NCBI RefSeq assembly: GCF_001528665.1
Contig: NZ_BBYJ01000018.1
Location: 1 to 64,000, forward strand
Length of the DNA: 64,000 bases
Direction: 5' to 3'
DNA from: Microtetraspora malaysiensis
Lineage (GTDB): Bacteria > Actinomycetota > Actinomycetes > Streptosporangiales > Streptosporangiaceae
Position 1 is the first letter of the stretch, and each line of letters begins with the position of its first letter. Both the position numbers and the translations under genes were made by a program. This document shows positions 1 to 64,000 of this stretch, piece after piece. The notes below the pieces were generated by a model, which was given only the letters and a program-made list of their open reading frames with translations, searched no databases and was not told where the DNA came from.

Positions 1-320
1 GCATCATGCAGGACTTCGGGCGGGCGCGCCGGCTGGCCTCAGCCGATCAGCGGGAGGCGATCCTGGCCACGTACCGGACCTGCTGCCGCGAAGGGTGTGA
101 CGTCCCCGCCTACCTGTCCGAGATCGACCACATCGAACCCTGGTACCCGACCGGCCGCACGAACTTGGACAACCTCGCACCACTGTGCGCCGCGGACAAC
201 AAGTGGAAGTCCCGCCACCCGGATCGGGTAGAAGTGATCGACCAAGGGGACGGGACCGTGTCGATGCGGTTCCACCGGTATTCCAAGCTCCGCCCCCGAC
301 ACTGGACCGACAGACAGTGA
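1..320 (+). CDS. HNH endonuclease, C-terminal part (5' end outside window)
   Basis: The frame is open to the left edge, so this is the end of a larger protein, although an ATG lies at position 6. The visible 104 residues hold an HNH fold: a C-x4-C pair (CCREGC), then a D-H-I-E-P-W motif, then an N-L-x-N-L-x-P-L-C stretch followed by a D-N-K-W-K helix, the usual zinc/His-Asn arrangement. Such tails close the DUF222-HNH (13E12-type) proteins that are repeated in many actinobacterial genomes. The N-terminal DUF222 part is not visible, so the family is inferred. The function of 13E12 proteins is not established. The frame ends directly before a heptanucleotide repeat tract. Confidence 0.8.
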   Translation, partial: IMQDFGRARRLASADQREAILATYRTCCREGCDVPAYLSEIDHIEPWYPTGRTNLDNLAPLCAADNKWKSRHPDRVEVIDQGDGTVSMRFHRYSKLRPRHWTDRQ

Positions 321-350
321 CCAACAATCCCGCGAACAGCCATCCTCGAC

Positions 351-406
351 CGGCGACCGGCGACCGGCGACCGGCGACCGGCGACCGGCGACCGGCGACC
401 GGCGAG
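351..406. repeat. Heptanucleotide tandem repeat (CGGCGAC)n
   Basis: Seven perfect head-to-tail copies of CGGCGAC occupy 351-399 and an eighth copy differs in its last base. A second heptamer run, GAGCCGA x3 (425-445) followed by degenerate copies to about 475, follows after 18 bases. Both have a 7-bp period. They lie just after the HNH gene and outside any convincing frame. Confidence 0.95.
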
Positions 407-931
407 CCGCGATTCCTGATCCATGAGCCGAGAGCCGAGAGCCGAGAGCCAGGAGTCGAGAGTCGCGATCCTCGAGCGGCGAACGGTGATCCGTCATGCA
501 CGTCGAAGCCGTCGCACGCAACTGCGGCTTCTCTCCGATGACGGCGGACTGGTGTATCCCTATGGGTCCAGCACCGGTGCGCCCTCGATTCACGTCGGTG
601 CGGGCGCCACTATCCCCGCTGCCTGTGGTGGGGCCGGTACCTGTTCGATTCCCTCTACTGCGAGCGACTCCGGCTCTGCTGCGATGCCTCCTTCTGGACC
701 AGGGTGCTGTGGATCGTCACCTCGTGCTGCCGGGGCTTGACGACCACCTCATGCCCGGGATCGATGATCACCGCTGGTGGCCTGGGCGCCGTGGTGTCGC
801 GGGCGGGCGTCACCTCCGATCCCGGGGTGGTCGTCGAGGTCGTGAACGTCCATCCCGGCTCTGCGGGGGTCGCGTCTGTGACGTCCTCTCCTGTTGTCCT
901 CGGGAACGATCTGCTTGCCCCCGGGCGCGGC
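407..931. other. Intergenic stretch without a supported gene
   Basis: Between the repeat tract and the end of the sigma factor gene I see only degenerate heptamer repeats and GC-rich sequence. Open frames exist on both strands but have no recognisable domain, no Shine-Dalgarno sequence and composition like antisense shadow. It may be decayed sequence from a 13E12-type region. Confidence 0.5.
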
Positions 932-1876
932 CTAGTTCTGTGTCTCCGCCGTCCACGGCCAGAGCTTCTCGGGGTTGCGTACTGCCCAAATGTGCTTGAT
1001 CCGGTTGCCTGGAACGTCGAACGCCGCCACCGTTACGGTGACGCCGTTGTGCTGGGCCACCAAACCGGGCTGGCCGTTGACCGTACGCTCCAGGATCGCC
1101 AGGTTGGGGGCCAGATCGGCGATCGCGATGATGTAGCGGGCGATCTTCTCGCTGCCTTCGATCGGGTGGAGCACGGCGCTGACCAGGCCGCCGCCATCGG
1201 AGACCATCGTGGCGTCGGGGTCGAGGAGGCCGACGAGGGCCTCGATGTCCTTCGCCTCCCATGCCTGCTTGAAGTCTCTGACGATGCCGGCCTGCTGGGC
1301 CGCCGGGGTCGCGGGAGGCTGCGACGCGCGGACGCGACGGCGGGCCGACGAGGCCAGCTGGCGACATGCGGCCGGGGTACGGCCGACGATCTCCGCCACT
1401 TCGGTGAAGGAATGGCAGAAGACATCGTGCAGGACGAACGCGACGCGCTCAGCCGGGGTCATCGATTCGAGCACGACGAGGAAGGCCATGCTGACCGACT
1501 CGTCGAGAGTGACCCGGTCGGCCGGATCGACCGCGCTGCCGCCCGGCCGCACGCTGATCCACTCCGTACGGTCGGGCAGCGGCTCCGGGACCCATTCGCC
1601 CACGTAGCTCTCGCGCCGGGCCCGCGCCGACCCGAGCAGGTCCAGGCAGATGCGACTGGCCACCCTGGTCAGCCAGGCGCCAGGGGATGCGATGGCCTCC
1701 TGCTGCTCCCGGGACATGGTGTACCAGCGGGCGTAGGTCTCCTGGACGACGTCCTCGGCGTCGGCCAGGGAGCCGAGGAGCCGGTACGCCAGGTTGATCA
1801 GCTGACGCCGCTCGCTCACGATCGCGCTCAGGCCCGGATCGAGTCGGTCGCGCCCTGGCTCGGATTGGGTGGTCAT
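932..1876 (-). CDS. ECF41-family RNA polymerase sigma factor with SnoaL-like C-terminal domain
   Basis: A 314-residue extracytoplasmic-function sigma factor. Region 2 lies at about residues 15-80 (LINLAYRLLGSLADAEDVVQ), region 4 at about 125-180, and a SnoaL-like regulatory domain fills the C-terminus. Three ECF41 signatures are visible: a W-V-P-E-P linker near residue 95, a D-G-G-G motif near 223 and N-P-E-K-L near the end. In ECF41 proteins the C-terminal domain modulates activity in place of an anti-sigma factor. The ATG at 1876 is preferred over upstream starts because AAGGGAG lies 11 nt upstream on the coding strand. An ECF41-type promoter lies directly upstream, so autoregulation is likely. 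The divergent gene and the next gene downstream carry matching promoters. Confidence 0.93.
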   Translation of the reverse strand: MTTQSEPGRDRLDPGLSAIVSERRQLINLAYRLLGSLADAEDVVQETYARWYTMSREQQEAIASPGAWLTRVASRICLDLLGSARARRESYVGEWVPEPLPDRTEWISVRPGGSAVDPADRVTLDESVSMAFLVVLESMTPAERVAFVLHDVFCHSFTEVAEIVGRTPAACRQLASSARRRVRASQPPATPAAQQAGIVRDFKQAWEAKDIEALVGLLDPDATMVSDGGGLVSAVLHPIEGSEKIARYIIAIADLAPNLAILERTVNGQPGLVAQHNGVTVTVAAFDVPGNRIKHIWAVRNPEKLWPWTAETQN

Positions 1877-1918
1877 GATGTCGCCGACTCCCTTGGTCGC
1901 GTCTGCCCTCACCAGATC

Positions 1919-1945
1919 GACGAGACAGCGCAGCGAAATGTGAGG
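1919..1945 (-). promoter_or_regulatory. ECF41-type promoter of the sigma factor gene
   Basis: On the minus strand CCTCACA (1945-1939) is followed by exactly 16 nt and then CGTC (1922-1919), close to the published ECF41 consensus TGTCACA-N16-CGTC. The sigma gene starts 43 nt downstream of the -10 element. The -35 element forms the left arm of a perfect inverted repeat (1936-1946 with 1957-1967). Confidence 0.75.
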
Positions 1946-1967
1946 TTGGCGGGGACACCTCACATTT
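1936..1967. promoter_or_regulatory. Perfect 11-bp inverted repeat joining two divergent -35 elements
   Basis: AAATGTGAGGT (1936-1946) and ACCTCACATTT (1957-1967) are exact reverse complements separated by 10 bases. Each arm contains the CCTCACA -35 element of one of the two divergent ECF41-type promoters, which explains the symmetry without invoking a separate repressor. Confidence 0.8.
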
Positions 1968-1984
1968 TCGGCGGCTGCGTCGTC
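1958..1984 (+). promoter_or_regulatory. ECF41-type promoter of the membrane protein gene
   Basis: CCTCACA (1958-1964), a 16-nt spacer and CGTC (1981-1984) match the ECF41 consensus in all but two -35 positions. The gene it serves starts at 2050. The stretch from the -35 through the -10 (CGGCGG, CGG-AC, ACTGAG) is nearly repeated at 2460-2497. Confidence 0.78.
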
Positions 1985-2049
1985 GGACTACTGAGGCGCC
2001 GGGTCACCGGCCTCTAGCACTGCTGAGATTGAGAAGGGAAGACCTCCCC

Positions 2050-2451
2050 ATGCCCTCGCACACGATGACGAAGCAAGGCAACCTCACATTCTTGCGTGTC
2101 GCGATCACCGTGCAAACCGTAGCCGTCTTCGTCCAGGCGATCACCGCGGGGCTGTTGCTGTCCTCACCCGGCGGTGGGGCACTGCACAAAGCTGGGGCAT
2201 ACGGGACGTTCTTCGTGGTGCTGGTGCACGTTGTCGCCGCGATCGTGGGGTGGCGGCCAGGCGGCGGCTCGCCCAGGCCCATCCTGTACGCGGTCGGCTA
2301 CCTGGTGCTCGCGTCGGCGCAGGTAGCGCTGGGCATCGCGGGGGTGAAGGCCGTGCACGTCCCCTTGGGCGTCCTGATGTTCGGCGTGAGCGTCCTTCAG
2401 TTCGTCTGGATCCGGACCGGCCGCCGCGCTTATGGGGCCGCCGCGGCATGA
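2050..2451 (+). CDS. Small four-helix membrane protein of the ECF41 module
   Basis: A 133-residue protein with four predicted membrane helices (about residues 15-38, 48-65, 78-97 and 100-118) and short polar loops, ending in a cytoplasmic-looking R-T-G-R-R-A tail. I recognise no enzymatic motif; it resembles small uncharacterised actinobacterial integral membrane proteins. The ATG at 2050 is chosen because GAGAAGGGAAGA lies just upstream. The same leader (CTGAGAT, GAGAAGGGAA) precedes the gene at 2758. Its promoter matches that of the sigma factor, so it is probably a direct ECF41 target. Function unknown. Confidence 0.8.
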   Translation: MPSHTMTKQGNLTFLRVAITVQTVAVFVQAITAGLLLSSPGGGALHKAGAYGTFFVVLVHVVAAIVGWRPGGGSPRPILYAVGYLVLASAQVALGIAGVKAVHVPLGVLMFGVSVLQFVWIRTGRRAYGAAAA

Positions 2452-2459
2452 CGGCCGGC

Positions 2460-2486
2460 GCGCACATTCCCGGCGGTTGTGTCGCC
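2460..2486 (+). promoter_or_regulatory. ECF41-type promoter of the AhpD/CMD-like gene
   Basis: GCGCACA (2460-2466), a 16-nt spacer and CGCC (2483-2486) align base for base with the promoter at 1958-1984 (shared CACATT, CGGCGG, TG-GTCG-CGGAC, ACTGAG). The -10 has one change from CGTC, so it may be weaker. It predicts a leader of about 265 nt before the start codon at 2758. Confidence 0.65.
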
Positions 2487-2512
2487 GGACCACTGAGTCA
2501 CCCACCAGCACG

Positions 2513-2628
2513 CGGGAACGCTGGGCGACCACGGCCGGTGCCGGGAACGTCGGGCGACCTCGGCCGGCACAGGGAAGGCCGGGCGACGCCGGCCGGTGCG
2601 GGAAGGCTCGGCATCCCCGGCCGGTATG
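2513..2628. repeat. Four degenerate 29-bp tandem repeats in the CMD-gene leader
   Basis: Units at 2513-2541, 2542-2570, 2571-2599 and 2600-2628 share the pattern GGGAA-G-(t/c)CGGGCGAC-(n)CGGCCGG-TGC. The units abut without spacers, so this is not a CRISPR array. They fall in the predicted untranslated leader of the next gene. Each unit has a GGCCGG palindrome and could fold in RNA. Confidence 0.8.
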
Positions 2629-2757
2629 CGGATCGCTGTCGACCATCCGCGTTGGAACGCGTGATCGTCCCCGGCCATCGGCCGCTTCGTGATGAATGAC
2701 CAACCCCACCGGTACGCACGCCGAAAACACCGCTGAGATGAGAAGGGAAACCTCGCC

Positions 2758-3264
2758 ATGTCCATGCCTACGACGACCGAGCCGGACCACCTCCAGTCGC
2801 GCCTGCCCGACCCCAGCCAGTTCTTCCCCGAGGTGGCGGCAATCGCGGGAGCCATGACCAAGGCGACCCTGAACGGTGCGATCCCGCACACCACCATCCA
2901 CCTGATGCAGTTGCGCGCCGGGCAGATCGTCGGCAGCACGTACCACACCGTCCGGCAAGCCGGCCTGCTCCGCAAGGCCGGGGAGACAGAGGAGCGCATC
3001 ACCGCCGTGGCGTCATGGCGGGACGCCCCTTACTTCACCGACGCCGAACGGGTCGCGCTGGAGCTCGTGGAGGCCGTTCTCACCCCGAACCCGTCCGGGG
3101 AGCGCGTTCCCGACGAGCTGTACGCCAAGGCGTCCGCCCACTACGACGACAAGGCGTTGTGGACGCTCACCATCGCGATAGGCCAGATCTGCTTCTTCAT
3201 CCCCGTCGCTCTCATCGCCAAGCCGATCCCCGGTAAGGCCCCCGGGAAGAACTACAACCGGTAA
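2758..3264 (+). CDS. AhpD/carboxymuconolactone decarboxylase-like protein lacking the CxxC pair
   Basis: A 168-residue protein of the CMD/AhpD-like family, the classical genomic partner of ECF41 sigma factors. The core reads LRAGQIVGSTYHTVRQAG followed by ETEERITAVASWRDAPYF and a long helix (ERVALELVEAVL). In active AhpD-like proteins the G-x-x-Y segment is G-C-x-Y-C with a downstream His; here both cysteines are replaced (S-T-Y-H), so peroxidase or thiol-redox chemistry of the usual kind is unlikely. The ATG follows GAGAAGGGAAACC, the same leader as the membrane protein gene at 2050. A hairpin at 3279-3307 ends the unit. Confidence 0.85.
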   Translation: MSMPTTTEPDHLQSRLPDPSQFFPEVAAIAGAMTKATLNGAIPHTTIHLMQLRAGQIVGSTYHTVRQAGLLRKAGETEERITAVASWRDAPYFTDAERVALELVEAVLTPNPSGERVPDELYAKASAHYDDKALWTLTIAIGQICFFIPVALIAKPIPGKAPGKNYNR

Positions 3265-3278
3265 CGTCCGGCGGCTCA

Positions 3279-3307
3279 GGGTGAGGCATGGCAGCCGTGC
3301 CTCACCC
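3279..3307 (+). terminator. Hairpin after the CMD-like gene
   Basis: GGGTGAGGCA (3279-3288) pairs perfectly with TGCCTCACCC (3298-3307) across a 9-nt loop, 15 nt after the stop codon. There is no U-run, as is common for actinobacterial terminators. The remainder of the gap to 3531 holds a short direct repeat of GGCACGGTTCGGGG and no gene. Confidence 0.7.
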
Positions 3308-3531
3308 GGGCGCGGCCGACTCTGTGCCGGCACGGTTCGGGGCCGGTGGTCGGCACGGTTCGGGGCGGGCGGTCTGCGCGGGAACCGTACGGCTGGCCGC
3401 GGATCGGAGGGTCATGGCGAAGGCCCGGCGGGCCGCGCCGCTTCTGAGAAGAAAGGGCGGGTTTTGAGGAAAGAGGGCGGGGTTCTGCCCACGTCGGCGG
3501 CGGTTACCGGCCGAGCCCGGCGGGCGGGGGA

Positions 3532-4698
3532 TCAGATGTCCAGTCCGCCTCTGCTGACGAGCTGCCGCACGATGACGTCGCGCTGGATCTCGTTAGTGCC
3601 CTCGCCGACGATCATGAGCGGCGCGTCGCGGAAATAGCGCTCGACGTCGAACTCGGTGGAGTAGCCGTAGCCGCCGTGGATCCGCACCGCGCTGAGCGCG
3701 ATCTCCATCGCGGTCTCGGAGGCGAAGAGCTTGGCCATCCCGGCCTCCATGTCGCAGCGCCGCCCGGTGTCGGCGCGTTCGGCCGCGTACAGCACGAGCT
3801 GGCGCGCGGCCGTGAGCTTGGTGGCCATGTCGGCGAGGTAGTTGCCCACGGCCTGGTGCTTCCAGATCGGCTTGCCGAAGCTCTCGCGTTCCTGGGCGTA
3901 GCGCAGGGCGTCGTCGAACGCGGCCCGGGCCACGCCGAGGGCGCGGGCGGCGACCTGGATGCGGCCGGTCTCCAGCCCCTTCATCATCTGCGCGAACCCG
4001 CGGCCTTCGACGCCGCCGAGCAGCGCGGAGGCGGGCGCGCGGTAGCCGTCGAAGGACAGCTCGCAGCTCTCCACGCCCTTGTAGCCGAGCTTTGGCAGGT
4101 CGCGGGAGACAGTGAGGCCGGGGCCGTGCTCGACGAGCAGGATGCTCATGCCGGTGTACGCCGGCTTCGCGGCCGGGTCGGTCTTGCAGAGCAGGGCGAT
4201 GAGCTGCGAACGGCGGGAGTTGGTGATCCAGGTTTTGACGCCGTCGATGACGTAGCCGTCGTCCGCGCGGCGTGCGACCGTGGTCATCGCCTGCAGGTCG
4301 GAGCCGCCGCCCGGCTCGGTGAGCGCCATCGTGGCACGCACCTCGCCGGTGGCCATCCGGGGGAGATAGTGCCGCTTCTGCTCCTCGGTGCCGTACGTCG
4401 CGAGCAGCTTCGCCACCACGGTGTGCCCGCCCATCGCACCGGCCAGGCTCATCCAACCGCGGGCGAGCTCCTCGGTGACCATGACATAGCAGGCCATGGA
4501 GACGTGCACGTCGCCGTAGGGCTCGGGCACGGCGAGGCCGAAGACGCCGAGCCGCTTCATCTGCTCGATCAGCGCCTCGGGGTACTCGTCGGCGTGTTCC
4601 AGGCCGCGGGCGACGGGCCGGACCTCTCGGTCGACGAAGTCCCGTACGGTCGCCACGATGGCCCGCTCCTCCTCCGACAGGTCTGACAGCTCTGTCAC
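3532..4698 (-). CDS. Acyl-CoA dehydrogenase
   Basis: A 388-residue FAD-dependent acyl-CoA dehydrogenase of normal family length. Visible are the N-terminal helical domain, the FAD/substrate loop A-L-T-E-P-G-G-G-S-D near residue 130, the W-I-T-N-S FAD-contacting strand, and the C-terminal G-E-G-T-N-E-I-Q-R segment whose first Glu is the usual catalytic-base position of short/medium-chain enzymes. It would introduce a trans-2 double bond into an acyl-CoA and pass electrons to ETF. The GTG start is supported by GGAGG 4 nt upstream. It is transcribed divergently from a MaoC-like hydratase gene, so the two could perform consecutive beta-oxidation steps. Substrate unknown. Confidence 0.93.
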   Translation of the reverse strand: MTELSDLSEEERAIVATVRDFVDREVRPVARGLEHADEYPEALIEQMKRLGVFGLAVPEPYGDVHVSMACYVMVTEELARGWMSLAGAMGGHTVVAKLLATYGTEEQKRHYLPRMATGEVRATMALTEPGGGSDLQAMTTVARRADDGYVIDGVKTWITNSRRSQLIALLCKTDPAAKPAYTGMSILLVEHGPGLTVSRDLPKLGYKGVESCELSFDGYRAPASALLGGVEGRGFAQMMKGLETGRIQVAARALGVARAAFDDALRYAQERESFGKPIWKHQAVGNYLADMATKLTAARQLVLYAAERADTGRRCDMEAGMAKLFASETAMEIALSAVRIHGGYGYSTEFDVERYFRDAPLMIVGEGTNEIQRDVIVRQLVSRGGLDI

Positions 4699-4880
4699 GT
4701 CGCCTCCACGCCGCGTCCGCGAAGGCCGCCGGTCGCGGCCTCCGTCGTCGGTCCGATCACTCGTTGATGGAACACTGCCCGGTTGGAGCTCCGGTTAAGG
4801 GGGCGCGGCTTAAGGGGGCACGGCGCGAGGAGACGACAGTGGGTACGGCGGTGAGCGGTCGCGGCGAAACCGGCGGGCGG

Positions 4881-5049
4881 GGCGTGGGACCGGCGGGCGA
4901 GGCGGGACACCCGCGGGCGGGGCATGAGGTCGTCGGGAACGCGTGGGACCGTCGGGTGGGCATGAGGTCGTAGGGCAACGCGCGGGGGACCGCCGGGTAG
5001 GGCGTGAGGCGGTCGGGCCGGGTGTGGGACCGTCGGGCGGGGCGAGCGG
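4881..5049. repeat. Degenerate ~40-bp repeats between divergent genes
   Basis: The 364-bp gap between the dehydrogenase and the MaoC-like gene contains three to four diverged copies of a unit of roughly 40 bp built from GTGGGACCGTCGGG-(t/c)GGG-CATGAGGTCG. Copies start near 4884, 4939, 4979 and 5020. I see no clear promoter or conserved palindrome here. Confidence 0.6.
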
Positions 5050-5062
5050 ACGGGAGTCGACG

Positions 5063-6085
5063 GTGAGCGATGCGGTGACGGCGATCGCGGAGGGGCCGTA
5101 CTTCGAGGAGCTGGCGGTCGGGCAGGTGTTCGACGGCGCGCCCGGCGTCACTCTCACGGCCGGGCACGCCGCGGTCCATCAGGCGGTCGTCGGCGACCGG
5201 CTGCGGCTGCCGCTGGACGCGCATCTGTGCCGGGAGGTCACGGGTGAGACCGCCCTGGCGCATCCGGCGCTGGTCTGGGACGTGGCGATCGGCCAGTCCA
5301 CGCTCGTCACCCATCACGTCGTGGCGAACCTGTTCTATCGGGGGCTGGCGTTCCGGCGGCTGCCGTCGATCGGGGACACCCTGCGTACGTCCACCGAGGT
5401 GGTCGCGTTGCGGCAGAACCAAGCCAAACCGGGCCGACGGCCGACCGGGCTGGCCGTGCTGCGGATCAGCACGGTGGACCAGGACGGGGCGCCCGTCCTC
5501 GACTTCTGGCGTTGCGCGATGCTGCCGCTGCGCGACCCCGGGGCGCGGACGGGCCACGACGCCGATCTCGACGCGGTGGGCGCGGCAGCCTCGGACGCCG
5601 GCCTCGCAGAGGCGGCCACGCGGGTGCTGGCCGGCTGGCGTCTCGACCGCTTCCGGGAACAGGTCCCCGGCCGGCATTTCGCGGACGTCTCCGAGGGCGA
5701 GAGGTGGCGGGTCGGCGGGGGAGACGTGGTGTCCGCCGCTCCGGAACTGGCGAGGCTCACCGTGAACATCGCGCAGGTGCATCACGACGTCCGCGCCGCC
5801 CGGGACGCGCGCCGGCTGGCGTACGGCGGGCACACCATCGGCGTCGCGCTGTCCCAGGCCGCCCGGGCGCTGCCGAACCTGGTCACCGTCGTGGCCTGGC
5901 ACGGCTGCGACCACGTCGGCCCGGTCCACGAGGGGGACACGCTCTCCAGCGAGGTCGTCGTGGAACGGCGCGCCCCGCTGCCCGGCGGCGGCGGGCTGGT
6001 CCAGCTCCGCTCGCGGGTCGCCGCCCTTGGCGACGGCGACCCGCGTGCCGTCCTCGACTGGAGGTTCGTCGCCGTGATGGCATGA
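5063..6085 (+). CDS. MaoC-family double-hotdog dehydratase/hydratase-like protein
   Basis: About 340 residues made of two MaoC-like hotdog domains (about residues 10-165 and 185-335), the arrangement of bacterial enoyl-CoA or mesaconyl-CoA hydratase-type enzymes. The first half has a hotdog helix with H-P-A-L-V-W and the L-F-Y-R-G-L-A-F segment; the second has V-H-H-D and a V-A-W-H-G-C-D strand. The GTG at 5063 is preferred because CGGGAG lies 4 nt upstream and upstream codons come from the repeat tract. It is divergent from an acyl-CoA dehydrogenase, so a role hydrating an unsaturated acyl-CoA is likely but inferred. A 12-bp-arm hairpin overlaps its stop codon. Confidence 0.8.
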   Translation: MSDAVTAIAEGPYFEELAVGQVFDGAPGVTLTAGHAAVHQAVVGDRLRLPLDAHLCREVTGETALAHPALVWDVAIGQSTLVTHHVVANLFYRGLAFRRLPSIGDTLRTSTEVVALRQNQAKPGRRPTGLAVLRISTVDQDGAPVLDFWRCAMLPLRDPGARTGHDADLDAVGAAASDAGLAEAATRVLAGWRLDRFREQVPGRHFADVSEGERWRVGGGDVVSAAPELARLTVNIAQVHHDVRAARDARRLAYGGHTIGVALSQAARALPNLVTVVAWHGCDHVGPVHEGDTLSSEVVVERRAPLPGGGGLVQLRSRVAALGDGDPRAVLDWRFVAVMA

Positions 6086-6117
6086 CCGGGCCGCCGGGGC
6101 CCCCGGGTCATGCCATC
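6076..6117 (+). terminator. Hairpin overlapping the MaoC-like stop codon
   Basis: GATGGCATGACC (6076-6087) and GGTCATGCCATC (6106-6117) are perfect reverse complements, with a GC-rich 18-nt loop that can pair further. The stop codon TGA at 6083-6085 lies inside the left arm. Confidence 0.75.
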
Positions 6118-6118
6118 G

Positions 6119-6186
6119 CCCGACGCCCCTTCAACCGCGACGCCCCTTCAACCGGGATGCCCCTTCAACCGCGACGCCCCTTCAAC
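6119..6186. repeat. Four 17-bp tandem repeats
   Basis: Units 6119-6135, 6136-6152, 6153-6169 and 6170-6186 read CGCGACGCCCCTTCAAC with one to three changes. They lie immediately after the hairpin in the gap between convergent genes. No coding role is apparent. Confidence 0.85.
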
Positions 6187-6331
6187 ACGGCGGCCGATGC
6201 CCCGCCGCCCGCCGCATGCGGGGGCATCCGGGGCGCCGACTCACCCGTCCGGAAAGGACGGCGACCGGCGCGTCCCGTGTCTCGCGCCGTGACGGCTACC
6301 GAGAAACGGGCTGTTCACGCCGGAACGCGCG

Positions 6332-8977
6332 TCAATCGTCCTCGTCTTCGTCGTCATCCTCGTCGTCGGGAATCATGTACTCGAGCTGCTCGCGGGTCGC
6401 GGTGAGCTCGGCCATGACCTCCTCGGAGGCGTCCTGCTCCGCGAGCGACTCGAGCTCGGCGAGCACCGCCCGCATCGCGACCGGGCCCGGCCGCTCCATC
6501 GGATCGATCGGATCGATCGGGTCGCCACCGTTGTCGCCGCTGTCATCGGGAGTGCCCTCCCAGTGGATCAGCCAGGCCGCCGACCGCAGGCAGCGTACGC
6601 GCGGCACCACCTCGCCGAGATCGCCCCACAGCTCGGCCGCCCGCCGGTAGGCGGCCAGCGCCTGCGGTGTCTCCTCGGCGAACTCCAGCGCCAGCGCGGC
6701 GGACCAGGCCAGCTCCGCGTGCGTGCGCGTGCTGTCCGGGTCGTCCTGCACGAGCCGCGCCGCCTCGACGAACTGCTCGGCCGCGTCGCGATGCCGTCCC
6801 AGCTCACGCAGGCACTCGCCGAACTGGGCGCGCGTCATCGCGACCATCGGCGGCGCGTACGGGACCTCGACCTTCGGCATCGCCTCCTCGAACAGCGCGG
6901 CGGCCTCGGCGGGGCGGTCGAGGGCGTGGTAAGCGCGGGCCGCGATGAAGGTGTTGTGGAGCGTGTCGGGTTCGGAGATCCCCTGCCAGCGGGCCGCCGC
7001 GGCCAGTGCCGCCCCGACGAGGTCGAGCCCTCGCTCGGGTTGCCGGGAGATCGCGTCGACGATCAGTGAGCTCAACTGGGCGGCCCGGTCGGGCGCGAGG
7101 AGGGCGCCGCCGTGCTCGATCGCCCGGCCCGCGAGCTCCTCCGCCTCCTTCGGGTTCTCGTCCAGGGTGACCCCGGCGAGCATGTGCAGGGCGTCGACGG
7201 CGTGCCAGCCCGCCCCGGCCTCGGCAAAGCGCGTCGCCGCCGCGACGAGGTGGGCGCGGGCCACCTCCTGGTCGCCCGACTGGAAGCGGACCCGGGCCAG
7301 CATGTCCTCGTAGGCGGCCGCGCGCAGCGGCACGTCGTGCTCCAGCGCGAGAGCGTGCTCGGCCTCCAGGAGGGCGATCAACGCCTCGACCTCGGCCCGA
7401 GGCGGATCCTCTCGCCCGGCGAGCGCCCCCATCGCGATCGCGGGTACGGCCCGGCGCGCGGTCAGGTAGTCGTCCGGCGTGAGCTTCCCGGCGGCGTACG
7501 CGTCGTCCGCGTCCGCGCTGACCGCCCGGGCGAGCTCTCCGGCGACGGCCGGGTCTCCCGTGTGGAACCTGGCCAGGGCGGCGCCCGCCCGGGTACGGAG
7601 CGCCGCCGCCTGGTCGTTCAGGGCGGTGAATCGCTCGGCGACCGCGAGCAGCGCCTCGTGGGCGGCCGCGGGGTCGCCGGCCACCAGCGCCCTGGCCTCG
7701 GCGTACGCGACCTCGGCGGCCAGCTCCTCGGAAAGCGGCTCGCCGGCCTCCGCCACCCGCCGCCACGCGTTGTCGGCGTGGGGGTGCCAGATCGCGGACA
7801 GTCGGCGCGCCTCCGCGACCAGCTCGTCAAGGGTCGGCTCCGCGGACGGCGGAGTGGCCGGGATGGACGACCCGGCGGACGGCCGCGGCAGCACCGCCGA
7901 CGCCCCGAGCGGGAGCCGGCCCAGCAGGGGATCGCGGGCGAGCCGTGCGGCGACGCGCTCGCTGAAGACGGTGCTGCCGTTGCGGGCGTCGTAACGGGCG
8001 CACACGTCGGCGATCTCCCGTTCCAGCGGGGCCAGAAGCTCGTCGACGCTCCGCCCGCCGACCGGCAGGTCGCCGTGCCCGAGCGCCGCCAGGCGGCGCA
8101 GCAGCACGACCGCGCCGCTCAGGAAGCCGAGCTGCTGGGAGAGTTCGCCGTGCGGGCCGGTCAGCCAGGACGTGTGCTCGGTCAGGATCTCCAGGCCGCG
8201 CGCCTCGTTGCCCGTCAGCGCGCAGAACTCGATGTGGTACCCCACGGACGAACGCAGGTTCCCGTCACGGCGGACCATGGGGTACCCCCGCAGGTAGGCG
8301 CCACGCGCCTCGTCGAGGCGTCCGGTACGCACCAGGGGGAGCAGCGCCTTGGCCAGCACGCGGTGCGGCTCCTCCGCACAGGACCGCTCGCCGTCGATCA
8401 GCGGCGCCCAGTGCTCCAGCGCGCCCGCGTCGTCGCCCATGTCGGCGCGCCAGGTCCCCCAGTCGTTGCGCTCGCAGGCGTCGCAGTCGGCCATCTCATC
8501 CCGCGGGGCGCTGAGGGACGCCTCCATCGCGGCGGACGCCGCCCTGTGGTCGCCGAGGTCGCCGGCGAGGCGTGAGCGCAGGGCGAGGATCGGGCGGGTG
8601 CTGTATCCGAGCTGCCGGTAGCGGCCCTGCAACTCGTCGAGCCAGCGGTAGGTCGTCTCCAGCGGGACGGTCGGGCTGGTCAGCAGGTTGTAGGTCATCC
8701 ACTTGAGCTGCCAGTGGATCATGTCGGCCTGCTCGCCGAGCTGGTCCGGGAAGTCGTCGAGGATCCGCAGGAGCCGTCCGAACGCGATCGGCATGCGGTC
8801 GCGCTCGCCGCCCCACTCCTGCGCCTCGATCAAGGCGAGGAGCACCTCGCCCTCAAGCGCCCGGTCGTCCGTGGCCTTCGCGTCGGCGGCGAGCCGTTCC
8901 AGGCGTTCGATCTTGACCTGACCGCGCGGCAGCTCGCTGATCGCGTCCAGGGCGGCCTGGATGTCCGTCACGTTCAC
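6332..8977 (-). CDS. Large TPR-repeat protein coupled to the HSP90-like gene
   Basis: An 881-residue soluble protein made almost entirely of alternating helices rich in Ala, Leu, Arg and Glu, with recognisable tetratricopeptide-like units (A-Y-x-x-L-D-R-P-A-E-A-A-A-L-F; G-R-H-R-D-A-A-E-Q-F). No catalytic domain is seen. A Pro/Ser-rich break near residue 370 separates two helical halves, and the C-terminus is strongly acidic (DDEDDDEDEDD). It starts at a GTG whose bases overlap the stop codon of the upstream HSP90-like gene (GTGA), so the two are translationally coupled. HSP90 co-chaperones use TPR domains, and acidic tails suit chaperone partners; a partner role is inferred. Confidence 0.85.
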   Translation of the reverse strand: MNVTDIQAALDAISELPRGQVKIERLERLAADAKATDDRALEGEVLLALIEAQEWGGERDRMPIAFGRLLRILDDFPDQLGEQADMIHWQLKWMTYNLLTSPTVPLETTYRWLDELQGRYRQLGYSTRPILALRSRLAGDLGDHRAASAAMEASLSAPRDEMADCDACERNDWGTWRADMGDDAGALEHWAPLIDGERSCAEEPHRVLAKALLPLVRTGRLDEARGAYLRGYPMVRRDGNLRSSVGYHIEFCALTGNEARGLEILTEHTSWLTGPHGELSQQLGFLSGAVVLLRRLAALGHGDLPVGGRSVDELLAPLEREIADVCARYDARNGSTVFSERVAARLARDPLLGRLPLGASAVLPRPSAGSSIPATPPSAEPTLDELVAEARRLSAIWHPHADNAWRRVAEAGEPLSEELAAEVAYAEARALVAGDPAAAHEALLAVAERFTALNDQAAALRTRAGAALARFHTGDPAVAGELARAVSADADDAYAAGKLTPDDYLTARRAVPAIAMGALAGREDPPRAEVEALIALLEAEHALALEHDVPLRAAAYEDMLARVRFQSGDQEVARAHLVAAATRFAEAGAGWHAVDALHMLAGVTLDENPKEAEELAGRAIEHGGALLAPDRAAQLSSLIVDAISRQPERGLDLVGAALAAAARWQGISEPDTLHNTFIAARAYHALDRPAEAAALFEEAMPKVEVPYAPPMVAMTRAQFGECLRELGRHRDAAEQFVEAARLVQDDPDSTRTHAELAWSAALALEFAEETPQALAAYRRAAELWGDLGEVVPRVRCLRSAAWLIHWEGTPDDSGDNGGDPIDPIDPMERPGPVAMRAVLAELESLAEQDASEEVMAELTATREQLEYMIPDDEDDDEDEDD

Positions 8978-10857
8978 TTCGTCTCCTCGCCTTCATCGGG
9001 CCCGTCGAGCCGTTCGGGTCCGTCGAGCCGTTCGCGTCCGTCGAGCCCGGCCGCGCTGCGTGACGCCCAGCCGAGCAGGTCGTCGAACGCGCGGTTGACC
9101 AGCGCCACGTCGGCCGGCCGCAGCGGCCGGTGGGTCATGAGCAGGGCCTGGCCGTACAGCGCCTCGATCGTGGTGACCAGCAGGGCCCGGTCGCGGACCC
9201 CCGCCAGCCGCCGGACGACCGGGCTGCGGTGGTTGAGCACGAGCCGCGCGCGGGGCGCCTCGGACTTGAGCGCGCCGAGGATCTCGGCCCACACCCCGTC
9301 CGCCTCGGCGGCGGTCTCGGCGCGGGTGCGCTCGCCGCGCGTCGCCCGGGACTCCAGATAGAGCGCCGACACCGAGGCCGGGAGGAAGGAGCGCAGGATC
9401 ACGTCGCAGCCCAGCGGGTCGAGCGCGCCGCGGGCGGCGGCGAGGAACCCGGCCAGGGCCAGCTCGTCCGCCTGGTCGACGGGGTCGAGCGCGGCGGTGA
9501 CGACCTCGGTGTCGAGCTCCTCCACCACGACGTCGGGGGCGACGGCCGGGAGCAGCGCGAACAGCTCGGCGTCGTACGCGTAACCGCCGTTGAGCACGCC
9601 GACGCCCTGGGCCGCGGCGATCGACGCCACCTGGCGGAAGTCGTCGACGGAGGTCGTGAACCGGATGACCGGGTGCCTCCTCGCGAACTCGGCGAGGGTG
9701 ACCGTGCCGTCGGTGCTCTCGAACTCGAGATACGGCAGCATGATCTTGAACAGAGCCAGGTCGTGTCTGGCCAGCGACTTCACCCCGAGGCTGTGTACGG
9801 CGAGGAACGCGGCGAGACGGTGCGGCTCCTGGGCGGCGAGCCCGGTGAGCCAGTCACGCAGCCGGCCGCCCAGCGCCTCGCGCACGGCGCCGAGGGTCTC
9901 GTCCTCGAAGAGCCCTTCGCGTGAGGCGGTCGGACGCAGCGTGTCGGTGTCGACCAGGCAGCGCGCGAAGAACGCCCAATCCGGCAGGAGGCCGGTGGTG
10001 GCGTCCCCGAGCAGCATGCCCTTCAGATAGACGCGATGGCGGCCGCCCGCCGACGGGTTCGCCGGCTGCGGCAGGATGTAGGCGGCGCCGCGGATGCCGG
10101 CCAGCTCGATGTCGAGCTCGACGACGTCGAGCGCCCTGAAGCCGAGCACGCGCTCGCCGTACGCCAGGAGGGCCGCCCGGCGCGCGGCGGGAGAGTCGTA
10201 CGAGCGGTCCCACACGGCGGGGCTGTCCGTGGTTCGCACGGTGTGCCCGCCACCGTCCACCGTCACCTCATACGGCAGCAGCGAGCCGAAGTCGCGGGCG
10301 AGCTCGGCGACCAGGTCGGGGGCGAACCAGCGCTCGGCCCCCGGGCGGGGAGTCAGGAACACCGAGGTTCCCGGCGCCTGCCGCTCGTCCGGCTCCAACC
10401 GGCGGACGGAGTACGTCCCGTCGGAGGTCGCCGCCCATTCGACCGGCGGAGCCTGGGGGTCCGCGGCCGACCGCGTCACCACCCGGATTTGCTCCGCCAC
10501 GGTGAAACAGGCGAGCAGGCCGATGCCGAACTGGCCGAGGAACTCCCGGCGGGCGCCTTCCAGGTCGTCGCGTTTGGACGAGCGGCCGATCGTCGCGAGG
10601 AACCGATGGACGTCCGCCTCGGTCAGGCCGACGCCGGGGTCGTCGACGCGCAGCCCCGCCTCGTCCACCGTGATGCGGATCGCGGTCGGTGCCGAGGGGT
10701 CGGCCTGCCGTCGCGCCGTGACCGCGTCCACCGCGTTCTGCAGCAGCTCTCTCAGGTAGACCCGGGGGCTGGAGTACAGGTGGTGGGAAAGAAGGTCGAC
10801 CAGGCCGCGCAAGTCGACCTGGAAAGAGTGCTCGTTTACTGACTTGTCAGCCAACAT
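8974..10857 (-). CDS. HSP90 (HtpG)-family ATPase
   Basis: About 627 residues with the GHKL ATPase fold: L-R-E-L-L-Q-N-A-V-D-A (catalytic Glu and Mg-binding Asn), D-P-G-V-G-L (ATP lid region) and G-Q-F-G-I-G-L-L-A-C-F, followed by an HSP90 middle domain with the conserved Arg-containing R-P-T-A-S-R-E-G-L-F segment. It is an actinobacterial HSP90 relative, not an obviously canonical HtpG: the C-terminal dimerisation region is weakly conserved and the tail holds a short repeat (RLDGPERLDGP). An ATG at 10857 is used; an upstream in-frame GTG at 10890 is possible, and neither has a clear Shine-Dalgarno. It overlaps the TPR gene by 4 bp. Confidence 0.9.
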   Translation of the reverse strand: MLADKSVNEHSFQVDLRGLVDLLSHHLYSSPRVYLRELLQNAVDAVTARRQADPSAPTAIRITVDEAGLRVDDPGVGLTEADVHRFLATIGRSSKRDDLEGARREFLGQFGIGLLACFTVAEQIRVVTRSAADPQAPPVEWAATSDGTYSVRRLEPDERQAPGTSVFLTPRPGAERWFAPDLVAELARDFGSLLPYEVTVDGGGHTVRTTDSPAVWDRSYDSPAARRAALLAYGERVLGFRALDVVELDIELAGIRGAAYILPQPANPSAGGRHRVYLKGMLLGDATTGLLPDWAFFARCLVDTDTLRPTASREGLFEDETLGAVREALGGRLRDWLTGLAAQEPHRLAAFLAVHSLGVKSLARHDLALFKIMLPYLEFESTDGTVTLAEFARRHPVIRFTTSVDDFRQVASIAAAQGVGVLNGGYAYDAELFALLPAVAPDVVVEELDTEVVTAALDPVDQADELALAGFLAAARGALDPLGCDVILRSFLPASVSALYLESRATRGERTRAETAAEADGVWAEILGALKSEAPRARLVLNHRSPVVRRLAGVRDRALLVTTIEALYGQALLMTHRPLRPADVALVNRAFDDLLGWASRSAAGLDGRERLDGPERLDGPDEGEETK

Positions 10858-11026
10858 GCGGGCGATCGTAGCGGCACGCTGCGACAACACGCTGACGTCG
10901 GCCGAGCCACCGTCTCACCGGTCCCGGTCTCCGCCGCCCGAGCAGCTGCCCACTCCAGCACCGAGCCGATGTCGCCATAATCGGCAGGTGTCGTCACTTA
11001 TAGAACCCTCGGTGCCGCCGGGCCGG

Positions 11027-11560
11027 ATGGCGTCGCTCACCCAGCCCGAGATCGACGCGGGAGACGTCCGGCTACGGCCATGGCGGCAGTCGGACCGCGC
11101 CGCCGTCGTCACCGGTTACGCCGACCCCGCGATCCAGCGCTGGCACTGCCGCTCGATGACGGACGACGAGGCCCGCGACTGGATCGACGCCTGGCCGGAC
11201 CGATGGCAGCAGGAAACCGGCGCCGGATGGGCCGTGGTCGACACGGCTGAGGTCGTCGGCCAGATCAGCCTGCGCCGGCTCGACTTCGCGCACGGGCTCG
11301 CCGAGGTGTCGTACTGGGTGCTGCCCGCCGCCCGGGGCCGCCGGGTCGCCCCGCGCGCTCTCACCGCCCTGACCGCGTGGTCCTTCGCCACGCTGGGGCT
11401 GCACCGCGTCGAGCTGTACCACTCGACGGCGAACGCGGCGTCCTGCCGGGTGGCGCACCACGCGGGCTTCGCCGCCGAGGGGACCAAGCGCCGGGAGCAA
11501 CGCCATCTCGACGGCTGGCACGACATGCACGTCCACGCCCGCCTCGACACCGACAAGTGA
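11027..11560 (+). CDS. GNAT-family N-acetyltransferase
   Basis: A 177-residue GNAT protein of the RimJ/RimL-like type. The pattern VRLRPWRQSDRAAV at the N-terminus, the E-V-G-Q-I-S-L strand, S-Y-W-V-L-P-A-A-R-G-R-R-V-A (acetyl-CoA pyrophosphate loop) and H-R-V-E-L-Y-x-S-T-x-N-A-A-S-x-R-V-A-H-H-A-G-F are all present. It transfers acetyl from acetyl-CoA to an amine, possibly a protein N-terminus; the substrate cannot be told. The start is uncertain: the ATG at 11027 fits family length, while GTG codons at 10988 and 11012 are in frame. No operon partner. Confidence 0.88.
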   Translation: MASLTQPEIDAGDVRLRPWRQSDRAAVVTGYADPAIQRWHCRSMTDDEARDWIDAWPDRWQQETGAGWAVVDTAEVVGQISLRRLDFAHGLAEVSYWVLPAARGRRVAPRALTALTAWSFATLGLHRVELYHSTANAASCRVAHHAGFAAEGTKRREQRHLDGWHDMHVHARLDTDK

Positions 11561-11662
11561 CCGCGGGAGCCGTAGGCCGGGTCGCGCGGGGTCCAGCGCC
11601 TGAGCACACCCGCCCACGCCCGGCGCCGACGACCCGGCCGCCCGCGACGCCGAGCAAGCGCT

Positions 11663-12577
11663 TCAGCCCCGAGCCGTTCCTGTTGTCCATCGCGCTCGGT
11701 GGTACGCGACGTACCTCGGATCAATTCGATGTGACGGATGAATGAACAGGGCGCTCCTGGCTTCCCCTGTGGGCGCGTCAATTACCTTGAGTTCGTCCGA
11801 GAGGTAGATAGCGCCGTTGTCAAACAGAACGTGATCGTTGGGGCAGAGGCAGAGAACGTTCTCGACGACGTCGGGGCCGTAGTGAGGACTACCAAGTGCC
11901 TGAATGTGTGCGCCTTCGCTGTAGAGGCCCCCGGCTACGCTCAGCGTAAGTCTGCAGATTTGGCACTCGTGGTTGTACCAAGCCTTGACCTGCTGGACGA
12001 CTTTGGTACTGCGGACAATCCGCTGAACGACGGTCTCGATAACGGAGGGCGGGCCAGGGGTGTCAGCGAACCCTTCGAGCGTAGTTTGGGACGAGCGTGG
12101 CGCTGCTGTCGTAGAGCCCTCCTCGGGGATCTTGGCCAGGGTGAATTGCCAGATTCGATATCCGTCAATGCCGACCTTCGCCCCGTGCGACTCCACGCGA
12201 AACAGGCCGTCGTACCGGAGTCTTGAGGTCGGAGCATAGGGCGAGTCGGGGTTACGGCCGCGGATGACACGAACGGGAAGCCCTTCGAGCTCACTGCGTA
12301 CCAGGCCGGCATTGCCGGGATCGGATAGCTCTTGGTTGCGGACCTGCCGGCCGGTGTTCGCGTCACGACCGCCGTGACCGGTATAGACGATGGTGTCGCC
12401 ATAGTCCTCGTCGTCTACGTAGCCGCCAGAGACCACTATCGAGTCGGCGCCTTCCTTTCCCGTCCCCGAGATGCCCGCCTGGAGTGGAGCATGCACTCCT
12501 GCATCGTGCAGTTCTCGCCGATTGTTGTACGTCGTCCCTACGGGCTGGCCCTTAATATGCCCAAAAATCCGCGCCAT
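11663..12577 (-). CDS. SRA-YDG domain HNH endonuclease (modification-dependent, type IV-like)
   Basis: About 304 residues. The N-terminal half is an SRA-YDG domain (I-F-G-H-I-K-G-Q-P-V-G-T, H-A-P-L-Q-A-G-I-S-G, V-V-S-G-G-Y-V-D-D-E-D-Y-G, Y-T-G-H-G-G, then S-R-L-R-Y-D-G-L-F-R-V), which reads flipped modified cytosine. The C-terminal half is an HNH nuclease (C-Q-I-C, E-G-A-H-I-Q-A-L-G-S-P-H-Y-G-P-D, N-V-L-C-L-C-P-N-D-H). SRA-HNH proteins of streptomycetes restrict methylated or phosphorothioated DNA. No methyltransferase is nearby, as expected for type IV. Codon use is visibly less GC-rich than the neighbours, suggesting transfer. The ATG at 12577 is chosen; an in-frame TTG at 12613 is possible. 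Confidence 0.9.
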   Translation of the reverse strand: MARIFGHIKGQPVGTTYNNRRELHDAGVHAPLQAGISGTGKEGADSIVVSGGYVDDEDYGDTIVYTGHGGRDANTGRQVRNQELSDPGNAGLVRSELEGLPVRVIRGRNPDSPYAPTSRLRYDGLFRVESHGAKVGIDGYRIWQFTLAKIPEEGSTTAAPRSSQTTLEGFADTPGPPSVIETVVQRIVRSTKVVQQVKAWYNHECQICRLTLSVAGGLYSEGAHIQALGSPHYGPDVVENVLCLCPNDHVLFDNGAIYLSDELKVIDAPTGEARSALFIHPSHRIDPRYVAYHRARWTTGTARG

Positions 12578-12680
12578 GCCGACATAACTAGCAGGATCGG
12601 TAAATGGTTCCAAACCGGTTGGGCGGCTTTCGATAGCCGAGGCCCTATCGCCTCCTCGTGCTGACGTAACTCCACGAACG

Positions 12681-13115
12681 TCAGTCGAAGAGGCGGCCTA
12701 TCAGGGCGCCCTGGCCGGACTGGAGGATGTGCGCGGTTTCCAGGGGAATCCAGAAGCACTCGAACCGAGTCGGCTCCTGCTCGCCGTCGTGGTCCTCCTG
12801 GCTGGTCCACCGCTCGGCCGTGGGCTCGGCCGGCTCCAGGTGGAAGATGTGCCGGTGTTGCACCTCGAACCGGTACGGGCTGATGTCGTACTCGGTCTCG
12901 CCGAGCTTGCGCACGACCGTGAAGCCGTGCAGGCCGGTCTCCTCGCGCGCCTCGCGCAGGGCCGCCGCCTCGGGGGTCTCGCCGAGACGGACGCTCCCCG
13001 CGGGGACCTGGACGCCGACCTCCTCGTAGCTGTAGTCGGTGTGCCGGAACACCAGCAGCCGCCCGTCGCGGACGATGTAGCAGAGGACCTTCTCCGCGGT
13101 GAGCTTCTCCGGCAC
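12681..13115 (-). CDS. Nudix hydrolase
   Basis: A 144-residue Nudix protein. The Nudix box G-x5-E-x7-R-E-x-x-E-E-x-G-L is intact (GETPEAAALREAREETGL), binding the metal that cleaves nucleoside diphosphate-linked substrates. The GTG at 13115 is chosen because AGGAG lies 5 nt upstream; longer frames upstream have no ribosome site. The C-terminus holds an E-C-F-W-I-P-L segment common in small Nudix enzymes. Substrate cannot be inferred. It stands alone between the SRA-HNH gene and the secreted esterase. Confidence 0.9.
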   Translation of the reverse strand: MPEKLTAEKVLCYIVRDGRLLVFRHTDYSYEEVGVQVPAGSVRLGETPEAAALREAREETGLHGFTVVRKLGETEYDISPYRFEVQHRHIFHLEPAEPTAERWTSQEDHDGEQEPTRFECFWIPLETAHILQSGQGALIGRLFD

Positions 13116-13271
13116 GTGAACTCCTGAGTCGCGTATCCGATGCGGAACCGCGCACCAGTGGGCGGTCGGCGCGGACGCAACAGCCAACCGGTTCGGGGGC
13201 GGGACGGGGGAGTGATGTGCCGGAGCGGCGTGGCGACCGGACGGGCGCCACGCCGCATCGACCAGGGGGCG

Positions 13272-14615
13272 TCAGCCGATGACGCAGTTCATGGAGTTGA
13301 GCGCGAACGCGGCCGGCTTACCGGTGTCGCCGGTGTGGGTGCCCTGGAAGCCGAAATCGGTCGAGCCGCCGGGCGGGATGCTCGCGTTGTAGGAGACGTT
13401 CCTGGCGGTGACCTGGCCGCCGGCCGGGGACACCGTGGCGCTCCAGGCGGAGGTGACGCTCTGCCCGCCCGGCAGGGTGAAGGACAGGCCCCACCCGTTG
13501 ATCGCGGAGCTTCCGGTGTTGGTGACGGTGACGTTCGCGGTGAAGCCGGTGTTCCAGGCGTTCACCGTGTACGTGACCCGGCACGGGCCCGGCGCGGTCG
13601 GCGAGGCGGACGGGCTGGCGGACGGGCTGGCTGAGGGACTGGCTGAGGGGCTCGCCGACGCGCTGGGGGAGGGGCTGGGCGATGGGCCGGAGGTGTCCGT
13701 CAGGCCGAGGAACCGGATCGCGGCCAGCTCCATGCCGCTCGTGGGCAGGCTGTGCCCCACGCCCTGGACGCTGATCGCCTCGACGGGAGGGGTGACGCCG
13801 CTGTCGCCGTACCGGGTGCGGGTCCAGCTCGGCTGCGGCTGGTCGGTGAGGGCCGGGGTCTGGCCGAGCCCGTGCACGTTGGTCCACTGTTTGACCTCCT
13901 CCTGGAGGTTGGGGTAGCGCAGCGTCGTGTCCTCGGTGCCGTGCCAGACCTGCATCCGCGGCCGGGTGCCGCTGTAGCCGGGGTACGCCCCCCGGACCAG
14001 GTCGCCCCACTGCTGCGGCGTCTTGATCAGGGCGCCGTTGGCGCAGGTGCTGTTCCAGCTCGATCCGTCGGTCGTGGCGAAGCAGCCGAACGGCACGCCC
14101 ATGAACGCCGAGCCCGCCTTGAAGACGTCGGGGTAGTCGCCCAGCAGGACGTTGGTCATCATCGCCCCGGAGGACGCGCCGGTGGCGTAGACCCGGTTCG
14201 TGTCGGTGGTGTAGTGCTGCTGGACGTACCTCACCATGGAGACGATCCCGACCGGGTCGCTGGCGCCGTCGTGGCGCAGCGCCTGCGGCGAGGAGACGTC
14301 GAAGCAGGAGCCGCTCCTGGTCGCCGACGGGTAGATGACGATGAAGCCGTACTGGTCGGCGAGCGAGGCGAACTGCGTGCCGGAGTAGAAGGCCGGGCCG
14401 GACCCGGTGCAGTAGTGGATCGCGACCAGGACCGCCGGGCGCGCCGGGAGGCGGTCCGGCACGTAGAGGTGCATCCGCAGGTTGGTGGGGTTGGTGCCGA
14501 ACCCGGTCACCTCGGTGAGCGAGGCCGAGGAGGCCGGTACGGCCATGACCAGGCCCGCCAGCATGAGCAGCGCGGTCGCGATCATCGCGCCCAGCGCCTG
14601 AGCTTTCACCCTCAT
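13272..14615 (-). CDS. Secreted CE1/PHB-depolymerase-type esterase with CBM2
   Basis: A 447-residue exported enzyme. Residues 1-31 form a signal peptide ending A-S-S-A-S. The catalytic alpha/beta-hydrolase domain (about 35-310) is of the PHB-depolymerase/acetylxylan-feruloyl esterase type, with nucleophile Ser in A-T-G-A-S-S-G-A-M, an H-Y-C-T-G-S-G oxyanion strand, W-H-G-T-E-D carrying the Asp, and G-V-G-H-S the His. A Ser/Pro/Ala linker (about 315-345) built from short repeats joins a CBM2 (about 347-447) with bracketing Cys and conserved Trp residues. It probably de-esterifies plant polysaccharide such as acetylxylan. The ATG has AGGAAGGA upstream. Palindromes in the promoter region suggest sugar-responsive control. 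Confidence 0.92.
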   Translation of the reverse strand: MRVKAQALGAMIATALLMLAGLVMAVPASSASLTEVTGFGTNPTNLRMHLYVPDRLPARPAVLVAIHYCTGSGPAFYSGTQFASLADQYGFIVIYPSATRSGSCFDVSSPQALRHDGASDPVGIVSMVRYVQQHYTTDTNRVYATGASSGAMMTNVLLGDYPDVFKAGSAFMGVPFGCFATTDGSSWNSTCANGALIKTPQQWGDLVRGAYPGYSGTRPRMQVWHGTEDTTLRYPNLQEEVKQWTNVHGLGQTPALTDQPQPSWTRTRYGDSGVTPPVEAISVQGVGHSLPTSGMELAAIRFLGLTDTSGPSPSPSPSASASPSASPSASPSASPSASPTAPGPCRVTYTVNAWNTGFTANVTVTNTGSSAINGWGLSFTLPGGQSVTSAWSATVSPAGGQVTARNVSYNASIPPGGSTDFGFQGTHTGDTGKPAAFALNSMNCVIG

Positions 14616-14666
14616 CGGTTGTCCTTCCTGCCTCGGGGGCGTCCGCGTGGAGGGGCATGCGGAGCT

Positions 14667-14788
14667 GAAACATTCCGAGCTTTGGCCGAAATGTTTCGCA
14701 GGGCAAGATCTGAGCGGGTCGAGGGTGAGCTCTGGCGCGCTGAGCTGGACAAGGGCAAAGAAGGACGAGCTGACAGCCTGAAACTTTC
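14667..14788. promoter_or_regulatory. GAAA/TTTC palindromes upstream of the esterase
   Basis: An 8-bp inverted repeat GAAACATT (14667-14674)/AATGTTTC (14690-14697) contains CGAAATGTTTCG (14687-14698), and a second GAAACTTTC lies at 14780-14788. GAAA-N-TTTC-type palindromes are known from actinobacterial xylanase-type promoters under LacI-family control. No regulator gene is adjacent. The rest of the 267-bp gap shows no gene. Confidence 0.5.
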
Positions 14789-14882
14789 CAGGAACGCGGC
14801 GGCCGGGCTGCCCCGACCGCCTCCGGCACGCGGCCTCCCCTGGATCTCCACGTCCCGCGGCCGGATATCGGGACGGACGCGG

Positions 14883-15728
14883 TCAGCCGGCCCAGCGGGC
14901 CCGCGCGGCGGGGTCCTCCAGGCCCCAGTAGGTGAGCAGCGGCTCGACGACCTCGGTGCGGAAGACCTGCAGGTTGCTGAGTCCCGTGTCCCAGATGAGC
15001 GCCTTGCGCTCCTCGTAGTCGGGCAGCACGGTCACGGGCTCGCGGAATCCCATCAGCCCCCGGTGGACGACCTCCGCCAACTCCGGCCGTTGCCGCAGCG
15101 CGAGCCGGACCGCCTCCCGGTAGAAGGCCAGGTGGAGCGACTCGTCGGCCTGGACGCGGCGCAGCAGGTCGGCCAGCAGCGGGTCGGCGACCACGCGGGA
15201 GAGCCGCGCGTAGAAGACCCGCGTCGACAGCTCCTGGATGGACGTGTAGACCATGATCTCGAACGGGTCCACGGCGGGCGCGGGACGACCGGCGCGCAGC
15301 ATCGTCGTCTTGGCGTCGAGCATCTCCGCGGACGGCACGGCCCGGTCCATCAGCAGATAGATCTCGAACGCCCGGCCGTGCTGGTCCTCCTCGGCCACCC
15401 ACCGCCGGAAGAAGTCGGCCAGCAGGGGATGCCCGCGTCCGAGGTGGGCGTACAGGTTCTCGGCGTACCACGGGAGGTTCGTCTCGCCGAGGTAGGCGGT
15501 CTCCAGCGCCTTGGCGTGGTCGGGGTGGAGCGGCCCCGCGCCCGCGGCCCAGGCGGCCCGCACCGACGCGAGGTCCACCGGCCCGTCGCCGAGGCGGCGG
15601 ACCATCGCGTCGAGCCGGCGATCCTGCATCCGCTCGATCAGGTCGTCGTACGTCCAGGGGGTGCGGGACCGGTCGTGCCGTTCCAGGAGCCGGGCGAGGT
15701 GTTTCTCCAGCGGGTCGAAGTCGATCAC
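14883..15728 (-). CDS. Ferritin-like acyl-ACP desaturase homologue
   Basis: A 281-residue helical protein of the diiron acyl-ACP desaturase/ferritin-like family. Metal-ligand motifs are spaced as in that family: E-T-A-Y-L-G-E-T-N-L-P-W-Y near residue 75, E-E-D-Q-H (E-x-x-H) near 105, a Gln/Glu-containing helix (S-I-Q-E-L-S-T-R) and D-E-S-L-H-L-A-F-Y (E-x-x-H) near 195. It would insert a double bond into an acyl-ACP or related chain using O2. The GTG start overlaps the stop of the preceding ferritin-like gene (GTGA). It is the last gene of the six-gene lipid operon. Confidence 0.85.
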   Translation of the reverse strand: MIDFDPLEKHLARLLERHDRSRTPWTYDDLIERMQDRRLDAMVRRLGDGPVDLASVRAAWAAGAGPLHPDHAKALETAYLGETNLPWYAENLYAHLGRGHPLLADFFRRWVAEEDQHGRAFEIYLLMDRAVPSAEMLDAKTTMLRAGRPAPAVDPFEIMVYTSIQELSTRVFYARLSRVVADPLLADLLRRVQADESLHLAFYREAVRLALRQRPELAEVVHRGLMGFREPVTVLPDYEERKALIWDTGLSNLQVFRTEVVEPLLTYWGLEDPAARARWAG

Positions 15729-16510
15729 GCTCGGACCTGCTTCCTCAGGGTCGCGAAATCGGCGGGCGTCGAGATGGGGAGGCCCGCGATGTCGCCGAAG
15801 AGCGAGCAGATGGCGCGGGCCTCCCGGTCGGGGTCCACCCACCGGCGGTGCAGCTCCGCCATCGCCGCGGCGGTCTCGGCCTCCTGGTAGTTCTCCGCCG
15901 CCGGGTTGGCGTCCGCGAGCCCGCTGTCGGGGTCACACCACAACTGCCCGACGCGCAGCAGCACCGGCACCGCGGCGTCGGGGTCGGCCGTGGCGAGCTT
16001 GCGCGCGTAGTGCGCGAAGCCCTGCGCGTGCCGTCCCTCGTCGCCCGCGATCTTCTTGAGCAGCGCGGCCAGCACCGGCTCCTCGCAGGCGGCGGCCATC
16101 GCCCCGTACAGCCGGCAGGTACGGACCTCGCCCAGCACGTTGACGGCCAGCGTCGCGATGGCCGGCGGGTCGCCCAGCTCCGGCCGGGTCAGCTCGGGCA
16201 CCATGCCCTCCGGGTCGCGGCCCGCGGCCTCCGCCCACTGCCGCAGCAGCAGGTGGTGGCGGACCTCCTCGGCGAACCAGATCGACAGCCAGGCCGTCAG
16301 GTCCGCGTCGTGCCGGAAGATCCGGACCAGGTCGAGGATCGCGGGGATGGAGGAGAACTCGGTGCGGGCCAGCACGACGAGCCCGTCCACCATGTCACCG
16401 TCGATCTTCGAACGGTCGATCTCACTGAACGGCGGGAGGTCGCGGGTGGGCGACCACCGGACCCGCTCGTGTTTGTAGAAGAGCTCGTCGAAGTCGAGGA
16501 CGCCGGTCAT
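15725..16510 (-). CDS. Second ferritin-like protein, probable diiron oxygenase/desaturase partner
   Basis: A 261-residue all-helical protein. Diiron-type motifs are visible: E-F-S-S near residue 70, F-A-E-E-V-R-H-H (E-E-x-x-H) near 100, a G-E-V-R-T helix and D-E-G-R-H-A-Q-G-F (E-x-x-H) near 180. It resembles acyl-ACP desaturase relatives but is not closely like the next gene, with which it overlaps by 4 bp. Its ATG overlaps the thioesterase stop (ATGA). A desaturase or hydroxylase on an acyl chain is inferred; it could instead be a non-catalytic partner. Confidence 0.75.
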   Translation of the reverse strand: MTGVLDFDELFYKHERVRWSPTRDLPPFSEIDRSKIDGDMVDGLVVLARTEFSSIPAILDLVRIFRHDADLTAWLSIWFAEEVRHHLLLRQWAEAAGRDPEGMVPELTRPELGDPPAIATLAVNVLGEVRTCRLYGAMAAACEEPVLAALLKKIAGDEGRHAQGFAHYARKLATADPDAAVPVLLRVGQLWCDPDSGLADANPAAENYQEAETAAAMAELHRRWVDPDREARAICSLFGDIAGLPISTPADFATLRKQVRA

Positions 16511-16974
16511 TCCGCGCCCCCGTCGAACACGCCGAACGCGCCGAACGCGTCGTGGGCGGCCGGCGACAGGCCGGCGAGATAGCCGCGCGGGTCGACGATC
16601 AGCTTGCGGGCGTTCAGGTCGAGCAGACCGCACACGCTCTCCATCTCGGCCGCGACCGCGCCGTCCTCGAAGAGGAACGCCTGCCGCAGCACGAACGTGC
16701 GCCCGTGCGGCTCCCCCCACTCGTACGCGACGGTGACCCGGATGGTCTGCCCGGCCCGCACCTCGCGGCGGAACCGGATCGTCGACTCCAGCAGGACCGG
16801 GCCGACGCCGCCCCCGCGCAGGTCCTCGGGCAGCACCCCGAGCGAGCGCAGGTGGCACCACCGCGCGTGCTCGGCGTACGAGTGGTACACCGCCGAGTTG
16901 AGGTGCCCCTGCCCGTCGATGTCGTGGAACCGCACGTCGAGCGGGACGGCGTACTCATCCATCTGTTCACCCAT
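16507..16974 (-). CDS. Acyl-CoA thioesterase, 4HBT hotdog family
   Basis: A 155-residue single hotdog protein of the YbgC/4-hydroxybenzoyl-CoA thioesterase type: V-R-F-H-D-I-D-G-Q-G-H-L-N-S-A-V-Y carries the catalytic Asp region and the conserved H-(L/V)-N-N/S, followed by Y-A-E-H-A-R and I-R-F-R-R-E-V. It would release free acid from an acyl-CoA or acyl-ACP. The ATG at 16974 has GGAG 7 nt upstream and overlaps the upstream dehydrogenase stop by 8 bp, so the genes are co-translated. Its place between dehydrogenases and desaturase-like genes suggests it ends or edits an unusual fatty acyl pathway. Confidence 0.9.
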   Translation of the reverse strand: MGEQMDEYAVPLDVRFHDIDGQGHLNSAVYHSYAEHARWCHLRSLGVLPEDLRGGGVGPVLLESTIRFRREVRAGQTIRVTVAYEWGEPHGRTFVLRQAFLFEDGAVAAEMESVCGLLDLNARKLIVDPRGYLAGLSPAAHDAFGAFGVFDGGAE

Positions 16975-18742
16975 GCAGCGTCTCCACTTCGAGTACGGAG
17001 GGGTCGACCGCGGCTCCGCTGATCAGATCGGGGAAGCCGGTGCGCAGCGCCCGGTCGGGCGGCTCGGGCGCGGCCCGCCAGGCCCGCTCGTGGCGCCGGG
17101 CCAGTACGGCGAGGCGCGCGTCGCCGCCGCGCAAATCCTCGGCGGCGTCGGCGGCGAGCAGCCCGGCCGAGAGGATGTGCAGGCACCGCTCGGCCAGCCC
17201 GCGCAGCGCGAACTGGGCCTCCTCGGGCGCAAGCCGCTCCCAGTCGGCGAGTTCCCGCGCCCACGCCGCGGTCTTCTCCCTTACGGCCGCGCCGAGCAGG
17301 TCGCCGGCAGAGGCGCCGGCAGTGTGGTCGGCAGTGTGGTCGGTAGTGTCGTCGGCGGGGCCGAGCGGCGCGGCCAGCGCCTCGACCAGCGTCGACCCGG
17401 AGCCCGTACGGCGCAGCGCCCGCGCGAAGTCGAGCAGCATGATGTTGCCGCTGCCCTCCCAGATGGACAGCAGGTGGGCGTCCCTGACCATCCGCGCGTT
17501 GGGCCAGTCCTCGATGTAGCCGTTCCCGCCCCGCACCTCCATCGCCTCGTGGCAGGCCCACTGCGCCTGCCGCGCCGTGTGGTACTTGACCAGCGGGGTG
17601 AGGGTGCGCAGCAGCACCCCGGCCACCCGGTCGCCGGCGTCCGAGCGCTGCAGCAGCCCGGCCGTGTAGAAGGCCAGCCGGGTGGACGTCTCGGCGGCGA
17701 GCGCGAGGTCGGCCAGCACCTCGCGCATGAGCGGGTGGTCGGAGAGCCGCCGGCCGAACGCCGCCCGGCCCGTCGCGTGCTCGCGCGCCTCCAGGTAGGC
17801 GCGGTGGACGAGGGCCGCGGCGACCACGGAGTTGGCGACCCTGGTCTGGTTGAGCATCTCCGTCATTTGCCGGAAGCCCACCCCCGGGCCGCCGACCAGC
17901 TCGGCGTACGCGCCGGTGAACGTCACCTCGCCGGAGGCGAGGCCGCGCGTCCCGAGCTTGTCCTTGAGCCGGTTGATCACGTACGCGTTCCGCGACCCGT
18001 CCTCCAGCGTGCGCCGGACCAGGAACAGCCCGAGCCCGTCGGTGCCGGGACCGGCGCCCTGCGGCCGGGCCAGGGTGAGGATGAGGTCCGCCTGGCAGTT
18101 GGAGCAGAACCACTTGTCGCCGTACAGCCGCCAGGAGCCGTCGGCGTCGAGACGGGCCTCGGTCTCGTTCACCCCGACGTCGGAGCCGCCGGCTTTCTCG
18201 GTGAGGAACATCGCCGCCTGCCAGAGGTTCCCGTCCGTGGCCGTGAGCCGGGGCAGGTACCGCTCGGCCAGCTCGGGCGCGTAGAGCCGCAGGACGCGGG
18301 CCAGGACGTCCGTCATGGTCAGGCCGGTCACGACGTTGCGGTCGGCGTGGGCGAGCAGGAAGAACAGCGCCTGCTTCGCCACCTCGGGGGCGCGGCCCGG
18401 CCAGCCGAGCACTCCCTCGCGATGCGACATGGCGGCGATGCCGAACCGCCGGTAGGCGACGTCGACCACGCCGTCCCAGGCGGGATGGAACTCGACCTCG
18501 TCGACCCGCACGCCGCGCTTGTCGTACGGCCGTAATCGCGGGCCGTTCAGGTCGGCGGTCGCGGCGAGCTCGTCGAGCGGCCCGGCGGCGAGCTCGCCCA
18601 TGCCGGTGCAGTGCTCGGCCGCCCACCGCGCCGCGTCGTCGTCGAGCCAGCGGTGCAGGATGCGGGGGAGTACGGGGCTGGCGGTGAAGGGGTTCAGCCC
18701 GACGGTGTCGGGCATCGAGCGGGGCGGTGGGAGATCGGTCAT
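16967..18742 (-). CDS. AidB-like acyl-CoA dehydrogenase
   Basis: A 591-residue member of the large AidB-type acyl-CoA dehydrogenase branch, longer than ordinary ACADs because of an N-terminal extension (about 150 residues) and a C-terminal helical domain. FAD-contact motifs F-L-T-E-K-A-G-G-S-D-V-G and D-K-W-F-C-S-N are clear, with R-G-G-N-G-Y-I-E-D-W and S-I-W-E-G-S-G-N-I in the C-terminal ACAD fold. A short insertion (DDTTDHTADHTAG) is encoded by three 12-bp repeats. The start is one base after the stop of the paralogous gene upstream. AidB proteins protect DNA from alkylation in E. coli, but in this lipid operon an acyl-CoA oxidation role is likelier. Confidence 0.88.
   Translation of the reverse strand: MTDLPPPRSMPDTVGLNPFTASPVLPRILHRWLDDDAARWAAEHCTGMGELAAGPLDELAATADLNGPRLRPYDKRGVRVDEVEFHPAWDGVVDVAYRRFGIAAMSHREGVLGWPGRAPEVAKQALFFLLAHADRNVVTGLTMTDVLARVLRLYAPELAERYLPRLTATDGNLWQAAMFLTEKAGGSDVGVNETEARLDADGSWRLYGDKWFCSNCQADLILTLARPQGAGPGTDGLGLFLVRRTLEDGSRNAYVINRLKDKLGTRGLASGEVTFTGAYAELVGGPGVGFRQMTEMLNQTRVANSVVAAALVHRAYLEAREHATGRAAFGRRLSDHPLMREVLADLALAAETSTRLAFYTAGLLQRSDAGDRVAGVLLRTLTPLVKYHTARQAQWACHEAMEVRGGNGYIEDWPNARMVRDAHLLSIWEGSGNIMLLDFARALRRTGSGSTLVEALAAPLGPADDTTDHTADHTAGASAGDLLGAAVREKTAAWARELADWERLAPEEAQFALRGLAERCLHILSAGLLAADAAEDLRGGDARLAVLARRHERAWRAAPEPPDRALRTGFPDLISGAAVDPSVLEVETLHG
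17318..17353. repeat. 12-bp in-frame tandem repeat inside the AidB-like gene
   Basis: GGCAGTGTGGTC occurs at 17318-17329 and 17330-17341, with a diverged copy at 17342-17353. It encodes a T-D-H-T-A-D-H-type insertion between the ACAD core and the C-terminal domain, a likely site of copy-number variation. Confidence 0.85.
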
Positions 18743-18743
18743 C

Positions 18744-20402
18744 TCACTCCAATCCGAGCAACCTCGACTTTTCGTGCGCCACGGGGATGGTCAGGGGTCG
18801 CGCCGTGAAGATCTCCAGCGCGACGGCGGTGCGCTCGTCGCCGAGCGCGGTGAGCGCCCAGCCGGCCTGGGCCGCGAGCAGCGCCGCCTGGTAGGTGCGG
18901 GCCATGCTCCAGGCCAGCTCGCGGGCCGTCGCGGGGCCCGGCTCGCGCGCGGCGACCTCCCGCGCGGCGTCCCGGACGATCCGCGCGGCGGCCTCGGTGC
19001 GGGGATGCGGGTGGGCGGCGAGCCGCGCCTCCACGTCGTCCCGGAACGCCGCGGCGACGCCGGGGGCGCCCAGCGCCCGGACGACGTCGAGGGCGAGGAC
19101 GTTCGTCGTGCCCTCCCAGATGGACTGCACCTGCACGTCGCGCAGGACCTGCGGGATGCCGGTGTCCTCCAGGTAGCCGGCGCCGCCGAACGATTCGAGC
19201 AGCTCCGAGCAGACGCGTACGGCCTCGCGCGCGGTCACCATCTTGGCGAGCGGAACGACGACCCGGGCGAGCGGGGTCGTGTCCCCGCTGTCGCCGGAGT
19301 CACCGTTCTCCTGGCGACCGACGAGCTGCGCGGAGCGCAGCGCCATCTGCACCATCGCCTCGTGCTCGGCCGCGAGCTCGGCCAGCCAGCCGAGGTGCAG
19401 GGGCGAGTCGGCCAGCGGGCCGCCGCGCACCGTCCGGCGCCGGGCGTAGTCGCGGGCCAGCTGGAGGAGGTGGCCGGTCGCGCCCGGCCCGGCCTGCGCC
19501 GACGCCATGCGGGCGACGTGGAGCACCGAAGCGATCTTGGCGATGCCGCCGCCGATCCCGCCGACGGGGACGGCGACCGCCCCGTCCAGGTCGAGCTCGG
19601 CCGTGGGCAGGCCGCGGGTGCCGTACTTGTCCTTCAGGCGGCGCACCCGCAGGCCGTTCCAGCCGCCGTCCGGCCCGCGCAGCTCCAGCGCGAACAGGGA
19701 GAGGCCGCGGCTGCCGGGCTCGGCACCCTCCGGCCGGGCCAGCGCGACGGCGATGTCGGCGGTGGTCGCCGAGGTGAACCACTTGGTGCCGCGCAGCGCC
19801 CACGTGCCGTCGCCGAGAGGCGTCGCCACGGTGCCGGAGCGCGACAGATCGGAGCCGCCCTCCTTCTCGGTCATCCACTGGCCGGAGGTCCAGCCGCCGA
19901 CCCGCTTGGTCAGCAGGGGAACGTACCGGGCGGCGAGCTCCGCGTCGTGCTGCCGCAGGCAGGCCGCGGCGCCGTCGCTCATGCCGAGCGGGCACAGCGC
20001 CGTCGCGGTCACGGCCTGCACCATCTGGTACAGCGCGGCCTGCACCACGCGGCCGTAGGCTCCGTATGTCTCCTCGTAGGGGATCGCCACCGCGCCGAGG
20101 CCCTGCAGGAGCCGTACCAGCTCGGTCCAGGCGGGGTCGATCTCGATCCGGTCGATCCGCCGCCCCCACGCGTCGTACGGCAGGTGCCGGGGCGGGTTCG
20201 CCTCGGCCCTGGCCGCGAGGGGCGGCATCTCGGTCGCGCAGCGTTCGGCGGCGTGGTCCAGTTCCCCGGCCGCCTTCTCGAAGACGTCCGGGGGAAGGAT
20301 CCGCTGGACCGCCTGGCGCAGCGCCCGGTCGGCCCGCCACCGGTTGGCGATCCGCGGCGCGTCCTGGACGAAGGGGTCGATCTCGTACCGCTCAGCCGGC
20401 AT
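18744..20402 (-). CDS. Second AidB-like acyl-CoA dehydrogenase
   Basis: A 552-residue paralogue of the downstream gene with the same layout: N-terminal extension, M-T-E-K-E-G-G-S-D-L-S FAD loop near residue 190, T-K-W-F-T-S-A strand, R-L-K-D-K-Y-G-T-R-G-L-P-T segment, then F-G-G-A-G-Y-L-E-D-T-G and S-I-W-E-G-T-T-N-V. The pairing of two diverged copies suggests a heteromeric dehydrogenase or two substrates. AGGAG lies 9 nt before the ATG, which sits inside the 3' end of the TetR gene (11-bp overlap). Confidence 0.88.
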   Translation of the reverse strand: MPAERYEIDPFVQDAPRIANRWRADRALRQAVQRILPPDVFEKAAGELDHAAERCATEMPPLAARAEANPPRHLPYDAWGRRIDRIEIDPAWTELVRLLQGLGAVAIPYEETYGAYGRVVQAALYQMVQAVTATALCPLGMSDGAAACLRQHDAELAARYVPLLTKRVGGWTSGQWMTEKEGGSDLSRSGTVATPLGDGTWALRGTKWFTSATTADIAVALARPEGAEPGSRGLSLFALELRGPDGGWNGLRVRRLKDKYGTRGLPTAELDLDGAVAVPVGGIGGGIAKIASVLHVARMASAQAGPGATGHLLQLARDYARRRTVRGGPLADSPLHLGWLAELAAEHEAMVQMALRSAQLVGRQENGDSGDSGDTTPLARVVVPLAKMVTAREAVRVCSELLESFGGAGYLEDTGIPQVLRDVQVQSIWEGTTNVLALDVVRALGAPGVAAAFRDDVEARLAAHPHPRTEAAARIVRDAAREVAAREPGPATARELAWSMARTYQAALLAAQAGWALTALGDERTAVALEIFTARPLTIPVAHEKSRLLGLE

Positions 20403-21009
20403 CGGTCGTCACTCCTGTCAGGTTCAAGGCGAGCGCCGTCACATTGGCGATCAGTGATTCGTCGTCGGCGTGGTCGTGGTCCGGTGCGAGCGGGCCGACC
20501 AGGCATTCGGCGACGGCGCCCACCAGCGCGGCGCCGGTCAGCTCCGGATCCTGGGCGGGCAGCTCGCTGCGGGTCACGCCCTCGCGGACCAGGTCGGCGA
20601 ACAGGTCGCGGTAGCGCCGCCGGTAGTCCAGCCGCGCCGCGTCGACGGAGGGGTCCACCGGCTCCGCGATCAGCGCGTAGGCGAGGCGGCGGCCGTCGAG
20701 CGCGCGGCGGGCGAACGTGACCACGACGCGGGCGAGGCGATGCCGCACCGTGCCGTCCGACGCCGCGACGGAGGCCAGCACGTCCAGCTCGTGGCCGGAG
20801 GCGCGCCGGAAGACCTCGGTGAGGAGGTCGCCCCGCGACGGGAAGTGCCGGTAGATGCCCCCCGCGGACAGGTCGGCCCGCTCGGCGACGGCGGACATGG
20901 CGGCCGCCTCGAAGCCGCTCTCCGCGACCACGTCCCAGGCCGCCGAGACGATCCGCTCACGCACCTCGGCGAGCCGCCGCTCAGTCTTCTCCGTACGCCG
21001 GTAGGGCAT
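20392..21009 (-). CDS. TetR-family regulator heading the lipid operon
   Basis: A 205-residue TetR protein: helix-turn-helix at about residues 14-60 (I-V-S-A-A-W-D-V-V-A-E-S-G-F, L-S-A-G-G-I-Y-R-H-F), followed by an all-helical ligand domain. It overlaps the AidB-like gene by 11 bp and is the first gene of a six-gene overlapping unit, so it most likely autoregulates the operon in response to an acyl ligand. The ATG at 21009 is preferred; an in-frame TTG at 21045 would add 12 residues. Upstream, CCAAGCAGTG and CTTTGG form an imperfect palindrome that could be its operator. Confidence 0.88.
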   Translation of the reverse strand: MPYRRTEKTERRLAEVRERIVSAAWDVVAESGFEAAAMSAVAERADLSAGGIYRHFPSRGDLLTEVFRRASGHELDVLASVAASDGTVRHRLARVVVTFARRALDGRRLAYALIAEPVDPSVDAARLDYRRRYRDLFADLVREGVTRSELPAQDPELTGAALVGAVAECLVGPLAPDHDHADDESLIANVTALALNLTGVTTDAG

Positions 21010-21072
21010 ACCAAGCAGTGAATCCAGATTTGCAGCTTTGGTCAAGGGGTACGGCGGACGGCGGCCGAGTTC

Positions 21073-21738
21073 TCAGTCGTCCTGTCTCGCCATGAATTCG
21101 CGGAAGGTCGCCACCGTGCCCGCCCGGTGCTCGCCGAGGCGGCGGATGAGGTCCTCGGTGTCCCGCGCGCGTACCGCGTCGATGATGCCCTGGTGCTCGC
21201 GCTCCACCCGCTCCCGGTTGCTCTCCTCGCTGTAGTAGAGGGAGCGGTAGACGTCGCTGGCGTCCCACAGGATGCTCAGGAATCGACGGAGGCGGGGCAT
21301 CCCGGCGGCGTCGATCAGGGTGAAGTGGAAGCGCCGGTTCGCCGCGGCCATCGCGACGATCTCCCCGGCCTGTCCCGCGGCGACGACGTCGGCGTGGGCG
21401 TCCTGCAGCCGCTGGATGTCCTCGTCGGTGATCCGCTCGATCGCGCGCCGCACCGCCTCCTCCTCCAGGATCTGCCTGATGCGGTAGACCTCGAGGAAGT
21501 CCTCCAGGGCGAGCTCGGCCACCATGTAGCCGCGCCGGGGACGGTAGATCACCTGGCCCTCGCCCTCGAGGATCTTCAGCGCCTCGCGGATCGGGACCCT
21601 GCTCACGCCGAGCTGCTCGGCCAGCGCGTCCTGCCGGATCGCCGAGCCGGGCGCGAGCTGCCCGGTGAGGATCGCCCGGCGCAGCTGCTCCAGCACGTAC
21701 TGCTGGGTCGTCTGCGGAGGCCTGGCTTCGATGTCCAC
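21073..21738 (-). CDS. GntR-family (FadR/FCD type) regulator
   Basis: A 221-residue regulator with an N-terminal winged helix (Y-V-L-E-Q-L-R-R-A-I-L-T-G-Q-L-A-P-G-S-A-I-R-Q, L-G-V-S-R-V-P-I-R-E-A-L) and a C-terminal FCD effector domain. FCD metal/ligand residues fit the D-x3-(R/H) pattern near R-R-F-H-F-T-L and E-H-Q-G-I-I-D-A. The start is GTG, with AGGA upstream. It is divergent from the CoA-transferase/glutaryl-CoA dehydrogenase pair and probably controls it in response to a dicarboxylate or its CoA ester. Confidence 0.9.
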   Translation of the reverse strand: MDIEARPPQTTQQYVLEQLRRAILTGQLAPGSAIRQDALAEQLGVSRVPIREALKILEGEGQVIYRPRRGYMVAELALEDFLEVYRIRQILEEEAVRRAIERITDEDIQRLQDAHADVVAAGQAGEIVAMAAANRRFHFTLIDAAGMPRLRRFLSILWDASDVYRSLYYSEESNRERVEREHQGIIDAVRARDTEDLIRRLGEHRAGTVATFREFMARQDD

Positions 21739-21852
21739 CCTGTCCTACTCCGTCTCGTGCCGTGAGGGCCGCTGCACGTCCGACTTTAGGGGCTCGTCTG
21801 TTCGACGCCGTTCGCCCCGAGGCTGGACGCGCGGGACCGTACAAGTAATACT

Positions 21853-21869
21853 GGATCCAAAATACAATC
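21853..21869 (+). promoter_or_regulatory. Candidate GntR operator and promoter of the CoA-transferase operon
   Basis: An A/T-richer island in the 252-bp divergent gap contains the palindrome TGGATCCA (21853-21860) followed by TACAAT (21864-21869), a good -10 hexamer for the rightward operon. FCD-type GntR proteins bind short palindromes of this sort. Assignment is tentative. Confidence 0.4.
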
Positions 21870-21990
21870 GGCCGAAGCCTTTGCGGAGCGCTGCCGGGCG
21901 GTGCTCGACGGCCGAGCATCCCTCGCGACCCCCACCCCTGGAGCAGATCGTCAGCATGAGACTCCGACACCTACCGCATGAGGAGCCCCG

Positions 21991-23211
21991 ATGAGCGGAC
22001 CGCTCGCCGGCGTCCTGGTGGCCGACTTCTCCCGCGTGCTCGCCGGGCCGTACGCGACCATGCTGCTCGCCGAGATGGGCGCCGACGTCGTCAAGGTGGA
22101 GCACCCCGTCCACGGCGACGAGACCCGGGCGTGGGGGCCGCCGTACGTGGGCGGCGAGGCCGCCTACTACCTGTCGGTCAACCGCAACAAGCGCGACATC
22201 GCCCTCGACCTGAAGCACCCGGAGGGCCGCCGGGTCGCCGCCCTGCTGTGCGAGCGCGCCGACGTGATCATCGAGAACTTCCGGCCCGGCGTCGCCGACC
22301 GCCTCGGCATCGGCTACGAGTCCGTACGGTCGCGCAACCCCGGCGTCGTCTACTGCTCGATCACCGGCTTCGGCAGGCAGGACCGGCCGGGTTTCGACGC
22401 CGCCGTCCAGGCCGAGAGCGGGCTGATGTACATCACCGGCGACTCCCCGAGCAAGGTCGGCGTCGCCATCGTCGACGTCCTCGCCGGGCTCAACGCGGCG
22501 GTGGCCATCCTCGGCCCCCTCTACCGGCGGGCGCTCACCGGAACCGGGGCGCGGGTGGAGGTGTCCCTGCTGCACTCCGCCCTGTCGGCGCTGACCAACG
22601 TCGCGCAGAGCGCGCTCATCTCGGGCCGGGAGGCGAAGCCGTACGGCAACGCGCATCCGACGATCGTGCCGTACCAGACCTTCGAGGCGGCCGACGGCGG
22701 CGTCACCGTCGCGGTCGGGAACGACGCGCTCTACCGCGCCATGTGCGCGGCGATCGGACGCGACGACCTCGCCGCCGACCCCCGCTTCGCCACCAACCCG
22801 CTGCGGGTCCGGCACCGGGAGGAGTTGGTCGCCGAGTTGAGCGCGGTCTTCCGCACCCGCCCCGCCGCCGAGTGGACCCGGCTGCTGCAGGACGCGGGCG
22901 TGCCGGTCGGGAAGATCCGCGGCGTGCTTGAAGGCATCCGGGCCGCGGAGGACCCCGCGACCGTCACGGTCGAGCATCCGACGGCCGGGCTCCTGGAGCT
23001 GCTGCGCACCGGGTTCACGCTGACCGGCGACGTCCCGCCGACCCTGCCCCCGCCCCTGCACGGCGAGCACACCAGGGAACTGCTGGCCGAGCTCGGCCTG
23101 ACCGGCGACGAGATCCGCCGTCTGGAGGCAGACGGCGTGGCCCGCCAGCACCGCCAACACCCCCATGACCGCGATGCCGCGGACCCCGCCCAGAAAGGTA
23201 TAAACCGGTGA
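21991..23211 (+). CDS. Class III (CaiB/BaiF) CoA-transferase
   Basis: A 406-residue family III CoA-transferase. The N-terminal Rossmann segment (V-L-V-A-D-F-S-R-V-L-A-G-P-Y), K-V-E-H-P-V-H-G-D, S-V-N-R-N-K-R-D-I-A-L-D and the catalytic Asp in V-A-I-V-D-V-L-A-G-L-N-A are present. It moves CoA between carboxylic acids through an acyl-aspartyl intermediate. Coupled by a 4-bp overlap to a glutaryl-CoA dehydrogenase-like gene, it probably activates glutarate (succinyl-CoA:glutarate type), an inference from context. GAGGAG lies 6 nt upstream of the ATG. Confidence 0.9.
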   Translation: MSGPLAGVLVADFSRVLAGPYATMLLAEMGADVVKVEHPVHGDETRAWGPPYVGGEAAYYLSVNRNKRDIALDLKHPEGRRVAALLCERADVIIENFRPGVADRLGIGYESVRSRNPGVVYCSITGFGRQDRPGFDAAVQAESGLMYITGDSPSKVGVAIVDVLAGLNAAVAILGPLYRRALTGTGARVEVSLLHSALSALTNVAQSALISGREAKPYGNAHPTIVPYQTFEAADGGVTVAVGNDALYRAMCAAIGRDDLAADPRFATNPLRVRHREELVAELSAVFRTRPAAEWTRLLQDAGVPVGKIRGVLEGIRAAEDPATVTVEHPTAGLLELLRTGFTLTGDVPPTLPPPLHGEHTRELLAELGLTGDEIRRLEADGVARQHRQHPHDRDAADPAQKGINR

Positions 23212-24380
23212 AGACCCCCGACCCGCACGACTTCCTCGCCGTCGACCGCGACCTCACCGAGGAGGAGCGCGCGATCCGCGACACGGTGCGCGCGTACGGT
23301 GCCGCCGAGCTGCTCCCGTACGTCGCGGACTGGTTCGAGGCGGGCACCATCCCCGACCCGCGCGCGATCGCCAAGGGCCTCGGCGCGCTCGGCGTGCTCG
23401 GCATGCACCTGGATGGGTACGACTGCGCCGGCACGAACGCGGTGAGCTACGGCCTCGCCTGCCGCGAGCTGGAAGCGATCGACAGCGGGCTGCGCAGCTT
23501 CGTCTCCGTCCAGGGCTCGCTGGCGATGACCGCGATCCACCGGTACGGCAGCGAGGAGCAGCGGCAGGAGTGGCTGCCCCGGATGGCGTCCGGCGACGCC
23601 ATCGGCTGCTTCGGGCTGACCGAGCCGGACTCGGGCAGCGACCCCGGTTCGATGCGGACCAGGGCCCGGCGCGACGGCTCCGACTGGGTGCTCGACGGCA
23701 CCAAGATGTGGATCACCAACGGCTCCGTCGCGGACATCGCGGTCGTGTGGGCCGCCACCGAGGACGGGATCCGCGGGTTCCTCGTGCCGCGGGGCGCCCC
23801 CGGCTACTCGACGAACGTGATCCACAAGAAGCTCTCGCTGCGTGCCTCGATCACCTCCGAGCTCGTCCTGGAGGGCGTCCGGCTGCCCGCGGAGGCCATG
23901 CTGCCGGGTGCCGAGGGGCTCAAGGCCCCGCTGTCCTGCCTGTCCGAGGCCCGGTACGGGATCGTGTGGGGCGCGGCCGGCGCGGCCCGCGCCTGCTACG
24001 AGTCGGCGCTCGACTACGCCCGCGACCGGGTCCAGTTCGGCCGGCCTCTCGCCGCCTTCCAGCTCACCCAGCGCAAGCTCGCCGACATGCTGGTGGACGT
24101 CAACCACGCGATGCTCACCGCGCTGCAGATCGGCCGCCTCAAGGACGAGGGCCTGGCCCACCACTCGCACATCAGCTTCGGAAAGCTCGCCAACGTGCGC
24201 GCCGCGCAGCGCGTCGCCGCGCTCGCCCGCGGCATGCACGGCGCCAACGGCATCACGCTGGAGTACCCGGTCATGCGGCACATGGTCAACCTCGAATCGG
24301 TCGCCACGTACGAGGGGACGGAGGACGTCCACGCCCTGTCCCTCGGGCTGGCGCTGACCGGAACCCCCGCCTTCCGCTGA
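23208..24380 (+). CDS. Acyl-CoA dehydrogenase, glutaryl-CoA dehydrogenase type
   Basis: A 390-residue dehydrogenase with the GcdH-like hallmarks: F-G-L-T-E-P-D-S-G-S-D-P-G-S-M FAD loop, W-I-T-N-G-S, R-Y-G-I-V-W-G-A segment, and the terminal Y-E-G-T-E-D-V-H-A-L motif with the Glu used as catalytic base. Family enzymes oxidise and decarboxylate glutaryl-CoA to crotonyl-CoA. The GTG start overlaps the CoA-transferase stop (GTGA). Together with the upstream transferase and divergent GntR this forms a compact glutarate-type catabolic unit, the lower end of lysine breakdown. Confidence 0.88.
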   Translation: MKTPDPHDFLAVDRDLTEEERAIRDTVRAYGAAELLPYVADWFEAGTIPDPRAIAKGLGALGVLGMHLDGYDCAGTNAVSYGLACRELEAIDSGLRSFVSVQGSLAMTAIHRYGSEEQRQEWLPRMASGDAIGCFGLTEPDSGSDPGSMRTRARRDGSDWVLDGTKMWITNGSVADIAVVWAATEDGIRGFLVPRGAPGYSTNVIHKKLSLRASITSELVLEGVRLPAEAMLPGAEGLKAPLSCLSEARYGIVWGAAGAARACYESALDYARDRVQFGRPLAAFQLTQRKLADMLVDVNHAMLTALQIGRLKDEGLAHHSHISFGKLANVRAAQRVAALARGMHGANGITLEYPVMRHMVNLESVATYEGTEDVHALSLGLALTGTPAFR

Positions 24381-24427
24381 CCCTCGCCGTCCGGGCACGG
24401 CCGCCTCGGAGCCGGCGAAAGGCGCAT

Positions 24428-24456
24428 GGCCCGCGCCGCGTGACGCGGCGCGGGCC
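24428..24456. terminator. 13-bp hairpin between convergent genes
   Basis: GGCCCGCGCCGCG (24428-24440) and CGCGGCGCGGGCC (24444-24456) pair perfectly over a TGA loop. It sits between the rightward dehydrogenase and the leftward amidase and can terminate both transcripts. Confidence 0.85.
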
Positions 24457-24470
24457 GTACGGAGAGGAGG

Positions 24471-25997
24471 TCAGACCCGGGAGATGCGGACGGCGTCGGC
24501 GATGACGTAGCCCGTGCCCGAGGTCCAGCGGCTGACGCCGACGGCGTTGTACGTGCCGGCGCTGAGGGAGAACGTCCCCAGGCTGCGCCACGAGCCGCCG
24601 CCCGAACGCTGGTCGACGAAGACCGTCTGGTTACCGCCCGACGCCGCCACGATGTACGGCGCCGAGGAGTTGTAGCCGGGGTCGGCCGGGTACCACACCT
24701 CGACCTTGTACGTGCCGGCGCTGGGGATGCTGGCCTGGTACCAGGCCGGGTCGCTCGCCGCCACGGGGTTGGCGAAGCGGTAGTCGGCGCCGTAACGCTG
24801 GCTGGAGTACGACGAGGTGCCCCAGTTCGCGCTCGCCGAGAACCCGGCGCTCGAGTTGTCGATCGTGGCCGACCACGACGGGGTACCGCCGCCGGTCACG
24901 TAGTTCATGTACGTGGTCCAGTTCCAGTAGGAGCCGGGGTCGGTGTGCGTGGCGCCGGGCACCTCGTTGTGCCCGATGATGTGTGCGCGGTCCTTCGGGA
25001 TGCCGTACTTGTCGCAGATGGCGCGGGTCAGGGCCGCCGAGGCGCGGTACATGGCGTCGGTGAACCACGAGGCTTCGCTGATGTAGCCCTCGTGCTCGAT
25101 GCCGATGGAGCGGGTGTTGTAGCTCCAGTTGCCCGCGTGCCAGGCGACGTCCTTCTCGCGGACCATCTGTGTGATCTCGCCGTTCGACGACTTGACCACG
25201 TAGTGGGCCGAGACCTGCGCGGCGGGGTTCTGGAACCAGGAGATGGAACCGGCGTACGAGCCCTGGGTCACGTGGATGACCACGCGGTCGATGGCGTAGG
25301 CCGACGGACGGCTGGAGGCCGTGTAGTTGCTGGAGCTGGCCGCGACCCAGTTCGCGGGCGGATAGTCGGCGCTGAGTATGCCCGCCGCCGCGTTCGGGTC
25401 GACCGCCGCGTTCAGGTCGCGTGCCTTGGCGTACTCGCCGCGGTCGGCGGTGACCTCCTGCGGCTTGACGCTGACGCCGCGGGTGTCGATCCCGAGCCCG
25501 AGCTGCTCGTAGACGGCGTCGGCGTAGAGGCGGGCGACCTCCGGCGTGGACGCGTTGCCGTACTTGGCGACGGCCTGGTACCAGCGGCCGGCGTCCTTCC
25601 TGGCCGCCTCGTCGAGGCCGAGCTCGTCGGCGTACGCGCGCAGCACGGCGGCGCCGCCCATGATGTTGGCCTCAGTGTCGGTGCGGAGCTTCCCGGACGG
25701 CAGTCCGGTCAGGTCGGCGGCCTTCTCCAGGGCGTGGGTGGTGGGGTTGCTGACCAGGTGCATGACGCCGTAGCCGCCGCTCGCGCTCGGCTTGCCCTCG
25801 TGGGCGTCCAGGTGGGTCTCGGCGTAGGCGACGGCGACGAGCAGGTCGCGCGGCACGTCCCGCGCGGCGGCCGCGCGGTCGAACGCCGCCGGGAGCGGGG
25901 TCTCCCGGTCCGCCACCGCGGGCTGACCGGCGAGGACGACGAGTGCGGCGACGGCGGATGCGGCGACAGCGGTTAACCGGGCAATGGGGGGTGTCAT
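24471..25997 (-). CDS. Secreted N-acetylmuramoyl-L-alanine amidase (amidase_2/PGRP) with golvesin-type C-terminal domain
   Basis: About 508 residues. A signal peptide (1-29, ending A-V-A-D) is followed by a lysozyme/SLT-like helical region (about 35-165: A-V-A-Y-A-E-T-H-L-D, G-Y-G-V-M-H-L-V), a zinc amidase_2 domain (about 215-370: V-V-I-H-V-T-Q-G-S, A-H-Y-V-V, W-H-A-G-N-W-S, I-I-G-H-N-E-V-P-G) and a C-terminal beta domain (about 385-508) also found at the end of the divergent gene. It would cleave the stem peptide from peptidoglycan outside the cell. The ATG at 25997 has AGGAG 6 nt upstream, so the longer frame is rejected. Divergent from a GHL10 glycosidase, it fits sequential wall turnover. 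Confidence 0.9.
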   Translation of the reverse strand: MTPPIARLTAVAASAVAALVVLAGQPAVADRETPLPAAFDRAAAARDVPRDLLVAVAYAETHLDAHEGKPSASGGYGVMHLVSNPTTHALEKAADLTGLPSGKLRTDTEANIMGGAAVLRAYADELGLDEAARKDAGRWYQAVAKYGNASTPEVARLYADAVYEQLGLGIDTRGVSVKPQEVTADRGEYAKARDLNAAVDPNAAAGILSADYPPANWVAASSSNYTASSRPSAYAIDRVVIHVTQGSYAGSISWFQNPAAQVSAHYVVKSSNGEITQMVREKDVAWHAGNWSYNTRSIGIEHEGYISEASWFTDAMYRASAALTRAICDKYGIPKDRAHIIGHNEVPGATHTDPGSYWNWTTYMNYVTGGGTPSWSATIDNSSAGFSASANWGTSSYSSQRYGADYRFANPVAASDPAWYQASIPSAGTYKVEVWYPADPGYNSSAPYIVAASGGNQTVFVDQRSGGGSWRSLGTFSLSAGTYNAVGVSRWTSGTGYVIADAVRISRV

Positions 25998-26205
25998 GTG
26001 GAGCTCCTGTCCGGGGGTAACGGCTGCAACGTACGGCACTCCTGACACGATGTCGATAATTGACAAACGATCTGTGTTAGGTGAAAATTTTCGCCCTCAT
26101 CGCCGCCGGGTGCGCCGATCCTTCACGCGGGCCCCCTGAGATTTGGGTCCACGGATCCTGTGAAGACTATTGCGCTCGCATTGCAATTTATTGAAACTTC
26201 TTTTC

Positions 26206-28167
26206 GTGACCGCGTTGCTGCGAACCCTCCTGGCGGTGTTCACCGTCGCGATCGTCAACCTCGTCGTCCCGACCTCAGCCGTGACCCCGGCCGCCGCCGC
26301 CGCGGCCTGCGCCACCGACCCCGCGACCCCGAAGCGACAGCTCCGCGCCATGTGGATCTCGTCGGTGGCCAACATCGACTGGCCCAGCCGGACCGGCCTG
26401 AGCGTCTCGGCGCAACAGGCCGAGCTGCGTTCCTGGCTCGACCTGGCCGTCAGCAGGCGCATGAACGCCGTGATGATCCAGGTCAGGCCCACCGCCGACG
26501 CCTTCTGGCCCTCGTCGTACGAGCCGTGGTCGCAATGGCTGACCGGCACACAGGGCGGCGACCCCGGATACGACCCCCTGGCGTTCATGGTGGCCGAGGC
26601 GCACGCGCGCAACCTTGAACTGCACGCCTGGTTCAACCCGTACCGGATCGCGAACCACGACGACCCGACCAAACTGATCTCGACCCACCCGGCGCGCCAG
26701 CACCCCGACTGGCGCTTCGCCTACGGCGGCAAGCTCTACTACAACCCGGGCATCCCGGAGGTCCGCACGTTCATCGAGGACGCGATCATGGACGCGGTCA
26801 GCCGGTACGACATCGACGGCGTCCACCTCGACGACTACTTCTACCCCTATCCGGTGAGCGGCGAGACGATCCCCGACGCCGCCACCTTCAGCCGGTACGG
26901 CGGGGGCTTCTCCGACATCGGCGACTGGCGCCGCGACAACGTCAACCGGCTCGTACGCGAGCTGGACCAGCGCATCCACGCGGCCAAGCCGTGGGCCGCC
27001 TTCGGCGTCAGCCCGTTCGGCATCTGGCGCAACTCGTCCACCGACCCGCTCGGCTCCCGCACGTCGGGCCTGCAGTCCTACGACGCCATCTACGCCGACA
27101 GCCGGCAATGGGTGAAGCAGGGCTGGGTGGACTACATCGCGCCGCAGATCTACTGGCACATCGGGTACGCCCCCGCCGCCTACGACGTGCTCACCGGATG
27201 GTGGTCCGACGTTGTCAAGGGCACCGGCGTCCAGCTCGTCGTCGGCCAGGCCGCCTACCGCGTCGGCGCGAGCGGGCAGGACGCGGCCTGGCAGAGCCCC
27301 GCCGAGCTCAGCAACCACCTCTACGAGAACAGGAAGCACCCCGAGGTCGCCGGCGACGTGTACTTCAGCGCCAAGGACGTCAAGGCGGACCGGATCGGCG
27401 GCTTCTCCGCCCTCGCCTCCGCGCACTACTCCAAGCCCGCGCTCCTGCCCGCCCGCGGCACCGGAAGCGCGCCCGCCGCCCCCACGATCACCTCGGCCAC
27501 CCGGACGTCGAACGCCGTCGCCCTCTCCTGGCAGGCCACCGGCTCGCCGACCTCGTACGCGGTCTACCGGGTCGCGGGCGCCCCCACCACGACCGATCCG
27601 TGCTTCTTCGCGGACGCCCGCAACCTCATCGCGACGACCCGGCAGACCAGCTACACCGACACCACGCCCGGGGACACCGCCACCTACTACGTCACCGCCC
27701 TCGACCGGTGGCAGCAGGAGAGCGCGCCCAGCGCGGGCAAGTCGGTCGGCTCTTCCGGCGCGTTCAGCGTCGTCGTGGACAACTCCGACCCGTCCTTCGC
27801 CGCCGGCTCCGCCTGGGGCACCTCGGCCTACTCCTCCCAGGCGTACGGCGCCGACTACCGCTTCGCCTCCCCGGTGGCCGCCAGCGACCCGGCCTGGTTC
27901 ACCGCCGCCATCCCCGGCGCGGGCAGCTACCGCGTGGAGGTCTGGTATCCGGCCAACTCCGGCTACAACAGCGCGACGCCGTACATCGTGGCGACGAGCG
28001 GCGGCAACCAGACGGTGCCGGTGGACCAGCGCACGGGCGGCGGCCAATGGCGCTCGCTCGGCACGTTCACCCTCGCCGCCGGGACGTACAAGGTGGTGGG
28101 CGTGAGCCGGTGGACCTCCACCACGGGCTACGTCATCGCCGACGCCGTCCGCATCACCAAGCTCTGA
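26206..28167 (+). CDS. Secreted GHL10-family glycosyl hydrolase with FnIII and golvesin-type domains
   Basis: About 653 residues. After a signal peptide (1-36) comes a GHL10 (DUF187) TIM barrel (about 45-355): L-R-A-M-W-I-S-S-V-A-N-I-D-W-P-S, I-Q-V-R-P-T-A-D-A-F-W-P-S, W-F-N-P-Y-R, D-I-D-G-V-H-L-D-D-Y-F-Y-P-Y and Y-I-A-P-Q-I-Y-W. A FnIII-like domain (about 420-520) and a C-terminal domain nearly identical in pattern to that of the divergent amidase follow. E. coli DigH, a GHL10 enzyme, cuts denuded glycan strands left by amidases, so a matching role is likely. The GTG at 26206 is chosen for its signal peptide; an in-frame TTG lies at 26170. No clear Shine-Dalgarno. Confidence 0.88.
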   Translation: MTALLRTLLAVFTVAIVNLVVPTSAVTPAAAAAACATDPATPKRQLRAMWISSVANIDWPSRTGLSVSAQQAELRSWLDLAVSRRMNAVMIQVRPTADAFWPSSYEPWSQWLTGTQGGDPGYDPLAFMVAEAHARNLELHAWFNPYRIANHDDPTKLISTHPARQHPDWRFAYGGKLYYNPGIPEVRTFIEDAIMDAVSRYDIDGVHLDDYFYPYPVSGETIPDAATFSRYGGGFSDIGDWRRDNVNRLVRELDQRIHAAKPWAAFGVSPFGIWRNSSTDPLGSRTSGLQSYDAIYADSRQWVKQGWVDYIAPQIYWHIGYAPAAYDVLTGWWSDVVKGTGVQLVVGQAAYRVGASGQDAAWQSPAELSNHLYENRKHPEVAGDVYFSAKDVKADRIGGFSALASAHYSKPALLPARGTGSAPAAPTITSATRTSNAVALSWQATGSPTSYAVYRVAGAPTTTDPCFFADARNLIATTRQTSYTDTTPGDTATYYVTALDRWQQESAPSAGKSVGSSGAFSVVVDNSDPSFAAGSAWGTSAYSSQAYGADYRFASPVAASDPAWFTAAIPGAGSYRVEVWYPANSGYNSATPYIVATSGGNQTVPVDQRTGGGQWRSLGTFTLAAGTYKVVGVSRWTSTTGYVIADAVRITKL

Positions 28168-28238
28168 TCCTCGTCGCCGATCACACCGCGTCGGTTCACG
28201 TACCCTTCGGCGTGAACCGACGCGGACGAGGAGCTGGG

Positions 28239-28931
28239 ATGAACCGTGGAGCGACGCCGGACCGGGCGATCGCCGGGCGCCTGATCGGGATCCCCGCCGG
28301 GGAGATCGTCCTGCGGGATGAGGGCACGAAGACGCGGTGGGCGGTCGAGGTCGCGGCCTTCCGGCTGGCGCCCCACCCCGTCACCCGCGAGCTGTACCGC
28401 GCGGTCGTGGGCGAGGCTCCCGAGAGCCCGGCCGGGCCGCGCACGCCGGTGACCGACGTCTCCTGGCTGGACGCCGTCCGGTTCTGCAACCTGCTCTCCC
28501 GGGCGGAGGGGCTCGACCTCTGCTACACGATCGGGAGCGATCCCGACGGGCAGGATGTGGTCTGCGACTGGGCGGCCGACGGCTACCGCCTCCCGTCCGA
28601 GGCGGAGTGGGAGTACGCGTGCCGGGCCGGGACCTCCGGCGTCCGGTACGGAGAGCTGGACGAGATCGCCTGGTACCGGGGGAACTCCGGCGGCGAGGTC
28701 CACGACGTCGCCACCAGAGCGCCGAACGCCTGGGGCCTGCACGACATGATCGGCAACGTGTGGGAGTGGTGCTGGGACGTCTACGACCCCACCGTCTACG
28801 GCCCGTACCGCGTGTTCCGCGGGGGCGGCGTGTACGACCACCCCCGGGGATGCCGGGCGTCCTGCCGCCGCAAGAGCCACCCCACCTTCCGCATCGACGA
28901 CCTCGGCTTCCGCCTGGCCCGGTCGCGCTGA
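28239..28931 (+). CDS. SUMF1/FGE-like domain protein without the catalytic Cys pair
   Basis: A 230-residue single-domain protein of the formylglycine-generating-enzyme fold: I-P-A-G-E-I near the start, P-V-T-R-E-L-Y, P-V-T-D-V-S-W-L-D-A-V-R-F-C-N, R-L-P-S-E-A-E-W-E-Y-A-C-R-A-G, N-A-W-G-L-H-D-M-I-G-N-V-W-E-W and a terminal L-G-F-R-L-A-R. True FGEs have G-G-S-W-x-C-x5-C near the end; here the stretch is R-G-G-G-V-Y-D-H-P-R-G-C, so one of the pair is missing and formylglycine formation is doubtful. GAGGAG lies 7 nt before the ATG. No sulfatase gene is nearby. Function unknown. Confidence 0.85.
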   Translation: MNRGATPDRAIAGRLIGIPAGEIVLRDEGTKTRWAVEVAAFRLAPHPVTRELYRAVVGEAPESPAGPRTPVTDVSWLDAVRFCNLLSRAEGLDLCYTIGSDPDGQDVVCDWAADGYRLPSEAEWEYACRAGTSGVRYGELDEIAWYRGNSGGEVHDVATRAPNAWGLHDMIGNVWEWCWDVYDPTVYGPYRVFRGGGVYDHPRGCRASCRRKSHPTFRIDDLGFRLARSR

Positions 28932-28962
28932 ACGCCGGACCGCCGAACTCGCCGGCCGGAGC

Positions 28963-29712
28963 TCAGCGCGTCCCCCGTTCGGCGGTCACGCCGAGCGCGT
29001 GGCCGGCGTGGTCGGCCAGGGTCACCGCGACGAGCCGCGCCTGGAGCGAAGGCCTGCTGCCGGGCGCGGGCCGGAGCATGAACCGCCCGTAGAAACGGCC
29101 GTTGGCGAACGTGCGCAGCTCGATCTCCTGATCGGGGAGCCCCTTCCGCTCCACGTCCCAGTGCCTGCGGCCCACGGTCACGGTGCCGTCCTGTTCGAGG
29201 CGTGGGGGATGGCCGAGCAGGGTTCCGTACTCGAACCGGCAGTCGCGCAGATGGAGGAGGTCGGTGAGCTGCTCCTGCACGGCGGTGACCACGGCGGCGG
29301 CCGAGGTGGCGGACTGGGACAGCGCGGCGACCTCGTGGACGCGGGCGAGGTAGTCGGCGTCGGTGACCGTGATCACCTTCAGGCGGCGGGCCCAGGCGGC
29401 CAGTTGTGAGGTCACCAGCCCGACGACGAGCAGCAGGACCGCCGTCTGGACGTCCGCCGCCTTGACGATGGTGAACCGTTCGTACGGCTGGGTGAAGAAG
29501 AAGTCGAACCAGACGGCGGCCGACACCGCCGCGAGCGCTCCGGCGAGGCGGTTCCCCGCGGTGGCGACGGCCACCACGGCCACGACGAGGATGAGCGCGA
29601 CATTCGTATTGGAGAGGGCCCCGCGGAAGGGCACGATGATCGCCGCGACGACGAGGGGGAGCAGCACCGCGGCGACGACCGCCGCGAGATCCCGGTTCAG
29701 GAAGCGAGGCAT
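28963..29712 (-). CDS. DUF4118 (KdpD-type membrane domain) protein without kinase
   Basis: A 249-residue protein. Residues 1-115 hold four membrane helices with the DUF4118 signature of KdpD sensors (V-W-F-D-F-F-F-T-Q-P-Y-E-R-F-T-I). A short coiled segment and a GAF-like domain follow (about 140-240). The UspA/KdpD ATP-binding domain and the HisKA/HATPase domains of KdpD are absent, so it cannot signal like full KdpD. It lies 42 bp downstream of an orphan kdpA-like gene on the same strand, and the pair is probably co-transcribed. A K+-linked or potential-sensing accessory role is inferred. Confidence 0.85.
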   Translation of the reverse strand: MPRFLNRDLAAVVAAVLLPLVVAAIIVPFRGALSNTNVALILVVAVVAVATAGNRLAGALAAVSAAVWFDFFFTQPYERFTIVKAADVQTAVLLLVVGLVTSQLAAWARRLKVITVTDADYLARVHEVAALSQSATSAAAVVTAVQEQLTDLLHLRDCRFEYGTLLGHPPRLEQDGTVTVGRRHWDVERKGLPDQEIELRTFANGRFYGRFMLRPAPGSRPSLQARLVAVTLADHAGHALGVTAERGTR

Positions 29713-29754
29713 GGGTCATCACCCCTCTCTCTGTCTAGCACGGCGGCCGGGCGA

Positions 29755-31419
29755 TCAACCGAGCGCGTGGCGCAGTCCGTCCGCCAGCGGGCCGAGTGAC
29801 AGGACGGGCAGGTAGCCGAGAGCGCCGACGATCAGCGCGGCGGTGACGGTCATCAGCGCGAACACCGGTCCGTGGCTGGGGAGCGTGCCCGCCGTGGCGA
29901 TCCCCCGGGGCCGGTCGGCCAGCATCCCGGCGAGGGCGACGACGAAGATCATCGGCAGGTAGCGGCCGGCGAGCATGGCGATCGCGAGGGCGATCTGGAA
30001 GAAGGTGCCGCCGGAGTTCAGCCCGGCGAACGCGCTCCCGTTGCCGGCCGCGGCGCTGGTGAAGGCGTACACGACCTCGGAAACGCCGTGCGCGCCCGGG
30101 TTGCCCGCCGCCGTGCGCGCGTTCGACGTGCCCACGGCGAGGGCGGACCCGACGAGCACGGCGGCCGGGGTGACGAGGTGGTAGAGGACCACGGCCTTCA
30201 TCTCCCGGCCGCCGATCTCCTTGCGCAGGTATTCCGGAGTGCGCCCGACCATGAGACCGCCCAGGAAGACCGCGATCAGCGAGATCATCAGCAGCCCGTA
30301 CAGGCCGCTGCCGCAGCCGCCCGGGCTGATCTCGCCGAGCATCATGCCGGCCATCAGCACCCCGTCGCCCAGACTGGTGAAGCTGCCGTAGGAGGAGTTC
30401 GCCGCGCCGTCGGCGGAGGAGGTCGCGGTGACGCCGAACAGGGTGCTTCCCGGCACGCCGAAACGGGTCTCGGTGCCCTCCGCCGCCGCGCCCACCGCGG
30501 TGGGGACCGTGCCCGGGTGGGCGTTCTGCACCACTCCGGCGCAGACGGTCGCGAGCAGGAAGAGGACGCCCGCCACGGCGAGGAGCGTCCAGCCCTGCCG
30601 CCGATCGCCGACCAACCGGCCGAACATGCGGATGAAACCGGCCGGCACCAGCGCCATCAGCACGATCGCGATCACGTTGCTGAGCTGGGTGGGATTCTCG
30701 AACGGGTGGGCGCTGTTCGCGTTGAAGAACCCGCCGCCGTCGCCGGACATCAGCTTGATCGACTCCCAGGAGGCGACCGGACCGGCCGGGATCGTCTGCC
30801 GGCCGCCGGCCGGTGTGGTCACCGTCCCCAGCGTGCCGTCGAGGTTCTGTATGACGCCGAGCGCCACCAGGACGAGGGCGAACACCAGGGACAGGGGTAG
30901 CAGGACGCGGACGACGCTCCGTACGAGATCGACCCAGAAGTTCCCGATGCGGTCGGTGCGCTGCCGGACCAGCCCCCGGATGAGCGCGACCCCGGCGGCC
31001 ATGCCCACGCCCGCGCTCGCGAACGCCTGCACGCCCAGGCCGGCCGCCAGCGCGAGGTGGCCCATCGCGGCCTCCCCGGAGTAGCTCTGCCAGCTCGTGT
31101 TGGTCGTGAAGCTGACGGCGGTGTTGAACGCGGCCGCCGGGGAGAGCCCGGTGCGGCCGAGGGACAGCGGGAGCGCCGGCTGCGCCCGCAGAACGATGTA
31201 CAGCAGCAGCACGCCGACGCCGGAGAACGCGAGAAGAGCCCCCAGGTAGTGCGGCCAGCGTTGGTCGTTGCCCGGATCGACCCCGCAGAGCCGGTAGATC
31301 ACCGTCTCGACCCGCCAGTGCCGGGCGTCGGTGTAGACGCGGGCCAGATAGTCGCCGAGGGGGACGTGCAGCGCGACGATCACCACCACGACGAACGCGG
31401 CCTGCGGCCACCCGGTCAT
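29755..31419 (-). CDS. Divergent KdpA-like potassium channel subunit (orphan)
   Basis: A 554-residue protein with about ten membrane helices colinear with KdpA, the K+-translocating subunit of KdpFABC. KdpA signature blocks remain: S-F-T-T-N-T-S-W-Q-S-Y-S-G-E, G-G-G-F-F-N-A-N-S-A-H-P-F-E-N-P-T, G-G-C-G-S-G-L-Y-G and A-F-A-G-L-N. Filter-like loops differ from typical KdpA: the usual G-T-N-G-G-G is S-G-D-G-G-G and G-G-V-G-S-G is G-G-C-G-S-G. No kdpB, kdpC or kdpF is visible on either side, so it cannot work as a standard P-type pump from this locus. The ATG at 31419 is chosen by alignment; no good Shine-Dalgarno is seen. Confidence 0.85.
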   Translation of the reverse strand: MTGWPQAAFVVVVIVALHVPLGDYLARVYTDARHWRVETVIYRLCGVDPGNDQRWPHYLGALLAFSGVGVLLLYIVLRAQPALPLSLGRTGLSPAAAFNTAVSFTTNTSWQSYSGEAAMGHLALAAGLGVQAFASAGVGMAAGVALIRGLVRQRTDRIGNFWVDLVRSVVRVLLPLSLVFALVLVALGVIQNLDGTLGTVTTPAGGRQTIPAGPVASWESIKLMSGDGGGFFNANSAHPFENPTQLSNVIAIVLMALVPAGFIRMFGRLVGDRRQGWTLLAVAGVLFLLATVCAGVVQNAHPGTVPTAVGAAAEGTETRFGVPGSTLFGVTATSSADGAANSSYGSFTSLGDGVLMAGMMLGEISPGGCGSGLYGLLMISLIAVFLGGLMVGRTPEYLRKEIGGREMKAVVLYHLVTPAAVLVGSALAVGTSNARTAAGNPGAHGVSEVVYAFTSAAAGNGSAFAGLNSGGTFFQIALAIAMLAGRYLPMIFVVALAGMLADRPRGIATAGTLPSHGPVFALMTVTAALIVGALGYLPVLSLGPLADGLRHALG

Positions 31420-31881
31420 CCCGCGGGATCCGGACGGGACGCGGAGGCGCGGAGAGCCGGGCCGTGCGCGGACGCGGTGGAGATCGCTGACATCGCCTGC
31501 TCCTCGTCTGCCCCTCGCCGAAACGATCATGTGTTGCCGCGGCGCTCCGCCGTCCGGTCAGCGGATGGAAGCGCTCCTGACGTCGCACGCGGCGTCGTGA
31601 CGCCGGGTACATACCCCGGCTGACGACAGGCCGGGCGTGCGTGCGCCGATGACGTGGGTGACGTGGGTGACGTGGGTGACATGCGCGTTCTTGACGCCCC
31701 TCGCGACGGCGGCCGTTCGGCGGGAATCTCGGAAGCGCAGGAGGAAAGTTTTAAATCAATTGATTGACTTAAGCTGACTCGACGGATTTACTGATCACAC
31801 ATAAGTGGTCAAATCGAGAGGATTCCAGGTGAGCGAAGACGACGGCCTGATCGTCGGCGGGCCGCGGGACGTCCCGGAGCG
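31420..31881. other. Divergent intergenic region with short repeats, promoter and a possible leader ORF
   Basis: The 462-bp gap holds the putative leader of the kdpA-like gene, a GACGTGGGT repeat (three perfect copies, 31651-31677), then an A/T-rich promoter region for the TetR gene. I found no riboswitch such as a c-di-AMP element. A 19-codon GTG frame at 31829-31888 is listed separately. Confidence 0.6.
31753..31791 (+). promoter_or_regulatory. TetR promoter with overlapping palindrome
   Basis: TTGACT (31763-31768), a 17-nt spacer and TTTACT (31786-31791) form a plausible sigma-70-type promoter. The perfect palindrome AATCAATTGATT (31753-31764) overlaps the -35 element, the expected place for autorepression by the TetR protein encoded downstream. 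Confidence 0.6.
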
Positions 31882-31888
31882 GTGGTGA
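31829..31888 (+). CDS. Possible 19-residue leader peptide before the TetR gene
   Basis: A GTG preceded by GAGAGG opens a 19-codon frame (MSEDDGLIVGGPRDVPERW) whose TGA at 31886-31888 abuts the TetR start region (GTG 31882, ATG 31891). It could couple translation to the TetR gene. It has no recognisable domain and may be chance. Confidence 0.3.
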   Translation: MSEDDGLIVGGPRDVPERW

Positions 31889-32562
31889 CCATGGCGGTCC
31901 GGGCCGAGCGGGTCAGCGCGACCCGCGAGCAGATCCTCACGGCGGCGGAGCGGCTGTTCGCCGAACACGGGGTGTTCGCCGTTTCCAACCGGCGGGTCAG
32001 CGAGGCCGCCGGGCAGGGCAACAACACCGCGGTCGGCTACCACTTCGGGACGAAGGCGGATCTGGTCCGCGCGATCGTGCGCGGGCACGCCGAGCGGATG
32101 GAGGTTGTCCGCCGCCGGATGCTGGCCGAGATCGACGGCTCCACCGAGGTGCGGGACTGGGTGGCCTGCCTGGTACGCCCGCTCACCGAACATCTGGCCG
32201 CGTCGGGAAACCCCACCTGGTTCGCCCGCTTCGGCGCCCAGGTGATGACCGACCCCGCGCTGCGCGAAATCATGATCGTCGAGGCGCTCACCTCGCCCAC
32301 GCTGCTCCGGATCCTCGACGGGCTGAACGCCTGCCTGCCCAGGCTGCCGGTCGAGGTGCGGGCCGAGCGCGGCGAGATGACCAGCCAGTTGATGGTGCAC
32401 ATCTGCGCCGAGCGCGAGCGCGCCCTCGCCGAGGGGCGGCCGACCCCCCGCTCCAGCTGGCACGACGCCGCGACCGGCCTGGTCGACGCGATCACCGGCC
32501 TGTGGGCGGCGCCCGTCACCCCGGGCGGGGAGACGCCCCGAAGCGGCCAGGAACCGACATGA
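31882..32562 (+). CDS. TetR-family regulator
   Basis: Up to 226 residues. The helix-turn-helix occupies about residues 12-60 (R-E-Q-I-L-T-A-A-E-R-L-F-A-E-H-G-V, N-N-T-A-V-G-Y-H-F-G-T-K). The ligand domain has no diagnostic motif. Starts at GTG 31882, GTG 31885 or ATG 31891 are all possible, with GGAG at 31876-31879 favouring 31885. It precedes and probably regulates the P450-ferredoxin pair starting 134 bp downstream, and likely represses itself at the palindrome over its -35 element. Confidence 0.85.
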   Translation: MVTMAVRAERVSATREQILTAAERLFAEHGVFAVSNRRVSEAAGQGNNTAVGYHFGTKADLVRAIVRGHAERMEVVRRRMLAEIDGSTEVRDWVACLVRPLTEHLAASGNPTWFARFGAQVMTDPALREIMIVEALTSPTLLRILDGLNACLPRLPVEVRAERGEMTSQLMVHICAERERALAEGRPTPRSSWHDAATGLVDAITGLWAAPVTPGGETPRSGQEPT

Positions 32563-32695
32563 AGATCAGCGTGGACGAGGCAGCTGAGAGCGCCTGAGCG
32601 CTCCCACCACCGTCGCGGGCGGACCGGACCATGCCGTCCGGCCTCGTTCCGTGCCGACCCCTTGTGAGCCGACCCGTTGTGAAAGGACGCAAGCG

Positions 32696-33913
32696 ATGAC
32701 CGAAACCGTGAATCCGGCCGAGGTTCCGCAGTTCCCCGGCGCCCGGGCGGCGCGCTGCCCGTTCGACCCGCCACCGGCCCTGCACGCGTTGCAGGAGCAG
32801 GGACCGCTGGCGAAGGTCAAGGTGTGGGACGGCAGCACGCCGTGGCTGGTGACCCGCTATGAGGAACAGCGGGCGCTGCTCGCCGACCCGAGGGTCAGCG
32901 CCGACGTCACCCGCCCCGGCTACCCGAGATCGGCCCCGGTCGTGTCCAGGAACGGCTCGGCCATCAGCTTCATCCTGATGGACGATCCCGAGCACGCCCG
33001 GCTGCGCCGCATGGTGCAGGCGCCGTTCACCGTCCGGCGGATCGAGACGCTGCGCCCGGCCGTGCAGAAGATCGTGGATGGCCTGATCGACGACATGCTG
33101 GCCGGTCCGAGCCCGGTGGACCTGGTCGAGGCGTTCGCCCTGCCGGTGCCGTCCCTGGTGATCTGCGAGCTGCTCGGCGTCCCCTACGCCGACCACGAGT
33201 TCTTCCAGGACAACAGCAAGATCCTCATCAGGCGTGCGGCCGACCCCGAGGAGCGCGCCGCCGCGTTCGCCCGGCTGGTCGGGTACCTGGACGACCTGGT
33301 CGGGCAGAAGCTCGACCACCCCGGTGAGGACCTGCTCTCCCGGCTGGCCGAGCGGATCAGGACCGGCGAGCTGACCCGGCCGGAGGCCGCCCGGATGGGC
33401 GTGCTGCTGCTGGTCGCCGGACACGAGACCACCGCGAACATGATCGCGCTCGGCACGCTCGCCCTGCTGGAGCACCCCGACCAACTCGACCTGCTCCGCC
33501 GTACGGACGATCCGAAGCTGATCGCCGGGGCGGTGGAGGAGCTGCTGCGCTACCTCAACATCACGCACAGCGGACGCCGCCGCGTCGCCCTGGAGGACAT
33601 CGAGATCGGCGGCCAGGTCATCCGCGCCGGCGACGGGCTGATCCTGGCCAACGACATCGCCAACCGCGACCCGGCGGCCTTCCCGGACCCCGACCGGCTG
33701 GACCTGCGGCGCGACGCCCGCCGTCACGTCGCCTTCGGCTTCGGCGTTCACCAGTGCCTGGGTCAGCCGCTGGCCCGCATGGAGCTGCAGGTCGCCTACG
33801 GCACGCTCTACCGGCGCGTCCCCACACTGCGGCTGGCCACGGAGCTGGAGCGGATCCCGTTCAAGCACGACGGCCAGGTCTACGGCGTCTACGAGCTCCC
33901 CGTGGCCTGGTGA
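32696..33913 (+). CDS. Cytochrome P450 (CYP105-like)
   Basis: A 405-residue soluble bacterial P450. The I-helix A-G-H-E-T-T is at residues 241-246, the E-x-x-R motif is E-E-L-L-R-Y, and the heme loop F-G-F-G-V-H-Q-C-L-G places the thiolate Cys at residue 354. It hydroxylates or otherwise oxidises a small organic molecule with electrons from ferredoxin. The ATG follows AAAGGA. The immediately downstream ferredoxin gene is its likely electron donor. Whether it serves the linaridin cluster 1-10 kb to the right is unknown; no known linaridin requires a P450, and the XRE-cupin gene lies between. Confidence 0.93.
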   Translation: MTETVNPAEVPQFPGARAARCPFDPPPALHALQEQGPLAKVKVWDGSTPWLVTRYEEQRALLADPRVSADVTRPGYPRSAPVVSRNGSAISFILMDDPEHARLRRMVQAPFTVRRIETLRPAVQKIVDGLIDDMLAGPSPVDLVEAFALPVPSLVICELLGVPYADHEFFQDNSKILIRRAADPEERAAAFARLVGYLDDLVGQKLDHPGEDLLSRLAERIRTGELTRPEAARMGVLLLVAGHETTANMIALGTLALLEHPDQLDLLRRTDDPKLIAGAVEELLRYLNITHSGRRRVALEDIEIGGQVIRAGDGLILANDIANRDPAAFPDPDRLDLRRDARRHVAFGFGVHQCLGQPLARMELQVAYGTLYRRVPTLRLATELERIPFKHDGQVYGVYELPVAW

Positions 33914-33962
33914 CCGACGTCACCGGCCCGGCATCCCCATCGACGGAAGGCGAGAGGAACCC

Positions 33963-34157
33963 GTGAAGATAGTCATCGACCAGGACAGGTGCATCGCCTC
34001 CGGGCAGTGCGTGTCCGCCGTCGGCGAGGTGTTCGACCAGCGCGACGAGGACGGCGTCGTGGTGCTGCTCGACCCCACCCCGCCCGCCGACCTGGCCGTC
34101 GCCGTCCGGCAGGCCGCGGCCGTGTGCCCCGCGCGGGCCATCCACGTCGAGGAGTAG
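33963..34157 (+). CDS. 3Fe-4S-type ferredoxin
   Basis: A 64-residue ferredoxin with the single-cluster pattern C-I-A-S-G-Q-C near the N-terminus and C-P near the C-terminus, where the Cys positions fit the 3Fe-4S ferredoxins that accompany actinobacterial P450s. The GTG start has GAGAGGA upstream and lies 49 bp after the P450 stop. It passes electrons from a ferredoxin reductase encoded elsewhere to the P450. Confidence 0.93.
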   Translation: MKIVIDQDRCIASGQCVSAVGEVFDQRDEDGVVVLLDPTPPADLAVAVRQAAAVCPARAIHVEE

Positions 34158-34262
34158 GGGGCCACCGGCAACCGGACACGTCCGCCGCCGGGCGGCGCAG
34201 GATCGGTGCCGAACCGGCAACTCCAGTTGCGATTTCCGGGAGGGGCGCGGTGGAATGGGATC

Positions 34263-34862
34263 GTGGAACAGCAATCTCCGATCGCCGCCGCGCTGGCCCA
34301 GGTCGGCCCCCGGCTCCGGCGCATCCGCACCCAGCGCGGCGTGACCCTGACGGCGCTGGCCGAGGCCACCGGCATCTCCAAGAGCACGCTGTCCCGGCTG
34401 GAGTCGGGACAGCGCCGCCCGAGCCTGGAGCTCCTGCTGCCCATCGCGCAGGCCCACCAGGTGCCGCTGGACGAGCTGGTCGGGGCGCCCGAGGTGGGCG
34501 ACCCCCGGGTCCGCTGCACGCCCCGCGTCCGCAACGGCCGTACGGTGATCCCGCTGACCGTTCAGCCCGGGCCGTTGCAGGCCTGGAAGTCGATCATCCC
34601 GGCGGGGCAGAACCGGCCGGACCTGTGCACGCACGAGGGCTACGAATGGCTGTACGTCCTGTCCGGACGCCTGCGGCTCATCGTGGCCGACCACGATCTG
34701 GTCATGGGCCCCGGTGAGGCCGCCGAGTTCGACACCCGCCTGCCGCACTGGTTCGGCCCCGCCGGCGACTCTCCCGTGGAGGTCCTCAACCTGTTCGGCC
34801 GCCAGGGGGAGCGGATGCACATCCGCGCCCGGCCCCGCTCCCGCGAGAAGGCGGCGACCTGA
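34263..34862 (+). CDS. XRE-cupin transcriptional regulator
   Basis: About 199 residues: an N-terminal lambda-repressor-like helix-turn-helix (residues 15-70: R-L-R-R-I-R-T-Q-R-G-V-T-L, T-G-I-S-K-S-T-L-S-R-L-E-S-G) and a C-terminal cupin barrel (about 105-190: H-E-G-Y-E-W-L-Y-V-L-S-G-R-L-R-L, L-P-H-W-F-G). Such proteins sense a small ligand or metal through the cupin. The GTG at 34263 fits the family start; an upstream in-frame GTG at 34206 would add 19 residues. It follows the P450-ferredoxin pair in the same direction and may regulate it. The 151 bp after it hold nothing recognisable. Confidence 0.85.
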   Translation: MEQQSPIAAALAQVGPRLRRIRTQRGVTLTALAEATGISKSTLSRLESGQRRPSLELLLPIAQAHQVPLDELVGAPEVGDPRVRCTPRVRNGRTVIPLTVQPGPLQAWKSIIPAGQNRPDLCTHEGYEWLYVLSGRLRLIVADHDLVMGPGEAAEFDTRLPHWFGPAGDSPVEVLNLFGRQGERMHIRARPRSREKAAT

Positions 34863-35013
34863 CCGGCCCTCCCCGAAGGCCGATCCGCTCAGGAGCCCTT
34901 GACCAGTGTGAACGCGCCACGGGTCAGCCCCAGTCTGCTCCGAGGCCGTCCGCCCCGCGTCGAACGGAGTTCCCGGGTCGCGCGCCGGGCAGCGTGGATG
35001 TCGAGCCGGGCCG

Positions 35014-36534
35014 CTACGGTCGGGCCGCAGCTCCGTTCTCTGATGCGGCGGACGCGACAAGATCAAGCGGATCAGTGTGGATGCCGAACCGGTGGCGCAG
35101 GGCTCGGCCGGCGGCGTGCACCCCTGACATGCCGTGCACCGCCTGGCCCGGCGGGGTGGAGGCGGAGCAGAGGTAGACCCCGGGCAACGGCGTGCGGTAC
35201 GGGTCCCAGCGGGGAGCCGGGCGCATCATCAACTGCCACAGGGTGGTGGCGCCGCCGGAGATGTCCCCGCCGACATAGTTGGGATTGTGCTGCTGCGCCT
35301 TTGAGGCGGGGACGACATGCGTGGCGAGGATCAGGTCACGGAATCCGGGTGCGAACCGTTCTACCTGCGCGATGACCTGGTCGCTGACATCCCTGGGGGA
35401 GCCGTTCGGCACATGCGCGTACGTCCACAGCACGTGGCGACCGGCGGGCGCGCGGCCGGCGTCCACGACGCCGGGCTGCACCGCCAGGACGTACGGCCGC
35501 TGCGCATGCCGGCCGGCGGCGACCGCCTGTTCCGCGGCCAGCGCCTCAGCCCGCGAACCGACCAGATGCAGTGTGCCGGCCCGGGAGCAGTCAGCGGCCG
35601 CCCATGGCACTGGGCCGGCGAGCGCGAAGTCGACTTTGCAGGCGGCGCCACCGGGCCGGAAGGCGCGCAACTGGCGGCTGTATCGGTCTGGCAGTAGATC
35701 ACCGGCGATGCGCAGCAGCCCGGCCGGCGCCACGTCGAGCAGGACGACGCGGGCGGGCGGCAGCTGCGCCAAGGTGTCGATCCGCTGGCCCGTGGTGATC
35801 CGCCCGCCGAGGCGGGTCAATTCATCGGCCATCGCCCGGGTGATGGTGTGGCTGCCGCCCTGCGGCACCGGCCAACCGACCGCGTGCGCGAGGGCGGCCA
35901 GCACGAGACCCACTCCCGCGGGGGCGAGCGCCTGGGGCGGTGCGATGGCGTGTGCGCCGACACCCGCGAGTAGCGCCGGGGCCTCGCCATTTCGGAACCG
36001 GGCACTCGACAGCGCCGAACCTTGTTCCAGTACCCGTAGCGCCAGCCGCAGCGCCATGCCGGCATTGCGTGGGAGGCTGCGAAAGTCGGACATGGCCGTG
36101 TCGACGAGCGGCTGCCACCCGTCGACCAGGGGGCCGAGCAGCGACCGCCACGCCGGACCGTCCACACCCAGCCCCTGTGCCGTACGGTCCAGGTCACGCC
36201 AGGCCAGCCCGGCGCGACCGCCGTCGAGCGGATGGGCGTACGGGATCTCCGGTTGCAGGAGCCGCACATTGTGCCGGGACAGGTCGAACGCCCGGAAGAA
36301 CGGGGACGCCAGGGCCATCGGATGGACCGCGGAGCAGACGTCGTGCCAGAAATCAGGCAGGGTCAGCTGCTCGGTGCGGGTGCCGCCGCCGATGGTGTCG
36401 GCGGCCTCATAAACCTGCACTTCGAGGCCGGCCGCGGCGAGGACGAGCGCCCCGGCCAGGCCGTTGGGGCCGGAGCCGACCACCACGGCGTCGACGCGGC
36501 CCCGGCCGGAGCCGATGGACTGTGCGTGATTCAC
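35014..36534 (-). CDS. FAD-dependent phytoene-dehydrogenase-like oxidoreductase of the linaridin cluster
   Basis: A 506-residue flavoprotein. The N-terminal dinucleotide-binding motif V-V-V-G-S-G-P-N-G-L-A-G-A-L-V-L-A-A-A-G and the following Y-E-A-A-D-T-I-G-G-G-T-R-T identify the CrtI/phytoene-desaturase-related family. The C-terminus has the FAD-closing segment G-V-Y-L-C-S-A-S-T-P-P-G-Q-A-V-H-G-M-S-G. No carotenoid genes are near. It lies 31 bp after the ABC exporter gene, the last of a five-gene minus-strand run that begins at the precursors, so oxidation of the peptide is plausible. The GTG at 36534 is chosen by homology; the ribosome site is weak. Confidence 0.82.
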   Translation of the reverse strand: MNHAQSIGSGRGRVDAVVVGSGPNGLAGALVLAAAGLEVQVYEAADTIGGGTRTEQLTLPDFWHDVCSAVHPMALASPFFRAFDLSRHNVRLLQPEIPYAHPLDGGRAGLAWRDLDRTAQGLGVDGPAWRSLLGPLVDGWQPLVDTAMSDFRSLPRNAGMALRLALRVLEQGSALSSARFRNGEAPALLAGVGAHAIAPPQALAPAGVGLVLAALAHAVGWPVPQGGSHTITRAMADELTRLGGRITTGQRIDTLAQLPPARVVLLDVAPAGLLRIAGDLLPDRYSRQLRAFRPGGAACKVDFALAGPVPWAAADCSRAGTLHLVGSRAEALAAEQAVAAGRHAQRPYVLAVQPGVVDAGRAPAGRHVLWTYAHVPNGSPRDVSDQVIAQVERFAPGFRDLILATHVVPASKAQQHNPNYVGGDISGGATTLWQLMMRPAPRWDPYRTPLPGVYLCSASTPPGQAVHGMSGVHAAGRALRHRFGIHTDPLDLVASAASENGAAARP

Positions 36535-36565
36535 TCCGGCCGCTCTTTCCGGCCCGGCTTCCAGA

Positions 36566-38428
36566 TCACGCCAGCGCCTGTTCCGCCGCCAACTGGGCGT
36601 AGAGCGGGTCATTCTGAAGGAGTTCGGCGTGCGTTCCGGCGGCCTGTGCTGTGCCGTCCACCATCACCACGATTTGCGCCGCGTGGACCACGGTGGACAG
36701 CCGATGAGCGACCACGATGACCGTGGTGTCGCCGGAGATTTCCCGGATTACCTCCCGCAACGCGGCCTCGTTGGCCGCGTCGAGCTGCGAGGTCGCCTCG
36801 TCGAGCAGGAGCAGGCGGGGTTTGCGCAGCAGGGCCCGGGCGATGGCGACGCGCTGCCGTTCGCCGCCGGACAGCGACACGCCCCGGTGCTGGATCTCCG
36901 CGTCGAGGTCTCCGCCGAGACGCTGCAACAGGGGATCGAGGCGGGTAAGACGCAGCACGGCCCGGATGTCGTCCTCACTGGCGTCCGGTGCCGCGTACGC
37001 GACGTTCTCGCGGAGGGTTCCGGCCAGCACGGGGGCATCCTGCTCGACGTAGCCGATGTTCGCCCGGAGGCTGTTGAGGGGCCAGTCGGCAAGGCTCTGC
37101 TCGTCGAAGAGCACTCGGCCCTGCTGCGGGTCGTAGAACCGCTCCAGAAGTTTGAGCACGGTGGTCTTGCCCGAGCCGGATGGCCCGACGAGCGCGGTCA
37201 GGTTGCCGGAGGGCACGGTCAAGGTGAAGTCACCCAGAGCCGGTTCGGCGCGGCCGGGATAGGTGAAGGTGACCTGATCGAAGGTCACGGAGGCCGGTGT
37301 GGACGAGATTCCGCCGTCCGGCTCCGCCCTTGCCGCCTTGGCCGGGGGGTTCTGCGAGGGGAGCGGCAGGTCGAGCGGTTCGGCCGGCAGCGTGTTCACC
37401 TGGGCTATCCTGCTCAGCGCCGCCCTGCCCGCCTGGAGATAGGTGGTCGCGCTCATCAGTTGGATCACCGGGTGGGTGAGGTAGGCCACGTAGAGCAGGA
37501 AGGCCACCAACGCCGACACGGTCATGGCGCCGCCGGCCACCCGAGCGCCGCCGACCCCGAGGACGACCAGGAAGGCGACCTGGATCGCCAGCCCGGCGGC
37601 GGTGCCTCCCACCGATCCCCAGCGGGCGAGTGACACGCCTTGCTGGTACGCAGAACGGGCCTCGGCGTCGACGCGGGCCAGTTCCGCGGCCTCCATGCCG
37701 GAGGCCTTGACGGTGGTGAAGGCCCCGAAGACCCGCTCCAGGACGGCGCCCATCTCCCCGACCGACTGCTGCGCGCGTAGGGCGGCGATCCGGATCCGCG
37801 GCATGATCACCGCCATGGTGACGACGAGCAGCAGGATGACGACGACGGTGACGCCGAGCAGCACCACGTCGACCACCCCCATCAGGACCACTGCCCCGGC
37901 AAGCATCAGACCGCCGGTCAGCAGGTCGATCAACGCCTGGCTGGCGATCTGGCGCAGCAGCATGGTGTCCGTGGTGACCCGGGCCATCAGGTCGCCGGGT
38001 GCCTGGCTGTGCATGCTCGGAACGGAGAGACGGAGCAGGTGACGGATCAGTCCACGCCGGCCGTCGAGGACGACCGCTTCGGCGGTCCGCAGGGTGAGAT
38101 AGTTGCCGATTCCGAGCAGGACGGCGGCCACCGAGACGAGCACCGTCACGATGACCAGGGCTTGGCCGGTCTCGGTTCCGGTGGTCAACTCGTCGATGAG
38201 GGTTCTCACGGCGAGCGGCTGCAGCAGGCCGAGCACGCTGGAGGCGAGGAGCAGGACGGCGGCCGTGATGAAGGTGGCCCGGTGTGGCCGGATATAGCCG
38301 GCCAGCATCCTCATCCAGTGGCGTGACCCGTCCTGCGGCGGAGGAGCCGGCCGATCGGCGGATGCGGTCGTCTGCGCGGTCTCGCTCGCCTGTGGCGTGT
38401 CCGGCTGCGCTTCCATCGTCTGTGCCAT
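36566..38428 (-). CDS. ABC exporter (fused membrane and ATPase domains), linaridin export
   Basis: A 620-residue type I ABC half-transporter: six membrane helices (about residues 45-340) followed by an ATPase with Walker A G-P-S-G-S-G-K-T-T, signature L-S-G-G-E-R-Q-R, Walker B L-L-L-L-D-E-A-T and an H-loop His (V-A-H-R-L). It has no N-terminal C39 peptidase, so leader removal must be done elsewhere. It overlaps the methyltransferase stop (TGATG). By position and type it corresponds to CypT, exporting the modified peptide and perhaps giving self-protection. Confidence 0.88.
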   Translation of the reverse strand: MAQTMEAQPDTPQASETAQTTASADRPAPPPQDGSRHWMRMLAGYIRPHRATFITAAVLLLASSVLGLLQPLAVRTLIDELTTGTETGQALVIVTVLVSVAAVLLGIGNYLTLRTAEAVVLDGRRGLIRHLLRLSVPSMHSQAPGDLMARVTTDTMLLRQIASQALIDLLTGGLMLAGAVVLMGVVDVVLLGVTVVVILLLVVTMAVIMPRIRIAALRAQQSVGEMGAVLERVFGAFTTVKASGMEAAELARVDAEARSAYQQGVSLARWGSVGGTAAGLAIQVAFLVVLGVGGARVAGGAMTVSALVAFLLYVAYLTHPVIQLMSATTYLQAGRAALSRIAQVNTLPAEPLDLPLPSQNPPAKAARAEPDGGISSTPASVTFDQVTFTYPGRAEPALGDFTLTVPSGNLTALVGPSGSGKTTVLKLLERFYDPQQGRVLFDEQSLADWPLNSLRANIGYVEQDAPVLAGTLRENVAYAAPDASEDDIRAVLRLTRLDPLLQRLGGDLDAEIQHRGVSLSGGERQRVAIARALLRKPRLLLLDEATSQLDAANEAALREVIREISGDTTVIVVAHRLSTVVHAAQIVVMVDGTAQAAGTHAELLQNDPLYAQLAAEQALA

Positions 38429-39192
38429 CACGCGGGACCCTTGCGGTAGACCGAGATGTACATCGGCTCCTGGCTGCTGAACTCGGCGCCGGCCCAGTCG
38501 CTGTAGCGGCCCGCCGGCGTCAGCCCGGCCTGCTCGGCGTAGCCGTCGACCTCTTCGGGCATCGTCAGGCGGCTCAGTTCCTGGGCGATCCGGGAACGGC
38601 CGTTGTCGATCCAGATGTGCGCGAGGTGCCAGATGCGGTTGTCGATGTCGATGGTGGAGTAGGAGAGCAGCCCGGTGTCCGGCGCCGGGTAGGGGACGAA
38701 GAACGAGTCACGGGCCCTGCCCTGGTTGATCATCTGGGCGAAGTTCGGGTTGTGGGTTTCGACGACCACGGTGCCGCCGGGGGCGAGGTGGGCCGCCGTG
38801 ACCTTGAGCACCTGCTGCTGTTCGGCGGGGTCCAGCAGCATCGAAAGGGTGCCGCAGACGCAGTAGATGAGCCCGTAGCGCTGATCGTCGGCGTAGTCGC
38901 GGATGTCGCCGTGCACGGGGGTGACCGGGCGGGGCTGTTCGGCGAGGGAGGCGCGCAGGACGTCGAGCATCTCCGGCGAGGAGTCGACGCCGACGATCGG
39001 GCCGACCAGGCCGGCCAGGGGCAGCGCGATCCGCCCGGTGCCCACCCCGAGTTCCAGGGTCGGCAGGTCTCCGCCGGGGTGCAGATCGGCGAGGAAGGTC
39101 GCGGTCGCCGCCACGGCCGGTCCACCGGGAAAGAGGCGGTCGTAGAAGCCGGCGAACTGGGCGCCGTAGCCGATGTCGGCGATCTCACTCAT
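38428..39192 (-). CDS. SAM-dependent methyltransferase, probable peptide alpha-N-methyltransferase (CypM-like)
   Basis: A 254-residue class I methyltransferase with a Rossmann SAM site: L-E-L-G-V-G-T-G-R-I-A-L-P-L-A (motif I), V-G-V-D-S-S-P-E-M-L (acidic post-I), H-G-D-I-R-D. In cypemycin biosynthesis CypM dimethylates the N-terminal Ala of the mature peptide; all three precursors here have Ala directly before the T-P of the conserved motif, which fits the same job. It overlaps its upstream neighbour by 8 bp. The function is inferred from context plus the fold. Confidence 0.82.
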   Translation of the reverse strand: MSEIADIGYGAQFAGFYDRLFPGGPAVAATATFLADLHPGGDLPTLELGVGTGRIALPLAGLVGPIVGVDSSPEMLDVLRASLAEQPRPVTPVHGDIRDYADDQRYGLIYCVCGTLSMLLDPAEQQQVLKVTAAHLAPGGTVVVETHNPNFAQMINQGRARDSFFVPYPAPDTGLLSYSTIDIDNRIWHLAHIWIDNGRSRIAQELSRLTMPEEVDGYAEQAGLTPAGRYSDWAGAEFSSQEPMYISVYRKGPA

Positions 39193-39769
39193 GGCGGTGG
39201 TCTTCCTGCAGTGGAATGAACTGGGAAATCAGCAGATAGTCCGGATTGTCGGACTCGTCGTAACCGGCACTGCGGGCGATCACGAACTGGAATCCCTTGG
39301 GGGTCGGGTTCGCCCGGTGTTCCTCCCGTACGACGAGCTCGACGCGGTCGCGGAGCACCTGGTAGGCGGGGATCTTGGTGATGTCGAGTTTGGGCTGCGC
39401 GAACGAGACGATCAGTTCGGCGCAGACGTCGAAGACCGCCTTGTCCTGCCGTCGTTCCGGGAACCAGAGCATCTGCCGCCAGGTGCGCCTGGGAATGTGG
39501 GTGGTCTCGGCCCAGGGGGTCTGGACGTCGTCCGCGGTGAGCACCCGGTGCAGGATGTGGAAGTCGTGCTGCGCCGGCTCCGGGGCGAAGAACCGCCAGT
39601 TGCCGATGAGCAGGCCGGTGTAGTCGTAGCGCCGGAACCGGTCGAAGATCTGCTGGGGATGCTGGCTGATGACGGTCACTCCGAACCAGGCGGCCAGGCC
39701 GCCGGTCACCAGTGCGGCGGCCGGCCTGCGGCCGGCCCGGGGCGACGGCGGAGCGGTTCGTGGTCTCAT
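39185..39769 (-). CDS. Small membrane-anchored protein of the linaridin cluster (CypL-like candidate)
   Basis: A 194-residue protein with one predicted membrane helix near the N-terminus (about 18-37) and a soluble domain rich in aromatic residues (N-W-R-F-F-A-P-E-P, F-H-I-L, W-x-E-T-T-H-I-P). It matches no enzyme family I can name. It starts in a TGATG overlap with the HTTM-hydrolase gene and overlaps the methyltransferase by 8 bp. In the cypemycin cluster cypL encodes a similarly small protein next to cypH and is required for production; equivalence here is inferred from size and order only. Confidence 0.65.
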   Translation of the reverse strand: MRPRTAPPSPRAGRRPAAALVTGGLAAWFGVTVISQHPQQIFDRFRRYDYTGLLIGNWRFFAPEPAQHDFHILHRVLTADDVQTPWAETTHIPRRTWRQMLWFPERRQDKAVFDVCAELIVSFAQPKLDITKIPAYQVLRDRVELVVREEHRANPTPKGFQFVIARSAGYDESDNPDYLLISQFIPLQEDHRHE

Positions 39770-41718
39770 CACTTCTCGCCCCCATCGCGGTGCCGCCGGT
39801 CGGATCGTTCCCGCCCGCCGTCGTCGAGGGGTGTGTCGTGCAGGTCGTCGAGAAACGCGGTGAGGATCTTGCTCACCTCGGCGGCCCGGTCGGCGTCGGT
39901 GAGGATCTCGTCGTGGTCGGCGCCCTCGATGAGATGCTGCTGTGCCTGTGGGGCGGCGGTGGCGAACTCATCGTGCAGATCCACCTGTACGGCGTCGGTA
40001 GCGGCGGTCTGGCCCGCGGTGATGACCACGAGGGGGGCGGTGATCCTGGGCAGGACGCCGTCGAACTCCTCGAACTTCTCCTTGACGACCTTCCACTCCC
40101 GGCGGGCGGCGGCCCACAGTTTGGCGTCGCGGTACTGGGCCAGGGCGGTGGCTCGCGCCTCGGGCGGGATCCGGTTCAGCCATCCGGGACGCCGTAGCAG
40201 CGAGCCGAGCCCGAGCTCCATCGACGGGGCCATGAGCGCCAGCGAGTCGGTCAGCACGCGGCCGCCTTCGGCTTGCCGGATGGAACGCTGCAACTCGGCC
40301 GGGTGGCTGGAGTCGATGAGCGCGATGCCCCGCGTCTGGGCGCCGAGTCGCTCGGCGGCCAGCAGCGAGAGATAGCCGCCGAGGGAGTGGCCGACCAGCA
40401 CGATGGGCCGATCGCCTGCGACGTGCCGGGCCACCTCGGTCAGGTCGTCTACCATCGCGTCGAAGTGATATTCGCCGTCGGCCTGGTATCGGCTGCCGCC
40501 GTAGCCGGCCCGCTGGTAGGTGACTGTGGTGAAGCGTTGCGCCAGCTGAGTGGCGATCCGTTCCCAGTGTTCACTGGTGGAGGCCAGGCCGCTTTCCAGG
40601 ATGACCACCGGACCGGTCTCCGCCGCGTCCTCGCCGAGAACGCGGTAGGCCAGGGTGTTGCCCGCTGAGGTGGTCAGCGTACGCTCGTCGCCGCGTCCAC
40701 GGGTGACGATCTGGCGCCGGCGGGCACGGATCGCCTGGCCGGTGGCGAGCAGGGTGAGCGCGGCGGCGGTCACGGTGGCCGGCAGGGCATCGTCGCGACG
40801 GCTGACCACGCCGTCCGGTTCGGTGCGTTCGCGTGGTCCGGTCGTGTAAAGCACCGCCGGATAGGTTGCGGCGAAGGCCCAGAAGAACCGGCCGAGTCCC
40901 ATCATTCGCGCGTTGAGGATGTGGAACATCCCGGCGATGCCGAGGAAGTACGGCGCGGGCCGGCCCCGGAAGGCGAAGACCATGGGGAACGCGCACTCGA
41001 AGGTGAGGACGCCGTGCGCGGCGAGCCGGGTCAGCCGGGGGAAGCGGCGCATCAGCTTCCAGACGTCCGGGTCGCCGTAGGTGTGGGTGCGGATGATGTT
41101 GGGCAGGGCGCGCCCACTGCGCCAGGTATCGCTGGGGAGCTTGGCCCATCCGGAGACCGTGTAGGACAACACCGACTGCAGCGAGACGAACCAGAGGGCG
41201 GCGTCGGCGATGGCGGGTCGGCGGTGACCGGTCCGGGCAACGGTGGTCAGCGCCTGAACCAGGAAGGAGATCTGGTCGGCCCCGTCGCTTCCGTAGAGGT
41301 TCTGGGCGTGCAGGGCGGCCTGGCTGCCGGTGAGCACCGTGTTGACAGCGACTCGTTGCCGAGGGGACAACGGAAGCCAGAGCGCGGCCGCGGCGGCGGC
41401 GCGGCCGGCGTGCAGGGCGGTGCTGACCCGAGGATCCGCGACCAGGTCCAGGGCTTTGGCGAAGCGGGGGGCCCGGTCGTGGAACATGCGGCGGGTGACG
41501 TCCCAGTTGTTGGCACCACCCCACTCCCGGTCCTTGGGACGGGCGAGGTACTCCAGGCTGGCGAGAAGGTGGGTCACCGAATTCAACCGCTCGGTCCAGG
41601 TCAGCACGTGCGATCTGGACAGCGTGGACAGCGACTCGATGGAAGCTCGGGCGCCGCGTCCGGACAGGGCTGAAAGGGCGGCCAGCAGTCGGGGGCGGCC
41701 CTTGGCTGGTGTTTTCAT
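39769..41718 (-). CDS. HTTM-type membrane domain fused to alpha/beta hydrolase (CypH-like)
   Basis: A 649-residue fusion. Residues about 40-330 form a multi-helix domain with HTTM (vitamin K carboxylase-like) features: Y-T-V-S-G-W-A-K-L, D-T-W-R-S-G-R-A-L, F-E-C-A-F-P and G-M-F-H-I-L-N-A-R. Residues about 350-630 are an alpha/beta hydrolase with nucleophile Ser445 in V-G-H-S-L-G-G-Y, oxyanion region L-E-S-G-L-A-S and probable catalytic His in G-A-D-H-D-E. CypH of cypemycin has this same membrane-plus-hydrolase layout and is implicated in dehydration; type B linaridin clusters encode the two parts separately. This is the strongest marker after the precursors. Confidence 0.85.
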   Translation of the reverse strand: MKTPAKGRPRLLAALSALSGRGARASIESLSTLSRSHVLTWTERLNSVTHLLASLEYLARPKDREWGGANNWDVTRRMFHDRAPRFAKALDLVADPRVSTALHAGRAAAAAALWLPLSPRQRVAVNTVLTGSQAALHAQNLYGSDGADQISFLVQALTTVARTGHRRPAIADAALWFVSLQSVLSYTVSGWAKLPSDTWRSGRALPNIIRTHTYGDPDVWKLMRRFPRLTRLAAHGVLTFECAFPMVFAFRGRPAPYFLGIAGMFHILNARMMGLGRFFWAFAATYPAVLYTTGPRERTEPDGVVSRRDDALPATVTAAALTLLATGQAIRARRRQIVTRGRGDERTLTTSAGNTLAYRVLGEDAAETGPVVILESGLASTSEHWERIATQLAQRFTTVTYQRAGYGGSRYQADGEYHFDAMVDDLTEVARHVAGDRPIVLVGHSLGGYLSLLAAERLGAQTRGIALIDSSHPAELQRSIRQAEGGRVLTDSLALMAPSMELGLGSLLRRPGWLNRIPPEARATALAQYRDAKLWAAARREWKVVKEKFEEFDGVLPRITAPLVVITAGQTAATDAVQVDLHDEFATAAPQAQQHLIEGADHDEILTDADRAAEVSKILTAFLDDLHDTPLDDGGRERSDRRHRDGGEK

Positions 41719-41749
41719 GGGGGTGATTCCTGGCTCGTTCCTGGATCGG

Positions 41750-41791
41750 CCCGTTGCCGGGGGAGAGAGTCAGCGGCGCCCCGGCAATGGG
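41750..41791 (-). terminator. Hairpin between the first precursor and the CypH-like gene
   Basis: CCCGTTGCCGGGG (41750-41762) pairs with CCCCGGCAATGGG (41779-41791), 12 of 13 bases. It closely resembles the stem at 42265-42307. Lying 57 bp after the precursor stop, it probably limits read-through so that precursor mRNA exceeds enzyme mRNA. Confidence 0.75.
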
Positions 41792-41847
41792 CTATCCAGG
41801 GCTTTCGCGGTCGCTGGGGTTTGGGGCCGCCGAAGGTGCGGCTTTTG

Positions 41848-42039
41848 TCAATTGGGCAGCGTGCCGGCGCCACGGCCCATCGCATAGCCGGCCGCGAACG
41901 CCGCGACCATGGTCACGACCACGGCGGGCGTCGCCAGTACGGGGGTCTCCGCGGTCAGGCCGCGACCGCCGGTGGTCTCCGTCAGGTCACCGAACATCCC
42001 GGGGGAGACGGCGTTGGTGTAGTCCACGAGAGTGCTCAT
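41848..42039 (-). CDS. Linaridin precursor peptide 1
   Basis: A 63-residue peptide preceded by AAGGAAG. A leader (1-35, with D-Y-T-N-A-V-S-P-G and L-T-E-T-T-G-G-R-G) ends in E-T-P-V-L, followed by A-T-P at 36-38, giving P-V-L-A-T-P, the PxxxTP motif of linaridin precursors (cypemycin precursor: E-T-P-A-M-A-T-P). If cleavage falls before Ala36 as in cypemycin, the core has 28 residues, is hydrophobic and Gly/Ala-rich (F-A-A-G-Y-A-M-G) and ends G-T-L-P-N. It has only three Thr and no Cys or Ser, so at most three dehydrobutyrines. The leader is closely like precursor 3. Confidence 0.85.
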   Translation of the reverse strand: MSTLVDYTNAVSPGMFGDLTETTGGRGLTAETPVLATPAVVVTMVAAFAAGYAMGRGAGTLPN

Positions 42040-42059
42040 GATCCACTTCCTTGGATTTG

Positions 42060-42102
42060 TAGCTGATATGAAAATTGATGGCAGTGTTCTTCATATCAGC
42101 TA
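42060..42102 (-). promoter_or_regulatory. 13-bp inverted repeat upstream of precursor 1
   Basis: TAGCTGATATGAA (42060-42072) and TTCATATCAGCTA (42090-42102) are perfect reverse complements separated by 17 bases, 20 bp upstream of the precursor 1 start. A near copy with the same geometry lies at 42920-42961. The half-site pair suggests a dimeric activator or repressor; the XRE protein encoded at 43050 is the obvious candidate. Confidence 0.82.
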
Positions 42103-42264
42103 AGACAAAGGTCCGCTAGGGCCCATATCGGCTGGGCTTGACCCGTTTGCGGAGCAGCACGCCGATCAAGCTCGCACCGACGCGGCTGGACGGACGGTCT
42201 CATTCCGCGGCCGCGAAGCCGAGGGTGTGGGGTTGGCGGCTGGTCGAGCCGGTCGGGACATCGG
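42103..42264. other. Spacer between precursors 1 and 2 without a gene
   Basis: This 162-bp stretch between the inverted repeat and the hairpin carries no open frame with a ribosome site and no precursor-like motif on either strand. Confidence 0.5.
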
Positions 42265-42307
42265 CCCGTTGCCGGGGTGCCAGGGTCGGCGGCACCCCGG
42301 CAACGGG
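42265..42307 (-). terminator. 17-bp perfect hairpin after precursor 2
   Basis: CCCGTTGCCGGGGTGCC (42265-42281) and GGCACCCCGGCAACGGG (42291-42307) are exact reverse complements around a 9-nt loop, 11 bp after the precursor 2 stop. It is the strongest stem in the window and should end or stabilise the precursor 2 transcript. Confidence 0.85.
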
Positions 42308-42318
42308 TTTGCCCGGAA

Positions 42319-42534
42319 CTATTTCGGCAAGGTGCCGCTGTGGCCGAACGCGTAGCCGGCCGCGAACAGGCCGACCACCGAGCCGACCAGGCCCACGCCG
42401 GCGGCCACGCCCACGATCGTCGCGGGTGTGGCCAGCACCGGCGCCCCGCCGATTTCGTGGCACGGCTCCGTGCTGTAGATCGAGATCGCGGTGAGCGCCG
42501 GGTCGGCGTTCACCTTCTCGGCGAGCAGTGTCAT
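42319..42534 (-). CDS. Linaridin precursor peptide 2
   Basis: A 71-residue peptide preceded by AAGAAGGGT. Its leader differs from the other two (starts M-T-L-L-A-E-K-V-N-A-D-P-A-L) but ends C-H-E-I-G-G-A-P-V-L before A-T-P at 35-37, keeping PxxxTP; the C-x-E-x-x-x-A-P pattern recalls the cypemycin leader end. The predicted 37-residue core is a Gly/Val/Ala stretch (G-V-A-A-G-V-G-L-V-G-S-V-V-G) and shares A-A-G-Y-A-F-G and G-T-L-P-K with precursor 1. It has T36, T39, two Ser and T68 as possible dehydration sites. No own inverted repeat is seen upstream. Confidence 0.83.
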   Translation of the reverse strand: MTLLAEKVNADPALTAISIYSTEPCHEIGGAPVLATPATIVGVAAGVGLVGSVVGLFAAGYAFGHSGTLPK

Positions 42535-42561
42535 GGATCACCCTTCTTGTGCGGAGACATC

Positions 42562-42657
42562 ACTGGGGCAGCTCGTTCGGCTGCGGGTGCGTGCCTTCGG
42601 CCATGTTGCGGGCGAGCGCCGGGTCGGCCTTCACCTTCTCTGCCAGTAATGGAATGG
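42562..42657 (-). pseudogene. Remnant of a fourth precursor gene (start codon lost, core deleted)
   Basis: On the minus strand 31 codons align with precursor genes: I-P-L-L-A-E-K-V-K-A-D-P-A-L matches precursor 2 residues 1-14 with ATT where its ATG stands, and A-R-N-M-A-E-G-T matches the C-terminal A-R-S-M-A-E-G-T of precursor 3. The PxxxTP motif and the core between them are gone. The frame ends in TGA. It looks like a recombination or deletion product between the two precursor types. Confidence 0.7.
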
Positions 42658-42680
42658 ATCATGTTTCTCGCGTCTGGGCG

Positions 42681-42896
42681 TCAGTTGGCCACGGTGCCTT
42701 CGGCCATGCTGCGGGCGATGCCGTACATGTAACCGGCGTGGAAGGCGGCCATGCCGATGGCGACGCCGAGGGCCACGGCCGACGGGGTGGCCAGCACGGG
42801 GGTGGCCGCGGTCAGGCCGCGACCGCCGGTGGTCTCCGTCAGGTCACCGAACTTCCCGGGGGAGATGGTGTTGGTGTAGTCAGCAAGAGTGCTCAT
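42681..42896 (-). CDS. Linaridin precursor peptide 3
   Basis: A 71-residue peptide with a near-perfect ribosome site (GAAGGAGGTG) 5 nt before the ATG. The leader is about 85% like precursor 1 (D-Y-T-N-T-I-S-P-G-K-F-G-D-L-T-E-T-T). T-P-V-L precedes A-T-P at 36-38, again PxxxTP. The predicted 36-residue core is Ala/Gly/Met-rich (G-V-A-I-G-M-A-A-F-H-A-G-Y-M-Y-G) and ends A-E-G-T-V-A-N. Thr/Ser sites: T37, S39, S63, T68. The core has two Tyr, one Phe and one His, unlike known linaridins. It is the first gene of the biosynthetic strand and has its own inverted repeat upstream. Confidence 0.85.
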   Translation of the reverse strand: MSTLADYTNTISPGKFGDLTETTGGRGLTAATPVLATPSAVALGVAIGMAAFHAGYMYGIARSMAEGTVAN

Positions 42897-42919
42897 GATT
42901 CACCTCCTTCGAAGTCACG

Positions 42920-42961
42920 TAGCGGAGATGAAGCGCTAGTGCAGAATTTTCATCTCAGCTA
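42920..42961 (-). promoter_or_regulatory. Inverted repeat upstream of precursor 3 and the XRE gene
   Basis: TAGCGGAGATGAA (42920-42932) and TTCATCTCAGCTA (42949-42961) match in 12 of 13 positions over a 16-nt spacer and share the TAGCtGA-ATGAA half-site with the element at 42060-42102. Here it lies between the precursor 3 start and the divergent XRE gene, so it could control both. Confidence 0.8.
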
Positions 42962-43049
42962 AGGTCTGGAATCGTTAGAATGATGGAGCTTGTGGGCTCC
43001 GTCAACAGTTCCGGCGGGATTCGCCCATTACAGAAGGGGAGAGCGGCCG

Positions 43050-43490
43050 ATGGTTGAGCCACCCGTCCGGTCGACTCTCGCTGAGAAGATCAACCGCCTC
43101 TTCGAGGTTGTCCGGCGCCCAGACCGAGAGCAGTACCGCAACGAGGAGGTGGCCGGTGCCTGCCGGGAGGCGACCGGCGAGAGCTTCTCGGCCACCTATC
43201 TGTGGCAGCTGCGCAATGGCCGCCGAACCAATCCGACCAAGCGTCACCTGGAAGCGCTCGCGCAGTTCTTCCAGGTTCCGCCGGCCTACTTTTTCGACGA
43301 TGAGCAGAGTGAGCGGATCGTGGAAGAGCTGGAACTACTCGGGGCGCTACGAGATAACGCGGTACGCCAGATCGCCCTACGCGCGGTCACGCTGTCGCCC
43401 GAAGGACTCGACACGATCAGTGACATGATCGAGGCGATCGGGCGGCGTGAAGCGCGACGCAAGGGGCCGGCGGGGCGCGATGGCGATTGA
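43050..43490 (+). CDS. XRE-family regulator of the linaridin locus
   Basis: A 146-residue regulator. The helix-turn-helix at about residues 10-80 (S-T-L-A-E-K-I-N-R-L-F, E-V-A-G-A-C-R, F-S-A-T-Y-L-W-Q-L-R-N-G-R-R-T-N-P) resembles the EspR/BldD-like XRE proteins of actinobacteria, followed by P-P-A-Y-F-F-D-D-E and a C-terminal dimerisation helix. AGGGGAGAG precedes the ATG at 43050. It is divergent from the precursors across a shared inverted repeat and overlaps an ImmA/IrrE-type protease gene by 11 bp, the pattern in which the peptidase cleaves or controls the regulator. Confidence 0.88.
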   Translation: MVEPPVRSTLAEKINRLFEVVRRPDREQYRNEEVAGACREATGESFSATYLWQLRNGRRTNPTKRHLEALAQFFQVPPAYFFDDEQSERIVEELELLGALRDNAVRQIALRAVTLSPEGLDTISDMIEAIGRREARRKGPAGRDGD

Positions 43491-43983
43491 CCGGGCGACC
43501 TGGCGCAAGTGCCAGCGGGTCGTCGGCCAGCTGTCGATCCCCTCGCCCTTCGATCCCGACTTGTTCATCTCCGCGCTCGCCGAGCGGCGCGGTCGGATCG
43601 TCGAGTTGATGCCGATGCCGGGTGGCGCCGTGCAATGCGGTGCGCTGATCGCCACCGACGAGGCCGACTACATCTTCTACGCCGCCAGTACCACCCGATT
43701 ACACCGGGAGCACATCCTGCTTCACGAGGTGGGACATCTCCTTTGCGGACACATCGGCGATGCCAAGCTCGAGGCCCTGCCCGAACTTCTGTTACCCAAC
43801 CTCAGCGCGGACCTGGTCCGGCGGGTGCTCGGCCGGACCGACTATTCCGCGGCGGAGGAACAGGAGGCCGAACTGGTCGCCTCGATGGTCGCGCAGCGGG
43901 CCCGCCGCCGGCCGGCCGGATCGGTCGCCCCCGAGCTCGCTGATGGTCTTGCCCGCGTCGGCTCGATCTTCGATACGCGGTGA
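43480..43983 (+). CDS. ImmA/IrrE-family metallopeptidase
   Basis: A 167-residue zinc peptidase with the H-E-V-G-H-L-L-C-G-H motif (HExxH, residues about 81-85) and a downstream acidic helix (E-E-Q-E-A-E-L-V-A-S). ImmA/IrrE proteins cleave XRE-type repressors; the overlapping upstream gene encodes such a protein, so this is its likely substrate. The ATG overlaps the XRE gene end. The peptidase is small and has no signal peptide, so it acts in the cytoplasm. A role in leader removal cannot be excluded but is less likely. Confidence 0.88.
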   Translation: MAIDRATWRKCQRVVGQLSIPSPFDPDLFISALAERRGRIVELMPMPGGAVQCGALIATDEADYIFYAASTTRLHREHILLHEVGHLLCGHIGDAKLEALPELLLPNLSADLVRRVLGRTDYSAAEEQEAELVASMVAQRARRRPAGSVAPELADGLARVGSIFDTR

Positions 43984-43986
43984 CGG

Positions 43987-45150
43987 ATGCTTCAGTGGCT
44001 GAACTACTGCGCCTGCGGGCTCGCCGTCGGTGTCGCAGGATACAAGCTGTTCCGCGTACGCCGAGACCAGCGGGCGCTGGGTCTGCACTATCTGGCGGCG
44101 TTCTTCCTCTGCCTCGGGCTGGCCATGGCGGCCATGGCGCACCCGACGCTGGACCTGGTCAGTCGCTACGAGCCGATGCCCAACACGGCCCGGTTCGTTG
44201 GCAATGCTCTGGAGATGGCGGCGGCCTACTTTCTCGGCGCGCTCGGGCACAGCATCGCCATCCCCGAGCACACGAAGCGATGGCTGCGCCGGTACGGAAT
44301 CATCCTCGCCGGGGCGGTAACCCTGATGGCCGTACTGCTGATCGCGGCCGAGACCACCTACACGCGCAACTTCGTCAACGTCTATTCCAACAGCCCGCTA
44401 GTGGTGGGCTACCTGGCGGTGTTTTTCCTCTATATCACGGTTTGCGTAGTAGCCTTCATGCGGACCATCAGCCGCTATGTGCCACACGCTGAAACCACCA
44501 CTCTGCGGGTCGGATTGCAGTTCGTCGTCGCCGGAGCCGCCGTCGGGATCATCTGGGCCGGTTGGTCCGGAGTCCGGCCGGTAATCACGCTGCTCACCGG
44601 GCAGTCGCTGGCCACCGTCCTTCCGATCGGGACGATGATCGGCGTCACGTGCATCCTGCTCTGGCTCATCGGAGCCACCCTCACCGCCTGGGGAACGTGG
44701 CTGGCCGCGCCGCTGCGCTGGGTGCGGGCGTTCATCCGTCATCGACAGATGGACCCTCTGTGGAGGGCACTGCGGGCGGCCCGACCGCAGATCGCGTTGA
44801 TCGAGACCGCGAAGGTGCTGTGGGACACCGAGTTCGCCCTCTATCGGCGGGTCATCGAGATCCGTGACGCGCAGCTCACGCTCCGGCCGTACGCGCACCC
44901 GGCCGTGCCGCAGTGGGTGGGCCCGGCGGCGGATCCGGCCACACTGGAGGCCGCGGTGATCGCGGCGTCCCTGATCGGCTATGCCGCCGGGCGCAACTAC
45001 AACGCCGAGCACCCCTTCCACGACGTCGATCCGTCGATCACCTCGGAGAGCGCCTGGCTGGTGCGGGTGAGCCGAGAGTTCACGAAGTCGGCGGTCGTCG
45101 CGCGGGTGCGGGAACGCGCCACCGCCGAGGCGGAGCACTCGACACCGTGA
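43987..45150 (+). CDS. MAB_1171c-type (DUF6545-like) membrane protein
   Basis: A 387-residue protein with seven or eight membrane helices in residues 1-240 and a C-terminal cytoplasmic domain (Y-R-R-V-I-E-I-R-D-A-Q-L-T-L-R-P-Y) typical of the MAB_1171c family, often annotated as putative transporter. It starts three bases after the ImmA/IrrE gene. The triad XRE, ImmA/IrrE, MAB_1171c recurs in actinobacteria; a signalling route from membrane protein through peptidase to repressor is inferred. Confidence 0.82.
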   Translation: MLQWLNYCACGLAVGVAGYKLFRVRRDQRALGLHYLAAFFLCLGLAMAAMAHPTLDLVSRYEPMPNTARFVGNALEMAAAYFLGALGHSIAIPEHTKRWLRRYGIILAGAVTLMAVLLIAAETTYTRNFVNVYSNSPLVVGYLAVFFLYITVCVVAFMRTISRYVPHAETTTLRVGLQFVVAGAAVGIIWAGWSGVRPVITLLTGQSLATVLPIGTMIGVTCILLWLIGATLTAWGTWLAAPLRWVRAFIRHRQMDPLWRALRAARPQIALIETAKVLWDTEFALYRRVIEIRDAQLTLRPYAHPAVPQWVGPAADPATLEAAVIAASLIGYAAGRNYNAEHPFHDVDPSITSESAWLVRVSREFTKSAVVARVRERATAEAEHSTP

Positions 45151-45220
45151 TCTGATCCCACCGATCAAGGACCTTGAGCGATCCACTACTCGCCCACGCC
45201 GTAGGCGAGGCGGCGTCCGG

Positions 45221-45235
45221 TCTGCCCTCAGCAGA
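45221..45235 (+). promoter_or_regulatory. PopR-box-like palindrome upstream of clpP3
   Basis: TCTGCC-CTC-AGCAGA (45221-45235) matches the PopR target TCTGCC-N3-GGCAGA known from Streptomyces lividans in 11 of 12 positions. It lies 42 bp before the clpP start, a location suited to activation. A popR-like gene sits at the other end of the clpP pair. Confidence 0.7.
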
Positions 45236-45277
45236 CATATCGACAGGTCGCGGGGCCGCGGCGGATACAAAGGCGCC

Positions 45278-45883
45278 ATGCGTGTTTCATCGAGCATGAG
45301 TTATCGGGATCGGCTGAACGAGAAGCTGTTCCAGCAACGGACCCTGCTGCTGACCGGCGAGGTCGACGACGAGATGGCCGAGCGGGCGTGCGCCGAGATG
45401 GTGTTGCTCGCCTCGGCCGATGCCGAACGCGACATCATCCTGTACATCAATTCGCCCGGAGGGTCGGTGCTGGCCGGGCTGGCGATCTACGACACCATGA
45501 AGCTGGTCCCGAACGACGTGGTCACCGTCGCGCTCGGGTTCGCCGCGAGCATGGGGCAGGTGCTGCTGGCGTCCGGCACACACGGCAAGCGGATCAGCCT
45601 CGCACACAGCCGGATCATGATGCACCAGCCGTCGGCCGGCATCGGCGGCACGGCGATCGACATCGCGATCCAGTCCGAGAACCTCCAGTACATGAAGCGG
45701 CAGTCTGAGGAGATCCTCGCCGCGGAGACGGGACGCACGATCGAGGAGATCGCCGCCGACAGCGACCGGGACCGCTGGTTCACCCCGGAGCAGGCCCGCG
45801 CCTACGGGATCATCGACGAGATCGTCGACTCCTTCCACAGCCTCGCGCCGTACGCCGCTCACCCGATGGGATTCTCGTCATGA
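45278..45883 (+). CDS. clpP3: ATP-dependent Clp protease proteolytic subunit (ClpP3-like)
   Basis: A 201-residue ClpP peptidase. The catalytic triad is visible: Ser in G-F-A-A-S-M-G-Q, His in M-M-H-Q-P-S and Asp in [10 protein letters not shown]. The I-N-S-P-G-G-S-V oxyanion loop is intact. It overlaps the next clpP gene by 4 bp (ATGA), the organisation of the inducible clpP3-clpP4 operon of streptomycetes, which substitutes for ClpP1-ClpP2. An alternative ATG lies six codons in. A PopR-like box precedes it. Confidence 0.9.
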
Positions 45884-46476
45884 CGCAGTACACGATCCCG
45901 TACGTGGTCGAACGGACCCCGGTGGGGGAGCGGTCGTTCGACATCTTCAGCCGGCTGCTCAACGAGCGGATCATCTTCCTCGGAACCGAGATCGACGACG
46001 GCGTCGCGAACGTCGTGATGGCACAGTTGCTCCACCTGGAGGCGGAGAGCCCCGACCAGGAGATCAACCTGTACATCAACTCTCCCGGCGGCTCGACGAC
46101 CGCGATGCTCGCGATCTACGACACCATGCAGTTCATCCGCGCGAAGGTCGCGACGTACTGCATGGGCCAGGCGGCATCCGCCGCCGCGGTGTTGCTCGCC
46201 GCCGGAGCCCCCGGGCGGCGGTTCGCGCTCTCCCACTCCCGCGTGCTGCTGCACCAGCCGTCCTCGCAGGGGCAGGGCACCATCTCCGACCTGACCTTGC
46301 AGGCGGCCGAGATAATGCGCGTGCGCACGCAGACCGAGGAGATCCTCAGCTCCCACACCGGAGTGGACGTCGCCCAGCTGCGCAAGGACACCAGCCGGGA
46401 CCGGGTCTTCAACGCTCGCGAGGCCATCGAGTACGGCCTGGTCGACGAGCTGATCATCACCCGCGAGACGTTGTAG
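45880..46476 (+). CDS. clpP4: ATP-dependent Clp protease proteolytic subunit (ClpP4-like)
   Basis: A 198-residue ClpP. It has I-N-S-P-G-G-S-T, the catalytic Ser in M-G-Q-A-A-S-A-A-A, His in L-L-H-Q-P-S and the R-D-R-V-F-N helix with the triad Asp. Co-translated with the upstream paralogue, it should form a mixed double-ring tetradecamer working with a Clp ATPase encoded elsewhere. The stop lies 3 bp from the end of the convergent popR-like gene. Confidence 0.92.
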
Positions 46477-46479
46477 CGC

Positions 46480-46857
46480 TCACGCCGCCAGCAGCTCCAC
46501 CCGCGGCGTACCGGCCGGCCTGTGCGTCGCGATCCGGCGCGACGCCGTGATCCGCCGGACGGCGCGGGTGAGCAGGTGCTCGATCGGCAACCCGAGAGCG
46601 TCGCACACCGAATGCAGCATCTCCGACGACGGCTCCTTGCGGCCGCGCTCGACCTCCGACAGATACTGCTTCGACATGCCGACCGTACGCGCCACGTCGT
46701 CGAGCGTGCGGTCCTGGTCCAGCCGCTCGTCGCGGAGAATCTCTCCGTAGACGTTGCGCAGCAGCGGGTCCGGGTCGTCGGGGATCTCGGGGCCGCGCTC
46801 CTTGCCGGCCCGGCGCGTCCGGATGTCGATGACCACTGATCGGCCCGAGGCTGCCAT
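46480..46857 (-). CDS. popR: PopR-like XRE activator of the clpP3-clpP4 pair
   Basis: A 125-residue XRE-type helix-turn-helix protein (residues about 40-95: T-L-D-D-V-A-R-T-V-G-M-S-K-Q-Y-L-S-E-V-E-R-G-R-K-E-P-S). It ends L-L-A-A; in S. lividans the terminal alanines of PopR are the degron recognised by ClpP1/ClpP2, which keeps clpP3-clpP4 off until the primary proteases fail. Position, size, fold and C-terminus all fit. The symbol is given by this combined evidence, not by alignment. Confidence 0.78.
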   Translation of the reverse strand: MAASGRSVVIDIRTRRAGKERGPEIPDDPDPLLRNVYGEILRDERLDQDRTLDDVARTVGMSKQYLSEVERGRKEPSSEMLHSVCDALGLPIEHLLTRAVRRITASRRIATHRPAGTPRVELLAA

Positions 46858-47055
46858 GCCTCGCAGTCTGGCACGTCCGGATCCGCGGAAGAACGCTTGT
46901 TCGCGGACAGGTGAGCGAGCCGAGTTCCCTGGGCGTTCCCGGCAGGCAGCCCACGGTCCGGGACCGAACGAGCCCCCTCCTGCCCGAAGACGGCCGCGGG
47001 GCGGCGGCGATCCGTCCGCCGCCCCGCGGCCGCTTTGCTCCCGATCGGGGCCGGA

Positions 47056-47709
47056 CTACCTCGGCGTGTCGACGGCGACGAAGGCGACGGTGCCGCCGGC
47101 CTGGAGACTGCTCACGCCCTTGCTGGAGCACTGGCTGATGTCCGAGGTGGGCGTCGCGTTCCCGGCGATCCGCTTGCCCTTCATCTTCCCTTCGGTGACC
47201 TCACCGATCAGCAGCATGTCGCCGGCGTCGTAGGAGCTCATCGCGTTGAGGTTGGGACGGATCGTGGAGGTCCCCAGCGCCTGGCCCTTGGCGTCGCTCC
47301 AGGTGATGGTGCCCGTGCCGGTGACGTTCTGGGCGCCGCCGACGCAGGACAGCTGCCCGCTGCCCTGGATGGTGATCTTCCCGGAACGCAGGTTGGGGAA
47401 GCTGTTGTCGGGGGAGGCGCAGTTGGTCAGCGTCAGGGGGCCCTTGACGGTCACCGTGCGGGCCTCCTGGCTCACCGGCGGGTTGAACGTGATCGGCTGG
47501 CCGCTGTTGGTGCTGATGGTGCAGGTCAGCACCGTGTGGCCGCCCGGCTGGCTGGGCGAGGGGGCGGCGACCGGCGTGGCGGGCTTGGCGGCGCCGCTCG
47601 ACATCCCCTCGGCCACCGACGGGGCGGCCACGAGGGCCATTCCCAGGACGGCCGCGGCCGCGGCGGCGAGGCCGCCGGCGACGTGGGCGCGGGATCGAGG
47701 AGCGTTCAT
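47056..47709 (-). CDS. Secreted protein of unknown function
   Basis: A 217-residue exported protein. The signal peptide (about 1-35: R-A-H-V-A-G-G-L-A-A-A-A-A-A-V-L-G-M-A) is followed by a Pro/Ala-rich spacer and a beta-rich domain with six cysteines likely paired outside the cell (L-T-C-T-I, N-C-A-S-P, L-S-C-V-G, S-Q-C-S-S). The ATG at 47709 is chosen because GGGAG lies 6 nt upstream. I recognise no family. It may be an abundant surface or medium protein; no partner genes adjoin it. Confidence 0.75.
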   Translation of the reverse strand: MNAPRSRAHVAGGLAAAAAAVLGMALVAAPSVAEGMSSGAAKPATPVAAPSPSQPGGHTVLTCTISTNSGQPITFNPPVSQEARTVTVKGPLTLTNCASPDNSFPNLRSGKITIQGSGQLSCVGGAQNVTGTGTITWSDAKGQALGTSTIRPNLNAMSSYDAGDMLLIGEVTEGKMKGKRIAGNATPTSDISQCSSKGVSSLQAGGTVAFVAVDTPR

Positions 47710-48044
47710 GGGCATCTCCCGGTAGATCGCTGTAGGTGATTTCTTGGTCACAATAAGTAACATGCGAGGGGTCTGTTTGGCAGGGACACGCGCGGATCAT
47801 CGGTCATGACTTCCGCAGGACGCCGCCTGGGAGCGCGCCGGCGCGTACGGGCGGCAGCGTCGGCGCCGACCACCAGAGGGCCGGTCGCCAGAGGTGGGTC
47901 GCCAGAGGTGGGTCACCTGGAGCGCGGGCACGAAGAGCGTGGATGCTCGTGAGAAGGTCCGGTGGGCTGCCGTCTTTCCGTGGCCAGGGAGTGTCTGACA
48001 ACGCTGCCCCGGGCTTGACTTGTCAAACGACCTAGACTTGTTGC
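47710..48044. other. Divergent intergenic region
   Basis: This 335-bp gap between the secreted protein and the ArsR gene contains a 14-bp direct repeat GTCGCCAGAGGTGG (two copies, about 47881-47908) and the palindrome TTGAC-TT-GTCAA listed separately. No gene is supported. Confidence 0.6.
48015..48026 (+). promoter_or_regulatory. Candidate ArsR operator
   Basis: TTGAC (48015-48019) and GTCAA (48022-48026) form a palindrome 19 bp before the ArsR start, overlapping a TTGACT -35-like hexamer. Autorepression is the usual mode of the family. Confidence 0.5.
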
Positions 48045-48458
48045 ATGGTCGCGCAAGTTCCCAAGGGTTCTCCGGTCGTTCCGGTAGAGGCGATCGTGGA
48101 GGTGCTCAAGGCGATCGCGGATCCGACCCGGTTCCAGATCCTGTACGCGGTCTCCAGCCAGGAACGGGGCGTCGGAGAGCTGGCCGAGATCGTCGGCGCG
48201 CACGTGGCCTCCGTCTCCCAGCATCTGGCCAAGCTGCGCGCGGCGGGGTTGGTGAGCTCGCGCAGGGACGGCACGCGGATCTTCTACCGTGCGGCCAACC
48301 AGCATGTCGCCGGCCTGATGGCGGAGGCCGGGCTGCTGACCGGATACGTGACGGGCGTGATCGAGCCGCCGGACGACGGCCCCGCGCCGCCCCGGGAGGC
48401 GGCGGCGGGCGTGGGGTGGCAGCTGCTGCCGGGCCGGTTGCGTCCGGCGAGTTCCTGA
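48045..48458 (+). CDS. ArsR-family winged-helix regulator
   Basis: A 137-residue ArsR protein: I-A-D-P-T-R-F-Q-I-L-Y-A-V, L-A-E-I-V-G-A-H-V-A-S-V-S-Q-H-L-A-K-L-R-A-A-G-L-V, G-T-R-I-F-Y-R. There is no obvious metal-binding Cys pair on the recognition helix, so the ligand is not a classical arsenite/Cd site. A Pro-rich C-terminal tail follows. Its stop is 3 bp from the end of the convergent ABC ATPase gene. The target is unknown, most likely itself. Confidence 0.85.
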   Translation: MVAQVPKGSPVVPVEAIVEVLKAIADPTRFQILYAVSSQERGVGELAEIVGAHVASVSQHLAKLRAAGLVSSRRDGTRIFYRAANQHVAGLMAEAGLLTGYVTGVIEPPDDGPAPPREAAAGVGWQLLPGRLRPASS

Positions 48459-48461
48459 CCG

Positions 48462-49757
48462 TCAGCCGGGCGGCGGGTCCAGGCGATACTCCTCGTGCAG
48501 GGTGTCGTACGAGTACAGCTCCGCGTACCGGCCCCAGTCGGTGGCGACGTTCAGCTGCTCGGCGACCTGCTCGCTGGTGTAGTGGTGGGCCAGGACGTCG
48601 CGGAAGAATCCGGCGCGCAGGCGGCCGCCGACGCTGTTGGCCAGGCTGGTGGCGATGAAGCGCACCAGCGGGATCTCGATCGCGGCGGGAGCGAAGATCT
48701 CCTTGGACGTCTGCACGTCGGCCTCGGAGAACGCGCACCCTTGCGAAGTGAGCCGGACCTCGGTGCCTTCGACGGCGGCGAAGCCCAGCAGTTCCAGCGC
48801 GTCGATCAGCGGGAGCAGGTCGTCGACCTCCAGGCTGAGCTCGTCGGTCAGCTCCGCGAAGTCCAGGCGGCCGCCGTGCCGCTGGAGGATCTCGGCCAGA
48901 CCGGAGAGGCCGTCCACGCCGGCCGCCGGGAGCGGGGTGTTCGCGGGGGTGCGCTTGGCGGGCGCCCGGACGCCCGGCGGCGGCAGCGGGGTGCCGTGGT
49001 CCCGGCCGGTCATGGTCTGGTAGATGACGTCGATGAGCTTGGTGAAGTCGGTGCTGTCGCGGTCACGGGGGCGCGGCAGCGGGATGTCGTACGTGGCGCG
49101 GATCGTGCCGTAGGGGCGGGCGGCGAGCACCACGACCCGGTCGGCCAGCAGGACGGCCTCCTCGATGTTGTGGGTGACCACGACGATGGCCTTGGTGGGG
49201 AACTCGCCGGACTCCCACAGCTCCAGCAGCTCGCCGCGCAGGTTCTCGGCGGTCAGGACGTCGAGGGCGGAGAAGGGCTCGTCCATCAGCAGCACGTCGG
49301 GCTCCACGACCAGGGCGCGGGCGAAGCCGACACGCTGCCGCATGCCGCCCGACAGTTCCTTGGGATAGGCCGACTCGAACCCGTCCAGACCGATCAGGTC
49401 GATGGCCTTGAGCGCGGCCTCCCGGCGTTCGCGGGCGGGCAGGCCGCGGGCCTCCAGGCCGATCTCGACGTTCTGCTGCACGGTGAGCCACGGCAGCAGC
49501 GCGAAGGTCTGGAAGACCATGGCGGTGCCGGGGTTGGCGCCCGTCAACGGCCGGCCCCGATACGTGATGGTCCCGGAGTTGGGCGGGATCAGCCCGGCCA
49601 GGCAGCGCAGCAGCGTGGACTTCCCCGAGCCGCTCTTGCCGAGCAGGGCGACGATCTCGCCCTCGTTGATGTCGAGGTCGATGCCGGCCAGGACCGGCAG
49701 GTCGCCGTCGGCGCCCGCGTAGCTCTTGGTCAGACCGGTCACGGTCAGCAGGGTCAT
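48462..49757 (-). CDS. ABC importer ATPase with extra C-terminal domain (nitrate/taurine type)
   Basis: A 431-residue protein. Residues 1-260 are an ATPase of the nitrate/sulfonate/taurine family (Walker A G-K-S-G-S-G-K-S-T, signature L-S-G-G-M-R-Q-R, Walker B L-L-M-D-E-P-F-S-A-L-D). Residues about 290-430 form the AAA-associated C-terminal domain seen in a subset of these transporters (S-K-E-I-F-A-P-A-A, L-A-H-H-Y-T-S-E-Q-V). The ATG at 49757 has GGGAG upstream. The open frame continues through the permease gene but the product starts here. It energises the two-domain permease encoded immediately upstream. Confidence 0.9.
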   Translation of the reverse strand: MTLLTVTGLTKSYAGADGDLPVLAGIDLDINEGEIVALLGKSGSGKSTLLRCLAGLIPPNSGTITYRGRPLTGANPGTAMVFQTFALLPWLTVQQNVEIGLEARGLPARERREAALKAIDLIGLDGFESAYPKELSGGMRQRVGFARALVVEPDVLLMDEPFSALDVLTAENLRGELLELWESGEFPTKAIVVVTHNIEEAVLLADRVVVLAARPYGTIRATYDIPLPRPRDRDSTDFTKLIDVIYQTMTGRDHGTPLPPPGVRAPAKRTPANTPLPAAGVDGLSGLAEILQRHGGRLDFAELTDELSLEVDDLLPLIDALELLGFAAVEGTEVRLTSQGCAFSEADVQTSKEIFAPAAIEIPLVRFIATSLANSVGGRLRAGFFRDVLAHHYTSEQVAEQLNVATDWGRYAELYSYDTLHEEYRLDPPPG

Positions 49758-49771
49758 GAACTCTCCCGCGG

Positions 49772-51526
49772 TCACAACGAGTAGCGGTGCTCGGCGAGCC
49801 GGTACAGGCGGCGCCAGAAGAGGCGGTTGATGAGCACCACATACATACTCATGACCGCGACTCCGGCCAGGAGCCGCGGATGGTCGCCCGCCGCGGTCGC
49901 GTGGGCGATGTACGCGCCCAGGCCGGTGGCGGTCAGCGTGGTGCCGCCGAAGGTGACGACCTCCGCGACGATGGAGGCGTTCCACGCTCCGCCGGAGGCG
50001 GTGATGGCGCCGGTCACGTACGACGGGAAGACCCCCGGGATGATCAGACGCTTCCAGCGGCGCCGGCCGTGTACGCCGAGGTCGTCCATCGCCTCGCGCA
50101 GGTCGGTGGGGATGGCCATGGCCCCGGCGATGGCGTTGAAGAGGATGTACCACTGGGCCCCGAGCGCCATCAGCAGGATGCCGCCGATGTTGAGCGACAG
50201 CCCCGTGCGCAGGAAGAGCCACGTCGCGAGCGGGAACAGGAAGTTCGCCGGGAAGCTCGCCAGGATCTGCACCACCGGCTGCGCGATGCGGGTCAGCCGC
50301 GGCGAGAACCCGATCTTCACGCCGATCGGCACCCAGATCAGGGTGGCCACGGCGACGAGCACCACCACCCTGGCCAGCGTGGCCAGCCCGAGCAGCAGCG
50401 GCTCGACGAAGATGGACAGCCCGGCGGGCTGGCCGGCGAGGTAGCCGACCAGGCTGACCAGGCCCCAGCCGATCAGTGCCAGCGTCACGACGGTGAAGAG
50501 GACGTCTCCGGCCCGCCTGCGCCGTACGTCCACCAGGAACGGCCGGTCGTCGACGCCGAACACCCGTCCCGCCCGCCCGGCGGTCTCCCGCAGCGGCGCC
50601 AGGGCCCGGCCGAGCAGGCGGGGCCAGTTCGCCCGGCGCACGAAGTCCAGCACCAGCGACCGCTGCACCTGCGCGGCCTCCGACTGCTCGACCTTGAACC
50701 GTTCGGCCCACGCCGTCAGGGGACGCCAGAACAGGAAGTTCACCCCGATGACCAGGATCGCCATGGTGAGGATGGCCCAGCCGACGTGGCCGAGGTGCCC
50801 GGCGACGATGGCCGCGCCCGCGTAGGAGCCGACCCCGGGCAGCGTGTACTCCCTGTTGGACACGCTGATCAGCTCGGAGGCGACCAGGAAGAACCAGCCG
50901 CCGCCGAAGCTCATCATCGCGTTCCACACCAGGCCGATCGCGCCCGACGGGAGCTCGACCTTCCAGAAGCGCATCCAGCGGGAGAAGCCCATGCCGCGGG
51001 ACAGCTCGTCCAGCTCGCGGGGCGTGGTGATCAGCGAATGGTAGAAGGCGAAGGCCATGTTCCACGCCTGGGACGTGAAGATCGCGAACACCGAGGCGAG
51101 CTCCAGGCCCAGCAACGATCCGGGGAAGAGCGCGACGAACCCGGTCACCGCCACCGTCAGGAACGCCAGGACCGGCACCGACTGGAGGATGTCGAGCGCG
51201 GGGATCAGCACGCGTTCGAGCCGCCGCGAGTGCGCCGCCGCGTAGGCCCACACCAGCGCGAAGACCAGCGACACCCCGAGCGCGGCGAACATCCGCAGCA
51301 GGCTGCGGCCGGCGTAGTACGGCAGGCGCGCCGGGTCGGTGTCGATGCCGCTGACCTGCGTGGGCGCGAACGACAGCGTGACGTCCTTGCCGAGGCGGAT
51401 CACCACGTACAGCAGAACCAGCAGGCCCGCGGCGACGACCGCGTCCACCCAGGAGAACCACCCCAGTCGTGGCGAAAGCGGGCGCGACGGGGCCACGCGA
51501 TTCGCCGGGGAGCGTGGGACACCCAT
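49772..51526 (-). CDS. ABC importer permease with two fused membrane domains
   Basis: A 584-residue protein holding two tandem BPD-type permease domains (about residues 30-290 and 330-580), each with five to six helices and the E-A-A-like loop (E-L-D-E-L-S-R-G-M-G-F; D-L-R-E-A-M-D-D-L-G). Fusion of two permeases with the ATPase next door is known for this nitrate/sulfonate-type subfamily. No substrate-binding protein is encoded beside it. AGGAAGGTG precedes the ATG. The substrate is not evident. Confidence 0.88.
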   Translation of the reverse strand: MGVPRSPANRVAPSRPLSPRLGWFSWVDAVVAAGLLVLLYVVIRLGKDVTLSFAPTQVSGIDTDPARLPYYAGRSLLRMFAALGVSLVFALVWAYAAAHSRRLERVLIPALDILQSVPVLAFLTVAVTGFVALFPGSLLGLELASVFAIFTSQAWNMAFAFYHSLITTPRELDELSRGMGFSRWMRFWKVELPSGAIGLVWNAMMSFGGGWFFLVASELISVSNREYTLPGVGSYAGAAIVAGHLGHVGWAILTMAILVIGVNFLFWRPLTAWAERFKVEQSEAAQVQRSLVLDFVRRANWPRLLGRALAPLRETAGRAGRVFGVDDRPFLVDVRRRRAGDVLFTVVTLALIGWGLVSLVGYLAGQPAGLSIFVEPLLLGLATLARVVVLVAVATLIWVPIGVKIGFSPRLTRIAQPVVQILASFPANFLFPLATWLFLRTGLSLNIGGILLMALGAQWYILFNAIAGAMAIPTDLREAMDDLGVHGRRRWKRLIIPGVFPSYVTGAITASGGAWNASIVAEVVTFGGTTLTATGLGAYIAHATAAGDHPRLLAGVAVMSMYVVLINRLFWRRLYRLAEHRYSL

Positions 51527-51730
51527 GCCGCGACACCTTCCTGCGAGAGACCGACACCGGAAGCCGCCCCGCGGGGCCCGGGTCAGGCGGCGGGCGCGAG
51601 GCGGCCGGGACTGTCGGTCTCCGTCGGCCGCCTCCTTGCTCGCCGATGCAAGCTTGACACCCCTACGGACTACCCCGTGAACTGGCCGGACGCTCGGTGC
51701 CGGGGCAGGATCCCGGGCGGGCGGCGCGGG

Positions 51731-54442
51731 TCACAGCCAGGTTCCGAAGCGCCTGATGTAGCGCGTCTTGATGAACTGGGTGAGCGTGCAGTACGCGAGC
51801 AGGGTCGCGACGAGGATGGGGAAGTACGCCAGGGGCAGCGGCCGCATATCCAATGTCGCGGCCAGCGGTGAGAAGGGGAGGTAGACGCCGATCGCCATGA
51901 TCAGTCCGGTGAGGAGCAGGACCGGGGTCGCGGCCCGGGACTGGACGAACGGGATCTTGCGGGTGCGGATCATGTGGACGATCAACGTCTGCGACAGCAG
52001 GCCCTCGATGAACCAGCCCGACTGGAACAGGGCCTGCTCGGCGACCGTGTCGGCGGAGAAGACCCACCACATGACGCAGAACGTGGTGATGTCGAAGATC
52101 GAGCTGATCGGCCCGACGCAGAGCATGAAGCGGCTCAGGTCACCGGCCGCCCACTTGCGCGGCCTGCGCAGATACTCCCGGTCCATCCGGTCCCACGGGA
52201 TGGAGAGCTGGGAGAGGTCGTAGCACAGGTTCTGCACCAGCAGGTGGACGGCGAGCATCGGCAGGAACGGCAGGAAGGCCGAGGCGACCAGGACCGAGAA
52301 GACGTTGCCGAAGTTGGAGCTGGCGGTCATCTTGATGTACTTCATGATGTTGCCGAAGGTGCGCCGCCCCTCGATCACGCCCTGCTCCAGAACCGTGAGG
52401 TCCTTCTCCAGCAGGATGATGTCGGCGGCCTCCTTGGCGATGTCCACGGCCGTGTCGACGGAGACGCCCACGTCGGCGTCACGCAGCGCGGCGGCGTCGT
52501 TGATGCCGTCGCCCATGAAGCCCACCGTGCGCCCGCCCGCCCGCAGCGCGCGGATGACGCGGGCCTTCTGCATCGGGTTGACCTTGGCGAAGACCGTGGT
52601 CCGCTCGGCCAGTTCGCGCAGCTCGTCGTCGTCCAGCCCGTCCAGGACGTCGCCCAGCACGATCCGCCCGACGTCCAGGCCGACGTCGCGGCACACCTTC
52701 GCGGCCACCAGGTCGTTGTCTCCGGTCAGGACCTTGACCGTGACGCCGTTGCCGGCCAGCGCGTCGATCGCGGCGGCGGCGCTCGCCTTGGGCGGGTCGA
52801 GGAACGCGACGAAGCCGATCAGGGTCAGTTCGTCCTCGTCCGCCACGCCGTACACATCCCGCTCGGCCGGCACTGTCCTGGCCGCGACGGCCAGCACGCG
52901 CAGGCCCTCCCGGTTCTGTTCCTCGGCGGTCGCCAGCACCTCCTGGCGCAGCGGCGCGGTCAGCGGCTCGTCCACGCCGTCCCGGCGTACGGCGGAGCAG
53001 ACGGCGAGCACCTCCTCGACCGCGCCCTTGGTGATGATCACGTGCCGGTCCGGCTCGCGCCGCAGGACCACCGACATGCGGCGGCGGGCGAAGTCGAACG
53101 GGATCTCGTCGACCTTGGTGAAGCGGGCGTCGGCGAGCAGCCGGTCGGCCTCCTGGACGTGGTCGGCGATCGCCCGGTCGAGCACGTTCTTCAGCCCGGT
53201 CTGGAAGGAGCTGTTGAGGTAGGCGTACTCCAGCACCTCGTCGTCGGGGGCGCCCAGCGGGTTCAGATGCCGTTCGAGCGCGATCCGGTCCACGGTGAGC
53301 GTGCCGGTCTTGTCGGTGCACAGCACGTCCATCGCCCCGAAGTTCTGGATCGCGTTGAGCCGCTTGACGATGACCTTGCGCTTCGACATGGCCACCGCGC
53401 CGCGGGCCAGGTTCGCGGTCACGATCACCGGCAGCATCTCGGGGGTCAGCCCGACCGCCACAGAGATCGCGAAGAGGAACGCCTCGAACCAGTCGCCCTT
53501 GGTCAGCCCGTTGACGACCAGCACGATCGGGACCATCACCAGCATGAAACGGATCAGCACCCAGCTCACCGAGCGCACCCCGCGGTCGAAGCCGGTCTCC
53601 GGACGGGCGCCGACCAGCCCCTTGGCCATCGAGCCGAAGTAGGTGCGCGCGCCGGTCGTCAGGACCACGGCGGTGGCCGTGCCGCACACCACGGACGTGC
53701 CCATCAGGCACAGCCCCGCCGCCTCCAGCGGGCCGGCCGCGGGGGCCGAGCCGGCCGCGGACTTCTCCGCCACGTCGGCGAGCGTGTCGTACTTCTCCAC
53801 CGGCAACGACTCACCCGACAGCACGGCCTGGGATACGGACAGGTCCTTGGCGGTCAGCAGGCGGCAGTCGGCCGGGACCATGTCGCCGGCGGAGAGCCGT
53901 ACCACGTCGCCGGGGACGAGCCGCTCGATCGGCGTCTCGTGCTCGACGGGACGCGCGTCGGCGCCGGGGCGGCGCAGCACGGTCGCGGTGGTGGTGACCA
54001 TGGCCTTGAGCGCCTCGGCCGCCTTGGTCGAGCGGAACTCCTGCCAGAAGCGGAGGAGCACGCTGACCAGGACCATCGTCGTCAGCGTGAGCACGCCTGT
54101 GACGTCGTCGGTCAGGAGGAACACCACGTCCAGGCAGACCAGCACGAGGATGAACGGGTTCTTGAACGTCGAGGCGAGCTGGATCGCCCAGTGCGGCGGC
54201 CGGTCGTGGTCCACGACGTTGGGTCCGTACCGCTCCAGCCGCCGCGCGGCCTCCCGCCTGGTCAGCCCGTCACGTCGGCTGTCGAGGGTGCGCAACACCT
54301 CCTGGTACGGCGTGGACGCGGCCGCGGCGAGGTCCGCGCCGATGCGCGCGGTCGCCTCGCTGATCGCGTTCATCCGCCGCTCGTGGCGGGCGGGACGTCC
54401 GGAGGACGCCGGGCGCCTGATCTCACGGGTGGTCTCGAGCAT
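51731..54442 (-). CDS. mgtA: Mg2+-translocating P-type ATPase (MgtA-type)
   Basis: A 903-residue P3B-type ATPase. Phosphorylation site C-T-D-K-T-G-T-L-T, actuator T-G-E-S-like S-G-E-S-L-P-V, G-D-G-I-N-D-A hinge and M4 motif G-L-T-P-E-M-L-P are all present, with ten membrane helices. It imports Mg2+. The ATG at 54442 follows AGAGGTG at 8 nt. Its leader RNA carries a 19-codon uORF and an attenuator-like hairpin. The divergent gene encodes MgtC, as in Salmonella-like Mg2+-stress loci. Confidence 0.93.
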   Translation of the reverse strand: MLETTREIRRPASSGRPARHERRMNAISEATARIGADLAAAASTPYQEVLRTLDSRRDGLTRREAARRLERYGPNVVDHDRPPHWAIQLASTFKNPFILVLVCLDVVFLLTDDVTGVLTLTTMVLVSVLLRFWQEFRSTKAAEALKAMVTTTATVLRRPGADARPVEHETPIERLVPGDVVRLSAGDMVPADCRLLTAKDLSVSQAVLSGESLPVEKYDTLADVAEKSAAGSAPAAGPLEAAGLCLMGTSVVCGTATAVVLTTGARTYFGSMAKGLVGARPETGFDRGVRSVSWVLIRFMLVMVPIVLVVNGLTKGDWFEAFLFAISVAVGLTPEMLPVIVTANLARGAVAMSKRKVIVKRLNAIQNFGAMDVLCTDKTGTLTVDRIALERHLNPLGAPDDEVLEYAYLNSSFQTGLKNVLDRAIADHVQEADRLLADARFTKVDEIPFDFARRRMSVVLRREPDRHVIITKGAVEEVLAVCSAVRRDGVDEPLTAPLRQEVLATAEEQNREGLRVLAVAARTVPAERDVYGVADEDELTLIGFVAFLDPPKASAAAAIDALAGNGVTVKVLTGDNDLVAAKVCRDVGLDVGRIVLGDVLDGLDDDELRELAERTTVFAKVNPMQKARVIRALRAGGRTVGFMGDGINDAAALRDADVGVSVDTAVDIAKEAADIILLEKDLTVLEQGVIEGRRTFGNIMKYIKMTASSNFGNVFSVLVASAFLPFLPMLAVHLLVQNLCYDLSQLSIPWDRMDREYLRRPRKWAAGDLSRFMLCVGPISSIFDITTFCVMWWVFSADTVAEQALFQSGWFIEGLLSQTLIVHMIRTRKIPFVQSRAATPVLLLTGLIMAIGVYLPFSPLAATLDMRPLPLAYFPILVATLLAYCTLTQFIKTRYIRRFGTWL

Positions 54443-54483
54443 GATCGTTTCACCTCTTCTCGTGCCGGCACAGCACAGGGGAA

Positions 54484-54508
54484 CCCCGCGGCCGGGACGG
54501 CCGCGGGG
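54484..54508 (-). terminator. 10-bp perfect hairpin in the mgtA leader
   Basis: CCCCGCGGCC (54484-54493) and GGCCGCGGGG (54499-54508) pair around GGGAC. It lies between the leader ORF and the mgtA start and could act as anti-terminator, pause or stabiliser. No U-run follows. Confidence 0.65.
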
Positions 54509-54524
54509 CACAGGTCATCGGGTG

Positions 54525-54557
54525 AGGAAAAGAAGAGCCCGCCGACGGCGGCGGCTC
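54525..54557 (-). terminator. Attenuator-like intrinsic terminator in the mgtA leader
   Basis: On the minus strand a GC-rich stem formed by GAGCC-GCCG and CGGCGGGCTC (54557-54535, one bulge) is followed by TCTTTTCC (54534-54525), a rare U-rich tract in this GC-rich genome. It begins 23 nt after the leader ORF stop, the geometry of translation-controlled attenuation. Confidence 0.7.
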
Positions 54558-54580
54558 AGAGAACGCGCGAGGAAGATCGG

Positions 54581-54640
54581 TTATCGCGCGGAAGAACGGA
54601 GGCAGGGCCGATCATGGCCCGGACTGCTACAGCCATCCAT
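54581..54640 (-). CDS. Leader peptide upstream of mgtA
   Basis: A 19-codon ORF (MDGCSSPGHDRPCLRSSAR) with a near-perfect ribosome site (GAGGAGGTGACC) 3 nt before the ATG, ending TAA just upstream of the terminator hairpin. Functionally it recalls mgtL/mgtM/mgtP leader peptides that control Mg2+ transporter genes in enterobacteria, but the sequence is unrelated. It contains two Pro and two Cys. Ribosome stalling on it could prevent terminator formation. Confidence 0.6.
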   Translation of the reverse strand: MDGCSSPGHDRPCLRSSAR

Positions 54641-54696
54641 GTCGGTCACCTCCTCACGACAGGCACGGGTGACGATCGCACCCGAAAAGGACGGTA

Positions 54697-54727
54697 ACCC
54701 TATTTGCGTATTCGCGCAACAAGTCAA
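54697..54727 (-). promoter_or_regulatory. mgtA promoter with TTGCG/CGCAA palindrome
   Basis: On the minus strand TTGACT (54727-54722) and TAGGGT (54702-54697) are spaced by 19 nt. Between them lies the inverted repeat TTGCG-N6-CGCAA (54704-54719), a possible repressor site. The spacing is slightly long, so the promoter call is tentative. Confidence 0.45.
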
Positions 54728-54794
54728 TTAGACTGGTTGCGGCCGCGACACGGCGGCCTCGATGCGTGCCTCGACGGCGAGGAGGTAATCGATC

Positions 54795-55556
54795 ATGAAC
54801 ACTCTGACCATCGCCGAGTTCGTGCTGCGCCTGGCCGCCGGCGTGGGGTGCGGCGCGCTGATCGGCCTGGAGCGCCAGTGGCGTGCCCGGATGGCCGGTC
54901 TGCGCACCAACGCGCTCGTCGCCGCCGGAGCAACCCTCTTCGTGCTCTACTCCGACGCGGTGGGCGACAGCGGAAGCCCCACCCGGGTCGCCTCCTACGT
55001 CGTGTCCGGGGTCGGCTTCCTCGGGGCCGGGGTGATCCTGCGCGACGGATTCAGCGTCCGCGGGCTCAACACCGCCGCCACCCTGTGGTGCTCGGCCGCC
55101 GTCGGGGTGCTCGCCGCCTCCGGGCACTTCGTATTCACCGGGATCGCCACGGTCGTGGTCCTGGCCGTCCACCTTCTCGGCCGGCCGCTGGGACGGCTCA
55201 TCGACCACGACACGCCCGGCGCGGGCGAGGACCTGCACCCGTACCTGCTGAACCTCACCTGCCTGGCCGAGGCCGAACAGCACGTCCGCGCCCTCCTCGT
55301 CCAGTGCACGAGCGGCGGCGAGGTGATCCTCCGCGGCATCGACAGCATCGGAACCGACCCGACCGGCGACACCCGGTTCACCGCCCACCTTCTGCTGGAC
55401 GGGGACGCCCCGGCGCGGCTGGAGCATCTGGTCGCCCGGATGTCCCTTGAGCCCGGCATCCACACCGTCGAGTGGCGCACCGCCGACGACCACGCCGCCC
55501 CGCTGCCCGGCCCGGTCGTGACCGCACGCCAGGAGGAGGGGGTCGCGGCCCCGTAA
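54795..55556 (+). CDS. mgtC: MgtC/SapB-family protein
   Basis: A 253-residue protein. The N-terminal MgtC membrane domain (about 1-145) has four to five helices and the family motifs G-C-G-A-L-I-G-L-E-R-Q-W, G-L-R-T-N-A-L-V, V-V-S-G-V-G-F-L-G-A-G-V-I-L and G-L-N-T-A-A-T-L-W; the C-terminal ~100 residues form an ACT-like soluble domain. MgtC helps growth at low Mg2+ and modulates F-type ATP synthase in pathogens. GAGGAGG precedes the ATG. It is divergent from mgtA across the shared regulatory region. Confidence 0.92.
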   Translation: MNTLTIAEFVLRLAAGVGCGALIGLERQWRARMAGLRTNALVAAGATLFVLYSDAVGDSGSPTRVASYVVSGVGFLGAGVILRDGFSVRGLNTAATLWCSAAVGVLAASGHFVFTGIATVVVLAVHLLGRPLGRLIDHDTPGAGEDLHPYLLNLTCLAEAEQHVRALLVQCTSGGEVILRGIDSIGTDPTGDTRFTAHLLLDGDAPARLEHLVARMSLEPGIHTVEWRTADDHAAPLPGPVVTARQEEGVAAP

Positions 55557-55604
55557 CTCGAAGAAGAACCCACGGGTGCGACCCGGGGGGGCGTATCGCG
55601 TCGG

Positions 55605-56249
55605 TCAGGCCTGGAGATAGCGCAGGACGGCGAGTACCCGGCGGTGGTCGCCCTCCGACGGAGGAAGATCGAGCTTGGTGAAGATCTGCGTCACGTGCTT
55701 CTCCACCGAGCCGGACGACAGGAACAGCGCTTTGGCGATGGCGTTGTTGGAGCGCCCCTCCGCCATCATGGCCAGCACGTCGCGTTCTCTGGGAGTGAGC
55801 GTGCCCAGGGACTCCGCGCGCCTGCTCGCGCCCATGATCTGGGTGACGACCTCCGGGTCGAGGACGGTCTCGCCGGCCGCGACCCGGTCGAGAGCGGCCA
55901 GGAAGTCCTTGATGTCGGCGACCCGCTCCTTCAGCAGGTAACCCACCCCATTGGCGCCGTTCGCGAGCAACTGGGCGGCGTAACGCGTCTCGATGTACTG
56001 AGAGAAGACCAGCACGCCCACACGCGGATGATCACGACGGATCTGGATCGCGGCCCGCAGGCCCTCGTCGGTGTGAGAGGGCGGCATGCGCACATCAACT
56101 ATGGCGATGTCGGGACCGTGTTCCGCCACGGCCGCTCGGAGCGCGTCGCCGTCGCCCACGGCGGCCACCACCTCCCGGCCGCGGGAGGTGAGCAGCATGC
56201 ACAGGCCGTCTCTGAGTAACACGGCGTCTTCGGCGATCACGATGCGCAT
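55605..56249 (-). CDS. NarL/LuxR-type response regulator
   Basis: A 214-residue regulator. The receiver domain (1-120) has the acidic pocket E-D near the start and D-V-R-M-P-P with the phospho-acceptor Asp at about 52. The C-terminal LuxR helix-turn-helix (about 150-205: L-T-P-R-E-R-D-V-L-A-M-M-A-E-G-R-S-N-N-A-I-A) binds DNA. It is 10 bp downstream of its sensor kinase gene. Target genes unknown. Confidence 0.93.
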   Translation of the reverse strand: MRIVIAEDAVLLRDGLCMLLTSRGREVVAAVGDGDALRAAVAEHGPDIAIVDVRMPPSHTDEGLRAAIQIRRDHPRVGVLVFSQYIETRYAAQLLANGANGVGYLLKERVADIKDFLAALDRVAAGETVLDPEVVTQIMGASRRAESLGTLTPRERDVLAMMAEGRSNNAIAKALFLSSGSVEKHVTQIFTKLDLPPSEGDHRRVLAVLRYLQA

Positions 56250-56259
56250 GCGCTTCCCT

Positions 56260-57486
56260 TCAAATGCGCATGGGAAGTTCGACGGTGATCATCGTAGGCC
56301 CTCCCATCGGACTGCGAATGTCGATCATGCCGTCCACCATCCCCACCCGAGCGGCCAGGCCGCGCAACCCGGATCCGGTGTTCGGTGCCGCGCCGCCCAC
56401 GCCGTCGTCCCGCACGAGCAGTGTCAGCAGGCCGTCACGCGCGCGCACGTCGACCGAGGCGTGCCTGGCGCCGCTGTGCTTGGCCACGTTGGCGAGTAGT
56501 TCCGTCGTACAGAAGTAGGCGATGGTCTCGATGGCCGGAGTCGGCCGCTCGGGGAGATCGGTGTCGAGCCGGACGGGGATCGGGCTCCGTGCGGTGAGCG
56601 TGGCCAGGGCGACCTCCAACCCCTTGTCGAGCGCGGCCGGGTGGAGGCCGCGGATCAGGTCACGAAGTTCGGCCACCGTCTCCTTGGCGCTGCTGTGCGC
56701 GCTGTCGACGAGGGCGCGGGCCCGCTCCAGCCGGTCGGCATGATGGGCGTGCTCCAGTTCTTCCTGGGCCATGCCCAGGCTCAAGGCCAGCGTCACGAGC
56801 CGTGCGGCTGTCCCGTCATGCAGGTCGCGCTCGACGCGGCGAAGTCTGGCGACCGCATCGTCCACAGCCATCGCGCGCGCCTGCTCCAGTCTGCGGAGCC
56901 TCGTCTCGCCCGGACCCGGCCCGAGGAGTGTCCGGGCGAGCATCCGCTCGGGGGCCAGCGCGAGGTGGACGCCCCACGGGGCCAGGAGCAGCAGTGCCAT
57001 CCCGGTCGCGCTCATCAGCACCGCCCCGAGCCAGTCGCCCGGAGACAGGTACGGGAGGGCCGAGGACCGCCACCACAGGGGGCAGCCGAGCAGGACCAGG
57101 CCGCATCCCCACAGCGCGGCGGCGACGGTGAAGGCGACGACGGCCGTCGGCAGCCGGATCAACCCGTGGACGACGGCGCGCCATCCCGTCACGTCGCCGA
57201 GCGCCGATCCGAGCCGGTTCACCAGGCCGGGACCGGAGCGGAACGGGGCGGGATCGGATATCCGCACCCCGGCCAGCACACGCGCCAGTCCCCGGTTGGC
57301 CGTGCCGAGGCCCCTGGCCGCCAGCACGCTCAGGGCCAGCAACGGCAGGCCGACGAGGTTGGCCGCCATGACGAGGCTCAGCGACACGAGAACGAGATGG
57401 GCCAGGCCGATTCCCGCCATCACCGGCATCGTCAGGGCGTAGGCGAGGTCGCGCCACGCCCATGCCCGCACGGGCGCCGTGATCAT
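56260..57486 (-). CDS. Sensor histidine kinase (NarX/DesK-like)
   Basis: A 408-residue kinase. Four to five membrane helices occupy residues 1-175, followed by HisKA_3 with the phospho-acceptor His in E-R-D-L-H-D-G-T-A-A-R-L and a HATPase domain (D-D-G-V-G-G, G-S-G-L-R-G-L-A-A-R-V). The membrane part resembles the putative sensor domain of actinobacterial DesK-type kinases. It phosphorylates the adjacent NarL-type regulator. The ATG at 57486 is one codon after an in-frame GTG; longer frames upstream are not supported. Confidence 0.9.
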   Translation of the reverse strand: MITAPVRAWAWRDLAYALTMPVMAGIGLAHLVLVSLSLVMAANLVGLPLLALSVLAARGLGTANRGLARVLAGVRISDPAPFRSGPGLVNRLGSALGDVTGWRAVVHGLIRLPTAVVAFTVAAALWGCGLVLLGCPLWWRSSALPYLSPGDWLGAVLMSATGMALLLLAPWGVHLALAPERMLARTLLGPGPGETRLRRLEQARAMAVDDAVARLRRVERDLHDGTAARLVTLALSLGMAQEELEHAHHADRLERARALVDSAHSSAKETVAELRDLIRGLHPAALDKGLEVALATLTARSPIPVRLDTDLPERPTPAIETIAYFCTTELLANVAKHSGARHASVDVRARDGLLTLLVRDDGVGGAAPNTGSGLRGLAARVGMVDGMIDIRSPMGGPTMITVELPMRI

Positions 57487-57691
57487 CACACGCCACCGGG
57501 GGAGGACGCCCGCTGTTCGTCTTCCCAACGTTCCTCCTCGCCCGACGACGGCCGGCCGCTGATCGCGGCGGCACCGCCACCACTTTGACGGACGCTCGCC
57601 CGCGAGAACAGCCGGACAGCCTGTGGGGGACATCCCGAAGCCGGCTCGGGGGATATCCCGGTGGTGGTGGGCCGTTCGCTTCATCAGTGTG

Positions 57692-59170
57692 ATGACCATG
57701 ATGAGAACGAAGGAACGGCGCCAGCGCGGGAGGACCGCATGGCTGGCGGTTGGGGTCACGGCGGCGGCACTGGCCGGGATGACGCCGGCGGCGTCAGCCA
57801 CTCGGGACGGACAGCAGACGTGGCGGGACTGCGCGGGGCAGGACACACCGGCGGGCATGCGGTGCGCCGCGATCGAGGTGCCCGTGGACTGGGCCAAGCC
57901 GGACGGGCCGACGATCAAACTGGACCTGGCCCGGCTGCCCGCCACCGAGTCCACGCACCGGATCGGCAGCGTACTGGGCATCCCCGGCGGTCCCGGGGCC
58001 GACGGGATCGAGGATCTGAAGCGCGCCGCGGCCGACCTCACCGAACTGGGCCGCAGGTTCGACATCGTCGCCTACAAACCCCGCACGAGGGTGTGGCTCG
58101 ATCAGGTGCCGCCCTCCTGCATGCAACCGGCGACGTCACTGTCCGACCCCCGCAACCGCAAGGAGTACACGACGCAGGCCACGGCGATGGCCAAGGCCTT
58201 CGAAGCATGCCAGAAAACGGACAAGACCGGACTGTTCGCCCACATGGACTCCCTGTCGGCCGCCAGGGACATGGAAGCGGTCCGCGAGGCCCTGGGCGAG
58301 GAACGGCTGAGCTTCATGGCCAACTCCTACGGAGGGGTGCCCGCTGCCGCCTATGCGCGGCTGTTCCCACAGCGCATCCGGGCCATGTATCTCGACGGGG
58401 TGATCAATCAGGTCGACGGCTGGCCCAACCAGGGACTGCGAATCCTACGCGTCGCGGAGCGTGTATTCACCAGGTTCACTGCCTGGTGCGCGGCCACCCC
58501 CGCCTGCGCGCTGCACGGACAGGACGCCGGGGCGGTCTGGCGCAAGCTCATTCGAGACGCCGATCGCAAGCCGATCCCGGTCACGACGTCCGAGTTCGGC
58601 AAGGGCACGCTGACCGGATGGCATTTGCGGAGCTTCGGCTTCCCCACCGACCCGGGGCCGGGAAACGCCAACTGGCTGGCCTTCGCGGCAGCGGTCCACA
58701 ACGCCCGGGGCGGTGACGGGTCCGGTTTCGCCGAATTCGCCCTCGGCAACGCGCGGGTGTGGGCGATGCCCGCCATGCCGGCGATGAGCTGCGGGGATGA
58801 CCGTGGCTATACCAGCTATGCCCAGCTCCAGAAATTCCGCCGTCAGGCGCGGAAGATCTCGCCGAACTTCGGCGGAGGAGCCACGATGGACGCGCTGGCA
58901 TGCGCGGGCTGGCCGCTGAAGGTCGCCAACCCGTCCCGCCCGCTGCCGTCCCGTGGCCTGCCGCCCGTCCTGGGAGTCGGCAGCACCTGGGGTGACTACG
59001 CGTGGACCGAGAGCTTCACCAAGATGATCCCGAACTCGGTGACCGTCGGCTACGACGGACCCGGCCACGTCATGTACCTGTCGGGCAGGAAATGCCCGAT
59101 CCGGCACGCCACCACGTACTTGGCCGAACTGAAGCTGCCCACGCCGGGCACCACCTGCCCCGCCGAGTGA
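57692..59170 (+). CDS. Secreted alpha/beta hydrolase, tripeptidyl-aminopeptidase type
   Basis: About 492 residues with a signal peptide (1-35, ending A-S-A-T). The alpha/beta-hydrolase core has I-P-G-G-P-G (oxyanion), N-S-Y-G-G (nucleophile Ser; the usual G-x-S is A-N-S) and G-P-G-H (His), with a TAP-like C-terminal segment. The family, known from Streptomyces SlpD/SlpE-type and tripeptidyl aminopeptidases, trims N-terminal residues of secreted proteins. Several ATGs (57692, 57698, 57701) are possible. A lone gene between a two-component system and the LAL regulator. Confidence 0.85.
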   Translation: MTMMRTKERRQRGRTAWLAVGVTAAALAGMTPAASATRDGQQTWRDCAGQDTPAGMRCAAIEVPVDWAKPDGPTIKLDLARLPATESTHRIGSVLGIPGGPGADGIEDLKRAAADLTELGRRFDIVAYKPRTRVWLDQVPPSCMQPATSLSDPRNRKEYTTQATAMAKAFEACQKTDKTGLFAHMDSLSAARDMEAVREALGEERLSFMANSYGGVPAAAYARLFPQRIRAMYLDGVINQVDGWPNQGLRILRVAERVFTRFTAWCAATPACALHGQDAGAVWRKLIRDADRKPIPVTTSEFGKGTLTGWHLRSFGFPTDPGPGNANWLAFAAAVHNARGGDGSGFAEFALGNARVWAMPAMPAMSCGDDRGYTSYAQLQKFRRQARKISPNFGGGATMDALACAGWPLKVANPSRPLPSRGLPPVLGVGSTWGDYAWTESFTKMIPNSVTVGYDGPGHVMYLSGRKCPIRHATTYLAELKLPTPGTTCPAE

Positions 59171-59252
59171 CAGGCGCCTGTGCCATGTCGGCTGCGTGGC
59201 CGTCCCGGCACCGAGGCGGGACCGCATGAGCGGGGTTCGTCCAGCACGTCGT

Positions 59253-62090
59253 CTACGGCGAGTGCTCCGATGAGCTGTCCTGCGCGAGCCTGCGGGTCAG
59301 TTCGACCCGGGAGCGCACGTCCAGCTTGGCGAAGACGCGGGCCAGGTGGGCCTCCACCGTCTTGGGGCTCAGGTAGAGCCGCTGGGCGATCTCGCGGTTG
59401 GTGAGGCCGGAACCGGCCAGCGCGGCGATCTGCCGCTCGCGTTCGCTGAGTCCCGCCGGCTCCTCGGCCTGCCGGGTGAGGCTCGCCGCCATGCGCAGTT
59501 CCGCTTTGGCGAGCTGCTTCTCCAGCCAGGCGGCCGAGCATTCGGCGTAGCGCGCCTTGGCCCGGGCCAGCTCGTCCCGCATCGCCGTCGGGTCGCTGTT
59601 CCGGGAGTGCAGGGTCGCGAGGAGCTGACGCGCCCGGCCCTCGTCGATCGCCGCGCCCGCGTCGGCGAAGTAGGTGGCCGCCGCCGACGCGTGCGGCAGG
59701 GCCTCCTCCAGCTCGCCGTACTGGAGCAGGACCTCCGCCCGTGCGTGGTGCGCGGCGCCGAGCTGGTGGTCCATGCCGAGGCCCTTGGCGTCGGCGAGGC
59801 CGAGGTCGGACAGGAGCAGGGCGCTGTGCAGGTCGTTGAAGCGGGCCGCGGAGACCGCGTGCAGCGCCTGCCGGTAGATTCCCGCGCTGGCCGCCGTCTG
59901 CGGAAACCACGGGCCGGCGGTGAGCTGGGCGAGGCAGGCGGCCACCCGACCGGCGTGGAAGTTCACGGTGGCGAGGTTCAGCCGGGTCAGCTCCGACCAC
60001 CACGCCGATCGGGGCAGCGCCGGGCCGATCAGCCGGTCGGCCGCGGTGAGGGCGGCCTGCGGGCCGTCCAGCCACAGCAGCGCGGGCAGGGCCGCGGCCC
60101 ACACGGTCGCGGTCAGCTCATGGCTGTTGGGGAAGGCCGCCAGCTCGGCCGCCTCCTCGGCGGCGGCGACCGCCGCGGAGAGCTTTCCCTCGCGGGTGAG
60201 CAGGGCGACCTCCACGATGCGCAGGAAGGGGAAACCGGGGTCGAGCCCCTGGTTGCCGACCAGCTCCAGCCCCTTGGCGAGGTGCCGGGCGGCCCGATCC
60301 CGGAGGTTGAGCTGCGCCTCGACCAGCGCGAGGGGCGCGAAGAGCGCGGCGTGCGGGCGCAGCTCCGCGTCGGCGACGCCGTCCGCGATCCGGGTGGCCT
60401 GTTCGACGTGGACCTCGGCGTCGCCGGTACGGGCCTGCTGCGCCGCGTTGAGCGCGAGCAGGCTGTGCGCCGTCGCGGCGAGCGCCTCATGCCCCAGCTC
60501 GTCGGCCTGTTCCAGCGCCGCCCGCGCGTGTCGCCACGCCTCGTCGCTGTCGAGCCGGAGCGAGTCGAGCGCGGCCAGCTCGATCAGGATGCTGGCGGTG
60601 TGGGGACAGGCGTCGGCGCCCCGGTTCAGCATTCTGGTCAGCAGGTGTTTGGCCGCGTCCAGGTCGCCCATCAGGCGGGACAGGACGGAGGCGAACGCCG
60701 CGGCCTCCAGGGACGTGGGTTCCGGCCCCGGCAGCACCGCCTCCAGGATCTCGCGGCTCTCGGCCAGCTCGCCCTCCGAGGCGACCGCGCGGGCGAGCGC
60801 CATGAGCATGGTCATCCTCCGCGAGGTCAGGTCCTCCCGGGCGGGGAGGACGCGCAGCGCGGTACGCAGCAGGCGGGACGCGGTGGCCGGCGCGACGTCG
60901 AGCAGTCCCGCCGCGGCCTCGTGCAGGATGGCGGCCGCCCGCTCGTCGCCCTGCCGGGCCGACCGCTGGACGTGATGCGCGAGCAGCGTGACCGGCCCGC
61001 GATGGGCGTCGAGGTAGGCCGCGGCGCGTTCGTGCGCCCGGGTGCGCCAGCCCATGCCCGCGTCCCGATAGACGGCCGCGCGCAGCAGCGGGTGCCGGAA
61101 GGTGAAGAACGCGTCGGTGGGCACCACGGCGCCGTGCGCGCAGAGCCGGTCCAGCGCGTCGGCGGTCTCCTCCTCGCCGGTCTCGGCGATCCAGGCCACC
61201 AGGTCGAGGGAGGCCTGGTCGCCGGCGACGGCCAGCGCCTGGGCGACCCGGCGCAGGTCGTCGGGCAGGACGTCGAGCTCGGCCAGCAGCAGCCCCTGCA
61301 GCGCCCGCGGCCCGCCCACGGGGTACTCGCCGCCGGTCAACCCGGCCAGGACCGAGTCGCCGGCGTCCGCGAGCGCGTGCAGATAGAGCGGGTTTCCGGC
61401 GCTGGCCCGGTGCAGCAGCCGCCGCCGATGCGGGCCGGCGCCGGGGAAGAGCTCCGCGAGGTCCTTCTCCTCAAGCGGACGCAGATCCAGGAACACGGCC
61501 TGGTCGTCCGCCTGGGGCAGGGCGGCGACGACGCCGGTGGGCAGCGGCGCGGGCCGGTACGCCACCGCGACGAGCAGGCCGCCGCGCGGTGGCTTGCGCA
61601 GCAGGTACTCGGTGAGCTCCAGTGAGGGCTGGTCGGCCCAGTGCAGGTCGTCCAGGATCAGGGCGATCGAGCCGGGCGCCACCTCCAGCAGGCGCCGGAT
61701 GCCGCGGTACAACCGGTAGCGGTCGGTGCTCGCCTCGGGCTCGTGGTCTCCCCTGGAGATCGATACGAGGGTCTCCAGCGCCGTCCGCGCCTCCGCGTCG
61801 TCCGGTTCGGGCGGCGACCACGGCGTCAGCGCCTCGACGTAGACGGCGAACGGGAAGCACTTCTCGAACTCCGTGGCCCTGCCGGACATGACGGTGAAGC
61901 CGCGTTCGCCGGCGCGCCGGCTCAGCTCGGCCAGCAGCCGCGTCTTGCCGATGCCGGGGCTTCCGGTGATGGAGACGGTGCGGAACCGCCCGGCGGTCAC
62001 GTCGCCGACGGCTCGGTCGAGGCGCCCCAGTTCGGCCGCGCGTCCGATCAGCCCGGGCGACGCCGAGAAAGGATCGTGCATGGTCACCAT
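59253..62090 (-). CDS. LAL-type (large ATP-binding LuxR) transcriptional regulator
   Basis: About 945 residues. An AAA/STAND ATPase at the N-terminus (Walker A G-S-P-G-I-G-K-T, Walker B L-I-L-D-D-L-H-W-A-D), a long helical TPR-like middle (about 350-860) and a LuxR helix-turn-helix at the C-terminus (L-S-E-R-E-R-Q-I-A-A-L-A-G-S-G-L-T-N-R-E-I-A). LALs activate secondary-metabolite or sugar genes. It lies head to the lanthipeptide genes, separated by the hairpin at 62180-62213, and could be their activator; this is inferred. Starts at ATG 62090 or 62081. Confidence 0.9.
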   Translation of the reverse strand: MVTMHDPFSASPGLIGRAAELGRLDRAVGDVTAGRFRTVSITGSPGIGKTRLLAELSRRAGERGFTVMSGRATEFEKCFPFAVYVEALTPWSPPEPDDAEARTALETLVSISRGDHEPEASTDRYRLYRGIRRLLEVAPGSIALILDDLHWADQPSLELTEYLLRKPPRGGLLVAVAYRPAPLPTGVVAALPQADDQAVFLDLRPLEEKDLAELFPGAGPHRRRLLHRASAGNPLYLHALADAGDSVLAGLTGGEYPVGGPRALQGLLLAELDVLPDDLRRVAQALAVAGDQASLDLVAWIAETGEEETADALDRLCAHGAVVPTDAFFTFRHPLLRAAVYRDAGMGWRTRAHERAAAYLDAHRGPVTLLAHHVQRSARQGDERAAAILHEAAAGLLDVAPATASRLLRTALRVLPAREDLTSRRMTMLMALARAVASEGELAESREILEAVLPGPEPTSLEAAAFASVLSRLMGDLDAAKHLLTRMLNRGADACPHTASILIELAALDSLRLDSDEAWRHARAALEQADELGHEALAATAHSLLALNAAQQARTGDAEVHVEQATRIADGVADAELRPHAALFAPLALVEAQLNLRDRAARHLAKGLELVGNQGLDPGFPFLRIVEVALLTREGKLSAAVAAAEEAAELAAFPNSHELTATVWAAALPALLWLDGPQAALTAADRLIGPALPRSAWWSELTRLNLATVNFHAGRVAACLAQLTAGPWFPQTAASAGIYRQALHAVSAARFNDLHSALLLSDLGLADAKGLGMDHQLGAAHHARAEVLLQYGELEEALPHASAAATYFADAGAAIDEGRARQLLATLHSRNSDPTAMRDELARAKARYAECSAAWLEKQLAKAELRMAASLTRQAEEPAGLSERERQIAALAGSGLTNREIAQRLYLSPKTVEAHLARVFAKLDVRSRVELTRRLAQDSSSEHSP

Positions 62091-62179
62091 CCGAGACGCG
62101 GGATCTCGTTCCAAAGTAGGCGATCGCCTCACAACCTGTGAAGATCGTCCTGACATGCGGACAACAGGAAAGAACGGCG

Positions 62180-62213
62180 ATGGCCCGCCCGGGAACACGC
62201 CCGGGCGGGCCAT
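62180..62213 (-). terminator. 14-bp hairpin after the lanthipeptide precursors
   Basis: ATGGCCCGCCCGGG (62180-62193) and CCCGGGCGGGCCAT (62200-62213) pair perfectly. On the minus strand TTCTTTCC follows after 5 nt, so it ends the precursor operon 10 bp after the third peptide. Confidence 0.85.
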
Positions 62214-62222
62214 ACGCGGCGG

Positions 62223-62414
62223 CTATTCAGTCGGGAAGTTGGGGTGTTCGGTCCCGACCGGGCCGCAGAACCACCAGGTGAGGATCCTGGTGAGGTTGAA
62301 GGAGTCCCCGCCCGCGGCGGCGATCGACTTGAGGTCGATCTGTCCGGACGGGTGGATCAGACCGGGGAAGATCTCCCGGTAGTCCTCATCCTTCCAGGCG
62401 CGGATCTCGTTCAT
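62223..62414 (-). CDS. Lanthipeptide-type precursor peptide C
   Basis: A 63-residue peptide. The leader I-R-A-W-K-D-E-D-Y-R-E-I and H-P-S-G-Q-I-D-L is the mersacidin/lichenicidin-type leader; A-A-A-G-G at its end is a double-glycine cleavage site. The predicted core (27 residues after G-G) starts D-S-F-N-L-T-R and has T-W-W-F-C and P-V-G-T-E-H, with one Cys, one Ser and three Thr. The ATG is 5 bp after the stop of peptide B, so it is coupled; no own ribosome site is seen. Confidence 0.82.
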   Translation of the reverse strand: MNEIRAWKDEDYREIFPGLIHPSGQIDLKSIAAAGGDSFNLTRILTWWFCGPVGTEHPNFPTE

Positions 62415-62419
62415 CGGCG

Positions 62420-62617
62420 TCACAGCTGGTTGGCCTGGGGCTGCCCGGGGAAGCAGCGCAGCAGCAGCGACAGAGCGACGAGGCACGGGAAGCTCGTCGT
62501 CTGTCCCTCGCCGCCGGTGGCCGAGGTGAGGTCGATGTCGCCCGCCGGGTGGGCCACGCCGGCCAGGCCCTCGCGGTGGTCCTCGTCCTTCCAGGCACGG
62601 ATCAGGTCATGGTTCAT
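62420..62617 (-). CDS. Lanthipeptide-type precursor peptide B
   Basis: A 65-residue peptide with AGGAAGGA upstream. Leader: L-I-R-A-W-K-D-E-D-H-R-E and A-H-P-A-G-D-I-D-L, ending S-A-T-G-G. The core (29 residues) begins E-G-Q-T-T-S-F-P-C and has a second Cys in L-L-L-R-C-F, with Thr-Thr-Ser and a later Ser as partners for up to two (methyl)lanthionine rings. Leader nearly identical to peptide A while cores differ, as in multi-component lantibiotics. Confidence 0.85.
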   Translation of the reverse strand: MNHDLIRAWKDEDHREGLAGVAHPAGDIDLTSATGGEGQTTSFPCLVALSLLLRCFPGQPQANQL

Positions 62618-62652
62618 GAGGGGTTCCTTCCTGTGAGTGAGGGAGGGAAGCG

Positions 62653-62841
62653 TTACTCGGCCTTCTTGAAGGTGCCGAAGATGACGGTGATGAAGGTGCA
62701 GGCGGGGGTGCTGGTGATCCACCAGGTGTTGCTCGCACCGGCGGCCGTGCTCAGGTCGATGTCGCCCGCGGGGTGGGCCATGCCGAGCAGGTCCTCGCGG
62801 TGGTCCTCGTCCTTCCAGGCGCGGATCAGGTCGCGGTCCAT
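62653..62841 (-). CDS. Lanthipeptide-type precursor peptide A
   Basis: A 62-residue peptide with a near-perfect ribosome site (AAAGGAGG) 8 nt before the ATG at 62841. Leader: D-L-I-R-A-W-K-D-E-D-H-R-E-D and H-P-A-G-D-I-D-L, ending A-A-G-A (double-glycine variant). The core begins S-N-T-W-W-I-T-S-T-P-A-C-T-F-I-T, with one Cys and many Thr/Ser, ending F-K-K-A-E. First of the three tandem genes on the minus strand, 60 bp after the exporter gene. Confidence 0.85.
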   Translation of the reverse strand: MDRDLIRAWKDEDHREDLLGMAHPAGDIDLSTAAGASNTWWITSTPACTFITVIFGTFKKAE

Positions 62842-62901
62842 GAAGTTCACCTCCTTTCGAGGGGTCGTGGGGTTCGGGGGAGGCCGCGCCGTGGCGCGGC
62901 G

Positions 62902-64000
62902 TCACTTCCGGACGAGGCCGGGCAGCCGCTCGGCGGCGGTCGCGGCCTCTCCGGAGGTCAGGGGGCCGAACATGGCGGCGTAGTGGCCGCCGAGTTCGAG
63001 CAGCTCGGCGTGGGTGCCGCGTTCGGCGACGCGCCCGGTGTCGAGCACCACGATCTCGTCGGCGTTCTCGATGGCGGACAGGCGGTGGGAGATGACCAGC
63101 CGGGTGACCCGCAGCCGGTTGAGCGCCGCGTCCACCCGGCGCTCGGTGGCCGGGTCCAGATGGCTGGTCGCCTCGTCGAGGATGAGCAGCCGGGGCCGGT
63201 GGACCAGGGCTCGGGCGAGCGCCACCCGCTGGCGCTGCCCGGCCGACAGGGCCATGCCACCCTCGCCGACCCGCGTCGCGTAGCGCATGGGCATCCGCTG
63301 GATGTCGTCGTGCAGTCCGGCCACCTCGGCGGCGTACTCCACGTCGGCCTGCGAGGCGTCCGGGCTGCCCATGGTGATGTTGTCGGCGATGGTTCCGTCG
63401 AAGAGCGACAGGTGCTGGAGCACCGCGCCGCAGCTCGCCCGCAGCTCGTGCAGGTCGAGCTCCTCCAGGGGGATCCCGGAGAGGTGGATCTCGCCGCTGT
63501 CGGGGCGCAGCAGGCCCAGGACCATCAGCGCCAGGGTGCTCTTGCCGGATCCGGTACGGCCGGCCACGCCGATCTTGCGTCCGGGCCGCATCGAGAGCGA
63601 GATGTCCTGGAGCACGGGCGCGCCCTCCGGGTCGTAGCCGAACGTGACCCGGGACAGCTCCACACCGATGGGCCCGCCGCCGGGCAGGCCGGCCGGGCCG
63701 ACCGGCTCCTGCCCGGAGTCGAGCACGTCGTGCATGCGCTCCACCTGCGCCCGGACCGACTGCAGCGACTGGCCCGACGTGGCGAGGGAGCCGAGCGGGG
63801 TCAGGACCGACACGGCGACGGCGTTGGCGGCCAGCATCGCGCCGGCGGTCATCGTGCCGTCCAGCACGAGGCTCACGCCGAGCACCAGCATGGCCAGCGG
63901 CGACAGGACGCGCATCGTGCTCAGCGCCGCCTCGACCACGGCCGACGAGCGGCCGCGCCGGAGGCTGGCGTCCTGGTGGCGTTCGAACAGGCCGCCCCAG
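62902..64000 (-). CDS. ABC transporter, bacteriocin-exporter type (5' end outside window)
   Basis: The frame runs to the right edge, so the N-terminus is missing. The visible 365 residues cover the last membrane helices (L-A-M-L-V-L-G-V-S-L-V-L) and a full ATPase domain: Walker A G-R-T-G-S-G-K-S-T, L-S-A-G-Q-R-Q-R (signature Gly replaced by Ala in the second position), Walker B L-L-I-L-D-E-A-T and an H-loop I-S-H-R-L. It resembles NHLM/LanT-type peptide exporters. A C39 peptidase domain, which would cut after the double-glycine sites of the three peptides, is expected upstream but cannot be seen. Confidence 0.88.
   Translation of the reverse strand, partial: WGGLFERHQDASLRRGRSSAVVEAALSTMRVLSPLAMLVLGVSLVLDGTMTAGAMLAANAVAVSVLTPLGSLATSGQSLQSVRAQVERMHDVLDSGQEPVGPAGLPGGGPIGVELSRVTFGYDPEGAPVLQDISLSMRPGRKIGVAGRTGSGKSTLALMVLGLLRPDSGEIHLSGIPLEELDLHELRASCGAVLQHLSLFDGTIADNITMGSPDASQADVEYAAEVAGLHDDIQRMPMRYATRVGEGGMALSAGQRQRVALARALVHRPRLLILDEATSHLDPATERRVDAALNRLRVTRLVISHRLSAIENADEIVVLDTGRVAERGTHAELLELGGHYAAMFGPLTSGEAATAAERLPGLVRK

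Follow-up and report, generated by a model that had tools for sequence, protein, structure and literature searches.

Linaridins are known for their dehydrated Thr residues, and the action of the membrane pair H-L, found in their biosynthetic clusters, is little understood. Type B linaridins are defined by separate genes for the HTTM protein and the hydrolase, and the traits of type A (cypemycin, grisemycin) are a C-terminal Cys and a CypD decarboxylase. LinL, a CypL-like protein, is used as an identifier of linaridin clusters in the account of corynaridin (PMC9927463), and GrmL, according to PMC10373908, cannot be dispensed with in grisemycin production and is potentially an epimerase acting on peptides.

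The stretch analysed here, referred to as the window, comprises positions 1–64,000 of contig NZ_BBYJ01000018.1 (GCF_001528665.1) of the soil actinobacterium Microtetraspora malaysiensis. It contains an operon on the minus strand (42896-35014) with the gene order A1, A2, A3, H, L, M, T and OX. The presence of PxxxTP precursors, a CypH-like HTTM/hydrolase and a CypL-like protein supports a linaridin-pathway RiPP cluster at the gene level. Its products appear to be two or three short, hydrophobic, Gly/Ala-rich peptides made with linaridin-family enzymes. Taken as a whole, mechanism included, the operon is probably best explained as a Thr-poor, multi-peptide variety of the linaridin pathway.

Comparison with described linaridin loci

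One cypemycin-type reference was locus L037, whose precursor scored 98.4 bits with the NCBIfam CypA model (cut-off 35) and which carries H, L and M homologues in the order of the window. Both L037 and a second locus of this type, L127, have a fused H, an L and a precursor with PxxxTP ahead of its core; M was likewise found in both, in L127 with YunM as query. The cores of these two loci differ from those of the window in being 19 residues long with three Thr and a C-terminal Cys, and OX was not found in either stretch. No CypD-like or flavoprotein decarboxylase was present among the Pfam matches of the operon proteins and the A1–A3 cores contain no Cys, in agreement with the initial annotation; the type A traits are thus absent from these cores and proteins.

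Four type-B-like, Thr-rich loci (L104, L129, L131 and L132) share OX with the window at 51–56% identity, M at 50–51% in two of them and T at 36% in three. YunM of Streptomyces yunnanensis is 81% identical to M of L104 and 79% to M of L129. In these four loci, unlike the window, HTTM and hydrolase are separate genes and one motif-bearing precursor with 3–6 Thr was found in each; the window H is a single frame of 649 residues, which sets it apart from type B. Corynaridin resembles the window as a linaridin with PxxxTP and with neither decarboxylase nor C-terminal Cys, and differs, in the description given in PMC9927463, by having an SDR gene and a single precursor, whose C-terminal part carries seven Thr, and by lacking a methyltransferase.

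Precursor genes and their upstream region

Three precursor ORFs lie upstream of H, as had been annotated, each with the motif PVLATP and a purine-rich stretch directly 5′ of its ATG. A1 (42681-42896, minus strand, 71 residues) has a core of 33 residues (~42684-42782), A2 (42319-42534, minus, 71 residues) a Gly-rich core of 34 (~42322-42423) and A3 (41848-42039, minus, 63 residues) a core of 25 (~41851-41925). The leaders of A1 and A3 are of one type, that of A2 of a second (LLAEKVN). Judged from the alignments, A1–A3 are conserved at the protein level: in Microtetraspora fusca (L009) A1 is 96%, A2 94% and A3 86% identical, and in the two other close relatives, L010 and L011, A1 is 72% and 76% and A2 83% and 88% identical, respectively. 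An own copy of A3 was not found in L010 or L011. Gapless pN/pS values between the window and L009 were 0.22 for A1, 0.15 for A2 and 0.54 for A3, the last from a comparison that is possibly out of register in the last codons. Over all six species pairs the ratio was 0.15–0.43 for A2; the evidence for A1 is weaker, since its values span 0.22–1.07.

Each window core contains one or two Thr and has a Ser or Thr among its first five residues. The window and its three relatives all retain T2 of the A2 core, and in each of them the A1 core begins with Ser or Thr. The linaridin assignment of the three peptides did not carry over to the curated precursor models, as none of them reached a cut-off: the best NCBIfam match of A1 was linaridin_RiPP with 14.0 bits (cut-off 35), A3 matched linaridin_CypA weakly with 12.2 bits (cut-off 35) and A2 matched no linaridin model. 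With so few Thr per core and no model cut-off reached, the dehydrated products implied by the initial annotation are less certain.

A decayed precursor remnant was located between A1 and A2 (42560-42658, minus strand, from its translation), in which an A2-like leader start is fused to an A1-like tail that resembles those of A1 in L010 and L011, with no core and no visible start codon. This remnant might point to a decaying, silent cluster, but all operon genes are open, H to OX are 80–98% identical across three species and the pN/pS of A2 is low, which makes decay of the whole cluster very improbable.

An inverted repeat with 13-bp arms precedes A1 (42920-42961, 12 of 13 positions matching) and another precedes A3 (42060-42102, 13 of 13), and in the 8.8 Mb genome the repeat pattern matches these two places only. 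From their sequence and position, the two repeats are likely an operator. Scans of stretches of L010 and L011 gave one repeat pair. In three Streptomyces loci that carry the XRE cassette, no inverted repeat like TAGCTGATATGAA appeared upstream of the first precursor, so the candidate operator is supported only for the window and its three relatives.

This cassette is divergent from the operon, next to the A1-side repeat. Its first gene encodes an XRE-type regulator (42990-43490, plus strand; weak HTH match below the cut-off), a candidate repressor of the cluster, which adjoins the cluster, on one side or the other, in the window genome and three close relatives. It is followed by a putative M78 (ImmA/IrrE-like) metallopeptidase (43447-43983, plus; Peptidase_M78 E 0.03, below the cut-off, with HExxH in the translation), a putative partner of the regulator. 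The third gene encodes a membrane protein with a C-terminal DUF6545 (43987-45150, plus; PF20182, 104 bits) and accompanies the other two in the same four genomes. The initial annotation had placed all genes on one strand with overlaps. The single strand holds for A1 to OX only, because the XRE gene is on the plus strand, and by the ORF coordinates every junction from H to OX overlaps but those of A1, A2 and A3 do not.

Two neighbouring groups of genes were considered and left out. P450, ferredoxin and XRE-cupin genes (32651-34862), candidates for tailoring, adjoin the cluster in M. fusca as well, but the stretches of L010 and L011 yielded none of them. A ClpP pair (45278-46476) was rejected as a self-resistance gene because, in one Sphaerimonospora genome, a 96% identical copy is on contig C85 and the cluster on C78, and in another the best copy is just 58% identical.

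Putative modification and export proteins

H (39769-41718, minus strand, 649 residues) resembles CypH in joining an HTTM membrane domain (~1–300) to an alpha/beta-hydrolase domain (~345–630). The fusion layout claimed for it was upheld by a score of 69.1 bits for Pfam Abhydrolase_6 and by 28% identity to the CypH homologue of L037 (E 4e-31), the HTTM score of 25.8 bits falling just below the Pfam cut-off of 27.7. K193, S445, D469 and H602 are invariant in all 14 aligned H proteins. When the complete model of H was searched against structures, the matches were hydrolase folds spanning residues ~336–629, so that the HTTM part was barely covered; a sequence search of that part against solved structures gave nothing convincing (best E 0.024, an antibody chain).

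L (39185-39772, minus strand) is a small CypL-like protein, as annotated, with 37% identity over residues 33–126 (E 3e-12) to the protein following H in the CypA-positive L037. A single N-terminal helix (residues 16–36) is predicted in its model (pLDDT 70), for which the structure search found no match better than E 0.18; DUF5819 of Pfam matched weakly in 13 of 19 members of the L family.

An HTTM protein beside a small partner is also seen in SdpA/SdpB and in loci L105–L109, and two-peptide bacteriocins of class IIb consist of two GxxxG-rich peptides with a different leader and no known modifying enzymes. H and L could be relatives of SdpB/SdpA that assist the processing and export of near-unmodified two-peptide bacteriocins, to which M and OX would make no more than terminal changes. 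The cores resemble such bacteriocins in composition, and in L105 and L107 the HTTM protein stands beside an L homologue with no hydrolase match and with weak SdpB scores (E 1.4e-6 and 0.003, far below the cut-off). The window HTTM, however, gave no match at E up to 0.5 to the SdpB model TIGR04033, the L105–L109 stretches yielded no match for hydrolase, M or OX, and hydrolase, M and PxxxTP are common to the window and the cypemycin-type loci; to our knowledge these three are not expected in SdpAB systems. This SdpAB-like maturation is considered unlikely.

M (38428-39192, minus strand) is a SAM-dependent methyltransferase, presumed to dimethylate the N-terminus of the peptide. Among solved structures YunM (7wzf) was the best match with 273 bits and 51% identity over the aligned part, followed by CcbJ; CypM (7wzg) scored 42.7 bits. 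These matches fit the annotated N-methyltransferase, but the best curated NCBIfam model is that of a daptide methyltransferase (NF041820 daptide_MTase), with 82 bits against a cut-off of 175. Daptide clusters resemble the operon in this related enzyme and in their several aliphatic-rich precursors, and, as described in PMC10036551, they require an invariant C-terminal Thr plus MpaB, MpaC and MpaD. In the window the C-terminal residues of the three cores are N, K and N, MpaB, MpaC and MpaD are not among the Pfam matches of the operon, and neither an aminotransferase nor an alcohol dehydrogenase is among the matches of its proteins. A daptide-like cluster can be given next to no weight.

T (36566-38431, minus strand) is an ABC exporter with Pfam ABC_membrane and ABC_tran matches, in which Peptidase_C39 was not matched at E up to 1. 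OX (35014-36612, minus strand) is an FAD-dependent oxidoreductase of the amine oxidase/phytoene desaturase superfamily (Pfam Amino_oxidase, 53.6 bits), with 99.6 bits for the CrtO model, far below its cut-off of 1000, and 36–87% identity to ten aligned orthologues. The exporter and the flavin oxidoreductase had both been recognised in the initial annotation. OX was said there to be unlike cypemycin, which is correct for L037 and L127, but it is not unique to the window: homologues occur in 38 of the 60 annotated loci, among them the Thr-rich L104, L129, L131 and L132, in which HTTM and hydrolase are encoded by separate genes.

Thr-poor cores and the proposed pathway

Of the 60 loci, 32 (counting the window) were grouped by hand as Thr-poor and six as classic after inspection of the list. 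The Thr-poor set belongs to one half of the HTTM tree, which has 42 rows, and comprises every locus of that half with a curated precursor. The search for precursors used PxxxTP as a criterion and covered 3.5 kb upstream of HTTM, where the curated ones share the strand of L; those of L025 and L026, missed by the scan, were entered by hand. L132 (PVLCTP, three Thr) was dropped from the classic group by the regular expression, leaving five classic cores, and L130, L133 and L135, with longer tails and two, six and five Thr, were assigned to neither group. In 19 loci, among them L030, L102, L115, L117 and L126, no motif precursor was accepted; a third annotated small protein of L024 without PxxxTP and a fourth M. 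fusca precursor with a degenerate motif were not counted.

The 63 curated cores of the Thr-poor clusters contain 5.7% Thr against 16.8% in the five classic cores, and Gly and Ala make up 45.6% of their residues. Two or three cores were curated in 27 of the 32 clusters. HTTM, hydrolase, L, M, T and OX are all present in 30 of them (34 of the 60 loci overall); HTTM and hydrolase are separate genes in six of the 32. GxxxG pairs numbered 80 against 44.9±5.9 after shuffling, and none of 500 shuffles reached 80, an excess that is overstated because the cores are related sequences. All 12 Thr-poor precursors tested, from nine loci, scored below the NCBIfam linaridin cut-offs; among the nine non-window precursors (eight loci), four gave a sub-cut-off linaridin match and five none. 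Current models thus miss the Thr-poor peptides tested. We infer that H and L perform, at least in part, another reaction here, perhaps epimerisation. No description of Thr-poor linaridins was found among the open-literature matches listed, a set that does not extend to the main linaridin survey (Georgiou et al. 2020).

In the proposed pathway, relief of the XRE repressor would lead to production of A1–A3, whose leaders would be bound and whose cores modified by the membrane pair H-L. The pair would dehydrate a few Ser/Thr near the core N-terminus (S1, T2, T5) and probably epimerise other residues, a chemistry read from relatives at 28–37% identity. The leader would be cleaved off behind PxxxTP, a step in which the hydrolase domain of H may act; M would dimethylate the newly freed N-terminus, OX would carry out one oxidation and T would export the peptides. 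The Gly/Ala-rich GxxxG cores may then act jointly as hydrophobic bacteriocins on related actinobacteria.

In an ordinary linaridin pathway, modification would consist mainly in the dehydration of a few Ser/Thr, and the low Thr content of the cores would reflect no more than sequence drift. The Ser and Thr retained near the start of the window cores fit this, as do the eight Thr-free cores (of 63), seven of which keep Ser and five of which have a Thr-bearing sister in the same cluster. All 63 cores retain one or more Thr, Ser or Cys residues, which leaves room for plain dehydration. Against it, L116, L118 and L119 keep H and L with a Thr-free core as their sole curated one, although other precursors may have been missed there. 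The ordinary pathway is plausible but rather doubtful. That the window belongs to a widespread subgroup in which H-L mainly epimerises Ala/Val-rich cores instead of dehydrating Thr, to give cooperating D-residue membrane peptides packed through GxxxG, is likewise a tentative proposal; the invariant K193 would be the base, a role that an HTTM lysine has in the vitamin-K-dependent carboxylase. The many natural clusters with H-L and few or no Thr can help to separate dehydration from other activity of the pair, and make the question whether it is an epimerase, a dehydratase or both directly testable. Thr-poor precursors are also encoded on four annotated Streptomyces plasmids, where they are listed as hypothetical proteins.

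The operon and its close relatives

The operon consists of ORFs on the minus strand: the precursor genes A1 (42896-42681), A2 (42534-42319) and A3 (42039-41848), each encoding a PVLATP motif (PxxxTP), the HTTM-alpha/beta-hydrolase fusion H (41718-39769), the CypL-like L (39772-39185), the SAM-dependent methyltransferase M (39192-38428), the ABC exporter T (38431-36566) and the FAD-dependent oxidoreductase OX (36612-35014). Every junction from H through OX is overlapping and purine-rich stretches precede the ATG of the precursors. The whole operon has close relatives in Microtetraspora fusca, Sphaerimonospora thailandensis and S. mesophila, in which the proteins from H through OX share 80-98% identity. 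Searched at E 1e-5, 9 of 297 genomes of the family, the window's own (8.8 Mb, 53 contigs) among them, yielded an HTTM match. The operon is real and conserved, is probably functional, and represents a Thr-poor variety of linaridin-pathway cluster with several peptides.

A decayed precursor remnant lies at 42560-42658 on the minus strand, running from an A2-like leader start into an A1-like tail, with neither core nor start codon. M. fusca carries a fourth small ORF (L009:9677-9868) in which the A2 leader is followed by a degenerate motif, PVLCVTA, and a core that differs.

Protein families and comparison loci

The initial annotation had proposed a linaridin cluster, and the gene set supports this. 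The NCBIfam CypA model gave 2 matches in 394 genomes of the class, and the one above cut-off marks a cypemycin-type locus (L037) where H, L and M have homologues arranged as in the window. NCBIfam linaridin models matched A1 and A3 below cut-off and A2 not at all. Eight other loci supplied nine more Thr-poor precursors, of which four had a sub-cut-off match to a linaridin model and five none.

In Pfam, H matched the alpha/beta hydrolase family (69.1 bits) and HTTM at a borderline 25.8 bits (cut-off 27.7), M methyltransferase domains, T ABC_membrane and ABC_tran, and OX Amino_oxidase; L weakly matched DUF5819, as did 13 of 19 family members, L included. All 14 aligned H proteins, the CypH homologue among them, share S445, D469, H602 and K193, and K193 is also invariant across 18/18 HTTM domains; we infer that S445, D469 and H602 form a catalytic triad. 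In the H model (pLDDT 78) the hydrolase half folds as an alpha/beta hydrolase, resembling a haloalkane dehalogenase (Z 27.4, rmsd 2.8, 261 aligned). Compared with solved structures, M scored 273 bits to YunM (7wzf) and 42.7 bits to CypM (7wzg); YunM shares 51% identity with the window M, and 81% and 79% with its counterparts in L104 and L129, both Thr-rich split loci. OX is 36-87% identical to 10 aligned orthologues, and its PDB-chain matches fall mainly in the FAD-binding start.

At E 1e-4 an L profile matched 53 of the 394 class genomes and 102/246 genomes of one genus, with 17 and 33 respectively reaching E 1e-20 and the rest mostly short (about 25-35 bits). Stretches were taken for 40 of the strong matches and annotated together with the window, its three relatives, nine plasmid records and seven other stretches. 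HTTM, hydrolase, L, M, T and OX were all present in 34 of these 60 loci. Of the 60, 36 carry a fused H and 14 a split one; 10 were not judgeable. On Streptomyces plasmids, at L027 and L029, lantibiotic dehydratase and LanC genes adjoin L and separate HTTM and hydrolase genes. A Tsukamurella plasmid (L023:8712-11335) encodes H and L alongside a small protein that is rich in Gly/Ala and lacks PxxxTP; M, T and OX gave no match within that stretch.

In the midpoint-rooted HTTM tree (60 rows), the window and its three Streptosporangiaceae relatives group at 100/100, within a 42-row part holding 32/32 Thr-poor clusters. Six rows, from cypemycin-type and split Thr-rich loci, group by themselves (99/95), a join for which the program raises the possibility of a long-branch effect. 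Support for the split into two large halves is weak (52/99).

Core peptides of the Thr-poor clusters

The gene set is complete in 30 of the 32 Thr-poor clusters, OX not being found in L032 and L038, and H is split in six. Two or three cores occur in 27/32, often with two leader types (e.g. IAxFMN or DYTN versus IIESV or LLxEKVN). The 63 curated cores contain 5.7% Thr, 2.1% Ser and 45.6% Gly+Ala, against 16.8% Thr and 26% Gly+Ala in five classic cores, a descriptive contrast, given a classic set of few and partly near-identical cores and a grouping made by hand. At most two Thr occur in 47/63 and none in eight, and no core lacks all three of Thr, Ser and Cys. Seven of the eight Thr-free cores contain Ser and five have a Thr-containing sister core in their cluster; for L116, L118 and L119 no second core was curated. 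L116 and L123 have unusual long Ala/Asn-rich cores following PTLGTP, with OX upstream of H. GxxxG pairs numbered 80 in 59 unique cores versus 44.9 ± 5.9 in composition-preserving shuffles (0/500 reaching 80), an excess inflated by relatedness of the cores.

Each window core keeps a hydroxyl residue close to its start (S1, T2, T5), and therefore some dehydration is possible. H and L may act other than by dehydration. According to PMC10373908, grisemycin cannot be made without GrmL, a potential epimerase, and several D-residues occur in some type A linaridins.

Flanking genes and putative regulation

Downstream of the operon, on the opposite strand, lie P450, ferredoxin and XRE-cupin genes (32651-34862), also beside the cluster in M. 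fusca and not found in the Sphaerimonospora stretches. On the other side is a plus-strand cassette of XRE (42990-43490), putative M78 (43447-43983) and DUF6545 (43987-45150) genes, followed by a ClpP pair (45278-46476). In Sphaerimonospora the cluster has no such pair next to it, and the window genome has more ClpP copies.

Two inverted repeats precede A1 and A3, TAGCTGAGATGAA-N16-TTCATCTCCGCTA and TAGCTGATATGAA-N17-TTCATATCAGCTA. Genome-wide, the repeat pattern matched these two sites only and a control pattern none, and the repeats recur in the three close relatives with an unchanged arm offset of 29-30 bp. The XRE, M78 and DUF6545 genes adjoin the cluster in all four genomes, divergently upstream in two and downstream in two, and we infer that the XRE protein represses the cluster. 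These genes also adjoin three Streptomyces clusters (L110-L112), and an XRE match lies beside the L-HTTM pair of L106.
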